Part shown: in pieces, positions 1 to 64,000 of the stretch
How positions within the stretch are numbered: position 1 is the first letter of the stretch
Layout of the letters: each line of letters begins with the position of its first letter
Origin: Pseudonocardia sulfidoxydans NBRC 16205
GTDB taxonomy: Bacteria; Actinomycetota; Actinomycetes; Mycobacteriales; Pseudonocardiaceae
NCBI RefSeq assembly: GCF_007989085.1
Contig: NZ_BJVJ01000028.1
Location: forward strand, 1-64,000
Length of the DNA: 64,000 nucleotides
Reading direction: 5' to 3'
Notes under the pieces: model-generated
What the model was told of the DNA's origin: nothing
The model's database searches: none
Seen by the model: the letters and a program-made list of their open reading frames with translations, nothing else
Program-made: the position numbers and the translations under genes

Positions 1-273
1 CCCCTGGGCGGCATGGACGTGCACGGACACGCCATCCCGCTGGCCTACCAGGGCGCCCCGGTGCCCAAGCGGATGAACCAGCTCGGCTCGGCGGGCCACT
101 CGGTGGCCGGCTCGCTGCTCACCCCGGACCCGGTCGAGGAGACCGTGGCCCTGCAGACGGCGTGGACCGAGAACCACCAGACCGAGGTCGACCGGATGAA
201 CGAGCGTCGTGGCGAACCGACCCTGGCCGGCCGCCCCGACGCACGCCGTCCCGCCAGCGGAGCCGACGCTTGA
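1..273 (+). CDS. qcrB: Cytochrome bc1 complex cytochrome b subunit, C-terminal end (partial)
   Basis: The reading frame is open from the first base to a TGA at 271-273, so only the last 90 residues are present. The segment [20 protein letters not shown] followed by [12 protein letters not shown] matches the C-terminal tail of actinobacterial QcrB as I recall it from mycobacteria ([20 protein letters not shown], then LPKRMNKLGSAG). QcrB is the quinol-oxidising membrane subunit of the bc1-aa3 supercomplex. The tail seen here follows the last membrane helix and is expected to be cytoplasmic. The rest of the gene, and probably qcrC and qcrA, lies to the left of the window. Confidence 0.9.
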
Positions 274-554
274 TGGTCTGACCGTGTTGGTGACGCGGGC
301 AAAGTCGGCGCTGGTCCACGGTGATTGACGCGCAGCTCTCCGGCACGACCAACGCGGTCAGCGTGTCCCTCTCGCGGAGGTTCCTGATCCGGATCAGACT
401 ATGACCGGGACTCCAGCGGCAGCATGCGGCCAGGTGAGGATCACGCTGGTGGCCGCGACGATCACCGGTGGCGCGGGCGCGGCGGCGGTGAGGTCATTTC
501 GCCAACGGACGTCACTCTGCGGGCTAGTGCAACGTTGTGCACTTCGAGGCATGA
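274..554. other. Non-coding stretch after qcrB
   Basis: No convincing gene is visible between the qcrB stop and the toxin-antitoxin control region. A 14-bp palindrome CTGATCCGGATCAG lies at 384-397. No T-tract follows it, so it is not a clear terminator. The base composition here and in the next kilobase is less extreme than in the housekeeping genes, which fits the start of an acquired segment. Confidence 0.4.
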
Positions 555-604
555 TGTAGCAGAACTGTGCACTCATTGACGAAGTTGTACAGAACTGAGC
601 TGTA
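555..604 (+). promoter_or_regulatory. Putative autoregulatory operator of the toxin-antitoxin pair
   Basis: The octamer CAGAACTG occurs twice, at 560-567 and 590-597, exactly 30 bp (about three helical turns) apart. The second copy sits inside an inverted repeat, TACAG at 588-592 and CTGTA at 600-604. The elements lie just upstream of the antitoxin start, where toxin-antitoxin operators usually are. The regulatory role is inferred. Confidence 0.4.
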
Positions 605-626
605 GTTGTCGGAGAAGGGGGTGACC

Positions 627-806
627 ATGACCGCGGCGGTGCGAGCGCAGATGAAGGTCGCCGAGGCCGCCGAGGAGCTCTTCCACGACGACCAGCTCGT
701 TGATCTGAAGACCCCACACCCTGAGCGCGGCCTGTCCTTCGACGACGCGATGGCCGAGATCGAGAAGCGATACTCGGTCGCCATCGACCTCCTCGGGAAG
801 CTGTGA
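627..806 (+). CDS. Small putative antitoxin partner of a Doc toxin
   Basis: This 59-residue acidic protein precedes the Doc-like frame and overlaps it by four bases (GTGA at 803-806), as in phd-doc operons. The ATG at 627 is chosen because GGAG at 611-614 stands at a suitable distance; a TTG at 606 and a GTG at 621 are in frame but worse placed. The C-terminal half (SFDDAMAEIEKRYSVAIDLL) is predicted helical, as expected for a toxin-wrapping segment. I do not recognise a Phd/YefM DNA-binding domain, so the assignment rests mainly on position and size. Confidence 0.55.
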   Translation: MTAAVRAQMKVAEAAEELFHDDQLVDLKTPHPERGLSFDDAMAEIEKRYSVAIDLLGKL

Positions 807-1191
807 TCCTGGACGACGGCTGGCTCTACCTCGAGCTGGACGACGTCAAGAAGATCATCGCCCAGTGGGGCCTGAAACCGATCCAGAGCACCCACAAGGT
901 CGACTCTGCCCTGAGTCGTCCTCGCACAGCGCCCTTCGGGCACAACCCGTTCCCTGACGCCGCATCGAAGGCTGCTGCGCTCGGCTGGGTGTCGTCCGTA
1001 ACCATGGCCTCGTCGACGGCAACAAGCGACTGGCCGCGATCGCGACGTTGGCCTTCCTGTACGTCAACGGCTTCGACGCTGCAATCACTCAAGGCGAGTT
1101 GGTAGCGCTCTTCATCCAGATGGCGAGGGGCCTGATGGATCAAGAGGAGCTGTGCGCGTTCCTGCGCACTCGCACCGAGCCGCGCCCCTAA
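803..1191 (+). pseudogene. doc: Doc/Fic-type death-on-curing toxin, frameshifted
   Basis: The first part (GTG at 803 to about 988) reads WLYLELDDV, then SALSRPRTAPFG and KAAALGW, which matches the N-terminal half of Doc toxins. The conserved continuation VRNHGLVDGNKRLAAIATLA lies in another frame, from 991 to a TAA at 1189-1191. The joined product would be about 129 residues, the usual Doc length, and has the Fic signature HGLVDGNKR intact. A one-base loss (or two-base gain) near 985-991 explains the break. Doc toxins phosphorylate EF-Tu in the characterised P1 system. Either the gene is dead, which would leave a lone antitoxin, or the base call is wrong. Confidence 0.75.
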
Positions 1192-1463
1192 GCCAGGCGC
1201 GTTTCGGCAGGTCAACGGGGCGACTCCTGCGCTGAATGCCTGCCCTCACATCCCGCGTTCTGACCGTCGAGCTAGGTGGTTCGACACCGTGGGTTCGGCT
1301 CAACTCGCACCAGGCTGCGCGGGCTCACCGCGACGAGCAGCCCGCGGCGCGAGTCGACGGTGACCGTGCGAGCCGCGATACCGGACGTTCTCGCACCGGT
1401 CGAACAGGAGGTGCGGCGGAAGCTCTGTCGTCACGCGCCCGAGGGTCCGCCGACGCAGGGGGG

Positions 1464-2222
1464 TCAGGGCGAGAACCGGCCGGCGAGCTGCACCCGCCGG
1501 GCGGTGTCGGTCGGGTTGCCGGAGCGGTCCTCGACGGTGATGGGCCGCATGGCACCGGCCGCCGCGGTGTTGCGCTCGAGGAGCGGAGCGAGCGCGCGCA
1601 GGTCGGCGCGCATCCCTGCCACTTGCGAGGCCAGGGCGGCGAGCCCCGTCGACGATCCGCCCCCGCCGAGCGGCGTCGCGACCGAGTCGATCCCGCGACC
1701 GGCCGCGCCGGCGAGCTCGTCACGAGTGACGCCCGCCCGACCCGAGGGGCCGGCGAAGCCAGCGGCCAGGTACCGGCGGAAGGCCCCGCGGGGGGCGAGG
1801 TCGTAGCCGAGCGCGCGAGCGGTCTGGCTGAGGATGTCGCGGGAGCGACGCGACCGGTCGTGCGGGATGAACGACTCCTTGCCCCGCAGCCGGTCTCCGA
1901 TGACGCGCCAGGTGTTCGGCTCGACGACCTGGGCGATGCCGCCCCGCATCGGGCGCAGGTGGCGGATGGTGGCGCCGTTGGCCATGCCGAGGATGCCGCC
2001 CTTGGCCACCGGTGCCATTGGCGATGCTCCCGGCGCCGCCGACGTACTTGACGCCGACCGTGGTGTCCGCGCGCATCCCGGCGATGTTGCGTCGGATGGC
2101 GTCGGCGATCGGCGTGGCCGCATCCTTGGCCCCGACGGTGACGTCGGAGCGGCTCTTCGCGATCGTCCCGAGTAGTGCGTTGAGGATGTCCTGCGCGCCG
2201 GCGTGCCGTTGGCGGTCGCGTC
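1464..2222 (-). pseudogene. Phage tail tape-measure protein, C-terminal remnant with frameshifts
   Basis: The block reading VEPNTWRVIGDRLRGKESFI followed by PHDRSRRSRDIL is characteristic of the C-terminal part of siphophage tape-measure proteins, where WRVIGDR and a following IP.D motif recur. Upstream coding is split over frames: DILNALLGTIAKSRSD and VTVGVKYVGGAG lie in a different frame from MAPVAKGGILGMANGA, so there is at least one frameshift near 2025-2035, and probably a second near 2185-2200. Tape-measure proteins set tail length and normally exceed 600 residues, so most of the gene is missing as well. Confidence 0.7.
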
Positions 2223-2223
2223 G

Positions 2224-2361
2224 AAGATGCTTCGGCACTCACAGGTGGCGATCACCGCCGACCTCTACGGGCACCTGACGCGAGAAGCCTCACACGCCGC
2301 CGACGGCCCGCCGCCGTCCCCGACGCTGCCGCGGCCGAGAGGGCCGCGGAGCGTGCGATGA
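2224..2361 (+). pseudogene. int: Tyrosine-type integrase, C-terminal fragment
   Basis: The 45 codons read KMLRHSQVAITADLYGHLT and then a short tail to TGA. This is the last conserved block of phage tyrosine recombinases: the LRHSQ element bears the late active-site histidine region, and the tyrosine of DLYGHLT is the expected nucleophile. Everything upstream is missing, since the tape-measure remnant on the other strand begins directly beside it. This arrangement implies an internal deletion of an element whose integrase was originally next to the tRNA. Confidence 0.75.
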
Positions 2362-2443
2362 GCGATGCGACCACTGTGCGACCACATCAGCCGCTGCCGC
2401 ACCTTCTGAGGAGGTGAATGATGACCGTTCCTGCTGGTCACCG

Positions 2444-2519
2444 TGGTGCGCCCGAAGGGATTCGAACCCCTAACCTTCTGATCCGTAGTCAGATGCTCTA
2501 TCCGTTGAGCTACGGGCGC
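2444..2519 (-). tRNA. tRNA-Arg (anticodon ACG)
   Basis: Read on the minus strand the gene begins GCGCCCG and ends CGGGCGC with discriminator A and an encoded CCA (2444-2446). The anticodon stem TCTGA/TCAGA closes the loop CTACGGA, giving anticodon ACG. The T arm GGGGTTCGAATCCC is standard. The 3' end faces the integrase remnant, which makes this the likely attachment site. Confidence 0.96.
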
Positions 2520-2570
2520 GTGCTCTTCAATTGTAGCCGCAGCCGACCCGGGAGTCGGACCACGCCTGCG

Positions 2571-2660
2571 CGGAGGCTCCGGGATTTGAACCCGGGATGG
2601 GGGGTGACCCCAAACCGCATTAGCAGTGCGGCGCCATAGACCAGACTAGGCGAAGCCTCC
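2571..2660 (-). tRNA. tRNA-Ser (anticodon GCT)
   Basis: On the minus strand the acceptor arms are GGAGGCT and AGCCTCC with discriminator G. The anticodon stem CCGCA/TGCGG encloses CTGCTAA, giving anticodon GCT. A long variable arm (GGGGTCACCCCCC region) identifies a class II serine tRNA. No CCA is encoded. Confidence 0.96.
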
Positions 2661-2752
2661 CGGGGCCTCTCGGCCTCAGCGAGTAGAACCTTACACGCCC
2701 CTCCGACGGCCCTCGCACACCCCCCACCCCCCGGACGATCACCCGATGTCGA

Positions 2753-4732
2753 TCATCCGGAGGCGGCCATCTCCAGGAAGGGCGCCAACGAGTCGGGGTT
2801 CTGCAGGGCGCCGCGGCTGACGGCCTTGTCGGGGGCGACTCCGGCCAGGATCTTCTTGACCGGGACCTCGCACTTCTTGCCGTTCAGGGTGCGTGGGACG
2901 GCGTCGATGACGATGAAGCGGTCGGGCACGTGCCGGGGTGAGAGCTCGGTTCGCAGGGTCTTCCTCAGGCCGGCTTCGACGTCGTCCAGCGACGTGCCGT
3001 CGGCGAGGACGAGGAAGCAGAGGAGGGCGCCCTCGCTGCGCGCCCCGAGCTCTGTGGTGTCGATCACGAGGGAGTCGGCGACGCCGTCGACGGCTTCGAC
3101 GACGGCGTAGAAGTCGGCGGTGCCCATGCGGACGCCGCCGCGGTTGAGGGTGGAGTCGGAACGGCCGTAGATGACGTAGGAGCCGCGCGGGGTGAGGCGG
3201 ACCCAGTCGCCGTGGCGCCAGACGCCGGGGTAGTCGTCGAAGTAGGCCTCGCGCAGGCGGGTGCCGTCGGGGTCGTTCCAGAACATGACGGGCATGGACG
3301 GCATGGGGCGGGTGACGACGAGCTCGCCGACCTCGTCGAGGAGCTCCTGGCCCTTCTCGTCGTAGGCGACGACAGCCGCACCCAGTGCGGCGCAGGAGAT
3401 CTCGCCGCGCCACACGGGGACGGTGGGCGCCCCGCCGACGAAGGCGGCGCACAGGTCGGTGCCGCCGGAGACGGACGCGATCTGCAGGTCGTCACCGACG
3501 GCGTCGCCGACCCATTCGAATCCCTCGGGCGAGAGCGGGGCACCGGTGGAGCCGACGGTGCGCAGGGCGGAGAGGTCGGCCTCGTCGCGGGGGCGCAGGC
3601 CGGCCTTGAGGCAGGACTGGATGAAGGGGGCGGACGTCCCGAAGTATTTGACGCGGTGGCGTTCGGCGAGCCGCCAGAGGGCGCCGAGGTCGGGGTGGGC
3701 GGGGCTGCCGTCGAACAGGACGATCGTCGCCCCGGCGAGCAGGCCGCCGATGAGGTAGTTCCACATCATCCAGCCGGTGGTGGTGAACCAGAAGAAGCGG
3801 TCGCCGGGGCCGAGGTCGGACTGCAGGCGCAGGGCCTTGAGGTGTTCGAGCAGGATGCCGCCGTGGCCGTGGACGATGCCCTTGGGCAGCCCCGTCGTCC
3901 CGGACGAGTAGAGGACCCACAGGGGGTGGCCGAACGGGACGGGCTCGAACGCGAGCGGCGCGGCGTCGGCGGTGAACTCGGCCCAGCCGGTGGTGCCGTC
4001 GAGGGTCGCGGCGTCGTCGAGGTAGGGGACGAGGACGGTCTCGCGGACGGTCGGCAGCTGGGAGCGCAGGGCGGTGACGGTGGGTCGGATGTCGAACGTC
4101 CGGCCGTTGTAGACGTAGCCGTCGACGACGACGAGGACGGCGGGTTCGATCTGGGCGAAGCGGTCGTGGACGGCGCGGGCGCCGAAGTCCGGGGAGCACG
4201 ACGACCAGATCGCGCCGAGGCTCGCGGTGGCGAGGAAGGCGACGAGCGTTTCGACGCTGTTGGGCGCCAACGCGACGACGCGGTCGCCCTTGCCGACTCC
4301 GGCCCGGACGAGGCCCGCCCGGAACCGGCCGACGAGGTCGCGCAGCTCGGCGTGGGTGACGACGCGTTCGATGCCGTCCTCGCGCGCGAACACGAGGGCG
4401 TCGTCGGTGTCGGCGCGGCCGGGTCCGTCGGTGAGGGCGTGTTCGGCGTAGTTCAGCGTGGCGCCGGGGAACCAGTCGGCGCCGGGCATGGCGTCGGCCC
4501 CGAGGGGCGCGGTGGGGGCGTCGTGGAAGCGGACGCCGAAGAAGTCGGCGGCGGCGGCCCAGAATGCGCCGACGTCGCCCACCGACCAGGCGTGCAGGGC
4601 CGCGTAGTCGGTGTCGTCGGGGAGGTCGACGCCGCGTTCGGCACGCAGGAAGCGGGCGAATCTCGCGATCTCGCTCGACGCCGCTGCGTCAGGCGAGGGG
4701 GACCACACGACGTCGGGGGCTCCGGTTGCCAT
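2753..4732 (-). CDS. aacS: Acetoacetyl-CoA synthetase
   Basis: The 659-residue protein belongs to the ANL adenylate-forming superfamily and has the length of acetoacetate-CoA ligases (about 650). It activates acetoacetate to acetoacetyl-CoA using ATP and CoA. The AMP-binding loop YSSGTTGLPKGIVHGHGG lies near residue 275. Other signatures are the extended N-terminal domain (FARFLRAERGVDL), STGAPLSPEGFEWV, the hinge YVIYGRSDSTLNRGGVRMG and a C-terminal lysine region (RTLNGKKCEVPVKKIL). The start ATG at 4732 lacks an obvious Shine-Dalgarno sequence. It is followed on the same strand by an unrelated short gap and the two serine/arginine tRNA genes. Role: salvage of ketone bodies into fatty acid or PHB metabolism. 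Confidence 0.92.
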   Translation of the reverse strand: MATGAPDVVWSPSPDAAASSEIARFARFLRAERGVDLPDDTDYAALHAWSVGDVGAFWAAAADFFGVRFHDAPTAPLGADAMPGADWFPGATLNYAEHALTDGPGRADTDDALVFAREDGIERVVTHAELRDLVGRFRAGLVRAGVGKGDRVVALAPNSVETLVAFLATASLGAIWSSCSPDFGARAVHDRFAQIEPAVLVVVDGYVYNGRTFDIRPTVTALRSQLPTVRETVLVPYLDDAATLDGTTGWAEFTADAAPLAFEPVPFGHPLWVLYSSGTTGLPKGIVHGHGGILLEHLKALRLQSDLGPGDRFFWFTTTGWMMWNYLIGGLLAGATIVLFDGSPAHPDLGALWRLAERHRVKYFGTSAPFIQSCLKAGLRPRDEADLSALRTVGSTGAPLSPEGFEWVGDAVGDDLQIASVSGGTDLCAAFVGGAPTVPVWRGEISCAALGAAVVAYDEKGQELLDEVGELVVTRPMPSMPVMFWNDPDGTRLREAYFDDYPGVWRHGDWVRLTPRGSYVIYGRSDSTLNRGGVRMGTADFYAVVEAVDGVADSLVIDTTELGARSEGALLCFLVLADGTSLDDVEAGLRKTLRTELSPRHVPDRFIVIDAVPRTLNGKKCEVPVKKILAGVAPDKAVSRGALQNPDSLAPFLEMAASG

Positions 4733-4769
4733 GACCCGGAGTTTTCCCTGCCGCAGAGGCGGAAACCAG

Positions 4770-5474
4770 TTATCGCAGGTGTGAACCGAACCAGTTGAGC
4801 ATCCGCTGCCAGGCCTCGGCGGCGGCGTCGGGGTCGGCGTCGAAGCGGTGGCCGGTCAGTGGGAACGTCACGAGGTCGGTGGCGACGCGGGCGCTGTCGG
4901 TGGCGTCGCGCAGCTGTCCGATCCCGGGGTGTTCGCCGCCCTCGGCCGGGGTGCCGTAGATGCCGAGCCAGGGGCAGGTCAGCGACGACGCGGCGTCGAG
5001 CAGCTCGGGCAGGCCGTCGGACGTGGGGGTGGTGACCCCGCCGCCGCCGACGGTGACGGCTGCGCCGAGGGTGCGTCTGGCCGCGACGAGGAGGGCGACG
5101 GAACCACCGAGGTCGAACCCGACGACGCCCATGCGGTCGGCCTGGACGTCGTGCTCGGCGAGCCAGCCGAACGCGGTGTCGGTGTCGGCCATGACCTCTT
5201 CGCGGTCGAGCTTGTCGACCTGCTCCTGTACGCGCTCGTCGGAGTGCGCGGCGTCGATCTCGTCGGCACCGTCGCGGTGGTACAGATGGGGCGCCACGGC
5301 CAGCCACCCGTCACCGGCGATGCCGGAGACGAGGTTGCGGACGCTCTCGGTGACACCCCGCGCTTCGTGGAGCACGACGATCCCCCCGCGCACCGAGCCG
5401 TCGGGCTCGGCAACGGTCAGCCGCAGCCGGCTGCCGTCGAGGAGCGGGACGGTCTCCGTCCGGATCTCGGTCAT
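4770..5474 (-). CDS. Dienelactone hydrolase family protein
   Basis: This 234-residue alpha/beta hydrolase has the family features: VVLHEARGVTESVRNLVSGI near residue 35 (the E of the dienelactone hydrolase nucleophile environment), VGFDLGGSVALL around residue 120 in the nucleophile-elbow position, and a C-terminal FPLTGHRFDADPDAAAEAW with the catalytic histidine. The elbow carries D where cysteine or serine is usual (GFDLGG rather than GFCxGG), so the nucleophile may be absent and activity is uncertain. It is transcribed away from the aminotransferase gene and towards aacS, with a 37-base gap to it. Confidence 0.8.
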   Translation of the reverse strand: MTEIRTETVPLLDGSRLRLTVAEPDGSVRGGIVVLHEARGVTESVRNLVSGIAGDGWLAVAPHLYHRDGADEIDAAHSDERVQEQVDKLDREEVMADTDTAFGWLAEHDVQADRMGVVGFDLGGSVALLVAARRTLGAAVTVGGGGVTTPTSDGLPELLDAASSLTCPWLGIYGTPAEGGEHPGIGQLRDATDSARVATDLVTFPLTGHRFDADPDAAAEAWQRMLNWFGSHLR

Positions 5475-5518
5475 GGGCGCAAGCCTGTCACGTCGATCGA
5501 CGAGTCACCGGGCCGGTC

Positions 5519-5524
5519 TACGGT
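5519..5524 (+). promoter_or_regulatory. -10 hexamer TACGGT, leaderless type
   Basis: TACGGT ends seven bases before the ATG at 5532, and no Shine-Dalgarno sequence is present. This is one of the repeated TANNNT/start arrangements in the window. Confidence 0.55.
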
Positions 5525-5531
5525 GACTCCC

Positions 5532-6587
5532 ATGACGTTGATCCGCGCGGACCTCGACGCGCTACCGGCCTACGTGCCCGGTCGCGCCGTTCCCGGGGCC
5601 GTGAAGCTCGCCAGCAACGAGGTCCCTCTCCCCCCGCCCGCCTCGGTCCTCGCCGCCGTCGCGGAGGCCGCGGCCGGGGGCAACCGCTACCCGGATCTCG
5701 CGGTGACGACGTTGACCGAGCGGCTCGCCCGGGAGCTGGACCTGCCTCCGGAGCGGGTCGCGGTGGGGTGCGGCTCGGTGAGCCTGTGCCAGCAGCTCGT
5801 CAACATCACCTGTCTCGGGCCGGCCGACGAGGTGGTCTACGCGTGGCGGTCGTTCGAGGCGTACCCGATCGTGACGCAGGTGGGTGGCGCGACGTCGCGG
5901 CCGATCCCGTTGACCGACGACTTCCGCCACGACCTCGACGCGATGGCCGCCGCGGTGGGTCCGGCGACGCGGCTGATCATGGTGTGTTCGCCGAACAACC
6001 CGACGGGCACGGTCGTCACGCGGGCGGAGCTGGAGCGGTTCCTGGCCGCGGTGGGGCCGGACGTCGTCGTCGCGCTCGACGAGGCCTACTACGAGTACGT
6101 GACGGCCGACGACGCCGTCGACGGGCGGGACCTGGTCGACGCGTACCCGAACCTGGTGGTGCTGCGCACGTTCTCGAAGGCGTACCGGCTGGCGGGGCTG
6201 CGGGTGGGTTACGCGTTCGGCGCGCCGGAGGTCGTCGCGGCGCTGCGCAAGGTGGGGTCGCCGTTCGCGGTCAGCGTCGTGGCGCAGGCGGGGGCGATGG
6301 CGGCGCTCGAGGTGAAGGAGGAGCTGCTGGCGTCGGTGCCGGGGGTGGTGTCGGAGCGCGACCGGGTGCGCGACGCGCTGCTGGGGTTGGGGTACGTGGT
6401 GCCGCCGACGCAGTCGAACTTCGTGTGGCTGGCGCTCGGCGAGCGCACGGCGGCCTTTGCGGCGCACCACATGGATCACAAGGTGATCGTGCGGCCGTTC
6501 GCCGCGGACGGGGTGCGGGTGACGGTGAGCAGCCCGGAGGAGAACGACCTGCTGCTCGCCGCGGCGGCCTCGTTCGTCGCGAACTGA
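5532..6587 (+). CDS. Histidinol-phosphate/aromatic aminotransferase family
   Basis: The 351-residue PLP enzyme belongs to fold type I, aminotransferase class I/II. Visible motifs are KLASNEVPLPPP near residue 25, the dimer loop CGSVSLCQQLV, MVCSPNNPTGTVV, VALDEAYYEYV and the PLP lysine in RTFSKAYRLAGLRVGYA near residue 220. The sequence resembles the actinobacterial phenylalanine aminotransferase Pat as well as HisC; the two cannot be separated by eye. No other his genes lie nearby, which favours the aromatic-acid Pat role. The ATG at 5532 is chosen because homology begins there and a leaderless-type promoter precedes it. Confidence 0.85.
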   Translation: MTLIRADLDALPAYVPGRAVPGAVKLASNEVPLPPPASVLAAVAEAAAGGNRYPDLAVTTLTERLARELDLPPERVAVGCGSVSLCQQLVNITCLGPADEVVYAWRSFEAYPIVTQVGGATSRPIPLTDDFRHDLDAMAAAVGPATRLIMVCSPNNPTGTVVTRAELERFLAAVGPDVVVALDEAYYEYVTADDAVDGRDLVDAYPNLVVLRTFSKAYRLAGLRVGYAFGAPEVVAALRKVGSPFAVSVVAQAGAMAALEVKEELLASVPGVVSERDRVRDALLGLGYVVPPTQSNFVWLALGERTAAFAAHHMDHKVIVRPFAADGVRVTVSSPEENDLLLAAAASFVAN

Positions 6588-6606
6588 GCCGCGCAGCGCG
6601 CAGACG

Positions 6607-6638
6607 AACGGCCCGGGGACCGAGGTCCCCGGGCCGTT
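6607..6638. terminator. Perfect 14-bp hairpin between convergent genes
   Basis: AACGGCCCGGGGAC at 6607-6620 pairs perfectly with GTCCCCGGGCCGTT at 6625-6638 across a CGAG loop. It sits 20 bp after the aminotransferase stop and 54 bp after the end of the convergent GlsB gene. No U-tract of note follows, so it may act as a bidirectional hairpin terminator of the actinobacterial type. Confidence 0.75.
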
Positions 6639-6692
6639 CTGTTCAGCGAAGCGGCGTTCAGGTGCGCCGCCCGTCGGTCAGCTGCGCAGCGA

Positions 6693-6965
6693 TCAGCTGC
6701 GGACGCCGCGCCGCGCCCAGATGCCCGCGACGAGCGCGATGCCGATGATCGCGACGATGAGCTGGATGATGTGCTCGAGCCAGTCGATACCGTTGGTGTC
6801 GGCCACACCGAAGGCGCGGGCGATCCAGGTACCGATGTAGGCCGCGACGATGCCGACCACGATCGTCAGCCACACGGGGATGTTCTGCTTGCCCGGGAGG
6901 ATGACCCGGGCCAGAACTCCGAGGACGATACCGATGATGATTGCGCCGATGATGCTACCGAGCAT
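6693..6965 (-). CDS. GlsB/YeaQ/YmgE family small membrane protein
   Basis: The 90-residue protein has glycine-rich helices: MLGSIIGAIIIGIVLGVLAR at the N-terminus, IPVWLTIVVGIVAAYIGTW in the middle, and HIIQLIVAIIGIALVAGIW at the end. This three-helix pattern is the transglycosylase-associated (Transgly_assoc) family, often stress-induced. The ATG at 6965 is preceded by GGGGGA at good spacing; longer frames upstream have poor composition. Its molecular role is not known. Confidence 0.85.
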   Translation of the reverse strand: MLGSIIGAIIIGIVLGVLARVILPGKQNIPVWLTIVVGIVAAYIGTWIARAFGVADTNGIDWLEHIIQLIVAIIGIALVAGIWARRGVRS

Positions 6966-7261
6966 GTGATCCCCCGATCCGTCGTCGAGGCGCCGCCACC
7001 ACGGCCGCGCAATTTCTCGTGGCACGAGACTGACAGCGTTCGCGTTTTCTTGCTCGCTGGACGCCACGAACAACACCGAAGTGTTATCTGTCCGTTCGAA
7101 TGCCGACATACAGGACGGGGGGATCCGTCCGATCGACACGTGGGCGTCCACCGTTCGCCCTGATCATGTGGCTCCGGATGGCCCGTCGGTGTTTCCGGGG
7201 GCAACGCGCTCGGACCACTCTGCGCCGAACGTGCACGTCCCACACCGACCCGAACGGGTGG
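6966..7261. other. Intergenic region upstream of the GlsB gene
   Basis: No gene is visible. It is somewhat AT-richer than its surroundings and should hold the minus-strand promoter for the GlsB gene. A small inverted repeat AACAC-cgaa-GTGTT lies at 7072-7085. Confidence 0.4.
7015..7029. promoter_or_regulatory. Inverted repeat TCTCGTG-G-CACGAGA
   Basis: This perfect 7-1-7 inverted repeat lies 50 bp upstream of the GlsB start codon, a good place for an operator. The binding protein is unknown, and the regulatory role is inferred from symmetry and position only. Confidence 0.35.
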
Positions 7262-7990
7262 TCAGCCTCCGAGAACGTATCCGGCGCCGCGCACGGTACG
7301 AATTCTTTCGGCCCCGATCTTGCGTCTCAGGTAGGAGATGTAGACCTGCACGAGATTCGCCGACGCCGGTTCCGTCCACACGCGTTGGGCGATCCGGTCG
7401 TGCGAGACCGTCTCCCCCGCCTCGGACACGAGCGCCATGAGGAGGGAGAACTCGGTCGGCGACAGCGCGACGGGTCGCCCGTCGACCTGGACCTCGCCGA
7501 GGTCGGGGTCGACGGCGAGGTCGCCGACACGTACGACCTTCTCCTCGATCAGGCCGCCCTGGCGCAGCCGCAGCCGGATGCGCGCGACGAGCTCGTCGAC
7601 GGCGAACGGGCGCAGGACGTAGTCGTCGCGGTCGGCACGCAGCAGCCCGAGCAGCGACGATCGCCGCTCGCGTGGGGTCACGCCGACGATCGGCGCGGAG
7701 GAGACCTCGGCCTGCAGGGCGCCGACGACGGTCGAGACGTCGGGGCCCGGCAGTTCGACGTCGAGGACGACCAGGGCGGGGACGCCGGCCCGGGCGGCGT
7801 CGAGCACGCCGATGCCGTCGTGGGCAGGGGCGACGTCGAGGCCGTCGGCGCGCAGGCTGCGCAGCACCGACGCGGTGGCCGCGGTCGCGGGCAGCGCCAG
7901 CAGAACGGTGTCCGGCAGCGGTCCTGGATCCGACGACCGCTGGCTCGGGACGTACGCCGACGCGCCCTCTGGGGGAGCAACAGGGAGCAT
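7262..7990 (-). CDS. OmpR-family response regulator with atypical receiver domain
   Basis: With the ATG at 7990 (preceded by GGGGGAGGG) the protein has 242 residues; an upstream in-frame start at 8071 would add 27. Residues about 28-135 form a receiver domain. The phospho-acceptor aspartate is probably D77 (VVLDVELPG) and the switch threonine T105, but the acidic pair after the first beta strand is absent (VLLALPATA) and the conserved lysine is R127 (YVLRPF). Residues 145-242 are a winged-helix DNA-binding domain with ALSPTEFSLLMALV and VYISYLRRKIG. No histidine kinase gene is adjacent. Phosphorylation-independent control is plausible. Confidence 0.88.
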   Translation of the reverse strand: MLPVAPPEGASAYVPSQRSSDPGPLPDTVLLALPATAATASVLRSLRADGLDVAPAHDGIGVLDAARAGVPALVVLDVELPGPDVSTVVGALQAEVSSAPIVGVTPRERRSSLLGLLRADRDDYVLRPFAVDELVARIRLRLRQGGLIEEKVVRVGDLAVDPDLGEVQVDGRPVALSPTEFSLLMALVSEAGETVSHDRIAQRVWTEPASANLVQVYISYLRRKIGAERIRTVRGAGYVLGG

Positions 7991-8080
7991 CGACGAAGAC
8001 CCTCCCCCGTCAGCGGTAGGTAACGATCGGCTAACGGGCCGAGCGGTCGTCCTGACCTGACCAGCGGTCACTCCTGAGAC

Positions 8081-8108
8081 ACCCCTTGCTCCGATCGGAG
8101 CAAGGGGT
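8081..8108. terminator. 28-bp perfect palindrome, terminator or operator
   Basis: ACCCCTTGCTCCGA at 8081-8094 is followed directly by its exact reverse complement at 8095-8108. It lies upstream of the response-regulator gene. As RNA it would form a long stem with a minimal loop. The lack of a spacer is more typical of a protein-binding site or replication-prone palindrome than of a normal terminator. Confidence 0.45.
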
Positions 8109-8461
8109 ACGGAGGACGTGCGGCGTGGGGGGCTCTCCGGCGCGTCCCGCGGACCTGTCGGCGCGCACGCGCAACCTCGGCTCTCAGGATCGTTCCTCGA
8201 CGCGGCGCGGCTTCATAGGTTCTCGGTCCATGCGACGGAACAACCGCGCAGGCGACCGGCACGCTCCCCAACCGGCCGGTCGCGAGGATCGACCGCGGCC
8301 AACGGCTCCCATCCTCGGCCGCGCGACGTCCGTACGGATCGATGTCCCCGGGTCCGGCGCCCCAAGCGGGGCCCGGGGACTCGTCCCATCCGGCACCCAC
8401 CGCGGGGTCGGCGCCCCTCCGAAGCTCCCCATCGGACGGTCGTCGGCGAGGCGGTCGCCCC

Positions 8462-8497
8462 GGGCGGGGACGGGCGGAAACGACCTCGTCCCCGCCC
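8462..8497 (-). terminator. Hairpin downstream of the M3 peptidase gene
   Basis: GGGCGGGGACG at 8462-8472 pairs with CGTCCCCGCCC at 8487-8497. It begins 21 bases beyond the stop codon of the peptidase gene on the minus strand. There is no T-tract. Confidence 0.5.
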
Positions 8498-8518
8498 GCC
8501 GGCCGGCATCGGCGCCTT

Positions 8519-10540
8519 TCAGAGTCCTCGGCGGGCCAGCAGCGGCGCGATCTCGGGGTCGCGGCCGCGGAAGGCCCGGTAGGCCTCCATCGGTTCGACG
8601 GCCCCGCCGCGCGACAGCAGTGCCGTGCGGAACGCCTCGCCGTTCTCGCGGCGCAGGCCGCCGTTCTCGGTGAACCACTCCACGGTGTCGGCGTCGAGGA
8701 CCTCCGACCAGATGTAGGAGTAGTAGCCCGCGCTGTAGCCGCCCGCGAAGACGTGGTTGAAGTAGGTGCTGCGGTACCGGGGCGGGACCGTGTCGAGCGT
8801 GATGCCGGCGTCGGCCAGGGCGCGCGCCTCGAAGTCCTGCACCTCGTCGGCGGTGGGGACGTCGTCGGTGAGGGTGTGCCACGCCTGGTCGAGGACGGCC
8901 GCGGCGAGGTACTCGGTCGTCGCGAAGCCCTCGCCGTAGGCCCGGCCCGCGACCAGCTTCTCGACGAGCTCGGCCGGCATCGGCTCGCCCGTCTCGTGGT
9001 GGCGGGCGTACCGGGCGAGGACCTCCGGCCACAGCGACCACATCTCGTTGACCTGCGACGGGAACTCGACGAAGTCGCGCGGCACGCTCGTCCCGGAGAA
9101 CCGCGGGTGGGTGACGTCGGAGAGCAGCCCGTGCAGGGCGTGGCCGAACTCGTGGAACAGCGTCGTGACCTCGTCGAAGGTCATGAGGGTGGGCTCGCCG
9201 TCGGTGGGCCGGGGGATGTTGAGGGTGTTCATCACGACGGGCCGCTGCCCGAGCAGCCGCGACTGCGACACGAGCGCGTTCATCCAGGCGCCGCCACGCT
9301 TGGAGTCGCGGGCGTAGGCGTCGAGGCCGTAGAGGCCGAGCGGCCCGGAGTCGTCGGAGACCTCCCAGACGCGGACGTCGTCGTGGTACATCGTGAGATC
9401 GTCGCGTTCGGCGAACCGCAGCCCGTAGAGGGCGCCCGCGGCGTGGAACACGCCGTCGTGCAGCACACGGTCGAGCTCCAGGTAGGGGCGCAGGGCGGCG
9501 GTGTCGACGGAGAAGCGTTCCCTGCGGACGCGTTCGGCGTGGAACGACCAGTCCCACGGCTGCAGCGGCTCGTCGCCTGCCGCCTCCTGCAGCTCCGCGG
9601 CCTCGGCCTTCGCGTTGGCGACGGCTGGTGGGACGAGGTCGGCGAGCAGCCCGCGGACGGCGTCGACGGAGCCGGCGGTGCTGTCGGCGGCGACGTAGGA
9701 GGCGTGGTCGCGGAACCCGAGCAGCCGCGCCCGTTCGGCGCGCAGCGCGGCGAGCTCGGCGAGGATCGCGCGGGTGTCGTGGTCGCCGCCGCGGGCCCCG
9801 CGCTCGACCGAGGCCCGGAACAGCTCCTCGCGCAGCGGGCGGTCGGTGAGCGATGCCAGCGCGGGCTGGCTGGTCGGCAGGACGAGCGTGAGCAGGTAGC
9901 CGTCCCGGCCCCTGGCGGCGGCCGCCCCCGCAGCGGCTGAGACCGCGCCGGACGACAGGCCGTCGAGCCGGGCCGGGTCGTCGACGGCGACGGCCGAGGC
10001 GTTCGTGTCGGCGAGCAGGTGGCTGCCGAAGGCCGTCGACAGTGTGGAGATGCGCGCGTTGAGCTCTCGCAGCCGGGACTTGCCGGCCTCGTCGACCTCG
10101 GCGCCGTCGCGGACGGCCTCGTCGACGAGCTTCTCCAGCAGCCGGTGCGCCTCCGGGTCCAGCCCCAGCGCGTCGCGGCGTTCGTGCAGGTCACGGAGGC
10201 GGGCGAACAGCCGCGGGTCGAGCGCGATGGCGTCGCGGTGCGCGGCGAGCTTCGGCGCGATCTCGGCCTGCAGCGCCTCGATGGCCGCGTTGGTGTGGGC
10301 GCTCGCGCGGCTGAAGAACACCGTCGACACCCGGTCGAGGATGCGCCCGGACCGCTCCAGCGCGGCGACGGTGTTCTCGAACGTCGCCGGCTCCGGGTTC
10401 GTGACGATGGCCTCGACCTCGGCGCGCTGCTCGGCCATGCCGGCGTCGAACGCGGGGGCGTAGTGCTCGTCGGCGATGCGCCGGTAGTCGGGCAGCTGGT
10501 AGGGCAGGTCGCTCGCGCGCAGGAACGGGTTGTCGCTCAC
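8519..10540 (-). CDS. M3 family metallopeptidase (peptidyl-dipeptidase Dcp type)
   Basis: The 673-residue protein has the zinc-binding motif LFHEFGHALHGLL (HExxH) with the downstream glutamate region VEFPSQVNEMWS, as in the thimet oligopeptidase/Dcp family, whose Dcp members have about 680 residues. The N-terminal helical domain (NPFLRASDLPYQLPDY) is also typical of Dcp. It probably degrades short peptides in the cytoplasm. The GTG at 10540 is chosen because homology begins there; it overlaps the stop of the upstream GMC gene by four bases. A TACGTT hexamer seven bases upstream suggests an additional leaderless transcript. Confidence 0.92.
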   Translation of the reverse strand: MSDNPFLRASDLPYQLPDYRRIADEHYAPAFDAGMAEQRAEVEAIVTNPEPATFENTVAALERSGRILDRVSTVFFSRASAHTNAAIEALQAEIAPKLAAHRDAIALDPRLFARLRDLHERRDALGLDPEAHRLLEKLVDEAVRDGAEVDEAGKSRLRELNARISTLSTAFGSHLLADTNASAVAVDDPARLDGLSSGAVSAAAGAAAARGRDGYLLTLVLPTSQPALASLTDRPLREELFRASVERGARGGDHDTRAILAELAALRAERARLLGFRDHASYVAADSTAGSVDAVRGLLADLVPPAVANAKAEAAELQEAAGDEPLQPWDWSFHAERVRRERFSVDTAALRPYLELDRVLHDGVFHAAGALYGLRFAERDDLTMYHDDVRVWEVSDDSGPLGLYGLDAYARDSKRGGAWMNALVSQSRLLGQRPVVMNTLNIPRPTDGEPTLMTFDEVTTLFHEFGHALHGLLSDVTHPRFSGTSVPRDFVEFPSQVNEMWSLWPEVLARYARHHETGEPMPAELVEKLVAGRAYGEGFATTEYLAAAVLDQAWHTLTDDVPTADEVQDFEARALADAGITLDTVPPRYRSTYFNHVFAGGYSAGYYSYIWSEVLDADTVEWFTENGGLRRENGEAFRTALLSRGGAVEPMEAYRAFRGRDPEIAPLLARRGL

Positions 10541-12051
10541 ACGTCCCAACGTAGCGCCGCGGCGCGTTCCCCCAGCATGATCGCGCTGGCAGCGGGCCCC
10601 CTTCGGGGGACGGCGGGGAACACCGAGGTGTCGACGACGCGCAGCCCCTTCGTCCCGCGGACCCGCAGCTCGGGGTCGCACACCGGGCCGATGGCCGCGG
10701 TCCCGGACAGGTGCGACGACGACGTGAGGTGGTCGCGGATCCATCCGTCGAGCCGGGTGTCGTTGCCCAGGACGAAACCCTCGGGTTCGACGCGGGTGCC
10801 GAGACCCGCCCGCAGCAGGTCGGCGGCGATCCGGACGGCCGCACGCAGCCGTCGCCGGTCGGCCTCGGTGCGCAGGTAGCGGTGTTCGGTGCGGCCGGGG
10901 GTGAGCAGCCCGCTGCGTTCGGGGCGTTGCAGCGCGCACATCACGTGCAGTGGCCCGCCGGGGGTGAACGGCCGTGTGAACAGCAGCAGCTCCAGGTCGC
11001 CTGCGGGGTCGGCGCCGGAGTCGAGGTGCAGGGCGACCTGCGCGGTGACGGCGTGCGGGTGCGGCTGCGCGGTCTCGTGGGGGCGGAAGGGCAGGAAGAC
11101 GGCCGGGTGGTCGGAGAACCCGATGCCGACGGGCAGGTCGTGGCGGACGCGGATGCCGGCGTCCCGCAGTGTGTCGCCGGGCCCGATGCCGGCCCGCATC
11201 AGCAGCCGCGGCGTCGCGAGGGCCCCGGCGGCGAGGACGACCTCCCCGGCCTCGACCGTGCCGGACGCGGTCCGCACCCCGACCGCCCGCAACCGGTCCA
11301 GCTCGATGCTGGTCACCGGCGTGTCGGTGCGGACGGTGAGCCCACCCCCGAGATGCACCCGAGCGTCGTCGGCCGGCCGGAGCACCGCGCTGGTGCGCAT
11401 CTCGGCGGGCTGCGCGCGCAGGTAGGCGTCGGCGGCGCTCACCCGCGCCCCGTCGACGACGTTCGACGGGACCAGGCCCGCCCCGGGCGGGCCGCCGGCG
11501 TTCTTGTCGGGTTCGTCCGGGAAGCCGAGGGCGGCAGCGGCGGCGAGGAAGGGCTCGGTGGTGGGCGCTTCCAGGGCCCCCGACGGTCTGCGGACCGGTA
11601 TCGGCCCCGCGTCGCCGTGATCCTCGGAGACGAAGTCGAGGTCGCGTTCACTGTGCACGTAGAACGGCAGTGCCTCGTCGTAGGAGAGGCCGGGGACCGC
11701 CCAATCGTCGAGGTCGGCTCGGGTGGCACGGACGAAGTAGGCGCCGTTGATCGCGCTCGACCCGCCGAGTACCCGGCCCCGGGGCAGGATCGCGTCGACA
11801 CCTCGCGCCAGCTCTGCGGGGTAGGCCCAGTTGAGCGGATGGCCCGGCACGGTGGCGGACAGGTCAGAGGCTCGTGAGCGGTAATAGTCGCTATAGCGAC
11901 TATTACCGCTCACAGGGTCGGGGCCGGCCTCCAGCAGCAGCACACTCCGGGACCGCTTCTCCGCCAGCCGCGCCGCCAGCACACAGCCCGCGCTCCCACC
12001 CCCGACGACGACCACGTCGAACCGTTCACCGACCACGAGGGCAGGATGCAT
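10537..12051 (-). CDS. GMC-family FAD-dependent oxidoreductase (MftG-like), carrying a palindromic insert
   Basis: The 504-residue protein starts with the FAD dinucleotide fold FDVVVVGGGSAGCVLAARLA. It has the GMC signature PRGRVLGGSSAINGAYFVRA and ends with the C-terminal block SHLSGTAAIG (active-site histidine region) plus VVDTSVFPAVPRRGPAASAI. It resembles the mycofactocin-associated GMC dehydrogenase MftG and choline dehydrogenases; no mft genes are nearby, so the substrate is open. Residues around 50-62 (VSGNSRYSDYYRS) are encoded by a 40-bp palindrome repeated elsewhere in the window. The frame stays open through the insert. The ATG at 12051 overlaps the divergent aminopeptidase start; a GTG at 12036 is an alternative. 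Confidence 0.85.
   Translation of the reverse strand: MHPALVVGERFDVVVVGGGSAGCVLAARLAEKRSRSVLLLEAGPDPVSGNSRYSDYYRSRASDLSATVPGHPLNWAYPAELARGVDAILPRGRVLGGSSAINGAYFVRATRADLDDWAVPGLSYDEALPFYVHSERDLDFVSEDHGDAGPIPVRRPSGALEAPTTEPFLAAAAALGFPDEPDKNAGGPPGAGLVPSNVVDGARVSAADAYLRAQPAEMRTSAVLRPADDARVHLGGGLTVRTDTPVTSIELDRLRAVGVRTASGTVEAGEVVLAAGALATPRLLMRAGIGPGDTLRDAGIRVRHDLPVGIGFSDHPAVFLPFRPHETAQPHPHAVTAQVALHLDSGADPAGDLELLLFTRPFTPGGPLHVMCALQRPERSGLLTPGRTEHRYLRTEADRRRLRAAVRIAADLLRAGLGTRVEPEGFVLGNDTRLDGWIRDHLTSSSHLSGTAAIGPVCDPELRVRGTKGLRVVDTSVFPAVPRRGPAASAIMLGERAAALRWDV
10548..10553 (-). promoter_or_regulatory. -10 hexamer TACGTT for the M3 peptidase, leaderless type
   Basis: On the minus strand TACGTT ends seven bases before the GTG at 10540. 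It lies inside the last codons of the GMC oxidoreductase gene, so the peptidase could be transcribed both with that gene and alone. Confidence 0.45.
11874..11913. repeat. 40-bp perfect palindrome, family C copy 1, inside the GMC gene
   Basis: The left arm is GTGAGCGGTAATAGTCGCTA and the right arm is its exact reverse complement, so all 40 bases are self-complementary. A second copy lies at 30173-30212 with two base changes in each arm that keep every pair. Both copies are preceded by TC and followed by AGG. This copy is in frame within the oxidoreductase coding sequence. Confidence 0.9.
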
Positions 12052-13305
12052 GACGTGGCCGACCTCGCGCTGGACCTCGCCGACTTCATCTCCGCGAGCC
12101 CGACCCCGTACCACGCGGTGGCCGAGGCCGTGGCCCGGCTGACCGCCGCCGGGTTCACCGAACAGGTGGAGACCGCCGAGTGGGACACCACTCCGGGCGG
12201 GCGCTACCTGGTCCGGGACGGGACGGTGCTGGCGTGGTGGCAGCGCGGCGACGTGTCACCGCTGCGGATCTTCGCCGCCCACACCGACTCCCCCACGCTC
12301 AAGGTCAAGCCACTGCCCGACACCGGCGCCGGCGGCTGGCGACAGGTCGCCGTCGAGGTCTACGGCGGCGCGCTGTGGAACTCCTGGCTCGACCGCGACC
12401 TCGGCCTCGCCGGCCGACTCTCCCTCTACGACGGCACGTCGGTGCTGGTCGACGTGGCACGGCCGCTGCTGCGCGTCCCGCAGCTGGCCATCCACCTCGA
12501 CCGATCGGTCAACCAGGGCCTGACGCTCGACGCCCAACAGCACCTGCTGCCGATCTGGGGCCTCGGCTCCCACTCCGAGGGTGACCTGCTCGCATTCCTC
12601 GCCGACGTCGCGACAGTCGATGCCGGTGAGATCGCCGCGCACGACCTCGTCGTCCACGACCTCACCCCGCCCGCCCGCCTCGGCGAGCACGGCGAGCTGC
12701 TGGCCGCGCCCCGGCTCGACAACCTGTCGTCGGTGCACGCCGGGATCACGTCGCTGATCGCGGCCGCCGAGCGCGACCCGTCGACGACACCCGTCTTCGT
12801 CGGCTTCGACCACGAGGAGATCGGCAGTGCCACCGCCACCGGCGCCGCCGGCCCACTGCTCGAGACGCTGCTGACCCACCTCGCCGGCGGATTCGACGCC
12901 CGCTCCCGCGTCTTCGCCGCCTCCCGGGCGCTGTCGTGCGACGTCACCCACGCCGCCCACCCCAACTATCTGCACCTGCACGACCCCGGCCACCGCGCCC
13001 TGCCCAACCAGGGCCCGTCGCTGAAGGTCAACGCCAACCAGCGCTACGCCACCGACGCCCCCGGCGCCGCCGCCTGGCAGCGCGCCTGCCGGACCGCCGG
13101 CGTCGGATCGCAGTTCTTCGTCGGGAAGAACACCGTGCCGTGCGGGTCGACCGTCGGCCCGATCATCGCGACACGGCTCGGGATCCGGACCGTCGACGTC
13201 GGCATCCCCGTGCTGTCGATGCACTCCGCGCGTGAACTCTGCGGTGTGGACGACCCCGCCCATCTCGTCGCCGCCGCCACCGAATTCCTCACCGACGCGA
13301 CCTGA
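12046..13305 (+). CDS. apeB: M18 family aminopeptidase
   Basis: The 419-residue protein matches the M18 aspartyl-aminopeptidase family in length. The metal ligands are visible: AAHTDSPTLKVKP (H and D), the ADN-like region LDNLSSVHAG, FDHEEIGSATATGA (metal E pair and catalytic E), and the final SMHSARELCG histidine. These form a dinuclear zinc site in a cytosolic dodecamer in known members. The ATG at 12046 overlaps the opposite gene start at 12051; GAGGGCAGG just upstream gives a ribosome-binding site. Confidence 0.93.
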   Translation: MHDVADLALDLADFISASPTPYHAVAEAVARLTAAGFTEQVETAEWDTTPGGRYLVRDGTVLAWWQRGDVSPLRIFAAHTDSPTLKVKPLPDTGAGGWRQVAVEVYGGALWNSWLDRDLGLAGRLSLYDGTSVLVDVARPLLRVPQLAIHLDRSVNQGLTLDAQQHLLPIWGLGSHSEGDLLAFLADVATVDAGEIAAHDLVVHDLTPPARLGEHGELLAAPRLDNLSSVHAGITSLIAAAERDPSTTPVFVGFDHEEIGSATATGAAGPLLETLLTHLAGGFDARSRVFAASRALSCDVTHAAHPNYLHLHDPGHRALPNQGPSLKVNANQRYATDAPGAAAWQRACRTAGVGSQFFVGKNTVPCGSTVGPIIATRLGIRTVDVGIPVLSMHSARELCGVDDPAHLVAAATEFLTDAT

Positions 13306-13548
13306 GCCGAAATTCATTCACATCGACGAATACCCGGAGAATTACCGGCGACGTCACGGTGGAATCCGCCGACCCGGCGCGCGGCCCGCACGGCGTGCAC
13401 TCAGGCGTGCACTCAATCGAGCGAATGCACCGTTTCCCCGGCAGGTCCGCGTCGTTGATCCACACGGTGGTGGCGAGACCGGAGGGGAGCCCCTCGCTGC
13501 CGCCCCTGAACGTTGCAGCACAGCACACCCGAGCGGCATGATCCCGCC

Positions 13549-13989
13549 GTGGAATTCCGGACGACGATCGCCACCGCGGGCAAGAACAACACCGGCATCG
13601 TCGTGCCCGACGAGGTCGTGGAACAGCTCGGCGCCGGCAAGCGCCCCAAGGTCACCGTCACCGCGGGCGGGCACACCTGGCGCAGCAGCATCGCGTCGAT
13701 GGGTGGGCGGTTCCTCATCGGCGTCAGCGCCGAGATCCGCACGATCACCGGGATCGCGGGTGGCGACGAGGTCGACGTGACCGTCGAGCTCGACACCGAG
13801 CCCCGCGAGGTCACCGTCCCCGACGACCTCGCCGCGGCCCTCGACGCCGCCCCGGCCGCCCGCGCCGCGTTCGACGCGCTGTCCTACAGCCACAAACGTC
13901 GCCACGTCATGGCGATCGACGACGCCAAGACCCCCGAGACCCGCGCTCGCCGCATCGACAAGACCGTCGCGACACTGCTCACTCCCTGA
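13549..13989 (+). CDS. DUF1905 / YdeI-OmdA family protein
   Basis: The 146-residue protein combines an N-terminal DUF1905 barrel (FRTTIATAGKNNTGIVVPDE ... VTVTAGGHTWRSSIASMGG) with a C-terminal YdeI/OmpD-associated segment (DALSYSHKRRHVMAIDDAK, with the usual S.R.. pattern). The GTG at 13549 begins the conserved region. Function is unknown; members are small soluble proteins. The preceding 240 bp hold a short direct repeat, GCGTGCACTCA twice, near 13397-13419. Confidence 0.8.
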   Translation: MEFRTTIATAGKNNTGIVVPDEVVEQLGAGKRPKVTVTAGGHTWRSSIASMGGRFLIGVSAEIRTITGIAGGDEVDVTVELDTEPREVTVPDDLAAALDAAPAARAAFDALSYSHKRRHVMAIDDAKTPETRARRIDKTVATLLTP

Positions 13990-14145
13990 CGAGCTCCCCG
14001 CACGCCCGCCGCCTCCGCCCCGGCCGCGACGACAGCGGTACCCGTGATCGGCCGAGCGGAGCAATTTGAGACACCACGACCACCCGGCGTCGTGCAGGGT
14101 GAACTCTCTGATCACCGGGAACGCCGGCGTCGACGAGGAGGTCGC

Positions 14146-14745
14146 ATGATCCGCGAGGCTGAACTCTTCGTGACGGCGGAACAGGTCGCGGTATGGGTCC
14201 TGGGCCGGGTCGGCCGCGAACACCGATCAACCACCGTGCCACCGCCCTTCGGCCTCCCGGACGGCACACCCGTCCCCATCTCGTCCGTGATCCGCGAGCA
14301 CGCCCGGGACGACGCCACCGTCCCCGACCTGCTCGCGGGTGGTGAACCCGGCACCGAGGACCCCCTCGCCGGCGGCGACAACGACCGCGAGGCCGTCCTC
14401 ACCCGGCTCGCCGAGGAGTCCGTGGCCGCCGCGTCGAAGGCCGCCGACCCCGAGGCGATCGTCCACTCCCGCCACGGCGACGTCACCGTCGCCGACTACC
14501 TGCTGCGCCAGACCGTCCTGCGCGCCGTCACCGCACACGAGGTCGCGGTGTTCAGCGGGTCCGTCTGCCCGCTCACCGAGGTCTTCGCCCGCACCATGTG
14601 GGAGATCACCGAGCCGCGGGCCGACCACTGGCGCGCCGTCGGCCTCTTCGGGCCCGCTCTCACCCCCGTGCCGTCCGACGTGTCCTGGCGCGACCGCTTC
14701 CTGATGTCCGCCGGGCGGGACCCGCATCCGCTGTGGGACCGCTGA
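14146..14745 (+). CDS. TIGR03086-like / maleylpyruvate isomerase-type protein
   Basis: The 199-residue protein ends with the pattern WRAVGLFGPAL...VSWRDRFLMSAGRDPHP. This resembles the ending of the actinobacterial TIGR03086 family (GLFGPPVPVP...RLLALLGRDP), part of the DinB/mycothiol-dependent isomerase superfamily. HSRHGDVTVADYLLRQTVLR fits the second helix region. The metal-binding histidines of DinB proteins are not clearly all present. GAGGAGG stands before the ATG at 14146. It overlaps the convergent 2'-5' RNA ligase gene by 86 bases at the 3' end. Confidence 0.55.
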   Translation: MIREAELFVTAEQVAVWVLGRVGREHRSTTVPPPFGLPDGTPVPISSVIREHARDDATVPDLLAGGEPGTEDPLAGGDNDREAVLTRLAEESVAAASKAADPEAIVHSRHGDVTVADYLLRQTVLRAVTAHEVAVFSGSVCPLTEVFARTMWEITEPRADHWRAVGLFGPALTPVPSDVSWRDRFLMSAGRDPHPLWDR

Positions 14746-15262
14746 CCTCCGGTTTCACGAAAGGCACCCGGGCCAGCTCCTCCCACGGCCCGTCGAGGTA
14801 GCGACACAACCCCAACCCTGTCGCCGACACGTCCGACGGGACGAACTCGGCACGCAACGCGTCGTGCAGCGCCCGGGCCCGCTCCGGGTCCACCTTGTTC
14901 TGGACGGTGACGTGCAGGTCCGCGCCCTTCGCCCGGTCCTGCGCCGACAGCCACGGCTCCCACCGCTGCGCCAGCCCCGACCGCGCCTGCGCGAGCGCCG
15001 GCGACCGCAGTACGAACGCGACGCCCCGCCCCATGAACCGCAGACCCGCCACACGCACCGGGACCACGGCGCCCACGCGGCCCGCCACCACGACGAGGTC
15101 GTCCTCCACCTCGCGCCGGTGCTCCCCCGGCAACTCGTGGAACAACGTCACGTGCGCGGCCAGGTGGTTGCGCTCGGGCGGGAAGTGCGTGCGCCGCAAC
15201 GCGTCGAACCGCTCCTGGGCCGCGTCGTCGAGAATCGCCGTGACGATCAGCGCGTCGGCCAT
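14660..15262 (-). CDS. 2'-5' RNA ligase / LigT-like phosphoesterase
   Basis: The 200-residue 2H-phosphoesterase family protein has both signature histidine motifs: HVTLFHELPG near residue 42 and HVTVQNKVDP near residue 122. The family hydrolyses or forms 2'-5' or cyclic phosphodiester bonds. The ATG at 15262 lies seven bases after a TACCGT hexamer. Its last 29 codons overlap the convergent gene, and these arginine- and glycine-rich residues (RTSGSGRARTRRTARG) may be a decayed extension. Confidence 0.85.
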   Translation of the reverse strand: MADALIVTAILDDAAQERFDALRRTHFPPERNHLAAHVTLFHELPGEHRREVEDDLVVVAGRVGAVVPVRVAGLRFMGRGVAFVLRSPALAQARSGLAQRWEPWLSAQDRAKGADLHVTVQNKVDPERARALHDALRAEFVPSDVSATGLGLCRYLDGPWEELARVPFVKPEVSGPTADAGPARRTSGSGRARTRRTARG

Positions 15263-15269
15263 GGGCCGA

Positions 15270-15275
15270 ACGGTA
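15270..15275 (-). promoter_or_regulatory. -10 hexamer TACCGT, leaderless type
   Basis: On the minus strand TACCGT ends seven bases before the ATG at 15262, with no Shine-Dalgarno sequence. Confidence 0.55.
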
Positions 15276-15326
15276 GCCCTCGACACCGCTGGTGCGTGCC
15301 GAGCCGGCGCCGACGAGCCCAGCTCG

Positions 15327-15965
15327 TCACGGGGAGACGTCGACGATCGACGCGACGTCCTGGGCCCCTGGGCGATGCAACCGCATCTTCCCGTCGCGTG
15401 TCACGCGCACCATGCTGCTGGCGCGGGGGACGCGGCGCGGATCCCGCAGCGCGTCGCCGTCGATCACCGGCACGTCGGTGCCGAGCATGCGCGCGGCGTC
15501 GGCCGCACACGCCGCCGGTGGCTGCCCGCTACGGTTGGCGCTGCTGCCGTGCAGGCGCGGGAAGCGGTCCCACAGCGGAGCCGACGGGCCCCACCGTCCG
15601 TTGAACATCGCCAGGTGGCCGTCGTGCACCCCGGACCGGACCCACTCCGGCAACGACGCGTCCTCGCGTACCGGGACCAGCAGCGACAGCCGCCGATCCA
15701 GCAGGGCGAGGATCCTCGGCAGCAGCTCACGCGGCAGGTCGAGGCCCGGCGTGACCCGGTGCCACTCGGCGTGGTCGTGCAGCGAGACCGCCACCGGCTG
15801 CTCCACCGGCCGCCCCTTCGCCGCGTTGACCGCGGCCGGGTCGGTGGCGACGAGCCCGTAGGTCATGGGGCTGGGGTTGGGCACGACGACGGCCTGTCCG
15901 CGGGCCAGGGCGCGGCACGCCGCGTCGAGCCCGGGCAGCGGGTGTGGTTCAGCCATCGTCACCAT
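15327..15965 (-). CDS. Sua5/YciO/YrdC family protein
   Basis: The 212-residue protein has the YrdC-domain features: VVVPNPSPMTYGLVATDPAA, the KGRP motif (AAKGRPVEQPVAVSL) and the substrate-pocket SSANRSGQPPA. The family makes threonylcarbamoyl-AMP for tRNA t6A, or are paralogues of that enzyme. The KxR/SxN residues needed for nucleotide binding appear kept. Since an essential Sua5 usually sits next to prmC/prfA, this isolated gene may be a paralogue. The ATG at 15965 follows TAGCGT by seven bases. Confidence 0.8.
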   Translation of the reverse strand: MVTMAEPHPLPGLDAACRALARGQAVVVPNPSPMTYGLVATDPAAVNAAKGRPVEQPVAVSLHDHAEWHRVTPGLDLPRELLPRILALLDRRLSLLVPVREDASLPEWVRSGVHDGHLAMFNGRWGPSAPLWDRFPRLHGSSANRSGQPPAACAADAARMLGTDVPVIDGDALRDPRRVPRASSMVRVTRDGKMRLHRPGAQDVASIVDVSP

Positions 15966-15972
15966 GGATCGC

Positions 15973-15978
15973 ACGCTA
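15973..15978 (-). promoter_or_regulatory. -10 hexamer TAGCGT, leaderless type
   Basis: On the minus strand TAGCGT ends seven bases before the ATG at 15965. Confidence 0.5.
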
Positions 15979-16030
15979 GGCAGCGCGACACCCGGCGGGG
16001 AAAGACCAGCTGCCCATGGACCCAGAGCCG

Positions 16031-16036
16031 TAGCCT
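16031..16036 (+). promoter_or_regulatory. Candidate -10 TAGCCT of the LysR gene
   Basis: TAGCCT lies 75 bases before the LysR start codon, which has its own Shine-Dalgarno sequence. The transcript would therefore carry a leader that includes the GTC-rich repeat. It is divergent from the YrdC promoter. Confidence 0.4.
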
Positions 16037-16040
16037 ATGA

Positions 16041-16095
16041 GTCGTCGTGCTCGTCGTAGCCGTCGTAGCCGTCGTCGTTGTCGTCGTTGTCGTCG
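16041..16095. repeat. Low-complexity GTC/GTT trinucleotide tract
   Basis: The stretch consists almost entirely of GTC, GTA, GTG and GTT triplets in a repeating pattern (GTCGTCGTG, GTCGTAGCC twice, then GTCGTCGTT twice). It occupies the presumed 5' leader of the LysR gene and could expand or contract by slippage. Confidence 0.75.
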
Positions 16096-16110
16096 GGGGG
16101 AGGCGCCCCT

Positions 16111-17031
16111 GTGGAGCCCGAGGTGCGGCTGCTGCGCTACTTCCTCGCCGTGGCCGACGAGCTCAGCTTCACCCGCGCCGCGCGTCGGCTGCACATCGCC
16201 CAGCCCTCGCTCAGCGCCCAGATCCGCAAGCTCGAAGCCCAGCTCGGCGTCACCCTGCTGCAGCGCGACACCCGCAGCGTGTCACTCACCCCCGCCGGGC
16301 AGGCGCTGCGCGCGCGGGGACCGGCAGCGCTCGCCGGGCTGACGCACGCGTGGGACGCCGCGCGCCGGGCCGGGGAGGAGCTCACCGGGACGCTGCGGCT
16401 GGCGTACACCCTCAGCGCCGGCTACGACACGGCACCGCAGCTCGTGCAGGCGGTGCACGAGCGCCATCCCGGCGTCGAGATCGTCACCGAGGTGCTGCCC
16501 ACCGCCGCGATCCTCCGCGCGGTCCGGGACCGACGGGCCGACGTCGGCCTGGCCCGGGCCGCGAGGCCTGCGGACGGCGTAGACCTGCAGACCGTGCGAC
16601 GCGATCCCGTCGGCGCGCTCGTGCGCGTCGACCACCCGCTCGCCGAACTCGACGCGGTCGCGCTCGCCACGGTCGCCCGCTATCCGGTCGCCATCCATCC
16701 GCGCGCCGCCAACCCGTCGTACCACGATTTCGTCACCGGCCTGTTCTCCGACCAGGGGCTCCGACCACGCCTCGTGGAACGAGACATCTCGTTCGACGTC
16801 AGCCAGCGGACGGTCGGCGACGCCGAGACCGTCGCCCTGGCCGGGCTCTCCTCGACCGGAGGGCTCGCGGCGCACCTTCGCTGGGTTGCGCTGACCGAGC
16901 CCGTGACCGTCCCGTTCGTGCTCGTGCTGCCCGCCGCCGAGGTGTCGCCGACGGCCGAGGTCTTCGCGCGCATCGCCGCGGAGCACGCCGTCACCCGGCG
17001 GTGGCTCGGCCCCGCCGCGGAATCGTCCTGA
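16111..17031 (+). CDS. LysR-family transcriptional regulator
   Basis: The 306-residue protein has the LysR winged helix at residues 3-62: LLRYFLAVADELSFTRAARR, then LHIAQPSLSAQIRKLEAQLG and LLQRDTRSVSLTPAG. The substrate-binding domain follows (GTLRLAYTLSAGYDTAPQLV onward). The GTG at 16111 is chosen for the GGGGGGAGG seven bases upstream. The target is unknown; the divergent neighbour is the YrdC gene and the downstream genes encode VOC and DUF1801 proteins. Between 17056 and 17160 a 34-codon frame (MLRDETFDGAPPAF...) is visible but is not supported as a gene. Confidence 0.9.
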   Translation: MEPEVRLLRYFLAVADELSFTRAARRLHIAQPSLSAQIRKLEAQLGVTLLQRDTRSVSLTPAGQALRARGPAALAGLTHAWDAARRAGEELTGTLRLAYTLSAGYDTAPQLVQAVHERHPGVEIVTEVLPTAAILRAVRDRRADVGLARAARPADGVDLQTVRRDPVGALVRVDHPLAELDAVALATVARYPVAIHPRAANPSYHDFVTGLFSDQGLRPRLVERDISFDVSQRTVGDAETVALAGLSSTGGLAAHLRWVALTEPVTVPFVLVLPAAEVSPTAEVFARIAAEHAVTRRWLGPAAESS

Positions 17032-17157
17032 AGGTCACGTCCAAGGACCGAGATCATGCTGCGCGACGAGACCTTCGACGGCGCGCCCCCGGCGTTCACG
17101 ATCCGGCTGCCCGAGCATCCGTCAGGAATCGAGAAGCAGCAGGAGCACCCCCGCTCC

Positions 17158-17163
17158 TAACGT
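17158..17163 (+). promoter_or_regulatory. -10 hexamer TAACGT, leaderless type
   Basis: TAACGT ends seven bases before the ATG at 17171, without a Shine-Dalgarno sequence. Confidence 0.5.
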
Positions 17164-17170
17164 CTTCCCC

Positions 17171-17794
17171 ATGACGCGCATCGCATCCCTCACCGTCCAG
17201 ACCACCGACGTCGACCGCTCCCGGACCTTCTGGGCCGCGCTCGGCCTCGACCACCTCGTCGACGTCGCCAACACCGACGAGCCCTCCACCGGGTTCCGCG
17301 GCTTCACCGTGTCGCTCGTCGTCGCCGGGCCCGCCACCGCGCTCGCGCTCGTCGACGCCGCGACCGCCGCCGGCGGCACCGTCCTCAAGCCCGCCGCCAA
17401 GTCGTTCTGGGGCTTCGGCGGCGTCGTGGCCGCCCCGGACGGCACCATCGTCAAGATCGCGTCGTCGTCCAAGAAGGACACCGGTCCCGCCACCCGCGAC
17501 ATCGACTCCGTCGTCGTCCTCCTCGGCTGCGACGACGTCGCCGCGACCCGCCAGTTCTACGTCGACCACGGCCTCACCGTCGGCAAGAGCTTCGGCCGCA
17601 AGTACGTCGACTTCACGATGGACGGCAGCCCGATCACGCTGGGGCTCTACGGCCGCCGCGCCCTCGCCAAGGACGCCGGCGTCCCCGCCGACGGCACCGG
17701 CTCCCACCGCATCGTCATCGGCGGAGACGTCGGCGACCTCACCGACCCCGACGGCTTCCGCTGGCACCCCGCGGCCGTCGCCGAGAAGGCGTGA
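17171..17794 (+). CDS. VOC (glyoxalase-like) family protein
   Basis: The 207-residue protein appears to contain two vicinal-oxygen-chelate modules: MTRIASLTVQTTDVDRSRTF at residue 1 and DIDSVVVLLGCDDVAATRQF near residue 110. Each starts a beta-alpha-beta-beta-beta unit. The usual metal ligands are not obvious, as the first-strand histidine is replaced by T or V. Function is therefore open. It overlaps the next gene by four bases, so the two are translationally coupled. Confidence 0.8.
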   Translation: MTRIASLTVQTTDVDRSRTFWAALGLDHLVDVANTDEPSTGFRGFTVSLVVAGPATALALVDAATAAGGTVLKPAAKSFWGFGGVVAAPDGTIVKIASSSKKDTGPATRDIDSVVVLLGCDDVAATRQFYVDHGLTVGKSFGRKYVDFTMDGSPITLGLYGRRALAKDAGVPADGTGSHRIVIGGDVGDLTDPDGFRWHPAAVAEKA

Positions 17795-18162
17795 CCGCCG
17801 TGGACGCCGCCGCCCGGGTCGACGAGCTGATCACCGACCACGCCGACTGGCGCGGCGAGACCCTCGCCGCTGCCCGCCGCGTCATCCTCGGCGTCGACCC
17901 CGGCATCGACGAGGCCTGGAAGTACATGGGTGCGCCCTGCTGGGACCTCGACGGGCCCCTGATCGTCGGCGGCATCTTCAAGGCGAAGGTCAAACTGGGC
18001 TTCATGTACGGCGCCTCGCTCGACGACCCGTCGGGCCTGTTCAACGGCGAGCTCGGCGGCAAGCAACGCCGCTCCTACGAGCTGTACGAGGGCGACACCC
18101 TCGACGAGGCCGGCCTCGCCGCGCTCGTCCGCGCCGCGATCGCCCACAACCGCGCGAGGTAG
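17791..18162 (+). CDS. DUF1801 domain protein
   Basis: The 123-residue protein has the DUF1801 (YdhG-like, frataxin-like fold) pattern: a helix with RRVILGVDPGIDEAWKYMGA, then CWDLDGPLIVGGIFKAKVKL and GFMYGASLDDPSGLFNG. Some members act as intracellular iron chaperones, but the role here is not known. GTG at 17791 overlaps the stop of the VOC gene. Confidence 0.8.
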   Translation: MTAVDAAARVDELITDHADWRGETLAAARRVILGVDPGIDEAWKYMGAPCWDLDGPLIVGGIFKAKVKLGFMYGASLDDPSGLFNGELGGKQRRSYELYEGDTLDEAGLAALVRAAIAHNRAR

Positions 18163-18176
18163 CGCCGCGCCGCACA

Positions 18177-18425
18177 TCAGCTGTCGACGGCCGGCTGCGC
18201 GGCGTCGGGCTCGAGCGCGTCGAGAGCCGCACGCATGGCGGACAGCACGCGCAGCGTGGTGCCGATGTCGGAGTCGCTGAGCCCGCCGGGCGTGCGCCCC
18301 ATCAGCTCGTACTCCCGGGCGAGGACGGCCCCGATCGCGGCCCTCGTCGGTGAGCACGATCAGCACCGACCGCCGGTGCTGCGGGTTGTCGCGGCGTTCG
18401 ACCCAGCGAAAGCCCTGGCCGACAG
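18177..18425 (-). pseudogene. MarR-family regulator, C-terminal remnant with frameshift
   Basis: The minus strand reads GFRWVERRDNPQHRRSVLIV then LTDEGR. This is the wing of a MarR protein. It continues in another frame as AAIGAVLAREYELMGRTPGG, then LSDSDIGTTLRVLSAMRAAL to a TGA at 18177-18179. The switch of frame is near 18338. The N-terminal dimer and recognition helices are missing upstream. It lies between the DUF1801 gene and an intact marR gene and may have been truncated when that operon was acquired. Confidence 0.75.
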
Positions 18426-18455
18426 GTCGACTTGCCGGCTCCCGACCCATCATCT

Positions 18456-18472
18456 ATGCATGACTCATGCAT
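18456..18472. promoter_or_regulatory. Palindromic operator overlapping the marR start codon
   Basis: ATGCATGA and TCATGCAT flank a single C, giving a perfect 8-1-8 inverted repeat. It overlaps the ATG at 18467 of the MarR gene. MarR proteins bind such palindromes and commonly repress their own operon, so autoregulation is a reasonable inference. Confidence 0.6.
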
Positions 18473-18985
18473 GAGAAGCGTCTCGCCAACCTTCTGGGAG
18501 CGGCATCGTTGGCACTCTCGGACCTGATGCTGACCCAGGTCCGGGAAGCGGGGCGGGTGAGCGCGAGCGGAGCAGCCGCACTGGTCGTCCTCGCCTACAC
18601 ACCAGGTCTCAGCGTCACCGAACTCGGCCGGAGGATCGGCCTGTCTCAACCGGCGACTGCTCGAATGGTGGACTCGCTGGAGACCTCCGGCCTGGTCCAG
18701 CGGGGTCAGAAGGCCGGACGCACGGTCTCGGTCGAGTTGACAACTGCGGGCCGGCGCACGGTTCGAGAGGTCCGCGCCACTCGCGACACGCAGATGGGCT
18801 CGCTCCTGGCCGGTCTCGACCCCGACGACCGAGCCCAGCTCGAACGTCTCCTCGAAGTGCTGCTCACCCGGCTCTACAACGACGTGGGCAGCTCAGACCT
18901 GCTGTGTCGGCTCTGCGACCGGTCCTGCTGCACGGACGGTGCGATCTGCCCCGTCGGACAGGCCGAACGCGATCAGAGGCGGTGA
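18467..18985 (+). CDS. MarR-family regulator with cysteine-rich C-terminus
   Basis: The 172-residue protein has the MarR winged helix (TPGLSVTELGRRIGLSQPAT, then ARMVDSLETSGLVQR, GRTVSVELTTAGRR). An unusual tail near residues 145-160 carries six cysteines in LLCRLCDRSCCTDGAICPVG. This suggests metal binding or redox sensing. It is followed six bases later by an EamA exporter gene, so the pair resembles a regulator with its efflux target. No strong Shine-Dalgarno sequence precedes the ATG. Base composition is slightly less GC-rich than in the surrounding genes, which hints at transfer. Confidence 0.85.
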   Translation: MHEKRLANLLGAASLALSDLMLTQVREAGRVSASGAAALVVLAYTPGLSVTELGRRIGLSQPATARMVDSLETSGLVQRGQKAGRTVSVELTTAGRRTVREVRATRDTQMGSLLAGLDPDDRAQLERLLEVLLTRLYNDVGSSDLLCRLCDRSCCTDGAICPVGQAERDQRR

Positions 18986-18991
18986 CAGGCC

Positions 18992-19849
18992 GTGGGCGCA
19001 CTGCTCGCTCTCGCTTCGGCGTTGAGCTACGGGCTGTCGGACGTCATCGGTGGCGTCGTCGCCCGTCGGATGCGCGCGGTGCACGTGGCTCTACTGGGTC
19101 AGCTCGGCGGGCTCGTCGCGGTCGCCATCGCCGCACCGCTCCTCACCCCCGCCCGACCCGACATACCGGACCTCGCCTGGGGCGGGCTCTCCGGTCTCGG
19201 AACCGGACTTGCCATGGCATTCCTCTTCCGCGGCATGAGCCGAGGCGCGATGTCGGTCGTGGTCCCGATCAGCGCGGTCGGCGGAATCGCGCTCCCCGTC
19301 CTCGTCGGGGTCGCACTGCTCGGCGACCGACCGGCGTGGCTGACCTGGACCGGCGTGGGACTCGCTCTGCCCGGCCTGTGGCTCGTGTCTCGGCACGCAT
19401 CAACCGCCACGACTGATCCAACACGCGGATCAGTCGGTGATGGACTCGTCGCCGGCGCGGGAATCGCGCTCCAGTACCTCGCACTTGCCAGATGCAGTCC
19501 CGATGCCGGCCTCTGGCCTGTTCTCGCCGGCAGACTCACCGCAGTCCTGATCGTCGGCGTGCTCGCAGTCACGATGATGCGGCAAACGTCAGCCGACCCC
19601 GACGGGCACAAGAGGACGCGGTCCGTGCTCGCCGCTGCCGGGTCCGGGGTGCTTGCGGCGGTGGCACTGACTGCGTACGCGTTGGCGGCCCAGTCCGAGT
19701 TCGTCACGGTCGCGGTGGTGCTGTCTTCGCTCTACCCGGTCGTACCCGCGCTGGTCGGCATCGCATTCCTGGGCGAACGTCTGTCACGACGACAGGTGCT
19801 CGGTCTTGCCGTCGCCCTGACAGGCGCGGTCCTGATCGCCGTCTTCTGA
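18992..19849 (+). CDS. EamA/DMT-family transporter
   Basis: The 285-residue membrane protein has about ten hydrophobic segments in two EamA halves, starting LLALASALSYGLSDVIGGVV and, in the second half, AVALTAYALAAQSEFVTVAV with ERLSRRQVLGLAVALTGAVL near the end. Drug/metabolite transporters export or import small molecules. GTG at 18992 follows the marR stop closely and GGCGGTGACAGG upstream gives a weak ribosome site. The substrate is unknown; linkage to a Cys-rich MarR suggests a stress-related metabolite. Confidence 0.88.
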   Translation: MGALLALASALSYGLSDVIGGVVARRMRAVHVALLGQLGGLVAVAIAAPLLTPARPDIPDLAWGGLSGLGTGLAMAFLFRGMSRGAMSVVVPISAVGGIALPVLVGVALLGDRPAWLTWTGVGLALPGLWLVSRHASTATTDPTRGSVGDGLVAGAGIALQYLALARCSPDAGLWPVLAGRLTAVLIVGVLAVTMMRQTSADPDGHKRTRSVLAAAGSGVLAAVALTAYALAAQSEFVTVAVVLSSLYPVVPALVGIAFLGERLSRRQVLGLAVALTGAVLIAVF

Positions 19850-19851
19850 CG

Positions 19852-19881
19852 ACCCGGCCCGGCACGTTCCTGTCGCCGGGT
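19852..19881 (+). terminator. Hairpin after the EamA gene
   Basis: ACCCGGC at 19852-19858 pairs with GCCGGGT at 19875-19881, followed by TTGCTGT. It starts two bases after the EamA stop codon. Confidence 0.5.
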
Positions 19882-19937
19882 TTGCTGTCAACGCTCCGAC
19901 GTGCAACACGCGCAGGTCGGTGATCATGCTGCTGACC

Positions 19938-20025
19938 TGGCGGAAGCGGAGGGATTCGAACCCCCGGACCCTTGCGGGACTCTCGCTTTCAAGGCGAGTG
20001 CATTCGGCCTCTCTGCCACGCTTCC
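19938..20025 (-). tRNA. tRNA-Ser (anticodon TGA)
   Basis: On the minus strand the acceptor arms are GGAAGCG and CGCTTCC with discriminator G and an encoded CCA at 19938-19940. The anticodon stem CTCGC/GCGAG encloses CTTGAAA, giving anticodon TGA. The long variable arm is typical of serine tRNA. Confidence 0.96.
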
Positions 20026-20035
20026 GCGTAGCAGC

Positions 20036-20524
20036 CTAGCTGGCGGCCGCGACCGCGTCGTCGCCGCTCAGGGCACGCTGGATCCGTTCGAGCGCATCGG
20101 CGAAGCTGCTCTGCTCGGTTTTGGTGACCTGCGAGATCACGAGCTCGCGGACGGCGGTGACGTGCGTCGGGGCGGCGCGCTCCAGCAGTTCCATGCCGGC
20201 GGGGAGGAGGGCGGCGAGGACGCCGCGGCCGTCGGAGTCGCAGACCTGGCGGGCGACGAGCCCCGCCTTCTCCATTCGCGCGATCTGGTGGGAGAGCCGG
20301 GACTTGGAGGAGGCGATGAGCTCGGCCAGCACGCTCATGCGCAGCTGTCGGCCCGGGGCCTCGGAGAGGACCACCAGGATCGTGTAGTCGCTGTGCGTGA
20401 CGCCGTGCGACTCGCTGAGGTTCTGGTTCAGACGGGACTCGAGCAGCGTGGCCGTGGTGATGAAGGACCGCCAGAACCGCATCTCGTCGTCGTCGAGCCA
20501 CTGCGTGGTCCCGCCATCCGACAT
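20036..20524 (-). CDS. MarR-family transcriptional regulator
   Basis: The 162-residue protein has the MarR fold: HGVTHSDYTILVVLSEAPGR, MSVLAELIASSKSRLSHQIA (recognition helix), RMEKAGLVARQVCDSDGRGV (wing). It is divergent from the zinc metallopeptidase gene and lies ten bases from tRNA-Ser. The ATG at 20524 follows TAGGCT by six bases, implying a leaderless transcript. Confidence 0.9.
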   Translation of the reverse strand: MSDGGTTQWLDDDEMRFWRSFITTATLLESRLNQNLSESHGVTHSDYTILVVLSEAPGRQLRMSVLAELIASSKSRLSHQIARMEKAGLVARQVCDSDGRGVLAALLPAGMELLERAAPTHVTAVRELVISQVTKTEQSSFADALERIQRALSGDDAVAAAS

Positions 20525-20530
20525 GGACTC

Positions 20531-20536
20531 AGCCTA
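20531..20536 (-). promoter_or_regulatory. -10 hexamer TAGGCT, leaderless type
   Basis: On the minus strand TAGGCT ends six bases before the ATG at 20524. Confidence 0.5.
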
Positions 20537-20623
20537 CTTGTCGGCACCGGCGTCGACCGGACGTCCTGGTTGTGGTGGGATCAGCGCGCTGGGCGGCACA
20601 CGGTCGCGTGGGAGGCAGCGGGG

Positions 20624-21577
20624 ATGCGGTTCGACGAGAACGCCGATCTCGACACGTCGAGCGTCGACGACCTGCGGGGATCCGGTGGTCGTGGGGGCGG
20701 TGGCGTCGGCGGCCGGGTCGCGGTCGGCGGCGGCGGGCTGGGGATCATCGGCCTGATTCTGTACTTCGTGATCTCCGCCCTCGGGGGCGGCGGTACCGGC
20801 GGCGGCGGTGGGTTCGCGTTGCCGAGCAGCGGCCTGACCGGTCTGCAGAGCGGGCAGCAGGCCGACGGTTCGGCCATCGCGCAGAGCTGTCAGACCGGCG
20901 CCGATGCGAACACCAGGCTCGACTGCGAGGTCGTCGCCGTCGTCAACTCGTTGAACGGCTACTGGTCCGATGTGTTCGCGCGGTCCGGGCAGACGTACTC
21001 CGTGCCGCGCATCAACTTCTTCTCCGGCTCGGTCAACACCGGTGGGTGCGGCAGCGCGACGTCGGACGTCGGTCCCTTCTACTGCCCGGCTGACCAGGAG
21101 GTCTACATCGACCTCTCGTTCTTCGAGGAGCTGGAGACGCGGTTCGGCGCTCAGGGCGGTCCGTACGCGCGGGCGTACGTCATCGCCCACGAGTACGGGC
21201 ACCATGTGCAGAACCTGCTCGGGACGAGCCGGCGTGTCCAGGCGGGCGACAGTGGCCCGACGTCGGGCTCGGTGCGCCTCGAGCTGCAGGCCGACTGCTA
21301 CGCCGGTGCGTGGGGCAACCACGCGACGCAGGTGCCGACGTCGACGGGGCGTCCGCTGATCACCGACGTCACGCAGGCCGACGTGGCGGCCGCGCTCGAC
21401 ACGGCGTCGCGGATCGGTGACGACTACATCCAGTCGAACCTGGGCGGCGGTCGGGTGAACGAGAGCCAGTTCACCCACGGCAGCTCGGCGCAGCGCGAGA
21501 AGTGGTACTCGACGGGCTACCAGAGCGGCAACCCGGCGCAGTGCGACACCTTCGCGCGCGGCGTGAGCCTCGGCTGA
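20624..21577 (+). CDS. Neutral zinc metallopeptidase (YpfJ family)
   Basis: The 317-residue protein matches the Zn_peptidase (PF04228) family. A glycine-rich N-terminal segment is followed by one membrane helix (LGIIGLILYFVISALGGGG, near residue 45). The extracellular catalytic domain has VIAHEYGHHVQNLLG (HExxH) and the downstream LELQADCYAGAW, which supplies the third ligand region. Several cysteines (NTGGCGSATS, GPFYCPAD) suggest disulfides. ATG at 20624 is preceded by GGAGG at good distance. Its substrate is not known. Confidence 0.9.
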   Translation: MRFDENADLDTSSVDDLRGSGGRGGGGVGGRVAVGGGGLGIIGLILYFVISALGGGGTGGGGGFALPSSGLTGLQSGQQADGSAIAQSCQTGADANTRLDCEVVAVVNSLNGYWSDVFARSGQTYSVPRINFFSGSVNTGGCGSATSDVGPFYCPADQEVYIDLSFFEELETRFGAQGGPYARAYVIAHEYGHHVQNLLGTSRRVQAGDSGPTSGSVRLELQADCYAGAWGNHATQVPTSTGRPLITDVTQADVAAALDTASRIGDDYIQSNLGGGRVNESQFTHGSSAQREKWYSTGYQSGNPAQCDTFARGVSLG

Positions 21578-21724
21578 CGCGACGCCACCCGCCCGGGTGA
21601 GGATCCGCCCTTCGGGGTGCGTGTGGGTGGAGCAGCCCCCGGGGGCGCCGCGGCCGCCGCTCGACCCGCAGCAGGAGGCGGCGGCTCGGGCGTTCGCCGC
21701 GCAGATGGCGCAGCAGGCGCTGGG

Positions 21725-22381
21725 TTACGCCGGTGCGCTCGCCCCGAGCAGCCCCGCGCAGGCCGGGTAGCTCTCGACGGCGAGGGTCCAGTCGGGCCGG
21801 ACGAACTCGTCGGGCGTCACCGCGACCTGTACCTCGTCGGCGGGTTCGCCGCGTCGGACGACGGTGGCGGTGCCGGTGCGCCGGTAGCCGAGCGTGTCCG
21901 ACACCCGCAGCGAGCGGACGTTGTCGGCGAACGCGGCGGAGGTGGCGCGGATGGCGCCGAGGTGGTCGAACGCGAAGGCCAGGACGGCGGCGCGCATCTC
22001 GGTGCCGATGCCGCGGCCCTGGACCTCCATCCCGATCCAGGAGCCGGAGTCGACGGTGCAGCGGCCGGGGAAGTCCTTGGCGCGCACCGTCTGCACGCCG
22101 ACGACGCGGCCTTCGAACCGGACCAGGAAGTGCAGCGCCCAGTTCTCGGGGGCGAGCACGGAGCGTTGCTGCCAGAAGTACTGGAGCATGCCGCGGCCCA
22201 GGTAGCGGCGGTCGGCGTCGGTCCAGGGCACGTGGAACGGCATCTGGTCGGGCGGGTGGACGCCGCGGTAGCCGACGGCGACGAGCTCGTCGAGGCCGGC
22301 GTCGTCGTCGGGGCGCAGGTCGAGGCGCGGGGTGCGCAGGACGAGATGGCGCAGCGGCCACGGCTCGGGTACCGGATCCAC
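21725..22381 (-). CDS. GNAT-family N-acetyltransferase (RimJ/RimL type)
   Basis: The 218-residue protein starts LRTPRLDLRPDDDAGLDELV and carries the acetyl-CoA loop WIGMEVQGRGIGTEMRAAVL (Q/RxxGxG/A) near residue 125. It then has RATSAAFADNVRSLRVSDTL and GYRRTGT, which are standard for the RimJ/RimL branch. GTG at 22381 begins the conserved region. The acceptor substrate is unknown. Confidence 0.87.
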   Translation of the reverse strand: MDPVPEPWPLRHLVLRTPRLDLRPDDDAGLDELVAVGYRGVHPPDQMPFHVPWTDADRRYLGRGMLQYFWQQRSVLAPENWALHFLVRFEGRVVGVQTVRAKDFPGRCTVDSGSWIGMEVQGRGIGTEMRAAVLAFAFDHLGAIRATSAAFADNVRSLRVSDTLGYRRTGTATVVRRGEPADEVQVAVTPDEFVRPDWTLAVESYPACAGLLGASAPA

Positions 22382-22413
22382 CCCGCAAGCGTGCCCCACG
22401 GCCGCGACCGCAA

Positions 22414-22419
22414 TACGGT
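22414..22419 (+). promoter_or_regulatory. -10 hexamer TACGGT, leaderless type
   Basis: TACGGT ends seven bases before the ATG at 22427. The same hexamer and spacing occur at 5519. Confidence 0.55.
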
Positions 22420-22426
22420 CGACGGC

Positions 22427-23407
22427 ATGTACGCGATCACGTTGCGGGAGCCGGGCGCGCCGGACGTCATGGAGTGGACCGAGGTCCCGGATCCGCAGGC
22501 CGGGCCGGGGGAGGTCCTCGTCGACGTCGTCGCGGCCGGGGTCAACCGCGCCGACGTCATGCAGCGGCAGGGCAACTACCCGCCGCCGCCCGGGGCGTCC
22601 GATGTCATCGGTCTGGAGTGTTCGGGGCGGATCTCGGCGGTGGGCGAGGGCGTCGTCGGCCTGGGGGTCGGCGACGAGGTGTGCGCGCTGCTGGCGGGCG
22701 GCGGCTACGCCGAGAAGGTGGTCGTGCCGGCGGGGCAGGTGCTGCCGCTGCCCGACGGGGTCGACGTGGTGACGGCCGCGGCGTTGCCGGAGGTGGCGTG
22801 CACGGTGTGGTCGAACGTCGTCGACACCGCGGGGTTGACCTCGGGTGAGACGTTCCTCGTGCAGGGCGGCAGCAGCGGGATCGGGACGCACGCGATCCAG
22901 GTCGCGAGGGCGCTCGGGGCCCGGGTGGCGGCGACGGCGTCCCCGCAGCGGCTGGACCGTTGCCGCGAGCTGGGTGCCGACATCGTGATCGACTACAACG
23001 ACGACGTCGCCACGGCCCTGCTCGACGCCACCGACGGGCACGGCGCCGACGTCATCCTCGACAACATGGGTGCCAAGGGCCTGCCCAACAACGTGAAGGC
23101 GCTCGCCACGGACGGCCGGCTGATGATCATCGGTTTCCAGGGCGGGGTGAAGGGCGAGCTCAACCTCGCGGCGCTGCTGGCGAAGCGGGCGAGCGTGACG
23201 TCGCTGGGGTTGCGGGGCAGGCCGGTCGACGGGCCGAAGGGCAAGGCGCGCATCGTCGACGGGGTGCGCGAGCAGGTGTGGCCCATGGTCGCCGACGGCC
23301 GCGTGAAGCCGGTCGTGCACGCCACGCTGCCGATGCGCGACGCCGCCGAGGCGCACCGGGTGCTGGAGGCGGGAGGGGTCGTCGGCAAGCTCCTGCTGAC
23401 CCGTTGA
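22427..23407 (+). CDS. NAD(P)H-quinone oxidoreductase (zinc-free MDR family)
   Basis: The 326-residue protein is a quinone oxidoreductase-type medium-chain reductase. Features are GVNRADVMQRQGNYPPPPGA, LECSGRISAVGEGV, the cofactor loop FLVQGGSSGIGTHAIQVARA (NADPH-type GxxGxG) near residue 150, and DVILDNMGAKGL. The zinc ligands of alcohol dehydrogenases are lacking. It probably reduces quinones or related enones. Confidence 0.9.
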   Translation: MYAITLREPGAPDVMEWTEVPDPQAGPGEVLVDVVAAGVNRADVMQRQGNYPPPPGASDVIGLECSGRISAVGEGVVGLGVGDEVCALLAGGGYAEKVVVPAGQVLPLPDGVDVVTAAALPEVACTVWSNVVDTAGLTSGETFLVQGGSSGIGTHAIQVARALGARVAATASPQRLDRCRELGADIVIDYNDDVATALLDATDGHGADVILDNMGAKGLPNNVKALATDGRLMIIGFQGGVKGELNLAALLAKRASVTSLGLRGRPVDGPKGKARIVDGVREQVWPMVADGRVKPVVHATLPMRDAAEAHRVLEAGGVVGKLLLTR

Positions 23408-23477
23408 GGGCCCGGGCTGTCCTGCAGGAACCGGGCACCGACGGCGCTCGGGGCCCGGGCGCGCAATGATGTGCGGC

Positions 23478-24035
23478 ATGAGTCAGCCGTCTGATGCCAA
23501 CGAGCAGGACAGCCCGGAGCAGCAGGTCGTGGTGGTGGGCCCCGACGGGCGCCCGGTGGGCATGGCACGCGTGCCGCAAAGCGACGAGGAGACCGACGAG
23601 CAGGGCCTCTCGTCGATGGTCGAGCAGCCCGCCAAGGTCATGCGCATCGGGACGATGATCAAGCAGCTCCTGGAGGAGGTGCGGGCCGCGCCGCTCGACG
23701 AGGCGTCGCGGGCCCGGCTCAAGGGGATCCACGAGAACTCCATCAAGGAGCTCGAGGAGGGCCTCGCCCCGGAGCTGCGGGAGGAGCTGGAGCGGCTCTC
23801 GCTGCCGTTCACCGACGACTCCATCCCGTCCGAGGGCGAGCTGCGGATCGCGCAGGCGCAGCTCGTCGGCTGGCTGGAGGGCCTTTTCCACGGCATCCAG
23901 ACGGCGCTGTTCGCCCAGCAGATGGCAGCGCGCGCGCAGCTGGAGCAGATGCGTCGCGGACTGCCGCCCGGCGCGATGCCGCAGGGCCAGCAGATGCCCG
24001 AGGGCATGGGTCGCGGAACCGGCCAGTACCTCTGA
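23478..24035 (+). CDS. bpa: Bacterial proteasome activator Bpa
   Basis: The 185-residue protein matches mycobacterial Bpa/PafE (Rv3780). The helical core has MVEQPAKVMRIGTMIKQLLE and LAPELREELERLSLPF, and the C-terminus ends GRGTGQYL, the gating motif that docks into the 20S proteasome. Bpa forms a dodecameric ring that stimulates ATP-independent degradation. As in mycobacteria it lies directly upstream of the galactan export genes wzm/wzt/glfT1. The ATG at 23478 is chosen over the earlier in-frame ATG codons by homology. Confidence 0.93.
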   Translation: MSQPSDANEQDSPEQQVVVVGPDGRPVGMARVPQSDEETDEQGLSSMVEQPAKVMRIGTMIKQLLEEVRAAPLDEASRARLKGIHENSIKELEEGLAPELREELERLSLPFTDDSIPSEGELRIAQAQLVGWLEGLFHGIQTALFAQQMAARAQLEQMRRGLPPGAMPQGQQMPEGMGRGTGQYL

Positions 24036-24048
24036 CCGACGGTGCGGT

Positions 24049-24090
24049 GAACGGCGTCCCGGCCTGCTCGTCCGCAGGTCGGAGCCGTTC
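24049..24090 (+). terminator. Hairpin between bpa and wzm
   Basis: GAACGGC at 24049-24055 pairs with GCCGTTC at 24084-24090, with a nested CGGCCTGC/GCAGGTCGG stem. It lies 14 bases after the bpa stop. Confidence 0.5.
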
Positions 24091-24146
24091 GTCGCGCCCC
24101 CGACGGGCCTCGGCCCACCGCGCGTTCGGCCCCGGTCACCCGCAGG

Positions 24147-24152
24147 TACCCT
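24147..24152 (+). promoter_or_regulatory. -10 hexamer TACCCT, leaderless type
   Basis: TACCCT ends six bases before the GTG at 24159 of the exporter gene. Confidence 0.55.
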
Positions 24153-24158
24153 CGGCGC

Positions 24159-25034
24159 GTGGCTGTGACCGTGAGCGCTGAGGGGGCCCCTGCCGAGCAG
24201 GCACGCCCGCTCGACGACGAGCCCGGTCCCCGCAGCTGGGCCCGCGCCTTCAACGACCTGCGCCAGGGCTGGCGGCAGCGGCCGCTGTGGGGCTATCTCG
24301 GCTGGCAGGACATCAAGCAGCGCTACCGGCGCTCGATCCTGGGCCCGTTGTGGATCAGCATCAGCATGGCGGTCATCGCCACGGCGATGGGCATCCTCTA
24401 CGGGGCGCTGTTCCAGGAGGACATCAAGACGTTCCTGCCCTACGTCGCCACCGGGCTGCTGATCTGGAACTTCGTCCAGGGCTGCATCCTCGAGGGCAGC
24501 GAGGTGTTCATCGCCAACGAGGGCCTGATCCGGTTCCTCCCCGCCCCGCTGAGCCTGCACGTCTACCGGCTGGTGTGGCGGCAGACGTTGTTCTTCGCGC
24601 ACAACGTGATCATCTGGGTGATCCTGATGATCATCTTCCCGCACCCGCTGGGCTGGGCGTCCTTCATGGCGATCCCCGCGTTCGCGCTGCTGGTCCTCAA
24701 CGGCGGCTGGATCACGATCCTGTCGGGCATCATCGCGACCCGGTTCCGCGACATCCCGCCGATCGTCGCCAGCCTGACCCAGCTCCTGTTCTTCATGACG
24801 CCGATCGTCTGGTCGTACGACCGGTTGCGCGACAACCCCGCCGTCGCCGAGCGCGCCCAGATCGCCGAGCTGAACCCGGTGATGCACTTCGTCGAGATCC
24901 TGCGCCAGCCCATGCTGGGCGACGCGATCGTGTGGCGGCACTGGCTCGTCGTCGGCGTGATCACCGTCGTCGGCTGGGGTGCCGCGCTGGTCTGCATGCG
25001 CAACTACCGATCCCGCGTCGCGTACTGGGTGTGA
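24159..25034 (+). CDS. wzm: Galactan ABC exporter, permease
   Basis: The 291-residue ABC-2 permease has an amphipathic N-terminal segment (LWGYLGWQDIKQRYRRSILG) and about six membrane helices, including LPYVATGLLIWNFVQGCILE and LTQLLFFMTPIVWSYDRLRD. It corresponds to Rv3783 in mycobacteria, which with Wzt flips lipid-linked galactan across the membrane. It is followed four bases later by the ATPase gene and then by glfT1, as in mycobacteria, although here the exporter precedes the ATPase and transferase in one operon. Confidence 0.9.
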   Translation: MAVTVSAEGAPAEQARPLDDEPGPRSWARAFNDLRQGWRQRPLWGYLGWQDIKQRYRRSILGPLWISISMAVIATAMGILYGALFQEDIKTFLPYVATGLLIWNFVQGCILEGSEVFIANEGLIRFLPAPLSLHVYRLVWRQTLFFAHNVIIWVILMIIFPHPLGWASFMAIPAFALLVLNGGWITILSGIIATRFRDIPPIVASLTQLLFFMTPIVWSYDRLRDNPAVAERAQIAELNPVMHFVEILRQPMLGDAIVWRHWLVVGVITVVGWGAALVCMRNYRSRVAYWV

Positions 25035-25038
25035 CGGA

Positions 25039-25809
25039 ATGACCGAACCGAGCATCGACATCCGCGGCGCCGCGGTCGACTTCCCGATCTTCGACGCGAA
25101 GTCGCGCTCGCTGAAGAAGGCCGTGCTGGGCAAGGCGGGTGGCCGGATCGGCACCGACAGCAAGGTCCCGATCATCGAGGCGTTGCGCGACGTCGACATC
25201 TCGCTGCGCAAGGGCGACCGCGTCGCGCTCGTCGGCCACAACGGCGCCGGCAAGTCGACGCTGCTGCGCCTCATGTCGGGCATCTACGAGCCCACCCGGG
25301 GCCGCGCCGCCGTCGTCGGCAAGGTCGCCCCGGTGTTCGACCTCGCCGTCGGCATGGACCCCGAGATCTCCGGCCTCGACAACATCCTCATCCGCGGCCT
25401 CTTCCTCGGTATGACGAAGAAGCAGATGGAGTCCCGCGTCGACGACATCGCCGAGTTCACCGAGCTCGGCGAGTACCTCGAGATGCCGCTGCGCACCTAC
25501 TCCACCGGTATGCGGGTGCGGCTCGCGCTGGGCGTCGTCACCAGCATCGACCCCGAGATCCTGCTGCTCGACGAAGGGATCGGCGCCGTCGACGCCGCCT
25601 TCCTCGCCAAGGCGCGCGACCGGCTCAACGAGCTCGTCGAACGCTCCGGCATCCTCGTGTTCGCCTCGCACTCCGACGAGTTCCTCGCCGACCTGTGCGA
25701 CACCGCGATCTGGATGGAACACGGCCAGATCCGCGAGCACGGCCCGCTGCGCGACGTGCTGCACCACTACAAGGGTCACGACGTCCTCGCCGACCTCGGG
25801 CGCACGTGA
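25039..25809 (+). CDS. wzt: Galactan ABC exporter, ATPase
   Basis: The 256-residue ATPase has Walker A GHNGAGKST at residues 66-74, signature YSTGMRVRLALG, Walker B ILLLDEGIG and the switch histidine in FASHSDEFL. The divergent signature (YSTGM for LSGGQ) is typical of polysaccharide and teichoic-acid exporters (Wzt, TagH). It lacks the C-terminal carbohydrate-binding domain of O-antigen Wzt, as do mycobacterial homologues (Rv3781). Confidence 0.92.
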   Translation: MTEPSIDIRGAAVDFPIFDAKSRSLKKAVLGKAGGRIGTDSKVPIIEALRDVDISLRKGDRVALVGHNGAGKSTLLRLMSGIYEPTRGRAAVVGKVAPVFDLAVGMDPEISGLDNILIRGLFLGMTKKQMESRVDDIAEFTELGEYLEMPLRTYSTGMRVRLALGVVTSIDPEILLLDEGIGAVDAAFLAKARDRLNELVERSGILVFASHSDEFLADLCDTAIWMEHGQIREHGPLRDVLHHYKGHDVLADLGRT

Positions 25810-25882
25810 CCGAGCCCGCGAGGTCCCAGTCGGACACAGCAACTCCGGTCACGCAGTTGCCGAGCGGCTGCGGGGCTCCTGC

Positions 25883-26800
25883 GTGAACGCTCTTCCCCGC
25901 GGGTCGGTCGTCGCGGTCGTCGTCACCCGGCACCGCGCCGGGATGCTCGTCGACTCCCTGGCCGCCATGGCCACGCAGACGCACCCGATCGCGCACCTCG
26001 TCGTCGTCGACAACGGGCCCGACCAGCCCGCCCGCGACGTCGTCGCGGGCTGCGGCATCCCCGCGACCTACCTGCCGTCGCACCGCAACCTCGGCGGGGC
26101 CGGCGGGTTCGCCCTCGGCATCCTGCACGCCCTCGCGCTCGGCGCCGAGTGGGTCTGGCTCGGCGACGACGACGGCCTCGCCGCCGACGACAAGGTCCTC
26201 GCCACCCTGGTCGACCTCGCGACCCGCCGGGACCTGGCGGCCGTCTCCCCCACCGTCGCCGACCGCGACGACCCCGACCGGCTCGCCTTCCCCGTTCGCC
26301 GCGGCCTCACCTGGCACGCCACCCGGTCCGGCCTGCTGTCGGAGGAGTCTGCCGACGCCGAGCTCCTGCCCGGCATCGCCGCCCTGTTCAACGGCGCGCT
26401 GTTCCGGGCCACCGCGCTCGAACGGGTCGGCGTGCCCGACCTGCGGCTGTTCGTGCGTGGCGACGAGGTCGACATGCACCGCCGCCTCGTCCGCTCGGGG
26501 CTGCCCTTCGGCACCGCCCTGCAGGCCGCGTACCTGCACCCTGCCGCCACCGGCGAGGACAAGCCCATGGTCGGCGGCCGGCTGCACGCCCGCGACCCCG
26601 ACGACCCCGTCAAGCGCTTCTACACCTACCGCAACCGCGGCTACCTGATCGCGCAGCCCGGCATGCGCCGCGTCGGCATCCTCGACGTGCCGCGCTACGC
26701 GTGGTACTTCCTCGTCACCAAACGCGATCCCGCCGGCTTCCGGGAGTGGGTCCGGCTCGTGCGGGCCGGGGCCGCGGAACGCTTCGACCACCCCTCGTAG
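25883..26800 (+). CDS. glfT1: Galactofuranosyltransferase GlfT1
   Basis: The 305-residue GT2 enzyme matches Rv3782, which adds the first two galactofuranose residues to the rhamnosyl-GlcNAc lipid linker. Features are SVVAVVVTRHRAGMLVDSLA, the substrate loop HRNLGGAGGFALG near residue 68, the metal motif WLGDDDGLA (D95-D97) and the later RGDEVDMHRRLV. GTG at 25883 starts 73 bases after wzt. It shares the NLGG(A/S)GG element with both GlfT2-type proteins of this window. Confidence 0.9.
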   Translation: MNALPRGSVVAVVVTRHRAGMLVDSLAAMATQTHPIAHLVVVDNGPDQPARDVVAGCGIPATYLPSHRNLGGAGGFALGILHALALGAEWVWLGDDDGLAADDKVLATLVDLATRRDLAAVSPTVADRDDPDRLAFPVRRGLTWHATRSGLLSEESADAELLPGIAALFNGALFRATALERVGVPDLRLFVRGDEVDMHRRLVRSGLPFGTALQAAYLHPAATGEDKPMVGGRLHARDPDDPVKRFYTYRNRGYLIAQPGMRRVGILDVPRYAWYFLVTKRDPAGFREWVRLVRAGAAERFDHPS

Positions 26801-26803
26801 AGA

Positions 26804-27232
26804 TCAGGCCGCGTTCTTCGGGGCGCGGAACACGACCGTCCGCAGCATGACGAAGTTGATCGCCGTCGCGCAGCCCTGCGCGATCACCCACGCCACCGAC
26901 GTGCGCAGCGACATCTGCGGCAGGAACGCCAGGGCCAGGGCGTTGACACCGACGTTGATGGCGAACGTCGTCGCGTACAGCAGCAGGAACCCGGCGAACC
27001 GGCCCTTGCCGCCGCCCGCCTCGGTGAAGGTGAACCGCTTGTTGAGCAGGTACGCCGTCGTCGTGCCGAGGATGAAGCTGATCCCCTTCGCGACGTGCGG
27101 GTCCATGCCGACGGCGAGCAGGAGCAGCTGGTAAACGCCGTAGTCGACCGCGGCCGAGGCGACACCGACGGCGACGAACCGGGTGAGCTGTCCGACCAGG
27201 CTCATCCCGGCACGCTCCTGCGTCGCGGTCAC
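26804..27232 (-). CDS. GtrA-family membrane protein (Rv3789-like)
   Basis: The 142-residue protein has four membrane helices: FVAVGVASAAVDYGVYQLLL, ISFILGTTTAYLLNKRFTFT, FAINVGVNALALAFLPQM and AWVIAQGCATAINFVMLRTV. The NKRFTF and NFVMLRTVVF elements are GtrA signatures. In mycobacteria Rv3789 sits beside dprE1 and supports arabinan synthesis, possibly by helping anchor AftA. It is convergent with glfT1 with only three bases between them. Confidence 0.85.
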   Translation of the reverse strand: MTATQERAGMSLVGQLTRFVAVGVASAAVDYGVYQLLLLAVGMDPHVAKGISFILGTTTAYLLNKRFTFTEAGGGKGRFAGFLLLYATTFAINVGVNALALAFLPQMSLRTSVAWVIAQGCATAINFVMLRTVVFRAPKNAA

Positions 27233-27238
27233 GCGGTC

Positions 27239-27244
27239 AGGCTA
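27239..27244 (-). promoter_or_regulatory. -10 hexamer TAGCCT, leaderless type
   Basis: On the minus strand TAGCCT ends six bases before the GTG at 27232. Confidence 0.55.
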
Positions 27245-27254
27245 GCGACCCGCC

Positions 27255-27372
27255 CCGGCGCCGCGCCCTCCGGTGCCCGGCGCGCCGCGTGGAACGGCTG
27301 CCGCCGGCTCACACCGGCGCCGCGCCCTCCGGTGCCCGGCGCGCCGCGTGGAACGGCTGCCGCCGGCTCGCA
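27255..27372. repeat. 59-bp tandem duplication, two units
   Basis: Units at 27255-27313 and 27314-27372 differ by a single base (A to G at the second-last but one position of the unit). The unit is very GC-rich (CCGGCGCCGCGCCCTCCGGT...) and is not coding in any convincing way. The near-identity indicates a recent duplication. Confidence 0.92.
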
Positions 27373-27375
27373 CGG

Positions 27376-27425
27376 GCGCAACCTGGCTGCTGCTGCCGGC
27401 CCGAAACGCAGCAGTGAGGTTGCGC
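27376..27425. repeat. Palindromic repeat family B, solitary copy
   Basis: GCGCAACCT at 27376-27384 and AGGTTGCGC at 27417-27425 bound a 50-bp imperfect hairpin with an inner CTGCTG/CAGCAG pairing. It closely resembles the reverse complement of the three tandem elements at 49025-49200. Confidence 0.8.
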
Positions 27426-27523
27426 GTGGGTGTCGGCACCGGGCCCGGTCCGCACCCCTCTTGCATCCGACGACCACTTTGCGCTACAAACTAGGCGTTG
27501 CTTCAAACTGATTTGGGGGCGTG

Positions 27524-28171
27524 ATGACGGAACGGCGGACGGACGAGCCACGGGTGCAGGAGGGCGGCGAGGACGCGCCGTCGGCGGCCGACGCGCTGGC
27601 GATCATCCAGCAGGCGCAGTCGCACGCCTCGTCACGGCTCTCGCCGAGCATCGGAGTGTTCTACCTGGTCTGGGGTATCTCCTGGGTGGTCATCGGGCTG
27701 GCGTGGTTCCTCGCGGGGATCGACGTCGTCAGCGTGGCCGTCTCGAGCTGGGTGACCGGAATCGCCGTCGTGGGGGCCGCGTGCGTGAGCGCGGCGGTCG
27801 GCATCCGAACGGGGCGGGGGGTCAGCGGGCCGTCGTCGCGCCAGGGGCTCTGGTACGGGCTGAGCTGGCCGATCTCGATGTCGCTGCTGGGCGTGCTGGT
27901 CGGCGTCCTCGGCTCGCGGAACCTGCCGGGCGACACGATGTCGGTGATCGCGCCGGCGCTGTACGTCTTCCTCGCCGGCGCGCTGTACATGCTGTCGGGC
28001 GCGGTGTGGTCGAGCCGCGTCGACTACGTCCTCGGCATCTGGATCATGGTCGTCGCCGTGGTGTCGGCGATGGTCGGGCTGCCGGCCAGTCCGTTGATCA
28101 TCGGTCTCGGTGGCGGTGGCGCCCTGCTGTTCGCCGGTGTCCGGGCGATGGTCCACCGGAGTGCCCGGTGA
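27524..28171 (+). CDS. Membrane protein of a regulator-ABC transporter operon
   Basis: The 215-residue protein has a soluble N-terminal segment with SAADALAIIQQAQSHASSRL and then about six membrane helices (IGVFYLVWGISWVVIGLAWF, YGLSWPISMSLLGVLVGVLG, VDYVLGIWIMVVAVVSAMVG). It overlaps the HTH gene by four bases. A family is not recognised with certainty. Position suggests a sensor or accessory component for the following regulator and ABC transporter. GTG at 27521 is an equally placed alternative start. Confidence 0.7.
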   Translation: MTERRTDEPRVQEGGEDAPSAADALAIIQQAQSHASSRLSPSIGVFYLVWGISWVVIGLAWFLAGIDVVSVAVSSWVTGIAVVGAACVSAAVGIRTGRGVSGPSSRQGLWYGLSWPISMSLLGVLVGVLGSRNLPGDTMSVIAPALYVFLAGALYMLSGAVWSSRVDYVLGIWIMVVAVVSAMVGLPASPLIIGLGGGGALLFAGVRAMVHRSAR

Positions 28172-28518
28172 CCACGATGCCCGAGCTCGACCCGGTGATC
28201 CACGCGCAGGCCCGACTGCGGGTGACGGCCAGCCTGGCGTCGCTCTGCGACGGCGACAAGATCACGTTCCCGCGGCTGCAGGAGCTGCTCGACATGACTG
28301 CGGGCAACCTCTCGACGCACCTGCGCAAGCTCGAGGACGCGGGCTACGTCGAGATCACGAAGGCCCATCAGCGGCGCACACCCGTCACCTACGTGGAGCT
28401 GACCCGGCAGGGGCGGCGCGCCTTCGAGGACTACACCGCGGCGCTGCGGGCGCTGCTGAACCCGGTGAACGGGGCCGCGGCACCCACCGACGACTCGGAC
28501 AGGAGCACGACGCCATGA
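28168..28518 (+). CDS. Winged-helix transcriptional regulator
   Basis: The 116-residue protein has one winged helix: LASLCDGDKITFPRLQELLD, MTAGNLSTHLRKLEDAGYVE and ITKAHQRRTPVTYVELTRQG. This is the short MarR/PadR-like type (DUF2089-free, transcriptional regulator HTH_27-like) that often sits with ABC genes. It overlaps both neighbours by four bases and is probably the repressor of the operon. Confidence 0.85.
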   Translation: MTTMPELDPVIHAQARLRVTASLASLCDGDKITFPRLQELLDMTAGNLSTHLRKLEDAGYVEITKAHQRRTPVTYVELTRQGRRAFEDYTAALRALLNPVNGAAAPTDDSDRSTTP

Positions 28519-29417
28519 CCGGCGCAGACATCCATGTTCTTCCCGACCGCCACGTCGCCCGCACCCGCGGTGTGACCCGCCGGTTCGGCTCGACCGTCGC
28601 GCTCGACGGCGTCGACCTCGACGTCGCCGCCGGCACGATCACGGGCCTGCTGGGCCCGAACGGCGCGGGCAAGTCGACGCTGCTGAGCCTGCTGACGGGT
28701 CTGCGCAGGCCGGACTCGGGGGTCGCGGAGCTGTTCGGTGGCGACCCGACCGACCCTGCGCGGCGTCGGCGCCTGGGCGTCACCCCGCAGGAGACGGGCC
28801 TGCCCGACACCCTGCGCGTCGGCGAGGTGCTCACGTTCGTGTCCCGGCACTATCCGCAGCCTCTCCCGGCCGGCGAGGTGATGGAGCGGTTCGGGCTGTC
28901 GGGGCTGGGGCGGCGCCAGTGCGGCGGGCTGTCGGGCGGGCAGAAGCGTCGACTGGCGGTGGCGTTGGCGTTCGTCGGCGACCCCGCCCTGGTGGTGCTC
29001 GACGAGCCCACGACGGGTCTGGACGTCGAGGCGCGTCGCGCGCTGTGGGACGGGGTGCGCGACTTCCACCATCGCGGCGGGACCGTGCTGCTGACCAGTC
29101 ATTACCTCGACGAGATCGAGGAGTTGGCGCAGCGGGTCGTCGTCATCGGTGGCGGGAAGGTCCTCACCGAGGGCGACACCGCGTCGGTCCGCCGGGTCGT
29201 CGGGTTGTCGCTGGTCGAGCTGCGGGCGACAGCGCTGCCGGAGCTGCCGGGCGTGGTGCGCGCCGAGGTCGAGGGTGAGCGCCACCGGCTGCACACCCCG
29301 GACGCGGACCAGCTCGTCCGCGACCTGGTCCGCAGCGGCGCCCCGTTCCACGACCTGCAGGTTCGCACGGCCTCGCTCGAAGAAGCGTTCCTCACCCTCA
29401 CGGAGGTGGCGGCGTGA
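28515..29417 (+). CDS. ABC transporter ATP-binding protein
   Basis: The 300-residue ATPase of the DrrA/CcmA type has Walker A GPNGAGKST at residues 47-55, Q-loop VTPQETGLPD, signature LSGGQKRRLAVALA, Walker B ALVVLDEPTTGLD and H-loop LLTSHYLDEIEELA. The C-terminal extension RTASLEEAFLTLTEVAA is characteristic of this family. It overlaps both neighbours by four bases. Confidence 0.92.
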   Translation: MTGADIHVLPDRHVARTRGVTRRFGSTVALDGVDLDVAAGTITGLLGPNGAGKSTLLSLLTGLRRPDSGVAELFGGDPTDPARRRRLGVTPQETGLPDTLRVGEVLTFVSRHYPQPLPAGEVMERFGLSGLGRRQCGGLSGGQKRRLAVALAFVGDPALVVLDEPTTGLDVEARRALWDGVRDFHHRGGTVLLTSHYLDEIEELAQRVVVIGGGKVLTEGDTASVRRVVGLSLVELRATALPELPGVVRAEVEGERHRLHTPDADQLVRDLVRSGAPFHDLQVRTASLEEAFLTLTEVAA

Positions 29418-30163
29418 CCACGCTCGCCCTGACCCGGACCCATTTCCGGTTCCTGCTGCTGGAGAACCTGCGGGTGCCGATCGCGGTCGGATCGGCCGCG
29501 ATCTTCCCGGCATTGTCGCTGCTGTTCTTCGTCGTCCCGTTCGGGTTCGGCGACGACGTGGCCGCGGCGACGTCGGCGGTGATCCAGCTGGCGGTGTTCG
29601 GTGTGCTGTCGAGCTTCCTGTTCACGTTCGGCGTCGGGGTCGCCGACGATCGCGAGAAGGCCTGGGACCCGTACGTGCGGACGTTGCCGGCGGCGGCGAC
29701 ACCGCGGATCGTCGGCAGGTTGCTGACCGGGTTCGTGTTCGCGCTCATCGCGATCGTGCCGGTGACGATCGTGGGCGCGGCGCTGACGTCGGCGAGCGTG
29801 ACGCCGCTGCGGTTCCTGGCCGGGCTGGTCGCGATGCTGGTCGCGGGGCTGCCGTTCCTGCTCGGCGGGCTGGCCGTCGGCTACTCGATGCCGGTCAAGG
29901 CCGCGCTGCCGGTCACGCAGCTGATCTTCTTCCCGCTGGCGTTCGGCGGGGGCCTGTTCCTGCCCCCACAACTGTTCCCCGACTGGCTGCAGACGATCTC
30001 GGAGCTGCTGCCCTCGCGCGGCGCCCGTGACGTCGTGATCTGGGCGGTGCAGGGCATCACCCCGAGCGTGCTGACGATCGTCTCGTTCGCGGTGTGGATC
30101 GTCGCCACGGCGGCGATTGCCGGCTGGGCCTACCGCCGCGACGAAGGCCGCCGATTCCGCTGA
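29414..30163 (+). CDS. ABC-2 type transporter permease
   Basis: The 249-residue protein has six membrane helices (e.g. VPIAVGSAAIFPALSLLFFV, RLLTGFVFALIAIVPVTIVG, LVAMLVAGLPFLLGGLAVGY, FFPLAFGGGLFLPPQLFPD), the ABC2_membrane pattern. With the preceding ATPase it forms a drug or lipid export system of unknown substrate. Its stop lies ten bases before the second family C palindrome. Confidence 0.9.
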   Translation: MTTLALTRTHFRFLLLENLRVPIAVGSAAIFPALSLLFFVVPFGFGDDVAAATSAVIQLAVFGVLSSFLFTFGVGVADDREKAWDPYVRTLPAAATPRIVGRLLTGFVFALIAIVPVTIVGAALTSASVTPLRFLAGLVAMLVAGLPFLLGGLAVGYSMPVKAALPVTQLIFFPLAFGGGLFLPPQLFPDWLQTISELLPSRGARDVVIWAVQGITPSVLTIVSFAVWIVATAAIAGWAYRRDEGRRFR

Positions 30164-30172
30164 TGAGAGGTC

Positions 30173-30212
30173 GTGAGTGGCAATAGTCGCTATAGCGACT
30201 ATTGCCACTCAC
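30173..30212. repeat. 40-bp perfect palindrome, family C copy 2, between convergent genes
   Basis: The arm is GTGAGTGGCAATAGTCGCTA. Compared with the copy at 11874 it has T for C and C for T at arm positions 6 and 9, with matching changes in the other arm. The stop codon of the DUF1707 gene (30209-30211) is formed by this palindrome. It may serve here as a bidirectional terminator. Confidence 0.9.
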
Positions 30213-30814
30213 AGGTTTTTGAACATCCGGTACCGGCGGCGGACGATCACCGAGCCCATGGTCGTCCGCCCGTAGATGCGGAAGTGCGTCGCACCCCGCG
30301 ACGGGGCCGACGGGACCTTCGACTTCACGGTGCCCATGCCCGCGACGAGACCGTCGATGTCGGCGGAAGCGTTGTCCGGCACCAGGACCCGCGCGGAACC
30401 GGCCCCCAGCTCGAACTCGATCTCGACGACCGGGTGCACGATCTGGGCGTCGCAGAAGTCGAGCACCACCGAGCCCATCCCCGACTGCACCCGCAGCCGG
30501 GCGGGAACCTGCCAGTTCCCGCTGCGCCGCAACGACCCCATCCCGGTGCGCAGCACGACGGGCGGCCCGGCGGGCGTCGAGAGCGCGGGCGCGGGGACGG
30601 TGACGTCGAGCGGGTTGCCCGGCAGGTCGGCCAGGGGCGGCATCAGCTCGGCGGCGTAGCGCGCCGCGTAGACGACCGCGATCCGCTCCTCCAGCTCCGC
30701 CACCGTGATCCGGCCCTCGGACAGCGCCTGGTGCAGACGTTGCGCGGCACGCTCGCGGTCGGCATCGGAGATACGCATCCCCGGGGACTCGCCTGGCGAC
30801 GGCTGCACGCTCAC
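30209..30814 (-). CDS. DUF1707 domain protein with a LiaF-like C-terminal part
   Basis: With GTG at 30814 the protein has 201 residues. MRISDADRERAAQRLHQALS and EGRITVAELEERIAVVYAAR form the DUF1707 (SHOCT-related) motif, common in actinobacteria. The rest (VLRTGMGSLRRSGNWQVPAR, MGSVVLDFCDAQIVHP, YGRTTMGSVIVRRR) has the repeated GMGS/beta-strand pattern of the cell-wall-active antibiotics response (LiaF/DUF2154) domain. The TAGGCT hexamer before 30814 decides this start over the ATG at 30778. The role is unknown; it may sense envelope stress. Confidence 0.82.
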   Translation of the reverse strand: MSVQPSPGESPGMRISDADRERAAQRLHQALSEGRITVAELEERIAVVYAARYAAELMPPLADLPGNPLDVTVPAPALSTPAGPPVVLRTGMGSLRRSGNWQVPARLRVQSGMGSVVLDFCDAQIVHPVVEIEFELGAGSARVLVPDNASADIDGLVAGMGTVKSKVPSAPSRGATHFRIYGRTTMGSVIVRRRYRMFKNL

Positions 30815-30821
30815 CGTCGCG

Positions 30822-30827
30822 AGCCTA
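30822..30827 (-). promoter_or_regulatory. -10 hexamer TAGGCT, leaderless type
   Basis: On the minus strand TAGGCT ends seven bases before the GTG at 30814. Confidence 0.5.
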
Positions 30828-30846
30828 GTCGTCGCAGGCCCGCACG

Positions 30847-32598
30847 TCAGAGGCGGAACGCCCAGACGTCCTCGACCTGCGAGCCCGGGTCGCCGGTGAC
30901 GGTCGCCGTCCACGACCGGACCGCGTCGGTGTCGACGCCCGTCTCCGGCACCACCACGACCACCGTGACACCGGACGCCCGCAGGGAGGCCGCGGCGTCG
31001 GCGGGAGCGACCGTGAGCGGGTTTCCGGCACCCACCTCGACGACGCCCTGCTGGTACGCCGACACTGGCGCCTCGATCAGCACCGGGTGCTGCGGGTCGG
31101 AACCGATGAAGTACCCGCCCGGGATCTTGTAGAGCATGTCGGCCTGCGCCTGCCAACGCATCGGCCGGGCGCCGCCGTCCCACACGCTCGTCACCGCCGG
31201 CACCGTCTCGACGACGTCCCCCGACCGGAGATGTCGCGCCGCATGGTCGAAGAACGCGGGTGTCGACGCCTCGCGCGCCCCGTACGCGTCGGCCGGCAGC
31301 CAGGTCAGCACGGCGAACGCCGTCGCCAGGGTGGCGAGGCCGACGCCCGGCAGCCAGGGGACCGTCGGGATGCGGTCGATCCACACCGCCAGCACGAACG
31401 CCACGCACAACGCCGTGACGACCTGCAGCCGCACCGGCTCCGCCTCGCCCAGCAGGTGCACCTCGGTGAACACCGCCCACGGCATCGGGAAGCCGGTCCC
31501 GTGGTCGGCCACCACGATCTCGGGTCCCAGCGACAGCACCAGCGACACCAGCCCGACCGCGGCGGCGAGCCGCAGCGGCGTCGACCGCACCGTCACCACG
31601 AGCACCACGACCAGCAGCAGGATCGCCGGCCCGAGATAGCCGCCCTGCTCGCCGACGTTGGCGCGCATCGTGTCCGCGAACCCCGTCGGCACCAGGCGGG
31701 CCGCGGTGAGCGGCGTCGGCACCACGACGTTGGCCAGGTCGGTGACGCCGTAGAGCGGATCGCGGATCGTCGACATCGGGCGCTGCGGACCCGCCAGGAT
31801 CAGCCACAACGGGTACGCGCACACCACCGCGAACACGCCGACGCACGCCGCCCCCGCCCGCACGAGCCCCGGCAACCGCTCCCGGACCCGCGACGGGAAC
31901 CGCACCGCCAGCACCACCGCCGTCACGACCAGCATCAGCACGCACAGCGCCAACGTCTGCGTGTAGAGGAACAACTGCGCCGCGAACAGCAGCCCGACCA
32001 GCGCACCCGTCCGGTACGGCGTGTCCGTGCCGCGCACGAACAACACGTGCACCAGGTACAGCAGCACCGGCGGCAGCACCGCCCACACGATGTTCAGATG
32101 CCCCGCCGACGCGTGCGCCACCTGGAACGGGCCGAACGCGTAGACCACCGCCGCGACCGTCCGCGCCGACCACCGTTGCACCCACGGCCCCAGCGCCGCC
32201 GCCATCGCCACCCCGGACACCACGGGCCCGAGGATCATGCCGACGTTGTAGGCCGCCACCGGGCCCGCCGACAGCGTGACCGGCGACAGCAGGACGCCCA
32301 GCAGGGGGACCGTCGTGTTCCACATGGCGTTGACGCCGAGCGGATGGTGCGTGACCAGCGGGTTCTCGCCGTGCAGAATCGCCCAGGGGGTCCAGGTGAG
32401 CCACCAGCCGAACAGGTCCGGGTCGCCGGTGACGTCCCCGATCGTCGACGTCGTGAACGCGCCCAGGACCCGGTGCTGCAACCCCAGCGAGATCGCCAGC
32501 AGGAGCAGCCCGACCAGCACGATCGCCGGCGGCCTGCGCAGCGGGGGGCGGCGCGTCCGGCCCTCGACCGGCGCGACGACCGCCGGCGCGTCGAGCAC
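30847..32598 (-). CDS. Polytopic membrane protein, GT-C-like
   Basis: The 583-residue protein has about eleven membrane helices followed by a soluble extracellular domain of about 150 residues. After the first helix it has the loop GDVTGDPDLFGWWLTWTPWA and further VTHHPLGVNAMWNTTVP, in the position where GT-C enzymes carry catalytic acidic residues. I cannot assign it to a named family; YfhO-like and uncharacterised mycobacterial membrane proteins look similar. Its setting beside dprE1 suggests cell-wall glycosylation. The GTG at 32598 is preceded by AGGGTGGG. Confidence 0.65.
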   Translation of the reverse strand: MLDAPAVVAPVEGRTRRPPLRRPPAIVLVGLLLLAISLGLQHRVLGAFTTSTIGDVTGDPDLFGWWLTWTPWAILHGENPLVTHHPLGVNAMWNTTVPLLGVLLSPVTLSAGPVAAYNVGMILGPVVSGVAMAAALGPWVQRWSARTVAAVVYAFGPFQVAHASAGHLNIVWAVLPPVLLYLVHVLFVRGTDTPYRTGALVGLLFAAQLFLYTQTLALCVLMLVVTAVVLAVRFPSRVRERLPGLVRAGAACVGVFAVVCAYPLWLILAGPQRPMSTIRDPLYGVTDLANVVVPTPLTAARLVPTGFADTMRANVGEQGGYLGPAILLLVVVLVVTVRSTPLRLAAAVGLVSLVLSLGPEIVVADHGTGFPMPWAVFTEVHLLGEAEPVRLQVVTALCVAFVLAVWIDRIPTVPWLPGVGLATLATAFAVLTWLPADAYGAREASTPAFFDHAARHLRSGDVVETVPAVTSVWDGGARPMRWQAQADMLYKIPGGYFIGSDPQHPVLIEAPVSAYQQGVVEVGAGNPLTVAPADAAASLRASGVTVVVVVPETGVDTDAVRSWTATVTGDPGSQVEDVWAFRL

Positions 32599-32647
32599 GC
32601 GCCCACCCTGACACAGGGTGCCGCGGCAGCGTGCCCGGGCGTGTTTG

Positions 32648-32696
32648 CACGAACGGCACAGTCGCGCAATTGAATGGCGCCACTGTGCCGTTCGTG
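32648..32696. repeat. Palindromic repeat family A, copy 1
   Basis: CACGAACGGCACAGT and ACTGTGCCGTTCGTG form perfect 15-bp arms, with an inner GCGC/GCGC pairing and a short AT-rich loop. The element lies between the divergent genes at 32598 and 32839. Confidence 0.85.
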
Positions 32697-32723
32697 ACTG
32701 GGGCGGGCCGCACCCCCGGATTG

Positions 32724-32771
32724 CACGAACGGCCCTTTCGCGCAATTCAGTGGCGCCACTGTGCCGTTCGT
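32724..32771. repeat. Palindromic repeat family A, copy 2 (one arm diverged)
   Basis: The right arm GGCGCCACTGTGCCGTTCGT equals that of copy 1, while the left arm CACGAACGGCCCTTTCGCGC has lost four of the pairs. It lies 27 bases from copy 1 in the same divergent intergenic region. Confidence 0.8.
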
Positions 32772-32824
32772 TCGGGAAGGGGCGCAGGGGCGAGGGCCGC
32801 GGCAGCGGCAGACGCCGACCCGCG

Positions 32825-32830
32825 TAGCCT
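32825..32830 (+). promoter_or_regulatory. -10 hexamer TAGCCT of dprE1, leaderless type
   Basis: TAGCCT ends eight bases before the ATG at 32839, and no Shine-Dalgarno sequence is present. Confidence 0.55.
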
Positions 32831-32838
32831 GGCCCGCG

Positions 32839-34212
32839 ATGTCGAGCCAGCCCAGCCCCGCCGACCAGCAGCGCCGCCTGCACGGATGGGGCCGCACCGC
32901 GCCCTCGGTCGCGGAGGTCGTCACCCCGCGCGACCCCGAGGAGGTCGCCGCCGCGGTCCTGGGCGCCGGCCCCCGCGGCGTGATCGCCCGCGGCCTCGGC
33001 CGCTCCTACGGCGACCCGGCCCAGAACGCGGGCGGGCGCGTCGTCGACATGACGCGGTTGGCGCGAATCCACTCGATCGACGCCGCGTCCGGTCTCGTGG
33101 ACGTCGACGCCGGGGTCAGCCTCGACACCCTGATGCGGGCGGCGCTGCCGTTCGGGCTGTGGCTGCCCGTCCTCCCCGGCACCCGGCAGGTGACGATCGG
33201 CGGCGCGATCGGCGCCGACATCCACGGCAAGGCCCACCACGTCGTCGGGAGCTTCGGCAACCACGTCGAGTCGCTGGTGCTGGTCACGGCAGACGGCGCG
33301 GTCCGCGAGCTCACCCCGGACGGCCCGGAGTCGGAGCTGTTCTGGGCGACCGTCGGCGGCATGGGACTCACCGGCATCGTGGTGCGGGCGCGGCTGAAGC
33401 TGCATCACGTCGAGACGGCGTACTTCCTCGTCGACACCGACCAGATCGACAACCTCGACGACCTGATGGACCGCCAGACCCGCGACGACGAGAAGTACGC
33501 GGAGTCGGTGTCGTGGTTCGACGCGGTGACGACGGGCCCACACTTCGGCCGCGGGATCCTGACCCGCGCGAACCACGCTTCCCTGAGTGAGCTCCCCGAG
33601 AAGCTGCGCGACAAGCCGCTCAAGTTCGACGCGCCGCAGCTGCTCACGGTCCCCGACGTCTTCCCGCCGGGGATGCTCAACAAGCTGACGGGCAGGATCT
33701 TCAGCGAGCTCTGGTACCGGAAGTCGCCGACGAAGCACGGCGTCGTCCAGAACATCACGCAGTTCCTGCATCCGCTCGACATCATCGGCGAGTGGAACCG
33801 CGGCTACGGCCCCCACGGTTTCCTGCAGTACCAGTTCGTGGTCCCGCCGTCGCGCGGCGACGTGGTGCGCACCGTCCTGGAGCGGGTCACGGCGGCGGGC
33901 AAGGTGTCGGCGCTCAACGTCCTCAAGCGGTTCGGTGAGGGCAACCGGGCGCCGCTGTCGTTCCCCAGGCCGGGCTGGACGTTGTGCCTCGACATCCCCG
34001 TCGGCCGCGGGCTCGGCGAGCTGTGCGACGAGCTCGACGCGATCGTGCTCGACGCCGGCGGGCGGCACTACCTGGCCAAGGAGTCGCGCACCTCGGCCGA
34101 GGCGATCCGCCGCGGCTACCCGCGTCTCGACGAGTGGCGCAAGGTCCGCGCTGCCGTCGACCCCGAGGGCGTGTTCGCGTCCGACATGTCACGACGACTG
34201 GAGCTCGTGTAA
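32839..34212 (+). CDS. dprE1: Decaprenylphospho-beta-D-ribofuranose 2-oxidase
   Basis: The 457-residue FAD enzyme matches mycobacterial DprE1 (461 residues). It oxidises decaprenyl-phosphoryl-ribose at C2, the first step of its epimerisation to the arabinose donor. The FAD domain has GLGRSYGDPAQNAGG near residue 55, LPGTRQVTIGGAIGADIHGK and GGMGLTGIVVRARL. The substrate domain has PRPGWTLCLDIPVGRG with C383 in the position of the benzothiazinone-reactive cysteine, and YLAKESRTSAE near the end. It is three bases upstream of dprE2. Confidence 0.96.
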   Translation: MSSQPSPADQQRRLHGWGRTAPSVAEVVTPRDPEEVAAAVLGAGPRGVIARGLGRSYGDPAQNAGGRVVDMTRLARIHSIDAASGLVDVDAGVSLDTLMRAALPFGLWLPVLPGTRQVTIGGAIGADIHGKAHHVVGSFGNHVESLVLVTADGAVRELTPDGPESELFWATVGGMGLTGIVVRARLKLHHVETAYFLVDTDQIDNLDDLMDRQTRDDEKYAESVSWFDAVTTGPHFGRGILTRANHASLSELPEKLRDKPLKFDAPQLLTVPDVFPPGMLNKLTGRIFSELWYRKSPTKHGVVQNITQFLHPLDIIGEWNRGYGPHGFLQYQFVVPPSRGDVVRTVLERVTAAGKVSALNVLKRFGEGNRAPLSFPRPGWTLCLDIPVGRGLGELCDELDAIVLDAGGRHYLAKESRTSAEAIRRGYPRLDEWRKVRAAVDPEGVFASDMSRRLELV

Positions 34213-34215
34213 CCG

Positions 34216-34971
34216 ATGATCGACGCCGTGGGCAACCCGCAGAGCATCCTGCTGCTCGGTGGCACCTCCGAGATCGGCCTCGCCGTCGTCGAGGCGTTCG
34301 CCTCCGACCGGCCGATGCGCGTGGTGCTCGCCGCGCGCCCCTCCCCCCGCCTCGACGCCGCGCGCGCCCGGCTGGAGGGCCGCGGCTGCACCGTCGAGAC
34401 GGTGGAGTTCGACGCCACCGACCTCGCCTCCCACACCGACGTGGTGCAGAAGTCGTTCGCGGGCGGTGACGTCGACGTCGCGGTGGTGGCGTTCGGGCTG
34501 CTGGGCGACAACGAGCAGGCCTGGACCGACGCCGCGCACGCCGTCGAGCTGGCGCAGGTCAACTACACCGCGGCCGTGTCGGTCGGGGTGCTGGTCGCGG
34601 ACCGGATGAAGGAGCAGGGCCACGGCTCGTTGGTGGCCCTGTCTTCGGTCGCCGGGGAGCGGGCGCGGCGCTCGAACTTCGTCTACGGCTCGACGAAGGC
34701 GGGTCTCGACGCGTTCTACTCCGGCCTGACCGAGGCCCTGCGCCCCCACGGTGTGGTGGTCACCGTCGTCCGGCCCGGGTTCGTGCACACGAAGATGACC
34801 GAGGGCATGAAGGCGGCCCCGCTGTCGACGACGCCCGAGGCCGTCGCGGAGGTCGTCGCCGACGCGGTGCGCACCCGCAAGGAGCTGGTGTGGGCGCCGG
34901 CGCCGCTGCGGTTCGTGATGAGCGCGCTGCGCCACGTCCCGCGCCCGATCTTCCGCCGCCTGCCGATCTGA
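34216..34971 (+). CDS. dprE2: Decaprenylphospho-beta-D-erythro-pentofuranosid-2-ulose 2-reductase
   Basis: The 251-residue short-chain dehydrogenase completes the epimerisation begun by DprE1, giving decaprenyl-phosphoryl-arabinose. Visible features are the NAD(P) motif LLLGGTSEIGLAVVE, catalytic serine in VALSSVAGERAR and the YxxxK motif in FVYGSTKAGLDAF. The C-terminal RFVMSALRHVPRPIFRRLP is the usual membrane-proximal basic tail. The gene ends five bases before the convergent membrane-protein gene. Confidence 0.94.
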   Translation: MIDAVGNPQSILLLGGTSEIGLAVVEAFASDRPMRVVLAARPSPRLDAARARLEGRGCTVETVEFDATDLASHTDVVQKSFAGGDVDVAVVAFGLLGDNEQAWTDAAHAVELAQVNYTAAVSVGVLVADRMKEQGHGSLVALSSVAGERARRSNFVYGSTKAGLDAFYSGLTEALRPHGVVVTVVRPGFVHTKMTEGMKAAPLSTTPEAVAEVVADAVRTRKELVWAPAPLRFVMSALRHVPRPIFRRLPI

Positions 34972-34975
34972 CCGG

Positions 34976-36982
34976 TCAGAGGTTCACGACGCGGTTCGCC
35001 AGCCGGCCGGGCAGCATCTCTCGCAGCTGGGCGGCCTCCTGCGTGCGGACCGCCAGGTAGACGTCGTCGCCGGTGCGCAGCAGGCGTTCGGCGACGCCGG
35101 CCCAGGCCTCGGGTGAGCGGCCGCGGAGCTGGATGTCACCGGCGATCGTGTTGCCCTCGGTCGTCCAGGTGTCGGTCAGGGAGAAGAACCACTGGGCGGC
35201 CATGACCGGGTCGATCGGGTAGCCGTCGGTCACGTCAAGGAAGACGAGCGTGCCGGGGACCTCAGGCACCCCGGCCGGTACGAGGGTCGCGAGGTCGGCG
35301 GTGCTCGGTGGGGCGGCGATGAGCCGGATCTCCTGCTCGCGGCTGACGAGGCCGGCGGGTGCCGAGGTCTCGAGTCCGGCGGTGGGCCCCTGCGGGATCG
35401 TTGCGAACGTCCATCCGAATGCCTGTGTGGACGCGGCGGCGAGGGTGAGCGAGAGCGCTGCTCCGGGGACGATGAGCCAGCGCCTGCGGGTGATGCGCCG
35501 TCCGAAGTGGGCCAGCGGGATCGCGACCAGGCAGACGGCCACGATCGACACGGCCGTCATGAACTTGAAGCCGTAGTACGTGATCGAACCGCTGGCGTCG
35601 AGCTGCATGACGATCAGGACGACGCTGCAGGCGACCCCGGCGAGCGGTGTCCCGACGAGCGCGACGAGCCGGGGGCGCTCGGCCCGCCGGGTCGCCCGGT
35701 GCGCCACGATCGCCAGGAGGATCGCCGCAGCGGTGACACCGATCGTGAGCGGATAGTCGGGTTCGCTCGCTCCGCCGGCGAGGACGAGGGGGTTCTCGAC
35801 GGCGACGGCGGAGAGGACGACGAGGGTCCTCACCAGGCAGCCGACGGCCGCGGCGAGGATCAGCAGGCACGCGAGGAGCGGGAGCGGGCGGGCACGGAAC
35901 CTGCTGCGCCGCAACGGGAGCAGCGCCGCCAGGGCCGCGGGTGCGGCGAGCACCCCGAGCAGTGCCCAGCCCTGCGCGACGCCGACGACCGCACCGGCCA
36001 GCCCGAGGACGTGCACGGGCATGAAGGCACGCGGCATCGGGATCGCGACGAGCGCGACGGCGACGACCATCGCGCAGGCGAGGACGAAGTTGCCGAACCC
36101 GTCGTAGAAGGAGAGCGCGCCCGGGCCGAGGAGGAACACGGCGGCGACGAGGGTGGCGAGGGGAAGCGTGACCAGCGGCCTGCGCCGCAGCACCGGGAGC
36201 GCGCAGAGGCCCGCGACCAGCAGTGCCGTGGCCGCGATGACCAGCAGCGCGACGCCGCGCGTGTAGCTGAGCAGTTCCCCGCCCACCGAGGCGACCTGCG
36301 GCCCGTCGATGATCTCGACGATCGCGGCGACGAGGGTGTGGAAGCCCTGCGGGTAGCTCGCGAACTGCCACGTCCCGCCACCCGCGGGCGGGGGCAGCAT
36401 GTCGACCGTGACGCCGGTCGAGCGGATCATGTGGAACATGCTGAAGTGCGCGGAGTTGTCCCAGCTCAGCATCAGCATGCCGAGCGTCTGCGTCGGCGTC
36501 TTGACCTGCAGCCACGGCGCGAGGACGACGCAGCCGAGGCCGACGGCGAGTGCCGGGTAGACGTCGACGATCCGGAACCGCGGCAGCAGCGCGCGGGCGC
36601 GCGCCCGGCTGTCCTCGCCGGCCGCGACCCACGCGCCGAGGACCGCGACGGTCGCGGCGAGGGCGACGGTCATCCGGCCGAGTCCGTCGAACCGCAGGTC
36701 GATCCACCACAGGGCGGGCAGCCAGCCGACGAGCACGCAGCCGGTCAGCAGGACGCGCCGGGAGAACTCCCGCGACGTCGGGATCAGCAGCAGGACCACC
36801 ATGGTGACGAGCAGGCCGGGTCCGCCGTCGAGCAGCCCGGTGACCCGTCCGAGGAGCACGAGTCCACCCGCTGCCAGGCCGACGAGCGCGCCGCGGACCC
36901 GGCGACGCCACCGCGACCGGTTCCCCTCCGGTACGACGGCGCCCGGCCCGACGGCCACGCCCGCCCCGGTTACCGTCGCCAC
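34976..36982 (-). CDS. Polytopic membrane protein, candidate GT-C glycosyltransferase
   Basis: The 668-residue protein has about thirteen membrane helices and a C-terminal soluble domain of roughly 150 residues. An acidic loop element LSWDNSAHFSMFHMIRS near residue 175 resembles the D...H loop seen in GT-C enzymes and in the protein at 50509 (DWDAVFHANGIRYI). Together with its place beside dprE1-dprE2, where mycobacteria have aftA, this makes it a candidate arabinofuranosyl- or other wall transferase. I do not see enough AftA-specific sequence to name it. Start GTG at 36982 follows GGAG. Confidence 0.6.
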   Translation of the reverse strand: MATVTGAGVAVGPGAVVPEGNRSRWRRRVRGALVGLAAGGLVLLGRVTGLLDGGPGLLVTMVVLLLIPTSREFSRRVLLTGCVLVGWLPALWWIDLRFDGLGRMTVALAATVAVLGAWVAAGEDSRARARALLPRFRIVDVYPALAVGLGCVVLAPWLQVKTPTQTLGMLMLSWDNSAHFSMFHMIRSTGVTVDMLPPPAGGGTWQFASYPQGFHTLVAAIVEIIDGPQVASVGGELLSYTRGVALLVIAATALLVAGLCALPVLRRRPLVTLPLATLVAAVFLLGPGALSFYDGFGNFVLACAMVVAVALVAIPMPRAFMPVHVLGLAGAVVGVAQGWALLGVLAAPAALAALLPLRRSRFRARPLPLLACLLILAAAVGCLVRTLVVLSAVAVENPLVLAGGASEPDYPLTIGVTAAAILLAIVAHRATRRAERPRLVALVGTPLAGVACSVVLIVMQLDASGSITYYGFKFMTAVSIVAVCLVAIPLAHFGRRITRRRWLIVPGAALSLTLAAASTQAFGWTFATIPQGPTAGLETSAPAGLVSREQEIRLIAAPPSTADLATLVPAGVPEVPGTLVFLDVTDGYPIDPVMAAQWFFSLTDTWTTEGNTIAGDIQLRGRSPEAWAGVAERLLRTGDDVYLAVRTQEAAQLREMLPGRLANRVVNL

Positions 36983-37083
36983 GGCGGGAACTCCATCCGA
37001 TCAAGGCCCACGAGGTCCCCACCCGGGCCTCGACGTCATGCTATTGGCGTCGCAGTCCACGGATGAGCCATTGGGACAGCGTG

Positions 37084-37737
37084 TCACCAGCCGTTGACGT
37101 GGAGGACCGACTCGAGCGGTTCGCGGCGCGCGGGCTTGAAGTCGGTCCCCTTCGTCCAGGCGACGGGGAGCAGGACGCCCTGCCGCACGTTCGGCGGAAT
37201 GCCCAGGACCTCGGCGACCTCCTTCTCGTAGGTCAGGTGCAGCGTCGTCCAGGCGCTGCCCAGACCGCGGGCGCGCAGCGCGAGCTGCAGGTTCCAGGCC
37301 GCGGGCAGCAGTGAGCCCCACAGACCGGCCTGGTTGCTCGCGGGGAGGTCGGCGCCGGCGTGGATCGCGCCGATGACCAGGACCGGGACCTCGGCCATGT
37401 GGTCGGCGAGGTAGTCGGCGCTGGTGCCGACGCGGGCCTGCTGGGCCTGCCGCTGCGCGCTGTGCGAGGGGTCGTCGGCGCCGGCGTAGGTGGGGCTGTC
37501 GCGGTAGGCGCGGTAGGAGCGAGCGTAGAGGTCCGCGACCGATTTCCGCAGCGCCGGGTCGGTGACGACGATCCAGTGCCAGCCCTGCTTGTTGCTGCCC
37601 GTCGGCGCCTGGAGCGCCACCTCCAGGCATTCCTCGACGATCTCGAGCGGCACGGGCCGCTCGAGGTCGAGGCGCTTGCGCACCGAACGTGTCGTGGTGA
37701 GGAGCTGGTCGGGGTCGAGCGGGAGCAGTTCCGTCAT
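37084..37737 (-). CDS. Nitroreductase family protein
   Basis: The 217-residue FMN enzyme has the nitroreductase signatures TTRSVRKRLDLERPVPLEIV (FMN phosphate-binding arginines), LQAPTGSNKQGWHWIVVTDP and the later LPAAWNLQLALRARGLGSAW plus VLLPVAWTKGTDFKPA. It probably reduces quinones or nitro compounds with NAD(P)H. It lies between the GT-C gene and a methyltransferase gene on the same strand. Confidence 0.88.
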   Translation of the reverse strand: MTELLPLDPDQLLTTTRSVRKRLDLERPVPLEIVEECLEVALQAPTGSNKQGWHWIVVTDPALRKSVADLYARSYRAYRDSPTYAGADDPSHSAQRQAQQARVGTSADYLADHMAEVPVLVIGAIHAGADLPASNQAGLWGSLLPAAWNLQLALRARGLGSAWTTLHLTYEKEVAEVLGIPPNVRQGVLLPVAWTKGTDFKPARREPLESVLHVNGW

Positions 37738-37747
37738 GCCCCGATCA

Positions 37748-38401
37748 TCACCCCACGAACGTCGCGACGAACACCGAGGACTCGCCGGCGCCCGCCACGA
37801 GGTAGAGCCGCCCCGACGCGTACTGCATCGCCGACGGCACGGCGCGAAGCTCCAGACCTGCGGGAACACGGCCGTAGGGCGGTCGGCTGAGGCCGTCGGT
37901 GCCGTCGTGGTCGACGCGCAGCCCACCCTTGTCCAGGAGCGCGGTCCACGCGGCGTGATCACGATCGCCGGGGGTGCGGCGCTGTTCGCGCAGGGTGGCG
38001 CCGCGGCCGCCGGCGTCGGGCACCTGGAGCAGGACGCGGCCGTCGGGGCGCAGCACCCGCCGCCACACGGCGATCGCGTCGAGGACGGCGCGGTCGTCGA
38101 GGGTGCCCATGTCGTCGACGGCGACGATGCCGTGGAAGGCGTCGTCGGCGAGGTCGGTGGCATCGGTGACGACGGGGCAGCCGGGTGCCTCCTCGCGCGC
38201 GCGGTGGGCCACGGCGTCGTCGGGGGTGAACCCGGTGGCCGGTCCGTGCTGGGCGAGCCGCCGCAGCCTGCGCCCGCCGGCGCACCGGAAGTCGAGGTAC
38301 GGCCCGGCGCCGAGGTAGCGGCGCACGAGCTTGAGGTGCCACGCCAGTTCGGGGTCGTCGGACTGGACGGGCAGGTCGGGGGCGGGGGCGTCGTCGGTCA
38401 T
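37748..38401 (-). CDS. Class I SAM-dependent methyltransferase-like protein
   Basis: The 217-residue protein has a weak methyltransferase pattern: YLGAGPYLDFRCAGGRRLRR (motif I position), VTDATDLADDAFHGIVAVDD and WRRVLRPDGRVLLQVPDAGG (motif post-II). Motif I is degenerate, since DxGxGxG reads DFRCAGG, so activity is uncertain. ATG at 38401 begins the conserved part; several earlier in-frame starts exist. Confidence 0.65.
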   Translation of the reverse strand: MTDDAPAPDLPVQSDDPELAWHLKLVRRYLGAGPYLDFRCAGGRRLRRLAQHGPATGFTPDDAVAHRAREEAPGCPVVTDATDLADDAFHGIVAVDDMGTLDDRAVLDAIAVWRRVLRPDGRVLLQVPDAGGRGATLREQRRTPGDRDHAAWTALLDKGGLRVDHDGTDGLSRPPYGRVPAGLELRAVPSAMQYASGRLYLVAGAGESSVFVATFVG

Positions 38402-38447
38402 GGTTGCGCCCATCATCCCCGCGGCGAGGCGTGTCACGGAACCTGCC

Positions 38448-39830
38448 TCAGGACAGGGCGGCGCGGGGGTCGCGGCGGGCGTGCCGTGCGACGCCGGACG
38501 ACACGAGCGCGGGGCGGCCGACGGTGCCGGCGGCGTGCCGGGGCGGCCGCTGCTTCGGCGGGCCGTAGGTGACGGTCCGGGCGAGGGGGACGGCGCCGAG
38601 CAGCGGCCCGCGGCCGCGCGACGGTCCGCTGCTCGTCGGCCGTACCTGTGCTGTCTTCTCGGAGTGCCGGGGCTCCTGCAGGAACGTCGGCATGTGGGCG
38701 CGCACGACGCGGCTGCCGGGCGCCTCGACGAAGCGGTGGAGCAGGGCGGCGGCGGGGAACGTCGCCAGCAGGACCAGGCCGCCGATGACGTGCGCGGTGA
38801 CGGTCGGCCCGACGAGCACCGGGACGTGGGCCATGGACAGCCAGTACACCTCGAAGATCGGGATGTGGACGAGGTAGAGGCTGTAGGAGGCGCGGCCGCC
38901 GTAGCAGAACGCGCGCGTCGACAGCAGGCGGGCGAGGCCCCCGTCGGCGATCGCGAGCGCGCCCACCAGGACCGGGAACAGCACGATCACGGCGCCGCCG
39001 CGACCTTCTCCGGCGAACTCGCCGAGGCACAGCCCGACGACGACGAGGACGGCTGTCGCGTCGGCGATCCGGGAGGCGACCCAGCGGCCGCGGGCGGTGG
39101 CGCGGGTGCGCCGGACCACGAGGAACGCGAGGATACCGGCGCCGAACCCGCAGAGGATGCGGACGAGCCAGCTCCACGGGAAGTACGGGCTGCCGATGAC
39201 GAGGTAGGACGCCGCGATGGGCGCCATCAGCAGCAGCGCGCCGAGCGCGAGCAGCGGGCGCGGGAGGCGCCGCATCCGGTACAGCACGACGGCGGCGACG
39301 GGGAACAGCAGGTAGGCGAGCCATTCGGCGCTGATCGACCAGGTGGGGCCGACCCAGGACGCGCCGTCGAAGTACGGCCGGTCCCACAGCTGGACGAGCA
39401 GCAGCTGGCGCACGACGGCGCCGACGGTGACGTCGGGCTGCTCGGCCTGGAACACGACGGGTCCGCCCCCGCCGACGACGTGCCGGGCGACGACCCACGC
39501 GCCGAACAGGACGAGCACGACGACGTAGGCCGGCCACAGCCGCGCGGCGCGGGCCCAGACGAAGCGGCCGGCGGTGCGGGCGCGGAGCCGCGGGCCGAGG
39601 ACGTCGAGGTAGGTGTAGGCGATCACGAAGCCGCTGAGCACGAAGAACATGTCGACGCCGAGCGCGCCGGCGGTGAGGAGCGGGCCGGTCGCGGCCACGA
39701 CGTCGGCGACGCCGCCGAGCGCGGTGAAGTGGAAGTGGAACACGACGACCCAGACGGCGGCGACGATCCGCAGTCCGGTGAGCGCCCGCACCTCGGGCTG
39801 TCGGGTCTCACGCGCCGCGGTGGTCGTCAC
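38448..39830 (-). CDS. Acyltransferase 3 family membrane protein (OafA-like)
   Basis: The 460-residue protein has the acyltransferase-3 pattern: RALTGLRIVAAVWVVVFHFH near residue 15 with the conserved histidine, VDMFFVLSGFVIAYTYLD, then about ten membrane helices, including YSLYLVHIPIFEVYW near residue 340. A basic tail of about 100 residues follows. Such enzymes O-acylate wall polysaccharides, and arabinogalactan succinylation or acetylation is a reasonable guess from context. GTG at 39830 is chosen by homology. It is divergent from emb. Confidence 0.87.
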   Translation of the reverse strand: MTTTAARETRQPEVRALTGLRIVAAVWVVVFHFHFTALGGVADVVAATGPLLTAGALGVDMFFVLSGFVIAYTYLDVLGPRLRARTAGRFVWARAARLWPAYVVVLVLFGAWVVARHVVGGGGPVVFQAEQPDVTVGAVVRQLLLVQLWDRPYFDGASWVGPTWSISAEWLAYLLFPVAAVVLYRMRRLPRPLLALGALLLMAPIAASYLVIGSPYFPWSWLVRILCGFGAGILAFLVVRRTRATARGRWVASRIADATAVLVVVGLCLGEFAGEGRGGAVIVLFPVLVGALAIADGGLARLLSTRAFCYGGRASYSLYLVHIPIFEVYWLSMAHVPVLVGPTVTAHVIGGLVLLATFPAAALLHRFVEAPGSRVVRAHMPTFLQEPRHSEKTAQVRPTSSGPSRGRGPLLGAVPLARTVTYGPPKQRPPRHAAGTVGRPALVSSGVARHARRDPRAALS

Positions 39831-40034
39831 ACCCGACTGAACGATCAACGGGATTGCCCGTAACGGGCGTCCCCCGAGAGCGCCCGAACAGCCCAACCGA
39901 CTACTCACTGTCGGTGACCATCGGTGCGATACCCGAGTGATCGTCACTGTCCGTCGCCCATTTCAGACGTCGCACACGGAAAGTGATCGGCCGCATCACC
40001 GGCCGCGTCACCCGGACCCGGCAGGTGTCGGCGC

Positions 40035-40040
40035 TAGCCT
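40035..40040 (+). promoter_or_regulatory. -10 hexamer TAGCCT of emb, leaderless type
   Basis: TAGCCT ends six bases before the GTG at 40047. Confidence 0.55.
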
Positions 40041-40046
40041 GACGCC

Positions 40047-43040
40047 GTGCTCTCGCCGGCCCACGCCCCCGAGACCGACGGGACCACAACGGACCCGGAA
40101 CCGCCGGGCGGGCCCCGCCGGATCGGCCCCGCGCACTGGGCCCTCGTCCTCGGCCTCCTCACGATCCTCTGCGCCGTCGCGTTCCCCCTCGCGCCGGTCA
40201 CCCAGCCGCAGACCACGTACACATGGGACGCGGTCGACGGCCCCGCAGCCATCCCGCTCATGCCCTACCAACCGACGTCGCTGCAGGTCACCGTCGGTTG
40301 CGGCGCGGTCCGCACCGCCGCACCGGGCACCACGCTGCTGCGGACGGTCCCGCCGCGCACCGACCCGGGCGCCGAACCTCTCGCCGGCCTGGAGCTGACG
40401 GCCGGCCCCGCGCTGACGGTGCGCTCGGCGGGGGTGGACGTCGGCACCGTCGACGTGCCCGCGGCCGACTGCACCGTCACCGTCACCTCCGGCGTCACAG
40501 CGACACAGGTGCTGGTCGACGGCCGGCCCGTACTGACCGCCGAGGGCGACCTCCGGCCGGCCGTGGCCGGTGCGTTCGCCGATGTCGACGCCGGGCAGTC
40601 GCTGAGCCTCGTCGCCGACACCCGGTGGGAGACGACGATCTCCCCGCTCAAGGCCGCGATCGGCGTCGTCTGCCTGGCCGCGCTCGTCGGGACGCTGATC
40701 GCGCTGGCCCGGTGCGACCGCGCCGCCCGGCCCCCGGTGCGGCTCGTCGCGACGCCCCGGCGACCGCGTGTCGTCGACGCCGCCGTGACCCTCGTGCTGC
40801 TCGGCTGGTGGTGGATCGGGCCCGTCACCGTCGACGACGGCTACATCGCCGGGATCGTCCGGGGCCGCGCAGCCGACGGGTTCATCGGCAACGGCTACCG
40901 CTGGCTCAACGCCCCCGAGGCGCCGTTCAGCTGGTTCTACGAGCTCTACGCGCCGTGGTCGGAGGTGTCGGCGTCGACCCTGTGGATGCGGCTGCCGTCG
41001 ACACTGCTCGGCCTGGGTTGCTGGCTGCTGCTGTCGCGGGCCGTGCTGCCCCGCCTCGGCGTCGCGTTCCGGCGGCGCGGCGTGCCGTGGATCGCCGCGG
41101 CAGCCTTCGCGTCGTGGTGGCTGCCGTTCAACCTGGGGATGCGGCCCGAGCCGTGGGTGGCCGTCGGCGCCCTGGCGGTGCTCGTCGCCGTCGAGCGGGC
41201 GGTCGCCGGGCGCGCCGTGCTGCCGCTGGCCGTCGCGCTCCTGTTCGCGGGCGCCACGACAGCCGTCACCCCCGGCGGGATCATCGCCTACGCCCCGATC
41301 CTCGCCGCGGTGCTGCCGCTGGTCAGGCTGCTGCGCGCCCGTCGCGACCTGCACGTCCTGCCGCTCGTCGCCGGGCTGCTCGGGGCCACCGCCGCGCCGG
41401 TGCTGCTGATGTTCGCCGACCAGAGCCTCGCCGCGGTGCTCGAGTCGGTGCGGGTGCGGCGCGAGATCGGCGGCGACGTCCCGTGGTCACAGGAGTACGA
41501 GCGCTACGCGCTGCTGCTGACCGTCGACAACTTCCAGGGCGCCATCGGCAGACGCGCCCCCGTCCTGCTGACGCTGCTCGCCGCGGCGGCCGCGGTGTGG
41601 TCGGTGGCGGGCCGCAACCGGGCCGGGCTCGCGGCGGGCCCCGTGCGGCGCCTCGTCGTCGCGTTCGTGCTCAGCCTCGTGTGCCTGACGGCGACACCGA
41701 CGAAATGGACCCAGCAGTTCGGGGTCCTCGCCGGGCTCGGGGCAGCGGTGCTGACCGTGGCCGTCGTCGGCTGGACGACGTCGGCGCTGCGGGTGCGCAC
41801 CCGCGGCCGGTCGCTGCTGCCGGTGCTCGCCGCGACCGCGGCGCTGGCCGCGGCGGGCTCCCTGATCCTGGCCGGCCGCGACCTGTGGCCGTACGTCTCC
41901 GGCTGGTACCCGACCGAATGGGGACTGCACCCGCCCGGGCTCGTAGGCCGCAGCCTGTCATCGTTGTGGCTGGTCGCCGGCGTGCTGACGATCGTGGTCG
42001 TCGGCGGGACCGCGGTCTGGCGGGCCGCCGCGCCGTCGGGACCACCGGTCACCCGGGCCGGCGCGCCCCGCCGCGTCCCCGCACCCGGCTGGATCGCCCT
42101 CGGGCTGGCCGTCGCGGTGCTGCTCCTGCAGGTCGCCGGGTTCACCCGGTCCGCCCTCGAGCACCCCGGCGCCTACACCCTGGCCGCCGACGCCGCCGCC
42201 ACCGTCGCCGGCGACCCCTGCGGACTGCAGTCACACCTGCTCGTCGAGACCGACCCCGGCGCCGGGCAGCTCACCACGGTCGGACCGCTCACCACGACCG
42301 CACCCACCGCGGCCGCCGACGTCGGCGGGCGGCTCGTGCCCGGCATCGCCGTCGCCGGCGGCGGCGTCACCCCCTGGTTCGCCCTCGACCCCGCGCAGCG
42401 CTCCGGCGACCTCCCCGTCGTCACCACCCTCAGCGGCACCCCCGGCGACGCCACACTCGTCGCCGAGTTCGCCGCCGGCCCCGGCCAGCCCCCACTCGCC
42501 CGCCAGGACGTCACCACCGACGCCGCCCGCCCCGCCGACGTCCGGCTCGTCGCCCCTGCGGGCGCCGCCGTCGTGCGGCTCGTCGTCGAGACCGGCGACG
42601 GCCCACCGGGCACCGAGGTCGCCTCGCTCCCCCGCGTCCCGCGCCTGACCCCGATGGCGACGCTGCTGCCCCGGGGCACGTCGGCGATCCTCGACTGGCC
42701 CGTCGCCTTCACCTTCGGCTGCCTGCAGCCCGCACTGCTGCGTGACGGCTCCGCCGGCCTCCCCGAGTGGCGCGTCGCCCCGGCCGCCACCGACCCGTCG
42801 GCCGGCATCACCTACTCGCCCACCTACGGTGGCCCGTTCGCCGCGCCCCGGCTGCTGGTCACCGAGCAACGGCTCCCCGTCTACCTCGCCGGTGAACCCG
42901 TCTCCGAGCCCGTCCGGCTCTACCGATGGGTTGCGGCACAGGACTTCACGACACTCGCACCCGTGGTCACCGACCGTGATGCCTGGGGATGGCATTCTGA
43001 CGGGAGAGTTCGGACGGCGTCGGCCCGGACGACCGGTTGA
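40047..43040 (+). CDS. emb: Emb-family arabinosyltransferase (single copy in the window)
   Basis: The 997-residue protein matches the EmbA/B/C family (about 1090 in mycobacteria). It is a GT-C enzyme that extends arabinan with decaprenyl-phosphoryl-arabinose. The catalytic pair is in VTVDDGYIAGIVRG (D263 and D264). The following WFYELYAPWSEVSASTLWMR and LPSTLLGLGCWLLLSRAVLP are strongly family-like. About thirteen helices and a C-terminal beta-rich, carbohydrate-binding-like domain (residues 700-997) are visible. One copy instead of three suggests a generalist enzyme. Its stop overlaps an in-frame TTG of the next frame, but that gene starts later. Confidence 0.94.
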   Translation: MLSPAHAPETDGTTTDPEPPGGPRRIGPAHWALVLGLLTILCAVAFPLAPVTQPQTTYTWDAVDGPAAIPLMPYQPTSLQVTVGCGAVRTAAPGTTLLRTVPPRTDPGAEPLAGLELTAGPALTVRSAGVDVGTVDVPAADCTVTVTSGVTATQVLVDGRPVLTAEGDLRPAVAGAFADVDAGQSLSLVADTRWETTISPLKAAIGVVCLAALVGTLIALARCDRAARPPVRLVATPRRPRVVDAAVTLVLLGWWWIGPVTVDDGYIAGIVRGRAADGFIGNGYRWLNAPEAPFSWFYELYAPWSEVSASTLWMRLPSTLLGLGCWLLLSRAVLPRLGVAFRRRGVPWIAAAAFASWWLPFNLGMRPEPWVAVGALAVLVAVERAVAGRAVLPLAVALLFAGATTAVTPGGIIAYAPILAAVLPLVRLLRARRDLHVLPLVAGLLGATAAPVLLMFADQSLAAVLESVRVRREIGGDVPWSQEYERYALLLTVDNFQGAIGRRAPVLLTLLAAAAAVWSVAGRNRAGLAAGPVRRLVVAFVLSLVCLTATPTKWTQQFGVLAGLGAAVLTVAVVGWTTSALRVRTRGRSLLPVLAATAALAAAGSLILAGRDLWPYVSGWYPTEWGLHPPGLVGRSLSSLWLVAGVLTIVVVGGTAVWRAAAPSGPPVTRAGAPRRVPAPGWIALGLAVAVLLLQVAGFTRSALEHPGAYTLAADAAATVAGDPCGLQSHLLVETDPGAGQLTTVGPLTTTAPTAAADVGGRLVPGIAVAGGGVTPWFALDPAQRSGDLPVVTTLSGTPGDATLVAEFAAGPGQPPLARQDVTTDAARPADVRLVAPAGAAVVRLVVETGDGPPGTEVASLPRVPRLTPMATLLPRGTSAILDWPVAFTFGCLQPALLRDGSAGLPEWRVAPAATDPSAGITYSPTYGGPFAAPRLLVTEQRLPVYLAGEPVSEPVRLYRWVAAQDFTTLAPVVTDRDAWGWHSDGRVRTASARTTG

Positions 43041-43102
43041 CCCCGGCGTCGACGACGTCCGACAGCCGCGTGACACAGACGAAGCAAAGGACGTTCTGCC
43101 GC

Positions 43103-45043
43103 ATGCCCGCTTCCGCCGGCACCACCGAGATCCCGCGCACGGCAGCGACCGGCACGACCGCCGACCCCGCCGCCGACCCCTCGGCGACCGACGAACCGGG
43201 GGGCGCCCGCCGGCTGCTGATCCAGCGCGGCCTCTTCGACGGGCCGTCGCCGCTCGTCCCCGAGGACCTCTACTCGGTCGTCGAGCGCGGCAACGCACGA
43301 CGTGAGCGCGGCCGCGTGGTCCTCACCCCCGACAGCCTGCTCACCACCAACGCCTACTTCGGCCGCGTCCACGCCACCTACTGGCAGCGCTGGACCGACG
43401 TCACCGAGCTGCAGGTCTCGCTCGTCGTCAGCGGGTCCGGCCGGATCCGGGTCATGGCGTCGGACACCAACCGCATCCCGCGCATCGCCGCGGCCCAGGA
43501 CGTCTCCGAGGCGAACGCCGTCACGCTGCGCTTCGACGTGAAGCTGGACCGTTTCATGGACGGCGGTGGCCTCTGGCTCGAGCTGAGCACCGGTGGCGAC
43601 GAGCTCACCGTCTCCGACGTCCGCTGGTCGGTCGCCGAGGTGGCGGCGCCGCGGCCCGCGTCGATGGTGATCTGCACGTTCAACCGCGTCGACGACTGCC
43701 TCAACACCCTCGAGGCGCTGGCCGACGACCCCGGGGCACTCGCGGCGATCCGCACGGTCTACGTCGTCGACCAGGGCAGCGACCCCGTCGAGTCCCGGCC
43801 GCGTTTCGAAACGGTCGCGGCCCGCTTCGGCGACCAGCTCGTCTACATCCGCCAGCCCAACCTCGGCGGCGCGGGCGGGTTCACCCGCGGCCTGTTCGAG
43901 GTGGCCGGCGGCGCGGACGCGAACGCCGACACCGTCTTCATGGACGACGACGTCCTGCTCGAGCCGGAGATCCTCATCCGGCTCACGGCGTTCGCGAACC
44001 GCACGCGCAACCCGATGATCGTCGGCGGCCAGATGCTCAATTTGCTGCACCCCAGCAGGCTGCACATCAGCGCGGAGTACGCGGTCCCCGAGAAGCTGCT
44101 CGCCGGCCAGCCCGTCGAGGACGGCATGCACGACGCGATGCTGCTGGGCGTCGACGAGGAGGGCCTGCCGCACGTCGTCGAACGACGCGTCGACACCGAG
44201 TACAACGGCTGGTGGTCCTGCCTGATCCCGGCCGAGGTGGTCCGGCAGATCGGCTACCCGCTGCCGATGTTCTTCCAGTGGGACGACGTCGAGTACGGCT
44301 ACCGTGCCCGCGCCCACAACATCCCCACGGTCTCCCTCCCGGGTGCGGCGGTCTGGCACGCCGACTTCGGATGGAAGGACTGGGACGAGTGGCACCGGTA
44401 CTTCAACATCCGCAACGCGATGGTCACGGCCGCGTTGCACACCGGATTCTCCACGCGCACGGTCGGCCGACAGCTCACGCAGATGCTGGGCCAGTACCTC
44501 GTCGGGATGCAGTACGGGCTGGCCGCGACGCTGCTGCAGGCCGTCGAGGACTTCCTGCGTGGTCCGGAGATCATGGCCGACGGCTCCGCCGCCGCCGCGG
44601 CGGAGATCCGGCGCATCCGCGCCCAGTACCCCGAGACGAAGATGCACCCGGTCGGTGACGTCGAGCAGGACTTCCGCGACCTACAGGTCGTCCGTCCCGT
44701 CGGCCCGCCCGGACTGCCCCGCGCGACGTGGCTCAAGCGTGCCGCGTACCTGGCACTCGACCGTGCGAAGGGCCGTACCGGCTACGTCACCGCGGGCGAC
44801 GCGCACTGGTGGCACACGTCGACCTTCTCGAAGGCGTACGTCACCGACATGTCCGAGGGCGGCGTGCGTATCCGCACCCGCGACCGGGCGCTGGCGGCCG
44901 AGCTGGCCAAGCGGGGTGCCCGCACGCTGCGCCGGCTGCAGAAGGAGGCACCGTCGGTGGTGGAGAGCTACCGGGCGGCGATGCCGGAGCTGACGAGCCG
45001 GGAGAACTGGGCCCGGCTGTACGGGGTCGACGAGCAGGCCTGA
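43103..45043 (+). CDS. GlfT2-type galactofuranosyltransferase paralogue
   Basis: The 646-residue protein has the full GlfT2 layout: an N-terminal beta-sandwich (TTNAYFGRVHATYWQRWTDV), the GT2 domain with MVICTFNRVDDCLNTL, QPNLGGAGGFTRGL, metal motif FMDDDVLLEPE (D281-D283), catalytic WDDVEYGYR (W393-D395) and metal histidine H419 (AVWHADFGW). A C-terminal helical domain follows. The sandwich is more divergent than in the canonical copy at 45125. Substrate choice (Galf or another hexofuranose) is unknown. ATG at 43103 follows AAGGA by about twelve bases. It is downstream of emb. Confidence 0.88.
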   Translation: MPASAGTTEIPRTAATGTTADPAADPSATDEPGGARRLLIQRGLFDGPSPLVPEDLYSVVERGNARRERGRVVLTPDSLLTTNAYFGRVHATYWQRWTDVTELQVSLVVSGSGRIRVMASDTNRIPRIAAAQDVSEANAVTLRFDVKLDRFMDGGGLWLELSTGGDELTVSDVRWSVAEVAAPRPASMVICTFNRVDDCLNTLEALADDPGALAAIRTVYVVDQGSDPVESRPRFETVAARFGDQLVYIRQPNLGGAGGFTRGLFEVAGGADANADTVFMDDDVLLEPEILIRLTAFANRTRNPMIVGGQMLNLLHPSRLHISAEYAVPEKLLAGQPVEDGMHDAMLLGVDEEGLPHVVERRVDTEYNGWWSCLIPAEVVRQIGYPLPMFFQWDDVEYGYRARAHNIPTVSLPGAAVWHADFGWKDWDEWHRYFNIRNAMVTAALHTGFSTRTVGRQLTQMLGQYLVGMQYGLAATLLQAVEDFLRGPEIMADGSAAAAAEIRRIRAQYPETKMHPVGDVEQDFRDLQVVRPVGPPGLPRATWLKRAAYLALDRAKGRTGYVTAGDAHWWHTSTFSKAYVTDMSEGGVRIRTRDRALAAELAKRGARTLRRLQKEAPSVVESYRAAMPELTSRENWARLYGVDEQA

Positions 45044-45056
45044 CGCCCGAGGTTCA

Positions 45057-45109
45057 CGAACGAACGGCACAGTGGCGCAACTGAGTTGCGCGACTGTGCC
45101 GTTCGTTCG
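45057..45109. repeat. Palindromic repeat family A, copy 3, between convergent glfT2-type genes
   Basis: CGAACGAACGGCACAGT at 45057-45073 pairs with ACTGTGCCGTTCGTTCG at 45093-45109, and GCGCAA pairs with TTGCGC inside, leaving only a G/G mismatch and a five-base loop. Placed between two convergent stops, it could act as a bidirectional terminator. Confidence 0.88.
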
Positions 45110-45124
45110 TTCGGGTAGGCGCGA

Positions 45125-47113
45125 TCAGTCCTCGAAGATCTGCTTCCAGCCCTCGCGGCTGGTCAGCGTCGGCTGCGCCTCCCGATAGCGACGCTGCAGC
45201 TCCGGCCAGCGCTTGCCGATCTCGCGCAGCTGCTGCCCCGACTTCTTCAGCTGCGCGGCGAACAGCGCGCGGTCACGGCGGCGGAAGGTGACGCCGCGGC
45301 CGTCGGGCGTCGAGACCGTGGCCGAGTCGAGGTGCGCCAGGACGTACCAGTGCGCCTTGCGCGACGGCACGTTGCGCTGCGGCACGTCGTGGTGCGCCGG
45401 GTTGGGCGGGCGCAGGTTGGCCACCACGGCCCGGCCCAGCATCTTCACGGCCGACTTCGCGTCGCGCGGCGCGGCCGGGAACACCTGCGCGGCCAGCTCG
45501 TCGAGCTCCGCGAGCGGGACCTGCGAGGCCGAGTCGAGCGGGCGGCCGTCGTCGAACTCGGCGCGCTTGGCCCGGATCTCCGGCAGCACCGTCGGCAGCG
45601 TCGGGAACAGCGCCTCCGGGCCCGCGAGGAAGTCGCGCAACGCCATGTCCTGCAACGCCATCGCCGAGTACTCCATCAGGAGCAGGTGGCGCAGGCTGCG
45701 CTTGAACGTGTCGATCAGCAGGGCCCGCGGGTTGGCCGGGCCGTGCAGCGCCGCCGCGACGAAACGGTTGCGGTAGTGGAAGTACGCCTGCCAGTCACTG
45801 GTGTCGTCCTTCTCCAGGAACGACATGTGCCAGATCGCGATACCCGGCACCGTCGCGGTGCGGTAGCCGCGGGAGCGGGCCCGCAGGCCGTACTCGGCGT
45901 CGTCCCACTTGATGAACAGCGGCAGCGGCAGGCCCAGGTCCTCCGCGACCGAACGCGGGATCAGGCACATCCACCACGCGTTGTAGTCGACGTCGGTGCG
46001 CGAGTGCAGCCACGGGGTGCTCCGCAGCGGCTGGTCGGCGAGGTCGTGGTGCGGCTCGGTGTCGGGGGCGTTGCGCCACAGGAAGGCGTTGCGGTCGACG
46101 ACCTCGCCCATCGTCGACAGCTGCGACCGCGACTGCAGCGACAGCATCTGCCCGCCGACGAGCATCGGGCTGCGCGCGAACCGCGAGAACGCGACCGCGC
46201 GGAGCACCGAGTCGGGCTCCAGCAGGATGTCGTCGTCCATGAACAGGATCTGCTCGCAGTCGGTCGACCCGAGCGCCTCGTACATGACGCGCGCGTAGCC
46301 GCCGGAACCGCCGAGGTTGGGCTGGTCGATGATCCGCAGCCGACCGCCGAGGCGCGCGGCGGCCGTCTCGAAGCCGTCGGCGTCGCGGACCTTCCGGGTG
46401 CCCTGGTCGGGCAGGATCACGGCCGTGACCTCGGCGAGCACCGCCGGGTCCTCACCGATCGCGGTCAACGTGGCGACGCAGTCGGCGGGCCGGTTGAACG
46501 TCGGCATCCCGATGGTGACAGCGGCGCGACCCGGTGCGGGGCGGTCGGCGAACCAGCCGCCCTCCAGCAGCGTCAGCTCGGCGTCGTCGGTGACCAGGTC
46601 GAACCAGTACCAGCCGCCGTCCTCGAACGGCGTGAGGTCGAGCGCCAGGTCCACCTCGCGGCGCCCCTCGACCACCTCGCCCCCGACGTAGATGTGCGTG
46701 CCGTCGGCCTTCGTCCGGTAGACCTCGACGCGGCCCGCGCCCTCCAGCGTCAGCCGCAGGTGCACCTCGGTGAGGATGGACCAGCGTCGCCAGTAGCCGG
46801 CCGCGAACGCGTTGAAGTACGCGCCGAACGAGACCTCGGAGCGGGCCGGCACCGCCGCCGACGTCCGCGACAGCACCCGCAACCGGCGGCGCCCACGCTG
46901 ACCGAGCGTGAGCGTCACGGGCTGCGACGTGTCGCCCGGCCCTGGCTCCTCCGTGGCGATCTTCGCGCCGGAGCCCTCGTCGACGTACAGCGCGCGCACC
47001 CGCACCGGGTCGCCCGCCCGCGGCAGGATCACCCTCTGGAGCAGGCCGGGCGCGCTGTCGGCGGCCTCGTCGGAGACGGGGCGCGTGGTCGGGTCGGTGG
47101 CGAGCTCGGTCAT
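45125..47113 (-). CDS. glfT2: Galactofuranosyltransferase GlfT2
   Basis: The 662-residue protein is the clear counterpart of Rv3808c: LLQRVILPRAGDPVRVRALY at the start, SEVSFGAYFNAFAAGYWRRW, IGMPTFNRPADCVATL, QPNLGGSGGYARVMYEAL, metal motif FMDDD (residues 291-295), WDDAEYGLRAR (residues 403-413) and H429 in IWHMSFLEKDD. It polymerises alternating beta-1,5/1,6 galactofuranose on the lipid-linked acceptor. Start ATG at 47113 is chosen by homology to the mycobacterial start. Downstream it faces the paralogue across the family A palindrome. Confidence 0.96.
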   Translation of the reverse strand: MTELATDPTTRPVSDEAADSAPGLLQRVILPRAGDPVRVRALYVDEGSGAKIATEEPGPGDTSQPVTLTLGQRGRRRLRVLSRTSAAVPARSEVSFGAYFNAFAAGYWRRWSILTEVHLRLTLEGAGRVEVYRTKADGTHIYVGGEVVEGRREVDLALDLTPFEDGGWYWFDLVTDDAELTLLEGGWFADRPAPGRAAVTIGMPTFNRPADCVATLTAIGEDPAVLAEVTAVILPDQGTRKVRDADGFETAAARLGGRLRIIDQPNLGGSGGYARVMYEALGSTDCEQILFMDDDILLEPDSVLRAVAFSRFARSPMLVGGQMLSLQSRSQLSTMGEVVDRNAFLWRNAPDTEPHHDLADQPLRSTPWLHSRTDVDYNAWWMCLIPRSVAEDLGLPLPLFIKWDDAEYGLRARSRGYRTATVPGIAIWHMSFLEKDDTSDWQAYFHYRNRFVAAALHGPANPRALLIDTFKRSLRHLLLMEYSAMALQDMALRDFLAGPEALFPTLPTVLPEIRAKRAEFDDGRPLDSASQVPLAELDELAAQVFPAAPRDAKSAVKMLGRAVVANLRPPNPAHHDVPQRNVPSRKAHWYVLAHLDSATVSTPDGRGVTFRRRDRALFAAQLKKSGQQLREIGKRWPELQRRYREAQPTLTSREGWKQIFED

Positions 47114-47247
47114 CAGGGGTGAGCCTCGGTCCTCTGCTGCTCGACGTCGGGCGTGCGCGTCCACCGGTGGTGGTCGCGGCACCGAGGGTAGCGACGGACC
47201 CCGCTCACCCCGGGTCGGGGCGCGCCGTCGGGGTCACGTCGTCGTTG

Positions 47248-48966
47248 TCAGGTAGCCGAGGTCTCGCCCCGCACGATGCGGTCGCCGCACGACGCCCGAG
47301 GCGTCGCGCGCTGCGCCGCGTCGGCCGCCTCGGCACGCACCGCCCACTCCCGCAGCCGCGCCATCGTCGCCTCGTCAGGCACCAGATCGCGCCGGACCCA
47401 GTTCCCGCCGCCGTTGGGCGACGGCCCGATCAGCAGATAGTCGGCCTGGAACCGCGGATCGGCGTCGAACGCCATCTGCGTGCGGAACTCGCCGTGGGAG
47501 CGGATGAACGACGGCTTCACCTCGTCGAAGACGTAGTCGCGCACCGCCGCCCAGTTCTTCTCCGCCCAGAACGCGGCGATCGTCGGCTCGGCCAGCCCGG
47601 CGCCGTCGATCAGCAGCGACCGGCCCGCCAGCGCGCCGCCGCCGATCTCGGGCGCGAAGAACGTCGACTTCTGCAGTCCGAGGATGTCGGCGTAGCCGTT
47701 GAACTCCCAGCCCGTGTTCACGACGATCAGGCACATCGGCGCCGTCGGCGCGTCACGGAACGTCTGCGCGGAACCGACCCACCCGACACCGGAGAACACC
47801 GCGGCGACGACCGCGACCAGCGCGACGGTCAGCCGGCCACGCACCCGCAGCCCACCCAGGACGTCGACGGCCGCCAGGGCCACGACGAACGCGCCCAGCG
47901 CCCACACGGGCGTCGCGAACCGGTACTGCTCCATCCAGTCCGGGACGAGCACGCCGAAGGCGACGAGCCCCAGCCCGAGCGGCACCAGCAGCGCGACGAT
48001 CGCCGTTCGCACCGGCGCCGGGCGCATCAGCGCGGCACCGACCAGCACCGCGCCGACCAGCACCCCCGACCAGCCCGCGTACGCCACCAGCTCGGTGACC
48101 TTGCCGAACCCCGCGACCGTGGGCAGCCCCTGCGACTTCGCGACGGCCGTCGTCGGCAGCAGCTGGTGGAACGTCGACCAGCGCCACAGCAGGTAGAGAC
48201 CGAACGGGACCACGAACGCGACCACCGACAGCGACACCGTGAGCAGCGACCGCACGAACCCGCCGCGACGCAGCAGCAGGAGCGCGACCAGCGGGAACGC
48301 CCCCGCGTAGATCATCCCCTCGGGCCGGGTCAGCGCCGCCAGCGCGGCGAGCAGCCCGCAGCCGACCGCCGTACCGACCGAGGTGACCCGCTCCCGCGCC
48401 GACGCCCGGACCAGGAGCGCCCCGATCCAGGCCACCGCGAGGGCGAGCAGCGCGTTCTCCAGGCCCGAGACGCACCAGATGACGAACGACGGGACCGCCG
48501 ACGCGAGCGCCCCCGCCAGGACCGTGACGACGACCGGGCGGCGCGACACCGCCGACGCCGCCGCGTAGAACGCCGAGAACACCCCGGCGACGCACAGCAC
48601 GGCCAGCGCCTTCGGGAACGCGACGTAGTCCGGGACGCCGAACCAGGCACCGTGGTCGAACAGCCCCAACCAGTGCCCGACGACGAGCAGCCCCAGCCAT
48701 GCCGGGTTCGACCAGCCCTCGACGGGCGGCAGCCCCGCCTGCAGCACGGGGCCGGCGCCGGTGGCGACCGAGCGGGCGTAGGCGAACGTGATGCCGGCGT
48801 CGTCGACCTCCCAGCGTCCGTAGACGAGGGCGTGCAGAACGAACAGGGCCGTCGGGACCAGGACGGCGGGGACACCCCACAGCAGGCGACCGCGGCGACG
48901 GGGCGGCTCGGCCTCGGGTCCGGGGGCGTCGAGCGGCCGAGCGACGACCTCGGCGGTGTCCGTCAT
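47248..48966 (-). CDS. GT-C-type membrane protein, candidate arabinosyltransferase (AftB-like position)
   Basis: The 572-residue protein has about ten membrane helices and a C-terminal soluble domain. After the first helix it reads RWEVDDAGITFAYARSVATG and GPVLQAGLPPVEGWSNPAWL. This DD motif followed by a G-G-P...E..SNP loop resembles AftB (Rv3805c), whose catalytic DD lies in the same place. In mycobacteria aftB lies in the glfT2-glf cluster, which supports the assignment, but the similarity is partial and other GT-C functions are possible. Confidence 0.65.
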   Translation of the reverse strand: MTDTAEVVARPLDAPGPEAEPPRRRGRLLWGVPAVLVPTALFVLHALVYGRWEVDDAGITFAYARSVATGAGPVLQAGLPPVEGWSNPAWLGLLVVGHWLGLFDHGAWFGVPDYVAFPKALAVLCVAGVFSAFYAAASAVSRRPVVVTVLAGALASAVPSFVIWCVSGLENALLALAVAWIGALLVRASARERVTSVGTAVGCGLLAALAALTRPEGMIYAGAFPLVALLLLRRGGFVRSLLTVSLSVVAFVVPFGLYLLWRWSTFHQLLPTTAVAKSQGLPTVAGFGKVTELVAYAGWSGVLVGAVLVGAALMRPAPVRTAIVALLVPLGLGLVAFGVLVPDWMEQYRFATPVWALGAFVVALAAVDVLGGLRVRGRLTVALVAVVAAVFSGVGWVGSAQTFRDAPTAPMCLIVVNTGWEFNGYADILGLQKSTFFAPEIGGGALAGRSLLIDGAGLAEPTIAAFWAEKNWAAVRDYVFDEVKPSFIRSHGEFRTQMAFDADPRFQADYLLIGPSPNGGGNWVRRDLVPDEATMARLREWAVRAEAADAAQRATPRASCGDRIVRGETSAT

Positions 48967-49024
48967 GCGCGGAAGTCTGGCAGGTACCGCGGCGCCGAGG
49001 TGGGACCCCCGCGCCGGTCCCGGC

Positions 49025-49200
49025 GCGCAACCTCACCGTCGTCGCGGCGGCCTCGAAGAGCAGTCCGGTTGCGGCCGGAACCTCCGCGCGCAACCCCACC
49101 GTCGTCGCGGCGGGCCCCGGAGAGCAGTGGGGTTGCGGCCGAAACCCCGCGCGCAACCTCACCGTCGTCCGGCGTCGCCCCGGCAGCGGTCAGGTTGCGC
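49025..49200. repeat. Three tandem copies of palindromic repeat family B
   Basis: Elements of 50-51 bp lie at 49025-49074, 49088-49138 and 49151-49200, at about 63-bp spacing. Each begins GCGCAACC and ends GGTTGCGG or GGTTGCGC, with a shared core CACCGTCGTC. The arms pair imperfectly. They fill the 247-bp gap upstream of the gene at 48966 and downstream of glf. Confidence 0.87.
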
Positions 49201-49213
49201 GCGGGCGGGACAG

Positions 49214-50503
<1,290 letters not shown>

Positions 50504-50508
50504 CTAGC

Positions 50509-52617
50509 ATGCGGCAGCAGGAAGCACCACCTCCCGAGGCGAAGAAGAGGCTCGTGATCATCCCGCAGTTCGGTGTGGCCGACGGCGTGGTCGTGATCGC
50601 GTACGTGGCGGCGCTGCTGCTCCCGGGCGGACTCCTCGGGTTCGTCGGTGGCCTCCGCGGCTGGACGCTCGTGGCGTCGGCTCCGCTGTTCACCTATGCC
50701 GTGTCCGGGATCGCCGGTCCGCTGTACTCGGCGATGGGGATCCGCTGGTCGCCGGTGTCGTGGGCGCTGGCGTTCGTCGTCGTGATCGTGGTCGTGGGCG
50801 GGGTCCGGCTGCTGGTGCGCCGGTTGCGCGGGGCACCCGAGCGCGGTCCGGGGCTCCCGCCGTGGAGCCTGGCCGCGCAGCTCGCCGTCGTGGTGGCGGT
50901 GGTCGTCGCCGTGGGGACGGGCCTCGTCGTCATCCTGGGCGGGATCAGGACGCTGGGGGCGATCCCGCAGGACTGGGACGCGGTCTTCCATGCGAACGGC
51001 ATCCGGTACATCGCCGAGACCGGCGACGGCTCGCTGTACGGGATGGGCCTCACCAACTGGTACGAGCCCGGCGCCCCGCCGATCTTCTACCCGAACGCAT
51101 ATCACCTGGTCGGGACCGTCGTGTACCAGCTGACGGGCGCGACCGTCCCGACCGTCCTGAACGCCCACACGGTGCTGGTCCCGGGCATGATCGGGTTGTC
51201 GCTGGTGGCGCTGGTGCGTCGCTTCGGGGGCCGCCCGATCGTCGCCGCGGCCGCCGCGCTCGCCATCGTCGCCGTGTCGTCGGTCTACGACCTGCTCTGG
51301 CGTGGGCCGCTCCTCCCCTTCGCCACGGGCGTCGCGCTCACCCCGGTGCTGGTGGTGCTCGTCATCGACATGCTCGACGCCCGGTCGCTGCGGTCGGCTG
51401 TCCGCCCGGCGCTGCTGTTCGCGCTCGGCATGGCGGGTCTGCTGTGCCTGCACCCGGCGATCCTCATCGGTGCCGTCCTGTTCACGGTGCCCGCGCTGCT
51501 GCAGCGCTGGTGGACGGCACCGGCCCGGGCTCCGCGGGAGATCGGGCTGCTGGTCGTCGCGGGTGTCCTGGCCGCTCTCGGCTGCGCCGCGCAGCTCGCG
51601 GGCACGCTGAGCAGTGCCGGCAACCTCGCGGCCATCAGCTGGCCCGCCGACCTCACGGCGTCGACGGCCGTCGGCCAGATCGTGACGTTCGGTCACGGCA
51701 GCGACACCATCCAGCTGTGGCTGACCGCGTTCCTGGTGGTCGGGCTGCTCACCTACCGACGGCTGGGCGCGCTGCGTTGGGTCGGGTTCACCGCCGCGAT
51801 CTTCGGTGTCCTGTTCGTCGTCGCCGCCTCCGTCAGCGCGCCGTGGGCCAAGACGATCACCAGCCTGTGGTGGAACGACCGTTGGCGGCTCATCGCGCTG
51901 ACCGCCGTGCCGCTGTGCATCGTCATCGGGCACGGCGTCGGTGAGCTGCAGCGGCTCGTCGTCACCGCGTTGTCCCGGATCGCCGACGCGGCCCGGCACC
52001 GACCGCCGGAGGCCCTGCCGTCGCAGAGCCCGACCACCCGGCGGGTCCTCGCCGTGGCCACCTCGGTCGTCGTCCTGCTCGCGTTCGTGGTGCTCACCCG
52101 CGGCCTCTACGTGGCCCGAGACCAGGCCCGGATGATGCAGAACAGCGGTGAGGGGCCCGCGGTGTCGAGCCTCGAGATCACGGGCATGGTGGCGATCGCT
52201 GCGATCGTCCCGCCCGGCGAACGCGTCCTCAACGACCGCGGCGACGGCTCGACGTGGCTCTACGCCCTCACCGGCGTCGAGTCGGTCGCGGGCCACTACG
52301 ACGGGTTCCGGACCGGGCCGGACGCCCAGCTGCTCGCGCAGAGCTTCAACCGCTACCCCGACGACCCGGCCGTCCGCGCCGCGGTACAGCAGCTCGGCAT
52401 CCGGTACGTGCAGCTCGACGCCGGGTTCCTGCGCTCCGACGCGGTCCGCTCCCCCGGCCTGACCGGGCTGGAGAACGCGGACTGGCTCACCGTCGTCTAC
52501 CGCAACCCCGATGTCGTGCTCTACCGGATCGACCCGCCCGGGACCGCGCAGGAGACGTCGGCCGGATCGAGGGCAGGCGTCCCCGCAGGTCCGCTGCTCT
52601 CCGACGGCTCGGGCTGA
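50509..52617 (+). CDS. DUF6541-like / Rv3779-like GT-C membrane protein
   Basis: The 702-residue protein has about thirteen membrane helices and a C-terminal soluble domain. The loop QDWDAVFHANGIRYIAETGD near residue 160 and the following PIFYPNAYHLVGTVVYQLTG resemble Rv3779, a 666-residue mycobacterial GT-C protein linked to galactosamine decoration of arabinogalactan. That link is recalled, not tested. The flippase and GT2 genes that follow fit the same pathway (mycobacterial Rv3630-Rv3631). GTG at 50425 would add 28 proline- and glycine-rich residues. Confidence 0.68.
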   Translation: MRQQEAPPPEAKKRLVIIPQFGVADGVVVIAYVAALLLPGGLLGFVGGLRGWTLVASAPLFTYAVSGIAGPLYSAMGIRWSPVSWALAFVVVIVVVGGVRLLVRRLRGAPERGPGLPPWSLAAQLAVVVAVVVAVGTGLVVILGGIRTLGAIPQDWDAVFHANGIRYIAETGDGSLYGMGLTNWYEPGAPPIFYPNAYHLVGTVVYQLTGATVPTVLNAHTVLVPGMIGLSLVALVRRFGGRPIVAAAAALAIVAVSSVYDLLWRGPLLPFATGVALTPVLVVLVIDMLDARSLRSAVRPALLFALGMAGLLCLHPAILIGAVLFTVPALLQRWWTAPARAPREIGLLVVAGVLAALGCAAQLAGTLSSAGNLAAISWPADLTASTAVGQIVTFGHGSDTIQLWLTAFLVVGLLTYRRLGALRWVGFTAAIFGVLFVVAASVSAPWAKTITSLWWNDRWRLIALTAVPLCIVIGHGVGELQRLVVTALSRIADAARHRPPEALPSQSPTTRRVLAVATSVVVLLAFVVLTRGLYVARDQARMMQNSGEGPAVSSLEITGMVAIAAIVPPGERVLNDRGDGSTWLYALTGVESVAGHYDGFRTGPDAQLLAQSFNRYPDDPAVRAAVQQLGIRYVQLDAGFLRSDAVRSPGLTGLENADWLTVVYRNPDVVLYRIDPPGTAQETSAGSRAGVPAGPLLSDGSG

Positions 52618-52658
52618 CCGGGCGTCACCGTGTGCGCAGGGGCGCCCACGCCGACGAC

Positions 52659-52664
52659 TAGCCT
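52659..52664 (+). promoter_or_regulatory. -10 hexamer TAGCCT, leaderless type
   Basis: TAGCCT ends six bases before the GTG at 52671. Confidence 0.55.
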
Positions 52665-52670
52665 GGCGCG

Positions 52671-53951
52671 GTGACCAGCCGCGCCGAGTCGGGCAGCCGC
52701 GTCCGCCGGACCGGCGCCGCGGCGCAGGTCGCGGGCAGCCAGATCGGGCTGGCACTGTCGAACTACCTGGTCCTCGCCATCGCAGCGCGCCACCTCGACA
52801 CGGCCGGTTTCGCCGCGCTGAGCTCGTACTACCTGCTGATCAACACGGTTGGTCGCGGCCTGTTCGCGGCCGTCGAGCTGGAGGCGACGCGCGCGGTCGC
52901 CGACGCCGTCGCCCGTGGTCACGACACGGCTCCCGCCGTCCGCGCGGCCCGCAACGACACGCTGCGGCTGCTCGTCGTCGCGCTCGCCCTGTCGGCCGTG
53001 GCCGGCCCCTTGCTGCTGGGCCAGGCGCTCGGCAGCGCCACGCTCGCGATCGGGATGCTCGCCGCCGGTGCGGTGACGATGGCCGCGTCCTACCTGCTGC
53101 GCGGCCCGCTCGCGGGTCGGCGACGGTACGGGCTGTACGCGGCGACGTTCTGGATCGAGGCCCTGGTCGGGCTCGCGGTGGCGGCCGTGTTCGTGATCGT
53201 CGACGTGCAGGGCATCGCCTGGTGGGTGGCCATCCTGGCGCTCGCACCGATCGTGTCCGCGCTGGTCCTGGCCCGCCCAGCCACCCGGATGCCCGCAGCG
53301 CCCGCCGACGGCGCCGCCGTCGTGCCCGCCGCCGCCCGCGGTGGCGTCTTCTGGTCGGCCGCGCTGCTGCTCGCGGGCCAGGGCGTCTGGAACCTCGCCG
53401 CGGTCTTCGTGACGTCCCGGCTCGCCGACACCCCGGCCATCGCCGCGGGCTTCGTGACGGTCGCCGTCATCCTGCGTGCGCCCGTCCTGCTGTTCCCCGC
53501 GGTACAGGCGCTCCTGCTGCCGTCGTTCACCGCGATGCTCGGCGACGGCGACCACTCCGGGGTGCGGACGATCGTGCGCCGCCTCGGCCTCGTCCTCGCC
53601 GGCGGCGGTGTCGTGTGGCTGGCCCTGTCGGTGTTCGTCGTGCCCTGGGCGGCGCGACTGCTGTTCGGGGCCACCGTCGTCCCGCCGGCGTGGGTGCTGC
53701 TGGTGCTCGCGCTCTCGACCGTGGTGGGTGCCGCCGCACAGATCGGCCAGACCCGGCTCGTCGCCGAACGCCGGCCCGCCGCGGTGGCCGTGGCGTGGAT
53801 CGTCGGTCTCGCGCTGCTCGTCGTCGTCGCGTACCTGCTCGCCCCGCCCGTCGCCGCAGCCGCGATCGGTCAGCTGGCCGCCGCCGTCGCCGTCTTCGTC
53901 CTGCTCGCCGTCGCCGCGCGACGGACCCCCGACCCCGGAGCCACCTCATGA
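52671..53951 (+). CDS. Polysaccharide flippase-like membrane protein (MOP superfamily)
   Basis: The 426-residue protein has twelve or so membrane helices starting AAQVAGSQIGLALSNYLVLA and IAARHLDTAGFAALSSYYLL, the N-terminal pattern of Wzx/MviN-like flippases. It probably flips a polyprenyl-linked sugar, in keeping with its position between GT-C and GT2 genes. Its stop overlaps the next start (ATGA). The mycobacterial counterpart may be Rv3630. Confidence 0.82.
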   Translation: MTSRAESGSRVRRTGAAAQVAGSQIGLALSNYLVLAIAARHLDTAGFAALSSYYLLINTVGRGLFAAVELEATRAVADAVARGHDTAPAVRAARNDTLRLLVVALALSAVAGPLLLGQALGSATLAIGMLAAGAVTMAASYLLRGPLAGRRRYGLYAATFWIEALVGLAVAAVFVIVDVQGIAWWVAILALAPIVSALVLARPATRMPAAPADGAAVVPAAARGGVFWSAALLLAGQGVWNLAAVFVTSRLADTPAIAAGFVTVAVILRAPVLLFPAVQALLLPSFTAMLGDGDHSGVRTIVRRLGLVLAGGGVVWLALSVFVVPWAARLLFGATVVPPAWVLLVLALSTVVGAAAQIGQTRLVAERRPAAVAVAWIVGLALLVVVAYLLAPPVAAAAIGQLAAAVAVFVLLAVAARRTPDPGATS

Positions 53952-54961
53952 GCCTGCCCTCGGTCGGAGTCGTCGTCCTCGCCTGGCGTGCCGAGCCCTA
54001 TCTCGCCGAGTGCATCTCCTCGGTGCTGACATCGAGCGACGTCGACGTCCGGATCGTGCTGGTGGACAACGGTTGCGAGCCCGACGACCTCGCCGCCGTC
54101 GCGCCCGACGACCGGGTCGAGCTGCTCACCCCCGGCGTCAACACCGGGTTCGCGGGCGGCTGCAACCTGGGTGTGGAGAAGCTCGACACCGACTTCGTGA
54201 CGCTCGTGAACTCCGACTGCGTCCTGCGCCCCGACACGCTCGCGCTGCTCGTCGCCGAGGCATCGCGGCCCGACGTCGGCCCGGTCATGGCCTCGATCCG
54301 GCTCGCCGAGCCGGCCGGGTTGATCAACAGCGCCGGCAACCCGGTGCACCTCGTCGGCCTGTCCTGGGCGGGCGACATGAACCGGCCCGAGACCCGCACC
54401 GAGCCGTTCGACGTCACCGGCGCCAGCGGTGCCTGCGTGATGCTGCGCCGCGGGCTGTGGGACCGGCTCGGCGGTTTCGACGACGCCTACTTCGCCTACC
54501 TCGAGGACACCGAGCTGAGCCTGCGGTCCTGGCGGCTGGGCCTGCCCGCGCGCTGCGTGCCGCAGGCGGTCGCGACGCACTACTACGAGTTCTCCCGCAA
54601 CAGCCACAAGATGCACCTGCTGGAGCGCAACCGGCTGATGCTCGTCACGACGATGTGGAGCGGCCGCGCGCTCGCGGTCCTCGCGCCGCTGCTGCTGGTC
54701 ACGGAGCTGCTCCTCACCGGGTACGCGTTCGCGTCGGGCTGGGGCAGGCAGAAGCTCACGGGCTGGGTGTGGCTGTGGCGCCACCGCGGCCACCTGGCGG
54801 AGCGTCGTCGGCTGCTGCAGGCCGAGCGGGTCCGTCCCGACTCGGAGTGGATGCGTCGGCTGACCCCGAACCTCGACCCGCAGGCGTTCGGCGCGGCACC
54901 GGCCAAGGTCGCGAACGTGTTCTTCCGGGCCTACTGGGCGGTCGCGCGCCGGGTCCTCTGA
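53948..54961 (+). CDS. GT2 glycosyltransferase (WbbL/rhamnosyltransferase-like)
   Basis: The 337-residue protein has a GT2 fold: VGVVVLAWRAEPYLAECISS, VLVDNGCEPDDLA, the substrate loop GVNTGFAGGCNLGVEKLDTD, metal motif LVNSDCVLRPD and the acceptor-side FDDAYFAYLEDTELSLRSWR typical of WbbL-type enzymes. A C-terminal hydrophobic pair (ALAVLAPLLLVTELLLTGYA) gives a membrane anchor. It may place rhamnose on decaprenyl-diphospho-GlcNAc or act in another wall glycan. The rml genes nearby support rhamnose as donor. It overlaps the flippase gene by four bases. Confidence 0.82.
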   Translation: MSLPSVGVVVLAWRAEPYLAECISSVLTSSDVDVRIVLVDNGCEPDDLAAVAPDDRVELLTPGVNTGFAGGCNLGVEKLDTDFVTLVNSDCVLRPDTLALLVAEASRPDVGPVMASIRLAEPAGLINSAGNPVHLVGLSWAGDMNRPETRTEPFDVTGASGACVMLRRGLWDRLGGFDDAYFAYLEDTELSLRSWRLGLPARCVPQAVATHYYEFSRNSHKMHLLERNRLMLVTTMWSGRALAVLAPLLLVTELLLTGYAFASGWGRQKLTGWVWLWRHRGHLAERRRLLQAERVRPDSEWMRRLTPNLDPQAFGAAPAKVANVFFRAYWAVARRVL

Positions 54962-54985
54962 GGCTCCGGCTGCTCCCGAGGGGCG

Positions 54986-55405
54986 TCAGCTGCGCTGCTC
55001 GACCTCGGCCGGCGTCACGACCGGCTCGGCCACGGGCTTCGCGTCGGAGGCGTTCTTCTTCTCCAGCGCGTCGACGCGCAGCCGCAGCGCGCCGACCTCC
55101 TCGGCGAGGCGTCGTGACTGCTCCTCGAGCAGCCCGACCTCGCGCGAGAGCTGCAGCGACACCGCGAACAGGACGAGCAGCGACCCGAAGAACAGCAGGT
55201 TGCTGGGGGTCTGGATGCCGATCGCACCGGCGATGCCGCGCAGCAGCGACGGGAAGATCGCGACGACCAGCGTCCCGATCGAGATGACGACCCAGATGAC
55301 CGCGTACTTCTCCCGCAGCCGGCGACGTCGCAGCAGTTCGACGACGAGCACCAGCGCCGCCACCGCGACGACGACGGAGAAGATCGTGAGGCGCAGGTCG
55401 GGCAC
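54986..55405 (-). CDS. DUF2304 membrane protein
   Basis: The 139-residue protein has three helices (FSVVVAVAALVLVVELLRRR, YAVIWVVISIGTLVVAIFPS, NLLFFGSLLVLFAVSLQLSR) followed by a coiled coil (LEEQSRRLAEEVGALRLRVD). DUF2304 proteins commonly accompany polyprenyl-phosphate GT2 genes, and here the start codon overlaps the stop of such a gene (TAGTG). It may be a partner or anchor of that enzyme. Confidence 0.85.
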   Translation of the reverse strand: MPDLRLTIFSVVVAVAALVLVVELLRRRRLREKYAVIWVVISIGTLVVAIFPSLLRGIAGAIGIQTPSNLLFFGSLLVLFAVSLQLSREVGLLEEQSRRLAEEVGALRLRVDALEKKNASDAKPVAEPVVTPAEVEQRS

Positions 55406-56175
55406 TAGCGGTGCTCGCTCTCGGGACGGCGGCGGACCAGGGCCAGACCGACGGCGACGACGACCCGCACCAGGTAGACCGCGGACCGGATGGGGTTGGT
55501 GCTGGCAACGCCGGTCTCCCGGGCCCGCATGACCACCGGGACCTGCGCGACCGACAGCCCGGCGCGGTGAGCGATGACGAGGGACTCGACGGTGTCGCCG
55601 AGGTACTCCTCCGGGTAATGCTCGGCGAACAGCGCCAGTGCGCGTTCGTGCACGAGCCGGAACCCGGAGGTGGGGTCGGCGAGCGCGACGCCGAGGATCC
55701 GGCTGAGCACGAACGACAGCAGCCGCATCGCCCAGCGGCGCGGCCCCTTCACGACGTAGCTGCCGCGGCCGGCGAACCGGGCCCCGATGACGACGTCGGT
55801 GTCGCGGACGGCGAGGAGGTGCTCGATCTCGCGTGGGTCGTGCTGGCCGTCGGCGTCGACCTGCACGACGGAGGTGAACCCGGCCTCGTGGGCGTAGCGG
55901 TACGCGGCGCGCATGGCGCCACCGACGCCGAGGTTGAACGGCAGCCGCATCACCAGGGCGCCGGCGGCGTCGGCACGCTCGGCGGTGCGGTCGGTCGAGC
56001 CGTCATCGACGACGAGGATGTGCGCGTCGGGCCGCCCGGCCCGGATCTCACCGATGACCTTGGCGACGGACTCCTGCTCGTTGAGCGCGGGCAGGACGAC
56101 GAGCAGCCGCTGAGCGGGTGCCGGTGTCGACCCGTTCACCGAGATCTCGACGCGCTCGAGGCCTTCGGTGGTCAC
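55405..56175 (-). CDS. Polyprenyl-phosphate glycosyltransferase (GT2, DPM1/PpgS-like)
   Basis: The 256-residue protein has the DPM1-type GT2 pattern: LLVVLPALNEQESVAKVIGE, ILVVDDGSTDRTAE, NLGVGGAMRAAYRYAHEAGF, metal motif VQVDADGQHDP and VIGARFAGRGSYVVKGPRRW. It lacks long C-terminal helices. Mycobacterial PpgS (Rv3631) makes polyprenyl-phospho-GalNAc with a similar layout; a mannose or glucose donor is equally possible. GTG at 56175 overlaps the stop of the methyltransferase gene. Confidence 0.8.
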   Translation of the reverse strand: MTTEGLERVEISVNGSTPAPAQRLLVVLPALNEQESVAKVIGEIRAGRPDAHILVVDDGSTDRTAERADAAGALVMRLPFNLGVGGAMRAAYRYAHEAGFTSVVQVDADGQHDPREIEHLLAVRDTDVVIGARFAGRGSYVVKGPRRWAMRLLSFVLSRILGVALADPTSGFRLVHERALALFAEHYPEEYLGDTVESLVIAHRAGLSVAQVPVVMRARETGVASTNPIRSAVYLVRVVVAVGLALVRRRPESEHR

Positions 56176-56783
56176 CACGGGCCCGCTGTCGCGGCGACGG
56201 TCACGAACTCGTTGTAGGTGAAGGCCTTGCCGGTGAACCGCGGGAGCGGGAACGAGAACTCCCGGCGGAAGATCAGACCGAGCTCGCCGACGAGGGCGCG
56301 CAACGCGTCGTGGTCGGTGAAGACGGTGTGCGTGGAGTCGGACGCGAAGCCCCGTTCCTGCGGGCAGATCAGCACGACCGGCGACCCGGGCCGGACGTAG
56401 GCGAGGTAGGGGCGGATGACGTCGGCGGCCGCACCCGCGTCGAGGTGCTCGACGACGTGCGCGACGAGCATCGCGTCGAACGGAGTGGTGTCCTCGGGGG
56501 CGCGGGCGAGGAAGTCCTCGCTGGTCTCGGCCTCGAAGCCGTTCTTGCGGCACACCTCGACCGAGGTCTTGTTGTGGTCGACGCCGACGCTGCCCGCGGG
56601 CAGGTTCGCGAGGTTGCGCCCGATGCCGCAGCCGACGTCGAGCGTCCGCCGTTGCCCGATGAGCCTGCGGAGGTTCCACCGGTACGGCCGCTGCACGTCG
56701 ACGAGGCGCTTCCAGCGCGCTCCCGACAACGACACGAGCCGCTCGGAGTAGGCCGTCGACGTCGTATCGCCCTCTCCCGCCAC
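56172..56783 (-). CDS. Class I SAM-dependent methyltransferase
   Basis: The 203-residue protein has motif I TLDVGCGIGRNLANLPAGSV, motif II GVDHNKTSVEVCRKNGF, then FDAMLVAHVVEHLDAGAAAD and PGSPVVLICPQERGFASDST. This is a complete set. It is the first gene of a three-gene minus-strand operon with the GT2 and DUF2304 genes. Its substrate may be a wall glycan or polyprenyl-linked sugar. GTG at 56783 is chosen for the TAGGGT hexamer seven bases upstream and for the loss of homology beyond. Confidence 0.85.
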   Translation of the reverse strand: MAGEGDTTSTAYSERLVSLSGARWKRLVDVQRPYRWNLRRLIGQRRTLDVGCGIGRNLANLPAGSVGVDHNKTSVEVCRKNGFEAETSEDFLARAPEDTTPFDAMLVAHVVEHLDAGAAADVIRPYLAYVRPGSPVVLICPQERGFASDSTHTVFTDHDALRALVGELGLIFRREFSFPLPRFTGKAFTYNEFVTVAATAGPW

Positions 56784-56790
56784 GGCGCGC

Positions 56791-56796
56791 ACCCTA
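56791..56796 (-). promoter_or_regulatory. -10 hexamer TAGGGT, leaderless type
   Basis: On the minus strand TAGGGT ends seven bases before the GTG at 56783. Confidence 0.5.
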
Positions 56797-56883
56797 CCGG
56801 CCGTTGCTGAGCGGTCGCCGACCGACAGGCCGCGCCCTGATGCGAGGATGCCGCCCGACCCCACTTCTGGAGGACGCGCCACC

Positions 56884-57420
56884 GTGGCAGAGCTCAGCGT
56901 CGACACGACGTCGATCCCCGGACTGCTCCACGTCACCCTCGCCGTCCACGGCGACAACCGGGGCTGGTTCAAGGAGGCCTACCAGCAGGAGAAGCTGCAG
57001 GCCGCGGGGTTCCCGGAGTTCGACATCGTGCAGTCCAACGTGTCGTTCAACGCCGAGAAGGGCGTCACCCGCGGCGTCCACGCGGAGCCGTGGGACAAGT
57101 ACATCTCGCTGGCGCACGGTGAGGCGTTCGCGGCGATCGTCGACCTGCGGCCGGGCGCGTCGTTCGGGGCCGTGGAGACGTTCACGCTGACGCCCGGCAA
57201 CGCGATCTTCGTGCCGCGCGGCTGCGGCAACTCCTACCAGACGCTGACGCCCGACGTCGTCTACACGTACCTGGTCAACGACCACTGGTCGCCGGACGCG
57301 CAGTACACGCTGATCAACGCCTACGACCCGGCGCTGGGCATCGGCTGGCCGATCGCGGAGGCCGACGCGATCCGGTCGCAGAAGGACATCGACCACCCGC
57401 CGCTGGCGGCGCTGCGGTGA
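56884..57420 (+). CDS. rmlC: dTDP-4-dehydrorhamnose 3,5-epimerase
   Basis: The 178-residue cupin contains FDIVQSNVSFNAEKGVTRGV and RGVHAEPWDKYISLAHGEAF. That second block is the form found in Streptococcus-type RmlC (RGLHAEPWDKY) rather than in the mycobacterial one (RGLHFAQLPPSQAKYV). The catalytic histidine is in RGVHAE and the later tyrosine in YTYLVNDHWSPD. GTG at 56884 is preceded by GGAGG. It overlaps rmlD by three bases (GTGA). Confidence 0.9.
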   Translation: MAELSVDTTSIPGLLHVTLAVHGDNRGWFKEAYQQEKLQAAGFPEFDIVQSNVSFNAEKGVTRGVHAEPWDKYISLAHGEAFAAIVDLRPGASFGAVETFTLTPGNAIFVPRGCGNSYQTLTPDVVYTYLVNDHWSPDAQYTLINAYDPALGIGWPIAEADAIRSQKDIDHPPLAALR

Positions 57421-58253
57421 AGGTCCTGATCCTGGGCGCGGGCGGGCAGGTCGGCCGAGCACTGGCCGCCGCACTGCCGGGCTCCGTGGCACTGGCCCGC
57501 GCAGACTTCGACATCACGAGAAGCGGCGGGGAGCCTGACTGGGGCGGGTTCGACGTCGTCGTCAACGCCGCCGCGCACACCGACGTCGACGGCGCCCAGA
57601 CCACCGAGGGCCGGGTCGCGACGTGGCGGGCCAACGCCGTCGGCCCGGCGACGCTGGCCGACCGCGCCCGCCGGCACGGGTTCACGCTCGTCCACTTCTC
57701 GACGGAGTACGTGTTCGACGGCGCGAAGACCGGCGCGTACACCGAGGACGACCCGGTCGCGCCGCTCTCGGCCTACGGCGCGGCGAAGGCGGCGGGCGAC
57801 CTGGCGGTGCGGGGCGTCGAGACGCACTACCTGCTGCGACCGACGTGGGTGGTCGGTGAGGGCCGCAACTTCGTCGCCACGATGCTGGGGCTGGCCGGGC
57901 GCGGGATCGCGCCGACGGTCGTCGCCGACCAGGTCGGGCGGCCCACGTTCGCCCCGGACATCGCGGCCGCGGTCCTGCACCTGCTGCAGACGGGAGCACC
58001 GCACGGGACCTACCACGTCACCGGTGGCGGCGAGCCCGCGTCGTGGGCCGAGGTCGCCCGCGCGGTGTTCGCGGCGGCCGGGCGCGACGACCTCGCCGTC
58101 ACCGACACGACGACGGCCGAGTACTTCGCCGGGAAGCCCGACGCCGCGCCGCGGCCGTTGAACAGCGTGCTCGACCTCGGCAAGGCGCAGGCCGCGGGCG
58201 TCGCAACCCCGGACTGGCGCACGCAGCTGGCCGGGTACGTCAGCCGTTCTTGA
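57417..58253 (+). CDS. rmlD: dTDP-4-dehydrorhamnose reductase
   Basis: The 278-residue SDR enzyme has the NAD(P)H motif MKVLILGAGGQVGRALAA, NAAAHTDVDGAQ, FSTEYVFDGAKTGAYTEDDP and the catalytic YGAAKAAGDLAV (YxxxK). LLRPTWVVGEGRNFVATML and FAPDIAAAVLHLLQ are also typical. It forms dTDP-L-rhamnose as the last step. The last 14 bases overlap the end of the convergent rmlB gene. Confidence 0.93.
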   Translation: MKVLILGAGGQVGRALAAALPGSVALARADFDITRSGGEPDWGGFDVVVNAAAHTDVDGAQTTEGRVATWRANAVGPATLADRARRHGFTLVHFSTEYVFDGAKTGAYTEDDPVAPLSAYGAAKAAGDLAVRGVETHYLLRPTWVVGEGRNFVATMLGLAGRGIAPTVVADQVGRPTFAPDIAAAVLHLLQTGAPHGTYHVTGGGEPASWAEVARAVFAAAGRDDLAVTDTTTAEYFAGKPDAAPRPLNSVLDLGKAQAAGVATPDWRTQLAGYVSRS

Positions 58254-59214
58254 GCGGTTCCCACCAGTCGCGGCGGTCGCGGTAGAACGCGACCGTCCCG
58301 GCCAGCCCCTGCGCGAACGGCACCTGCGGTGCGTAGCCGAGCTCGTCGGCGATCTTCGACCAGTCCACCGAGTAGCGACGGTCGTGCCCCAGCCGGTCTG
58401 CCACCGGCTCGATCATCGACTCGTCGGCACCGACGGCGTCGAGCAGCAGGTGCGTCAGCTCGCGGTTGGACATCTCGGTGCCGCCGCCGATGTTGTAGAC
58501 CTCGCCGTCGCGGCCCTTCTCCACGACGAGCTGGATGCCGCGGCAGTGGTCGTCGACGTGCAGCCAGTCGCGCACGTTGCCGCCGTCGCCGTAGAGCGGC
58601 ACCTTCCTGCCGTCGAGCAGGTTGGACACGAACAGCGGGATGACCTTCTCCGGGAACTGGTGCGGCCCGTAGTTGTTGGAGCAGCGCGTGATGCACACCG
58701 GCAGCCCGTGGGTGCGGTGGTAGGCGCGCGCCAACAGGTCCGACCCGGCCTTCGACGCCGAGTACGGCGAGTTGGGCTCCAGCGGATGGGTCTCGGGCCA
58801 GGAGCCCTCCTCGATCGAGCCGTACACCTCGTCGGTGGACACGTGCACGAAGCGGGCGACGCCCGCGTCGAGCGCGGCCTGCAGCAGCACCTGCGTGCCG
58901 ACGACGTTGGTCGAGACGAAGTCGCCCGCCCCGGTGATGGAACGGTCGACGTGCGACTCGGCCGCGAAGTGGACGACGACGTCGGTGCCGGCCATGACCT
59001 CGGCGACCGCGGCGGCGTCGCGGATGTCGCCCTGGACGAAGCGGTAGCGCGGCGAGTCGGCGACCTCGACGAGGTTGGTCAGCGTCCCGGCGTAGGTCAG
59101 CAGGTCGAACACGGTGACGTCGGCGTCGGCGAACGCCGGATACCGCCCGCCGAGCAACGACCGGACGTAGTTCGACCCGATGAAACCAGCCCCGCCGGTG
59201 ACCAGCACCTTCAC
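58240..59214 (-). CDS. rmlB: dTDP-glucose 4,6-dehydratase
   Basis: The 324-residue SDR enzyme has VLVTGGAGFIGSNYVRSLLG at the N-terminus, HFAAESHVDRSITGAGDFVS, FVHVSTDEVYGSIEEGSWPE, the catalytic YSASKAGSDLLARAYHRTHG (YxxxK), and CSNNYGPHQFPEKVIPLFVS. It makes dTDP-4-keto-6-deoxyglucose. GTG at 59214 overlaps the rmlA stop by four bases, so the two are coupled. Confidence 0.95.
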   Translation of the reverse strand: MKVLVTGGAGFIGSNYVRSLLGGRYPAFADADVTVFDLLTYAGTLTNLVEVADSPRYRFVQGDIRDAAAVAEVMAGTDVVVHFAAESHVDRSITGAGDFVSTNVVGTQVLLQAALDAGVARFVHVSTDEVYGSIEEGSWPETHPLEPNSPYSASKAGSDLLARAYHRTHGLPVCITRCSNNYGPHQFPEKVIPLFVSNLLDGRKVPLYGDGGNVRDWLHVDDHCRGIQLVVEKGRDGEVYNIGGGTEMSNRELTHLLLDAVGADESMIEPVADRLGHDRRYSVDWSKIADELGYAPQVPFAQGLAGTVAFYRDRRDWWEPLKNG

Positions 59215-60107
59215 CGTGCCTGCGCTCCTCGTGCTCGCGCGACGTTCATGACGTACTCCCCGTAGCCCGACTTGCCCTGCGCCGCGCCGAGCGCGAGGCA
59301 GGCGTCGGCATCGATCCAGCCGCGTTCGAGCGCGATCTCCTCGAGGCAGGCGATGCGCACACCTTGGCGATGCTCCAGGACCTGGACGTACTGGCTCGCC
59401 TCGACGAGCGAGTCGTGGGTGCCCGTGTCGAGCCACGCGAACCCGCGGCCCAGGTCGACGAGGCGGGCCTGGTCGCGTTTGAGGTACTCGCGGTTGACGT
59501 CGGTGATCTCCAGCTCGCCCCGCGCCGACGGGGTGAGCCCGCGCGCGATGTCGACGACCTGGTCGTCGTAGAGGTACAGCCCGGTGATCGCCCGGTTGGA
59601 CCGCGGGGCGGCCGGCTTCTCCTCGATGTCGATCAGGCGGCCCGACTCGTCGGCGAGACCGACGCCGTAGCGTTCCGGGTCGCGGACGGGGTAGCCGAAC
59701 AGGACCGCGCCGTCCTCGCCCGCGGTGAGCCGGCGGATGCAGTCACGCAGGACCATCGCGAAGCCCTGGCCGTGGAAGATGTTGTCGCCGAGGACGAGCG
59801 CGCAGTGGTCGTCGCCGATGTGGTCGGCCCCGATGAGGAACGCCTGGGCGATCCCGTTCGGCTCGGGCTGGGCGGCGTAGTCGAGCTGCAGCCCCAGCTC
59901 GGACCCGTCGCCGAGGAGCCGCCGGAACAGCGGCTGCTCCTCCGGCGTCGTGATGACGAGGATGTCCCGGATCCCGGCCAGCATCAGCACCGAGAGCGGG
60001 TAGTAGATCATCGGCTTGTCGAACACCGGGAGCAGCTGCTTCGACACCGCGCGGGTGATCGGGTGCAGCCGGGTGCCGGCGCCACCGGCCAGGATGATGC
60101 CCTTCAC
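59211..60107 (-). CDS. rmlA: Glucose-1-phosphate thymidylyltransferase
   Basis: The 298-residue protein has the nucleotidyltransferase signature GIILAGGAGTRLHPITRAVS, then KQLLPVFDKPMIYYPLSVLM, ALVLGDNIFHGQGF, and FAWLDTGTHDSLVEASQYVQ. It catalyses the first step of dTDP-rhamnose synthesis. It is ten bases from ubiA and overlaps rmlB, so the wall-linker sugar and the arabinose donor appear to be made from one transcript. Confidence 0.96.
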   Translation of the reverse strand: MKGIILAGGAGTRLHPITRAVSKQLLPVFDKPMIYYPLSVLMLAGIRDILVITTPEEQPLFRRLLGDGSELGLQLDYAAQPEPNGIAQAFLIGADHIGDDHCALVLGDNIFHGQGFAMVLRDCIRRLTAGEDGAVLFGYPVRDPERYGVGLADESGRLIDIEEKPAAPRSNRAITGLYLYDDQVVDIARGLTPSARGELEITDVNREYLKRDQARLVDLGRGFAWLDTGTHDSLVEASQYVQVLEHRQGVRIACLEEIALERGWIDADACLALGAAQGKSGYGEYVMNVARARGAQAR

Positions 60108-60117
60108 AGGTATCCGA

Positions 60118-61038
60118 TCAGCTGTAGACGGCGAGGACGAGCGTGGCGATCCACGCCAGCCCGAGCACCTGCAGGACGTGGTCCTTGATCGCGATCTCGT
60201 CGGGGGCGCCGCCGTTGCCGCTGTCGACGTCGACGGAGTACCGCAACACCGCGACGACGAACGGCACGATCGAGATGACCGACCACACCGAGTTGTGGTG
60301 CGCCTCGCGGATCTCGAAGGCCCACAGGCCGTAGGTCATGATCAGGACCGTGGCCGAGAGCGCCCACACGAACCGCAGGTAGGACGAGGAGTAGCTCTCC
60401 AGCGACTTGCGGATCTTCGCGCCGGTGCGCTCGGCGAGCATCATCTCGGCGTAGCGCTTGCCCGCGACCATGAACAGCGAGCCGAACCCGGCGGCCAGCA
60501 GGAACCACTGCGACAGCGGGATCGACGCGGCGGCGCCGCCGGCGATGGCGCGCAGCAGGAAGCCGGAGGCGACGATGCAGATGTCGAGCACCGGCTGGTG
60601 CTTGAACCAGAAGCAGTAGCCCAGCTGCACCGCGATGTAGACGGCCAGCACGATGAGCAGCTGCACCGAGGCGAGGATGCTCAGCGCGAGCGAGCCGAGG
60701 ATGAGGACGACGGCGAGCGCGTAGGCCAGCTGGACCGGGACGGTCCCGGCGGCGATGGGCCGGTTGCGCTTCTTCGGGTGCGCGCGGTCGGCCTCGACGT
60801 CGTTGGCGTCGTTGACCAGGTAGATCGCCGAGGCGGCGAGCGAGAAGGCCACGAAGGCGATCGCGAGGTGGTAGGCGGAGCGGCCGTCGAAGAGGTCGCC
60901 GGCCGCGAAGGGCGCGGCCAGTACGAGGATGTTCTTGATCCACTGCTTGGGCCGCATGGTGCGCAGCAGGCCCAGGCCGATCCCGACCGGGGTCCGGGCG
61001 GCGGGCGCCGCGGTGGGTGGGGTGTCGGTGCTGGTCAT
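60118..61038 (-). CDS. ubiA: Decaprenyl-phosphate phosphoribosyltransferase (UbiA family)
   Basis: The 306-residue membrane protein matches Rv3806c (302). It joins PRPP-derived 5-phosphoribose to decaprenyl phosphate, which feeds DprE1/E2 after dephosphorylation. The UbiA motif AIYLVNDANDVEADRAHPKK (NDxxDxxxD) is near residue 75 and a second acidic region follows GKRYAEMMLAERTGAK. Eight or nine helices are visible. Its ATG overlaps the PAP2 stop (ATGA), the same order as Rv3807c-Rv3806c. Confidence 0.94.
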   Translation of the reverse strand: MTSTDTPPTAAPAARTPVGIGLGLLRTMRPKQWIKNILVLAAPFAAGDLFDGRSAYHLAIAFVAFSLAASAIYLVNDANDVEADRAHPKKRNRPIAAGTVPVQLAYALAVVLILGSLALSILASVQLLIVLAVYIAVQLGYCFWFKHQPVLDICIVASGFLLRAIAGGAAASIPLSQWFLLAAGFGSLFMVAGKRYAEMMLAERTGAKIRKSLESYSSSYLRFVWALSATVLIMTYGLWAFEIREAHHNSVWSVISIVPFVVAVLRYSVDVDSGNGGAPDEIAIKDHVLQVLGLAWIATLVLAVYS

Positions 61039-61634
61039 CGCGTGCCCGCCCGCCGCGCCGATCGACGCAGCCACGCCCGGGCCCCGCCGGCGACGCTCGC
61101 GCCGAGCGCGGAGCCGACGAGCACGTCGGACGGGTAGTGCACGCCCAGGACCAGCCGCGACAGCGCCATGGGCGGGACGATGACCGGCACGAGGGGCTTG
61201 CGCAGCAGCCCGCCGTAGAGGACGGCGGCGGCGGTGGTCGACGTGGCGTGGGCCGACGGGAAGCTCAGCCGGCTCGGCGTCGTCACGAGGACACGGACCG
61301 AGGGGTCGGACGGGCGGCGGCGGCGCACGACGCGCTTCACCGCGATCGACGCGCCATGGGCGGCGGCGACACCGGCGACGGCGCCGAGCCAGTCCCGGCG
61401 GCGGTCGCGGTCGACGGCCGCACCGACGAGCCCGAGGGCGAGCCAGCCGGCGGCGTGCTCACCGAACAGCGACATCCCTCGGGCGACCTTCACGACGGGA
61501 GGCGTTGCGACGGCAGCCTGGACCGCGTTGAGCATCCGGACCTCCGGGGCCCGGTCGGCCGCGTCGGGGACGACCGTGAGGACGGGCGGCGGGGCGGGTT
61601 CGGTCTCGCCCGGACGGACGACGGGCTCGGCCAC
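61035..61634 (-). CDS. PAP2-family phosphatase, candidate decaprenylphosphoryl-5-phosphoribose phosphatase
   Basis: The 199-residue protein has the complete PAP2 signature: KRVVRRRRPSDP, SFPSAHATSTTA and SRLVLGVHYPSDVLVGS (KxxxxxxRP, PSxH, SRxxxxxHxxxD). It corresponds in place to Rv3807c, which is thought to dephosphorylate the UbiA product to give decaprenyl-phosphoryl-ribose. AGGAGG stands nine bases before the GTG at 61634. Confidence 0.87.
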   Translation of the reverse strand: MAEPVVRPGETEPAPPPVLTVVPDAADRAPEVRMLNAVQAAVATPPVVKVARGMSLFGEHAAGWLALGLVGAAVDRDRRRDWLGAVAGVAAAHGASIAVKRVVRRRRPSDPSVRVLVTTPSRLSFPSAHATSTTAAAVLYGGLLRKPLVPVIVPPMALSRLVLGVHYPSDVLVGSALGASVAGGARAWLRRSARRAGTR

Positions 61635-61703
61635 AGTGGTGGGCCTCCTGTGCGCCGGACCTGGGGCGGTGGCGCTGCTCGGCGGTTGTTCCGGCGCCCG
61701 ATG

Positions 61704-62558
61704 CTACGCGCGGCGGGTTTCCGCGGCGGTGTCGGGGAGGCCGGACGGCGCCCACCGCTCCAGGACGCGGGCGACGCCGTCGTCGGTGTTGGGGGCGGTC
61801 ACCTCGTCGGCGACGGCGATCAGCGCGGGGTGCGCGTTGCCCATGGCGACGCCGTGCCCGGCCCAGCGCAGCATCTCGATGTCGTTGGGCATGTCGCCGA
61901 AGGCGACGACGTCGCTCGCGTCGAGCCCGTCGGCACCCGCGACCTCGGCCAGCCCGGTGGCCTTCGTGATCCCCGGCGAGGAGGCCTCGACGAGTCCGCC
62001 GGGGTGGGAGAACGTGAGGTCGACGGCGTCGCCGACCGCGGGGCCGAGCGCGGCCACCATTTCTTCCGACGTCATGCCGGGCATCCGGACCAGCAGCTTC
62101 ACCGCGGGGCGGGACAGCAGCTCGGCGCGGTCGGTGCGGCCGCTGTCGTCGTCCTCCCAGGCGTGGCTGTAGCCCGGTTCGGCGAGGAACTGGCCGTCGA
62201 CGTCGTCGAAGGCACCGGTGGCGACCCGCTCGACGGCGATGCCGCAGCCCGGCAGGGCGCGGTGGGCGGCGTCGGCGATGAAGGCGAGGGTGTCGCGGTC
62301 GATCTCGCGGGCCCACAGCACCCGGTCGGCGACGGCGTCGTAGAGGACGGCGCCGTTGGCGCACAACGCGAGCCGCACCGACCCGAGCTGGGTGGCGACG
62401 GGCGGGATCCAGCGCGGCGGCCTGCCCGTGACCAGCACGAACCGGCCGCCGGCCGCGACGTGGTCGTCGACGGCGCGGGCGGTGCGCGGGGTCACCTGCA
62501 GCTGCGGGTCGAGCAGCGTCCCGTCGACGTCGGTCGCGACCAGCCGGGGTACCTGCAC
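61704..62558 (-). CDS. HAD-superfamily hydrolase, Cof type
   Basis: The 284-residue protein has motif I LVATDVDGTLLDPQLQVTPR, motif II FVLVTGRPPRW, a C2 cap domain and motif IV VVAFGDMPNDIEMLRWAGHG followed by VAMGNAHPALIAVADEVTAP. These are typical Cof-like phosphatases acting on sugar phosphates or flavin precursors. GTG at 62558 follows TAGGCT by seven bases. Confidence 0.92.
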   Translation of the reverse strand: MQVPRLVATDVDGTLLDPQLQVTPRTARAVDDHVAAGGRFVLVTGRPPRWIPPVATQLGSVRLALCANGAVLYDAVADRVLWAREIDRDTLAFIADAAHRALPGCGIAVERVATGAFDDVDGQFLAEPGYSHAWEDDDSGRTDRAELLSRPAVKLLVRMPGMTSEEMVAALGPAVGDAVDLTFSHPGGLVEASSPGITKATGLAEVAGADGLDASDVVAFGDMPNDIEMLRWAGHGVAMGNAHPALIAVADEVTAPNTDDGVARVLERWAPSGLPDTAAETRRA

Positions 62559-62565
62559 GTGCCCC

Positions 62566-62571
62566 AGCCTA
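62566..62571 (-). promoter_or_regulatory. -10 hexamer TAGGCT, leaderless type
   Basis: On the minus strand TAGGCT ends seven bases before the GTG at 62558. Confidence 0.55.
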
Positions 62572-62595
62572 CGAGGCGCCTCCCGGCGCGGATCC

Positions 62596-63048
62596 TCAGA
62601 GGATCGCGACGGCGACGACGAGACCCAGCGCGACGTGCGCGGCGGCGACGACCCAGGCCTGCGCCTTCAGGTCGGGCGCGGCGAGGACGTGGCCGATGTC
62701 GATACCCGTCACCCACTCCAGCAGCCGCACGGCGAGCACCTGCGCGACGATTCCGACGAGGCCGAAGATCAGCGACGCCAGCAGGCCCTCGGCGAGCGCC
62801 CCGGACACGCTGTAGATCGCGGTGACGACGATGAGCGCCATGCTCACCATGCCCGCGGACGTGACGACCACGGCGTTGGGCAGCCCGTCACGGACCATCC
62901 GGTTGAGCTTGCCGGGCGTCGTCAGGTCGATGGCCCAGAAACCGAGCAGCATCAGCAGCAGGCCGATCAGCGCGTACAGCAGGATCGCGCCGATGCCGCG
63001 GCCGACGGTCCCGAAGAATCCCGGCTCGAGGGCCAGCAGGGCGGTCAT
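62596..63048 (-). CDS. DUF350 membrane protein (YjfL-like)
   Basis: The 150-residue protein has four helices and the DUF350 pattern (ILLYALIGLLLMLLGFWAID, LTTPGKLNRMVRDG, NAVVVTSAGMVSMALIVV). GGAAGGAA precedes the ATG. Downstream of the glutathionylspermidine synthase-like gene on the same strand, it recalls the yjfL-yjfC pairing known from proteobacteria. The stop codon lies in a GATCCTC-A-GAGGATC palindrome at 62591-62605 that may help terminate the operon. Confidence 0.86.
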   Translation of the reverse strand: MTALLALEPGFFGTVGRGIGAILLYALIGLLLMLLGFWAIDLTTPGKLNRMVRDGLPNAVVVTSAGMVSMALIVVTAIYSVSGALAEGLLASLIFGLVGIVAQVLAVRLLEWVTGIDIGHVLAAPDLKAQAWVVAAAHVALGLVVAVAIL

Positions 63049-63114
63049 GGGGATGTTCCTTCCGGGGAGCGGGATCGGACTCGGGGAGCGGGGAACGGGC
63101 TCGAACTCAGTGGA

Positions 63115-64000
63115 TCAGGACTCGGGGATGCGGTGCGGGACGAACGCGGCACCGTCGTCGGTGACCAGCCCGACGGTCTCGCGGATGCCGAGCCCGGCGG
63201 CGGAGTCGCCGACCACCCACGCGCCCAGTGCCGGACGGAACCCGTCGAACTCCGGCAGCGGGTCGAACAGCTGGTAGACGTATCCTTCCTCGCCGTACAC
63301 GCCGCCGGTGGACACCTCGCTGCCCGGTGACACGATCGAGACGTTCGCCCCTTCACGTCCGAGAAGCGGCTTCCTCACGTAGTCGGTGAGCAGCCCGGGG
63401 TGCTGCAGGTACGCGGGCAGCAGGTTGGGATGGCCCGGGTACATCTCCCAGAGCACGGCGAGCAGCGCCTTGTTGGACAGCAGCGACTTCCACAGCGGCT
63501 CGAGCCACAGCGTGTCGGGCAGGCTCCGGGCGACGTGCTTGCCGAAGTCGTCCGACAGCACCCACTCCCACGGGTAGAGCTTGAACACCGCCGCCATCGG
63601 CGCCTCGGCGAGGTCGACGAAGCGGTCGAGCGCCGCCTCCCAGCCGATGTCCTCGATGGCCAGGCCGACGGTGTCGATCCCCGCCTCCGCGGCCGTCTCC
63701 TGCAGGTAGCCGACCGTGACGTGGTCCTCGCCGGTGGTCTCCGAACCCGACCAGGTGAAGTGCACCTCCGAGCCCGGCAGCCCCGCCTTGATCTCCGTCC
63801 AGCGCTCGACGAGCTTCTCGTGCAACGAGTTCCACTGGTCGTCGTCGGGGTGGACGTCCTTGAGCCAGTACCACTGCAACAGCGACGCCTCGAGCAGCGT
63901 CGTCGGGGTGTCGGCGTTGTACTCCAGCAGCTTCGCCGGGCCGGAACCGTCGTAGCGCAGGTCGAACCGGCCGTAGACGTGCGGGTCGTGCCGGCGCCAC
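63115..64000 (-). CDS. Glutathionylspermidine synthase-like ATP-grasp protein (partial)
   Basis: The frame is open to the window edge, with 294 residues of the C-terminal side visible. It reads VYGRFDLRYDGSGPAKLLEY, NADTPTTLLEASLLQW, then DTLWLEPLWKSLLSNKALLA, and YPGHPNLLPAYLQHPG with VRKPLLGREGANVSIV. These are the strong landmarks of the GSP_synth (YgiC/YjfC) family, an ATP-grasp ligase-like group. The amidase half of E. coli Gsp is not expected in this subgroup. The true substrate in actinobacteria, which lack glutathione, is unknown. Confidence 0.9.
   Translation of the reverse strand, partial: WRRHDPHVYGRFDLRYDGSGPAKLLEYNADTPTTLLEASLLQWYWLKDVHPDDDQWNSLHEKLVERWTEIKAGLPGSEVHFTWSGSETTGEDHVTVGYLQETAAEAGIDTVGLAIEDIGWEAALDRFVDLAEAPMAAVFKLYPWEWVLSDDFGKHVARSLPDTLWLEPLWKSLLSNKALLAVLWEMYPGHPNLLPAYLQHPGLLTDYVRKPLLGREGANVSIVSPGSEVSTGGVYGEEGYVYQLFDPLPEFDGFRPALGAWVVGDSAAGLGIRETVGLVTDDGAAFVPHRIPES

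Follow-up and report, generated by a model that had tools for sequence, protein, structure and literature searches.

A dispersed 40-bp palindrome of Pseudonocardia, concentrated at gene 3' ends and read in frame within an MftG-like oxidoreductase gene

The two arms of a dispersed 40-bp palindrome in Pseudonocardia tend to change as matched pairs between species, and this holds also for a copy that is read in frame within an MftG-like GMC oxidoreductase gene of Pseudonocardia sulfidoxydans NBRC 16205. The repeat is probably a family of REP-like hairpins at gene 3' ends, present in Pseudonocardia and related genera, with rare coding copies that resemble the RPE elements of Rickettsia. Our analysis started from a window of 64,000 nucleotides, the first 64 kb of contig NZ_BJVJ01000028.1, and was extended to the rest of the genome and to related genomes.

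The palindrome in the MftG-like gene

In the window copy (Table 1), two 18-bp arms enclose a self-complementary centre of 4 nt. By simple arithmetic, 64 kb should contain about 6e-8 perfect 40-bp palindromes if the four letters are equally frequent and about 2e-6 if the GC content is 72%; two are present in the window. Folded with 10 nt on each side, the sequence at 11874-11913 gives -35.1 kcal/mol as RNA (z -9.36) and -22.2 kcal/mol as DNA (z -9.30). At the Rfam gathering score the palindrome found no match, and the window matches were three tRNAs only, at 2447-2519, 2571-2660 and 19941-20025 (-). Two further strong inverted repeats of the window, at 6606-6639 and 8081-8108, have letters unrelated to the palindrome family.

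Table 1. Features of the window that concern the palindrome family
Feature	Coordinates	Strand	Remarks
Perfect 40-bp palindrome GTGAGCGGTAATAGTCGCTATAGCGACTATTACCGCTCAC	11874..11913	.	20/20 pairs; ends exactly at these coordinates
Flank AGGGTC on the plus strand, GACCCT on the gene strand	11914..11919	-	CCCT-type side, upstream in the gene
Flank GGCTC on the plus strand, GAGCC on the gene strand	11869..11873	-	GACC-type side, downstream in the gene
MftG-like GMC oxidoreductase, 504 codons and stop	10537..12051	-	palindrome at residues 47-59, phase 0
M18 family aminopeptidase, divergent neighbour	12046..13305	+	start overlaps the GMC start
Second family copy GTGAGTGGCAATAGTCGCTATAGCGACTATTGCCACTCAC	30173..30212	.	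usual type of site, flanked by the 3' ends of two convergent genes
Gene beside the second copy (as called)	29414..30163	+
Gene beside the second copy (as called)	30209..30778	-	stop inside the palindrome

The open reading frame enclosing the palindrome spans 10537-12114 of the minus strand, and the ATG at 12051 gives the 504-residue product. An earlier note on this DNA had placed the palindrome in frame within a GMC oxidoreductase gene that stays open on both sides, and both statements were borne out: the repeat encodes the peptide VSGNSRYSDYYRS, its 40th base opens codon 60, and frame 1 is open on both strands, while frames 2 and 3 hold TGA and TAA inside the repeat. The host protein matches the Pfam families GMC_oxred_N and GMC_oxred_C; its best-scoring family is TIGR03970 (MftG), at 368.4 bits and below the cut-off of 387.45. 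The repeat-encoded residues are directly preceded by LLLEAGPDP. Judged by this motif and by alignment, the repeat lies inside the FAD-binding part, after LLLEAGP, and not between the FAD-binding fold and the substrate region as had been suggested. In an alignment with fatty acid photodecarboxylase, for which a solved structure exists, 8 residues are gapped at the palindrome stretch; a single-sequence structure prediction of the host enzyme reached a mean pLDDT of 34.8, and the model was not used.

The GMC protein has a match in 61 of 62 genus genomes, some of the matches being paralogues, and the 30 loci retrieved, the window's own included, were aligned. The palindrome occurs in two of them, that of P. 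sulfidoxydans (G000) and that of the close relative G064 (GTGAGTGGCAATCGTCGCTACAGCGACGATTGCCACTCAC on the gene strand), both with 18/18 stem pairs, and at the 28 other loci no 40-mer of the loop exceeds 13/18. The pattern that the earlier note had named as refuting its reading, with the same residues in all orthologues and no palindromic DNA sequence, was thus not observed. The extra block of 13-15 residues anticipated at the palindrome was not found in clean form. From LLLEAGP to NW, G000 has 120 nt and G064 has 117; of the other orthologues 24 have 99, three have 114 and G060 has 90. The window gene thus exceeds the usual length by a net 7 residues, within a loop that is already variable. 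The copy is probably tolerated because it is sited in this variable-length loop of the FAD-binding part.

The orthologue tree does not separate G000, G064 and G060 and places G017 outside; the copy may therefore stem from one insertion followed by loss in G060 or from two insertions. Between G000 and G064 the third-codon divergence of the GMC gene is 0.248 versus 0.131 over all positions, as would be expected for a gene under purifying selection.

A dispersed family at gene 3' ends

The genome of P. sulfidoxydans contains 247 matches to the palindrome pattern at up to 3 mismatches, versus 0 for the reversed-pattern control, and 319 matches to a looser pattern in which only GTGAG, GTCGC and their mirror images are fixed. 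Of the 62 Pseudonocardia genomes, 32 have one or more matches to the looser pattern; the reversed control matched in one genome. In the wider family the palindrome was found in 49 of 297 genomes, which belong to 13 of 46 genera (Pseudonocardia included), many with one or few matches. A stricter pattern was limited to 3 of 41 genomes, namely P. sulfidoxydans and two congeners, and was found in none of 16 genomes from other families of the order; among the matches listed in one scan there were at least 78 named stretches, all of them from Pseudonocardia. Another genus of the family (G172, G118, G222, G276 and G191) has copies with a different middle, for example GTGAGCACTAAC..., which is largely self-complementary, and G276 alone has 76 matches.

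The design of the repeat is nearly constant. A free-length search for palindromes of 30-69 bp in 1.23 Mb of the P. sulfidoxydans genome returned 74 candidates, 70 of exactly 40 bp and four that resemble unrelated hairpins; longer versions occur in relatives, such as a 42-bp copy in G017. The consensus 18-nt arm, searched for as the exact consensus, was never found alone in the 1.23 Mb, and on this ground the terminal inverted repeats of an insertion sequence and an uptake-like signal were rejected.

The flank consensus, CCCT-[40]-GACC, is asymmetric (GACC being GGTC on the other strand) and contains no U-tract. Flanks of 219 copies were of the CCCT/GACC kind in either orientation in 123 cases, CCCT-type on both sides in 40, GACC-type on both sides in 8 and unclear on one side in 48; these counts and the gene-end counts below still include two likely ordinary coding hairpins (C1:64054 and G017:131268) among 222 hits. 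Within the 123 asymmetric copies, the left and right flanks match no better than shuffles as target-site duplications of 3, 4, 5, 6 or 8 nt, and the 7-nt register alone exceeded all 1000 shuffles, slightly (0.408 versus a mean of 0.382). A clean insertion with target duplication is unsupported by the flanks and by the sites compared.

The position of the copies relative to genes, which were predicted with a home-made simple codon-usage caller, was examined for 99 hits of the P. sulfidoxydans genome (one of them false) out of 247-319. In the 1.23-Mb sample, 67 of 69 copies are at gene borders. A convergent spacer holds 37 of these 67, versus 13.2 expected from spacer length; tandem spacers hold 26 (32.6 expected) and divergent spacers 4 (21.2 expected), and 36 of 187 convergent gene pairs carry a copy. 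When copies of several species were pooled, near-identical genomes included, 199 of 222 lay no more than 60 nt from a gene 3' end, in 101 cases on both sides; 15 had no nearby gene 3' end and 8 were called intragenic, two of the eight resembling unrelated coding hairpins. The distances to gene ends show two spikes, one of 63 ends at -4, where the TGA within the GTGAG of the repeat is the stop codon, and one of 116 ends at +3 to +6 nt after the gene end.

The usual site is the stop codon or a few bases past it, often between two convergent genes, where transcription from either side would place an 18-bp hairpin at the transcript 3' end. From position and fold we infer that the hairpin may act as a bidirectional terminator or as a barrier to 3' exonucleases. 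A different account, possible but rather unlikely in our estimate, has the palindrome as a non-autonomous MITE-like element with a transposase yet to be identified, its gene-end bias arising purely from purifying selection and without any function at 3' ends. The existence of intragenic copies agrees with such an element. It would have to be reconciled with spikes at -4 and at +3 to +6 nt from the stops that are sharper than expected from avoidance alone, with the want of a single common-form arm in 1.23 Mb and with the absence of a clear target duplication.

Copies within genes are rare. Coding copies number 2 of 69 in the 1.23-Mb sample, one of them 32 nt from a gene end, so the GMC copy is the sole deep intragenic case among the 69. 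A second coding host was found in SoxA (assigned by TIGR01372 at 1161.3 bits, with a cut-off of 1164). The in-frame copy VSADSRHGDYRHS, with 18/20 pairs, is present in the P. autotrophica record L232 and in G024 and G048, and at the same place the SoxA of G053 has VRGDSRSGDYRRS, with 17/20 pairs. Three of 25 aligned SoxA loci (G024, G048 and G053) carry the copy; the other 22 lack the peptide, and in G050 and G076, whose DNA was inspected, no palindrome was seen. By motif reading, the palindrome in SoxA (L232, L305 and L309) replaces a native stretch after an apparent nucleotide-binding beta strand, a situation similar to that in the MftG-like enzyme. With SoxA as a second enzyme that holds the repeat in frame, besides the MftG-like one, the comparison with the Rickettsia RPE made in the earlier note is apt in the sense of "works like".

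The P. oroxyli record L217 has a copy in a RecB-like gene (palindrome at 5229), where the RecB match extends to residue 906 and the repeat starts from residue 911. Because the match ends before the repeat, we prefer to regard this as a copy at the end of a gene with translation continuing into a tail; the protein has a tail of about 110 residues beyond the gene-end palindrome, apparently by such read-through. The remaining intragenic calls are L191, 17 nt from its gene end, and C2:152639, at a distance of 32 nt.

Turnover of sites and paired changes of the arms

Sites of the repeat are partly shared between species. Where both flanks of a P. sulfidoxydans copy could be found in a relative, the palindrome was present at 13 of 20 sites in SCN 73-27 (G060), 6 of 14 in P. 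dioxanivorans (G017) and 3 of 5 in G064, and none was detected at the other 7, 8 and 2 sites, some of which hold decayed or longer palindromes. One G064 site resembles an internal deletion of the palindrome, and one G064 copy, compared with G017, looks like an insertion next to a repeated GGTC. This difference in presence between relatives, together with the GGTC case, speaks for the MITE-like element considered above; under the 3'-end hairpin reading that we prefer, new copies would likewise appear at fresh sites, at a low rate.

Pairing of the arms was followed in several sets, of which the orthologous pairs, the gene-end set and the 135 copies were gathered under a pairing filter of 15/20 or more, so that their pairing rate is partly built in. 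The 35 unique orthologous copy pairs between species were aligned by the flanks on both sides, some sites occurring in more than one species pair. Their 630 stem pairs comprise 511 that are the same, 77 with two-sided changes, 72 of these Watson-Crick in both species, and 42 with one-sided changes. After two false hits were dropped, 220 copies were left, of which 135 are distinct (124 up to strand); in these pairing-filtered copies 96.2% of stem pairs are Watson-Crick, versus 12-32% when the arms are slid. In 48 hand-chosen diverse copies from many genomes, 97.6% of the cells pair, and the covariation score of 0.516 is above all 500 shuffles (0.125) and every slide, whereas the number of double-change pairs was reached by 18 of the 500 shuffles. 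Eight stem pairs that are free of the search pattern were also scored without the pairing filter: 541 of 552 pair in the sampled part of the P. sulfidoxydans genome, and the relatives give 83 of 96 (G017), 63 of 72 (G060) and 22 of 24 (G064).

The coding copy in the GMC gene follows the same rule. G000 and G064 differ there at 7 positions; six of them make up three mirrored Watson-Crick pairs (6/35, 9/32 and 13/28), and 7 positions drawn at random would contain three or more mirrored pairs with a probability of 0.002. Since these paired changes took place even though they alter four residues, selection on the hairpin, or a process that works on it as DNA, is favoured over selection on the peptide. 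Alternatively, a different copy may have been re-inserted at the same GMC site. In SoxA the copies are less well preserved, with mostly one-sided differences.

These observations bear on the proposal, which we consider unlikely, that the palindrome is a two-fold symmetric site bound by a chromosomal protein and is conserved in its duplex form, not as a hairpin. Such a site would account for the near-constant length of 40 bp and for the strong conservation of the ends (GTGAG) and of the near-centre letters (GTCGC), a conservation that is partly built in because the search patterns fixed these letters. However, the eight middle positions of each arm vary freely and yet stay complementary, a pairing that symmetric contact does not need, and the concentration at gene 3' ends would be odd for a site of this kind. 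In the 3'-end hairpin reading, the complementarity of the arms would be kept by hairpin-templated correction (template switching), by selection on the hairpin, or by both.

How similar orthologous copies are to one another was compared with random copies across species. The 13 orthologous copies of G000 and SCN 73-27 have a mean of 8.15 differences of 40 versus 7.7 for random cross-species copies, and the 6 of SCN 73-27 and P. dioxanivorans have 10.0 versus 9.63, so that in these two species pairs a shared site brings no greater similarity. The 6 copies shared by G000 and P. dioxanivorans lean towards likeness (5.17 versus 8.5, shuffle p 0.04). In the records of P. autotrophica and P. halophobica the copies are identical (3 pairs), and the flanks show 100% identity at the sites compared. 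One may tentatively propose that the sites are inherited while the arms drift together genome-wide in each species, through hairpin copying or correction that rewrites both arms and involves no RAYT, although we lean against it. The likeness between G000 and P. dioxanivorans copies counts against such a genome-wide co-drift. If true, it needs hairpin copying fast enough to rewrite the arms, also in coding copies, where the protein would have been changed to keep the palindrome.

Relation to known repeats

In the study by Di Nocera et al. 2013 (PMC3733652), REPs have stems of 5-13 bp (GTAG) or 8-9 bp (CGTC), lie near the 3' ends of open reading frames in convergent or tandem spacers, provide stop codons by their termini, and include some intragenic copies, for instance in recB. 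The Pseudonocardia repeat has much in common with them: it is a short high-copy palindrome, mostly extragenic, favours convergent and tandem spacers, supplies stop codons with its termini and has some intragenic copies, including in recombination-repair genes. The CGTC REPs are, according to the same paper, likewise without a dedicated transposase. In contrast to REPs, the repeat has an 18-bp stem and a near-constant 40 bp, is flanked by CCCT/GACC with no unpaired GTAG or CGTC tag, and belongs to an actinobacterial family; the string "actinobact" is absent from the main text of PMC3733652.

These habits would suit classical REP elements moved by a RAYT (Y1 tyrosine transposase) and so far unreported in this group, yet we hold this explanation to be very improbable. 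No match to Y1_Tnp was found in the P. sulfidoxydans genome, nor in any of the palindrome-rich genomes among the 62 of the genus. A Y1 match is present in 5 of the 62, and there the palindrome counts are 0 to 2 (G008 0, G020 2, G015 0, G003 0, G022 0). The stem length and the flank tag, compared with those given in PMC3733652, also disagree with it. Mobilisation by RAYT is ruled against by the absence of a Y1 match in palindrome-rich genomes, and new copies of the hairpin would apparently appear without a Y1/RAYT transposase. Because its tag, stem length and transposase content depart from those of REPs, we do not file the palindrome as a REP member.

The coding copies have their nearest parallel in the RPE, which a review (PMC2229807) describes as 105-146 bp long, with insertions in 19 reading frames. 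Like the RPE and the Wolbachia WPE, the Pseudonocardia repeat is a palindrome read in frame inside conserved protein genes; it is set apart from the RPE by its 40 bp, its other lineage and the rarity of its coding copies. With frame 1 open on both strands, a gene can retain a copy that lands within it in that phase. Inverted repeats are kept within protein-coding DNA also in the mitochondria of Nematomorpha, as PMC6649704 reports, but there both arms encode conserved protein, whereas the Pseudonocardia repeat codes for a variable loop and is one member of a dispersed family. Template switching is presented in PMC8794818 as a mutational route that keeps two arms complementary by multi-base paired changes in RNA genes; here we propose it for dispersed bacterial palindromes. 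The palindrome is thus comparable in its behaviour to REP elements, and its coding copies to RPE, and we file it with neither. Among the results listed by literature searches that left out most subscription papers, none described the 40-bp palindrome of Pseudonocardia in its title or abstract.

Several observations weigh against the favoured explanation of a 3'-end hairpin family with rare coding copies: the flank consensus is free of a U-tract and of a clear target-site duplication, insertion is not seen cleanly, the MftG-like gene exceeds the usual length by 18-21 nt instead of 40, and the SoxA copy takes up the room of native sequence. The family adds an actinobacterial member to the REP/RPE type of repeats, with a near-constant 40-bp design and with pairs of genomes at useful distances. 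Where sister species share the site of a palindrome and its arms show matched changes, the question of how arm complementarity is kept becomes a testable one, and the coding copies help to tell selection on RNA hairpins at gene ends from purely mutational copying.
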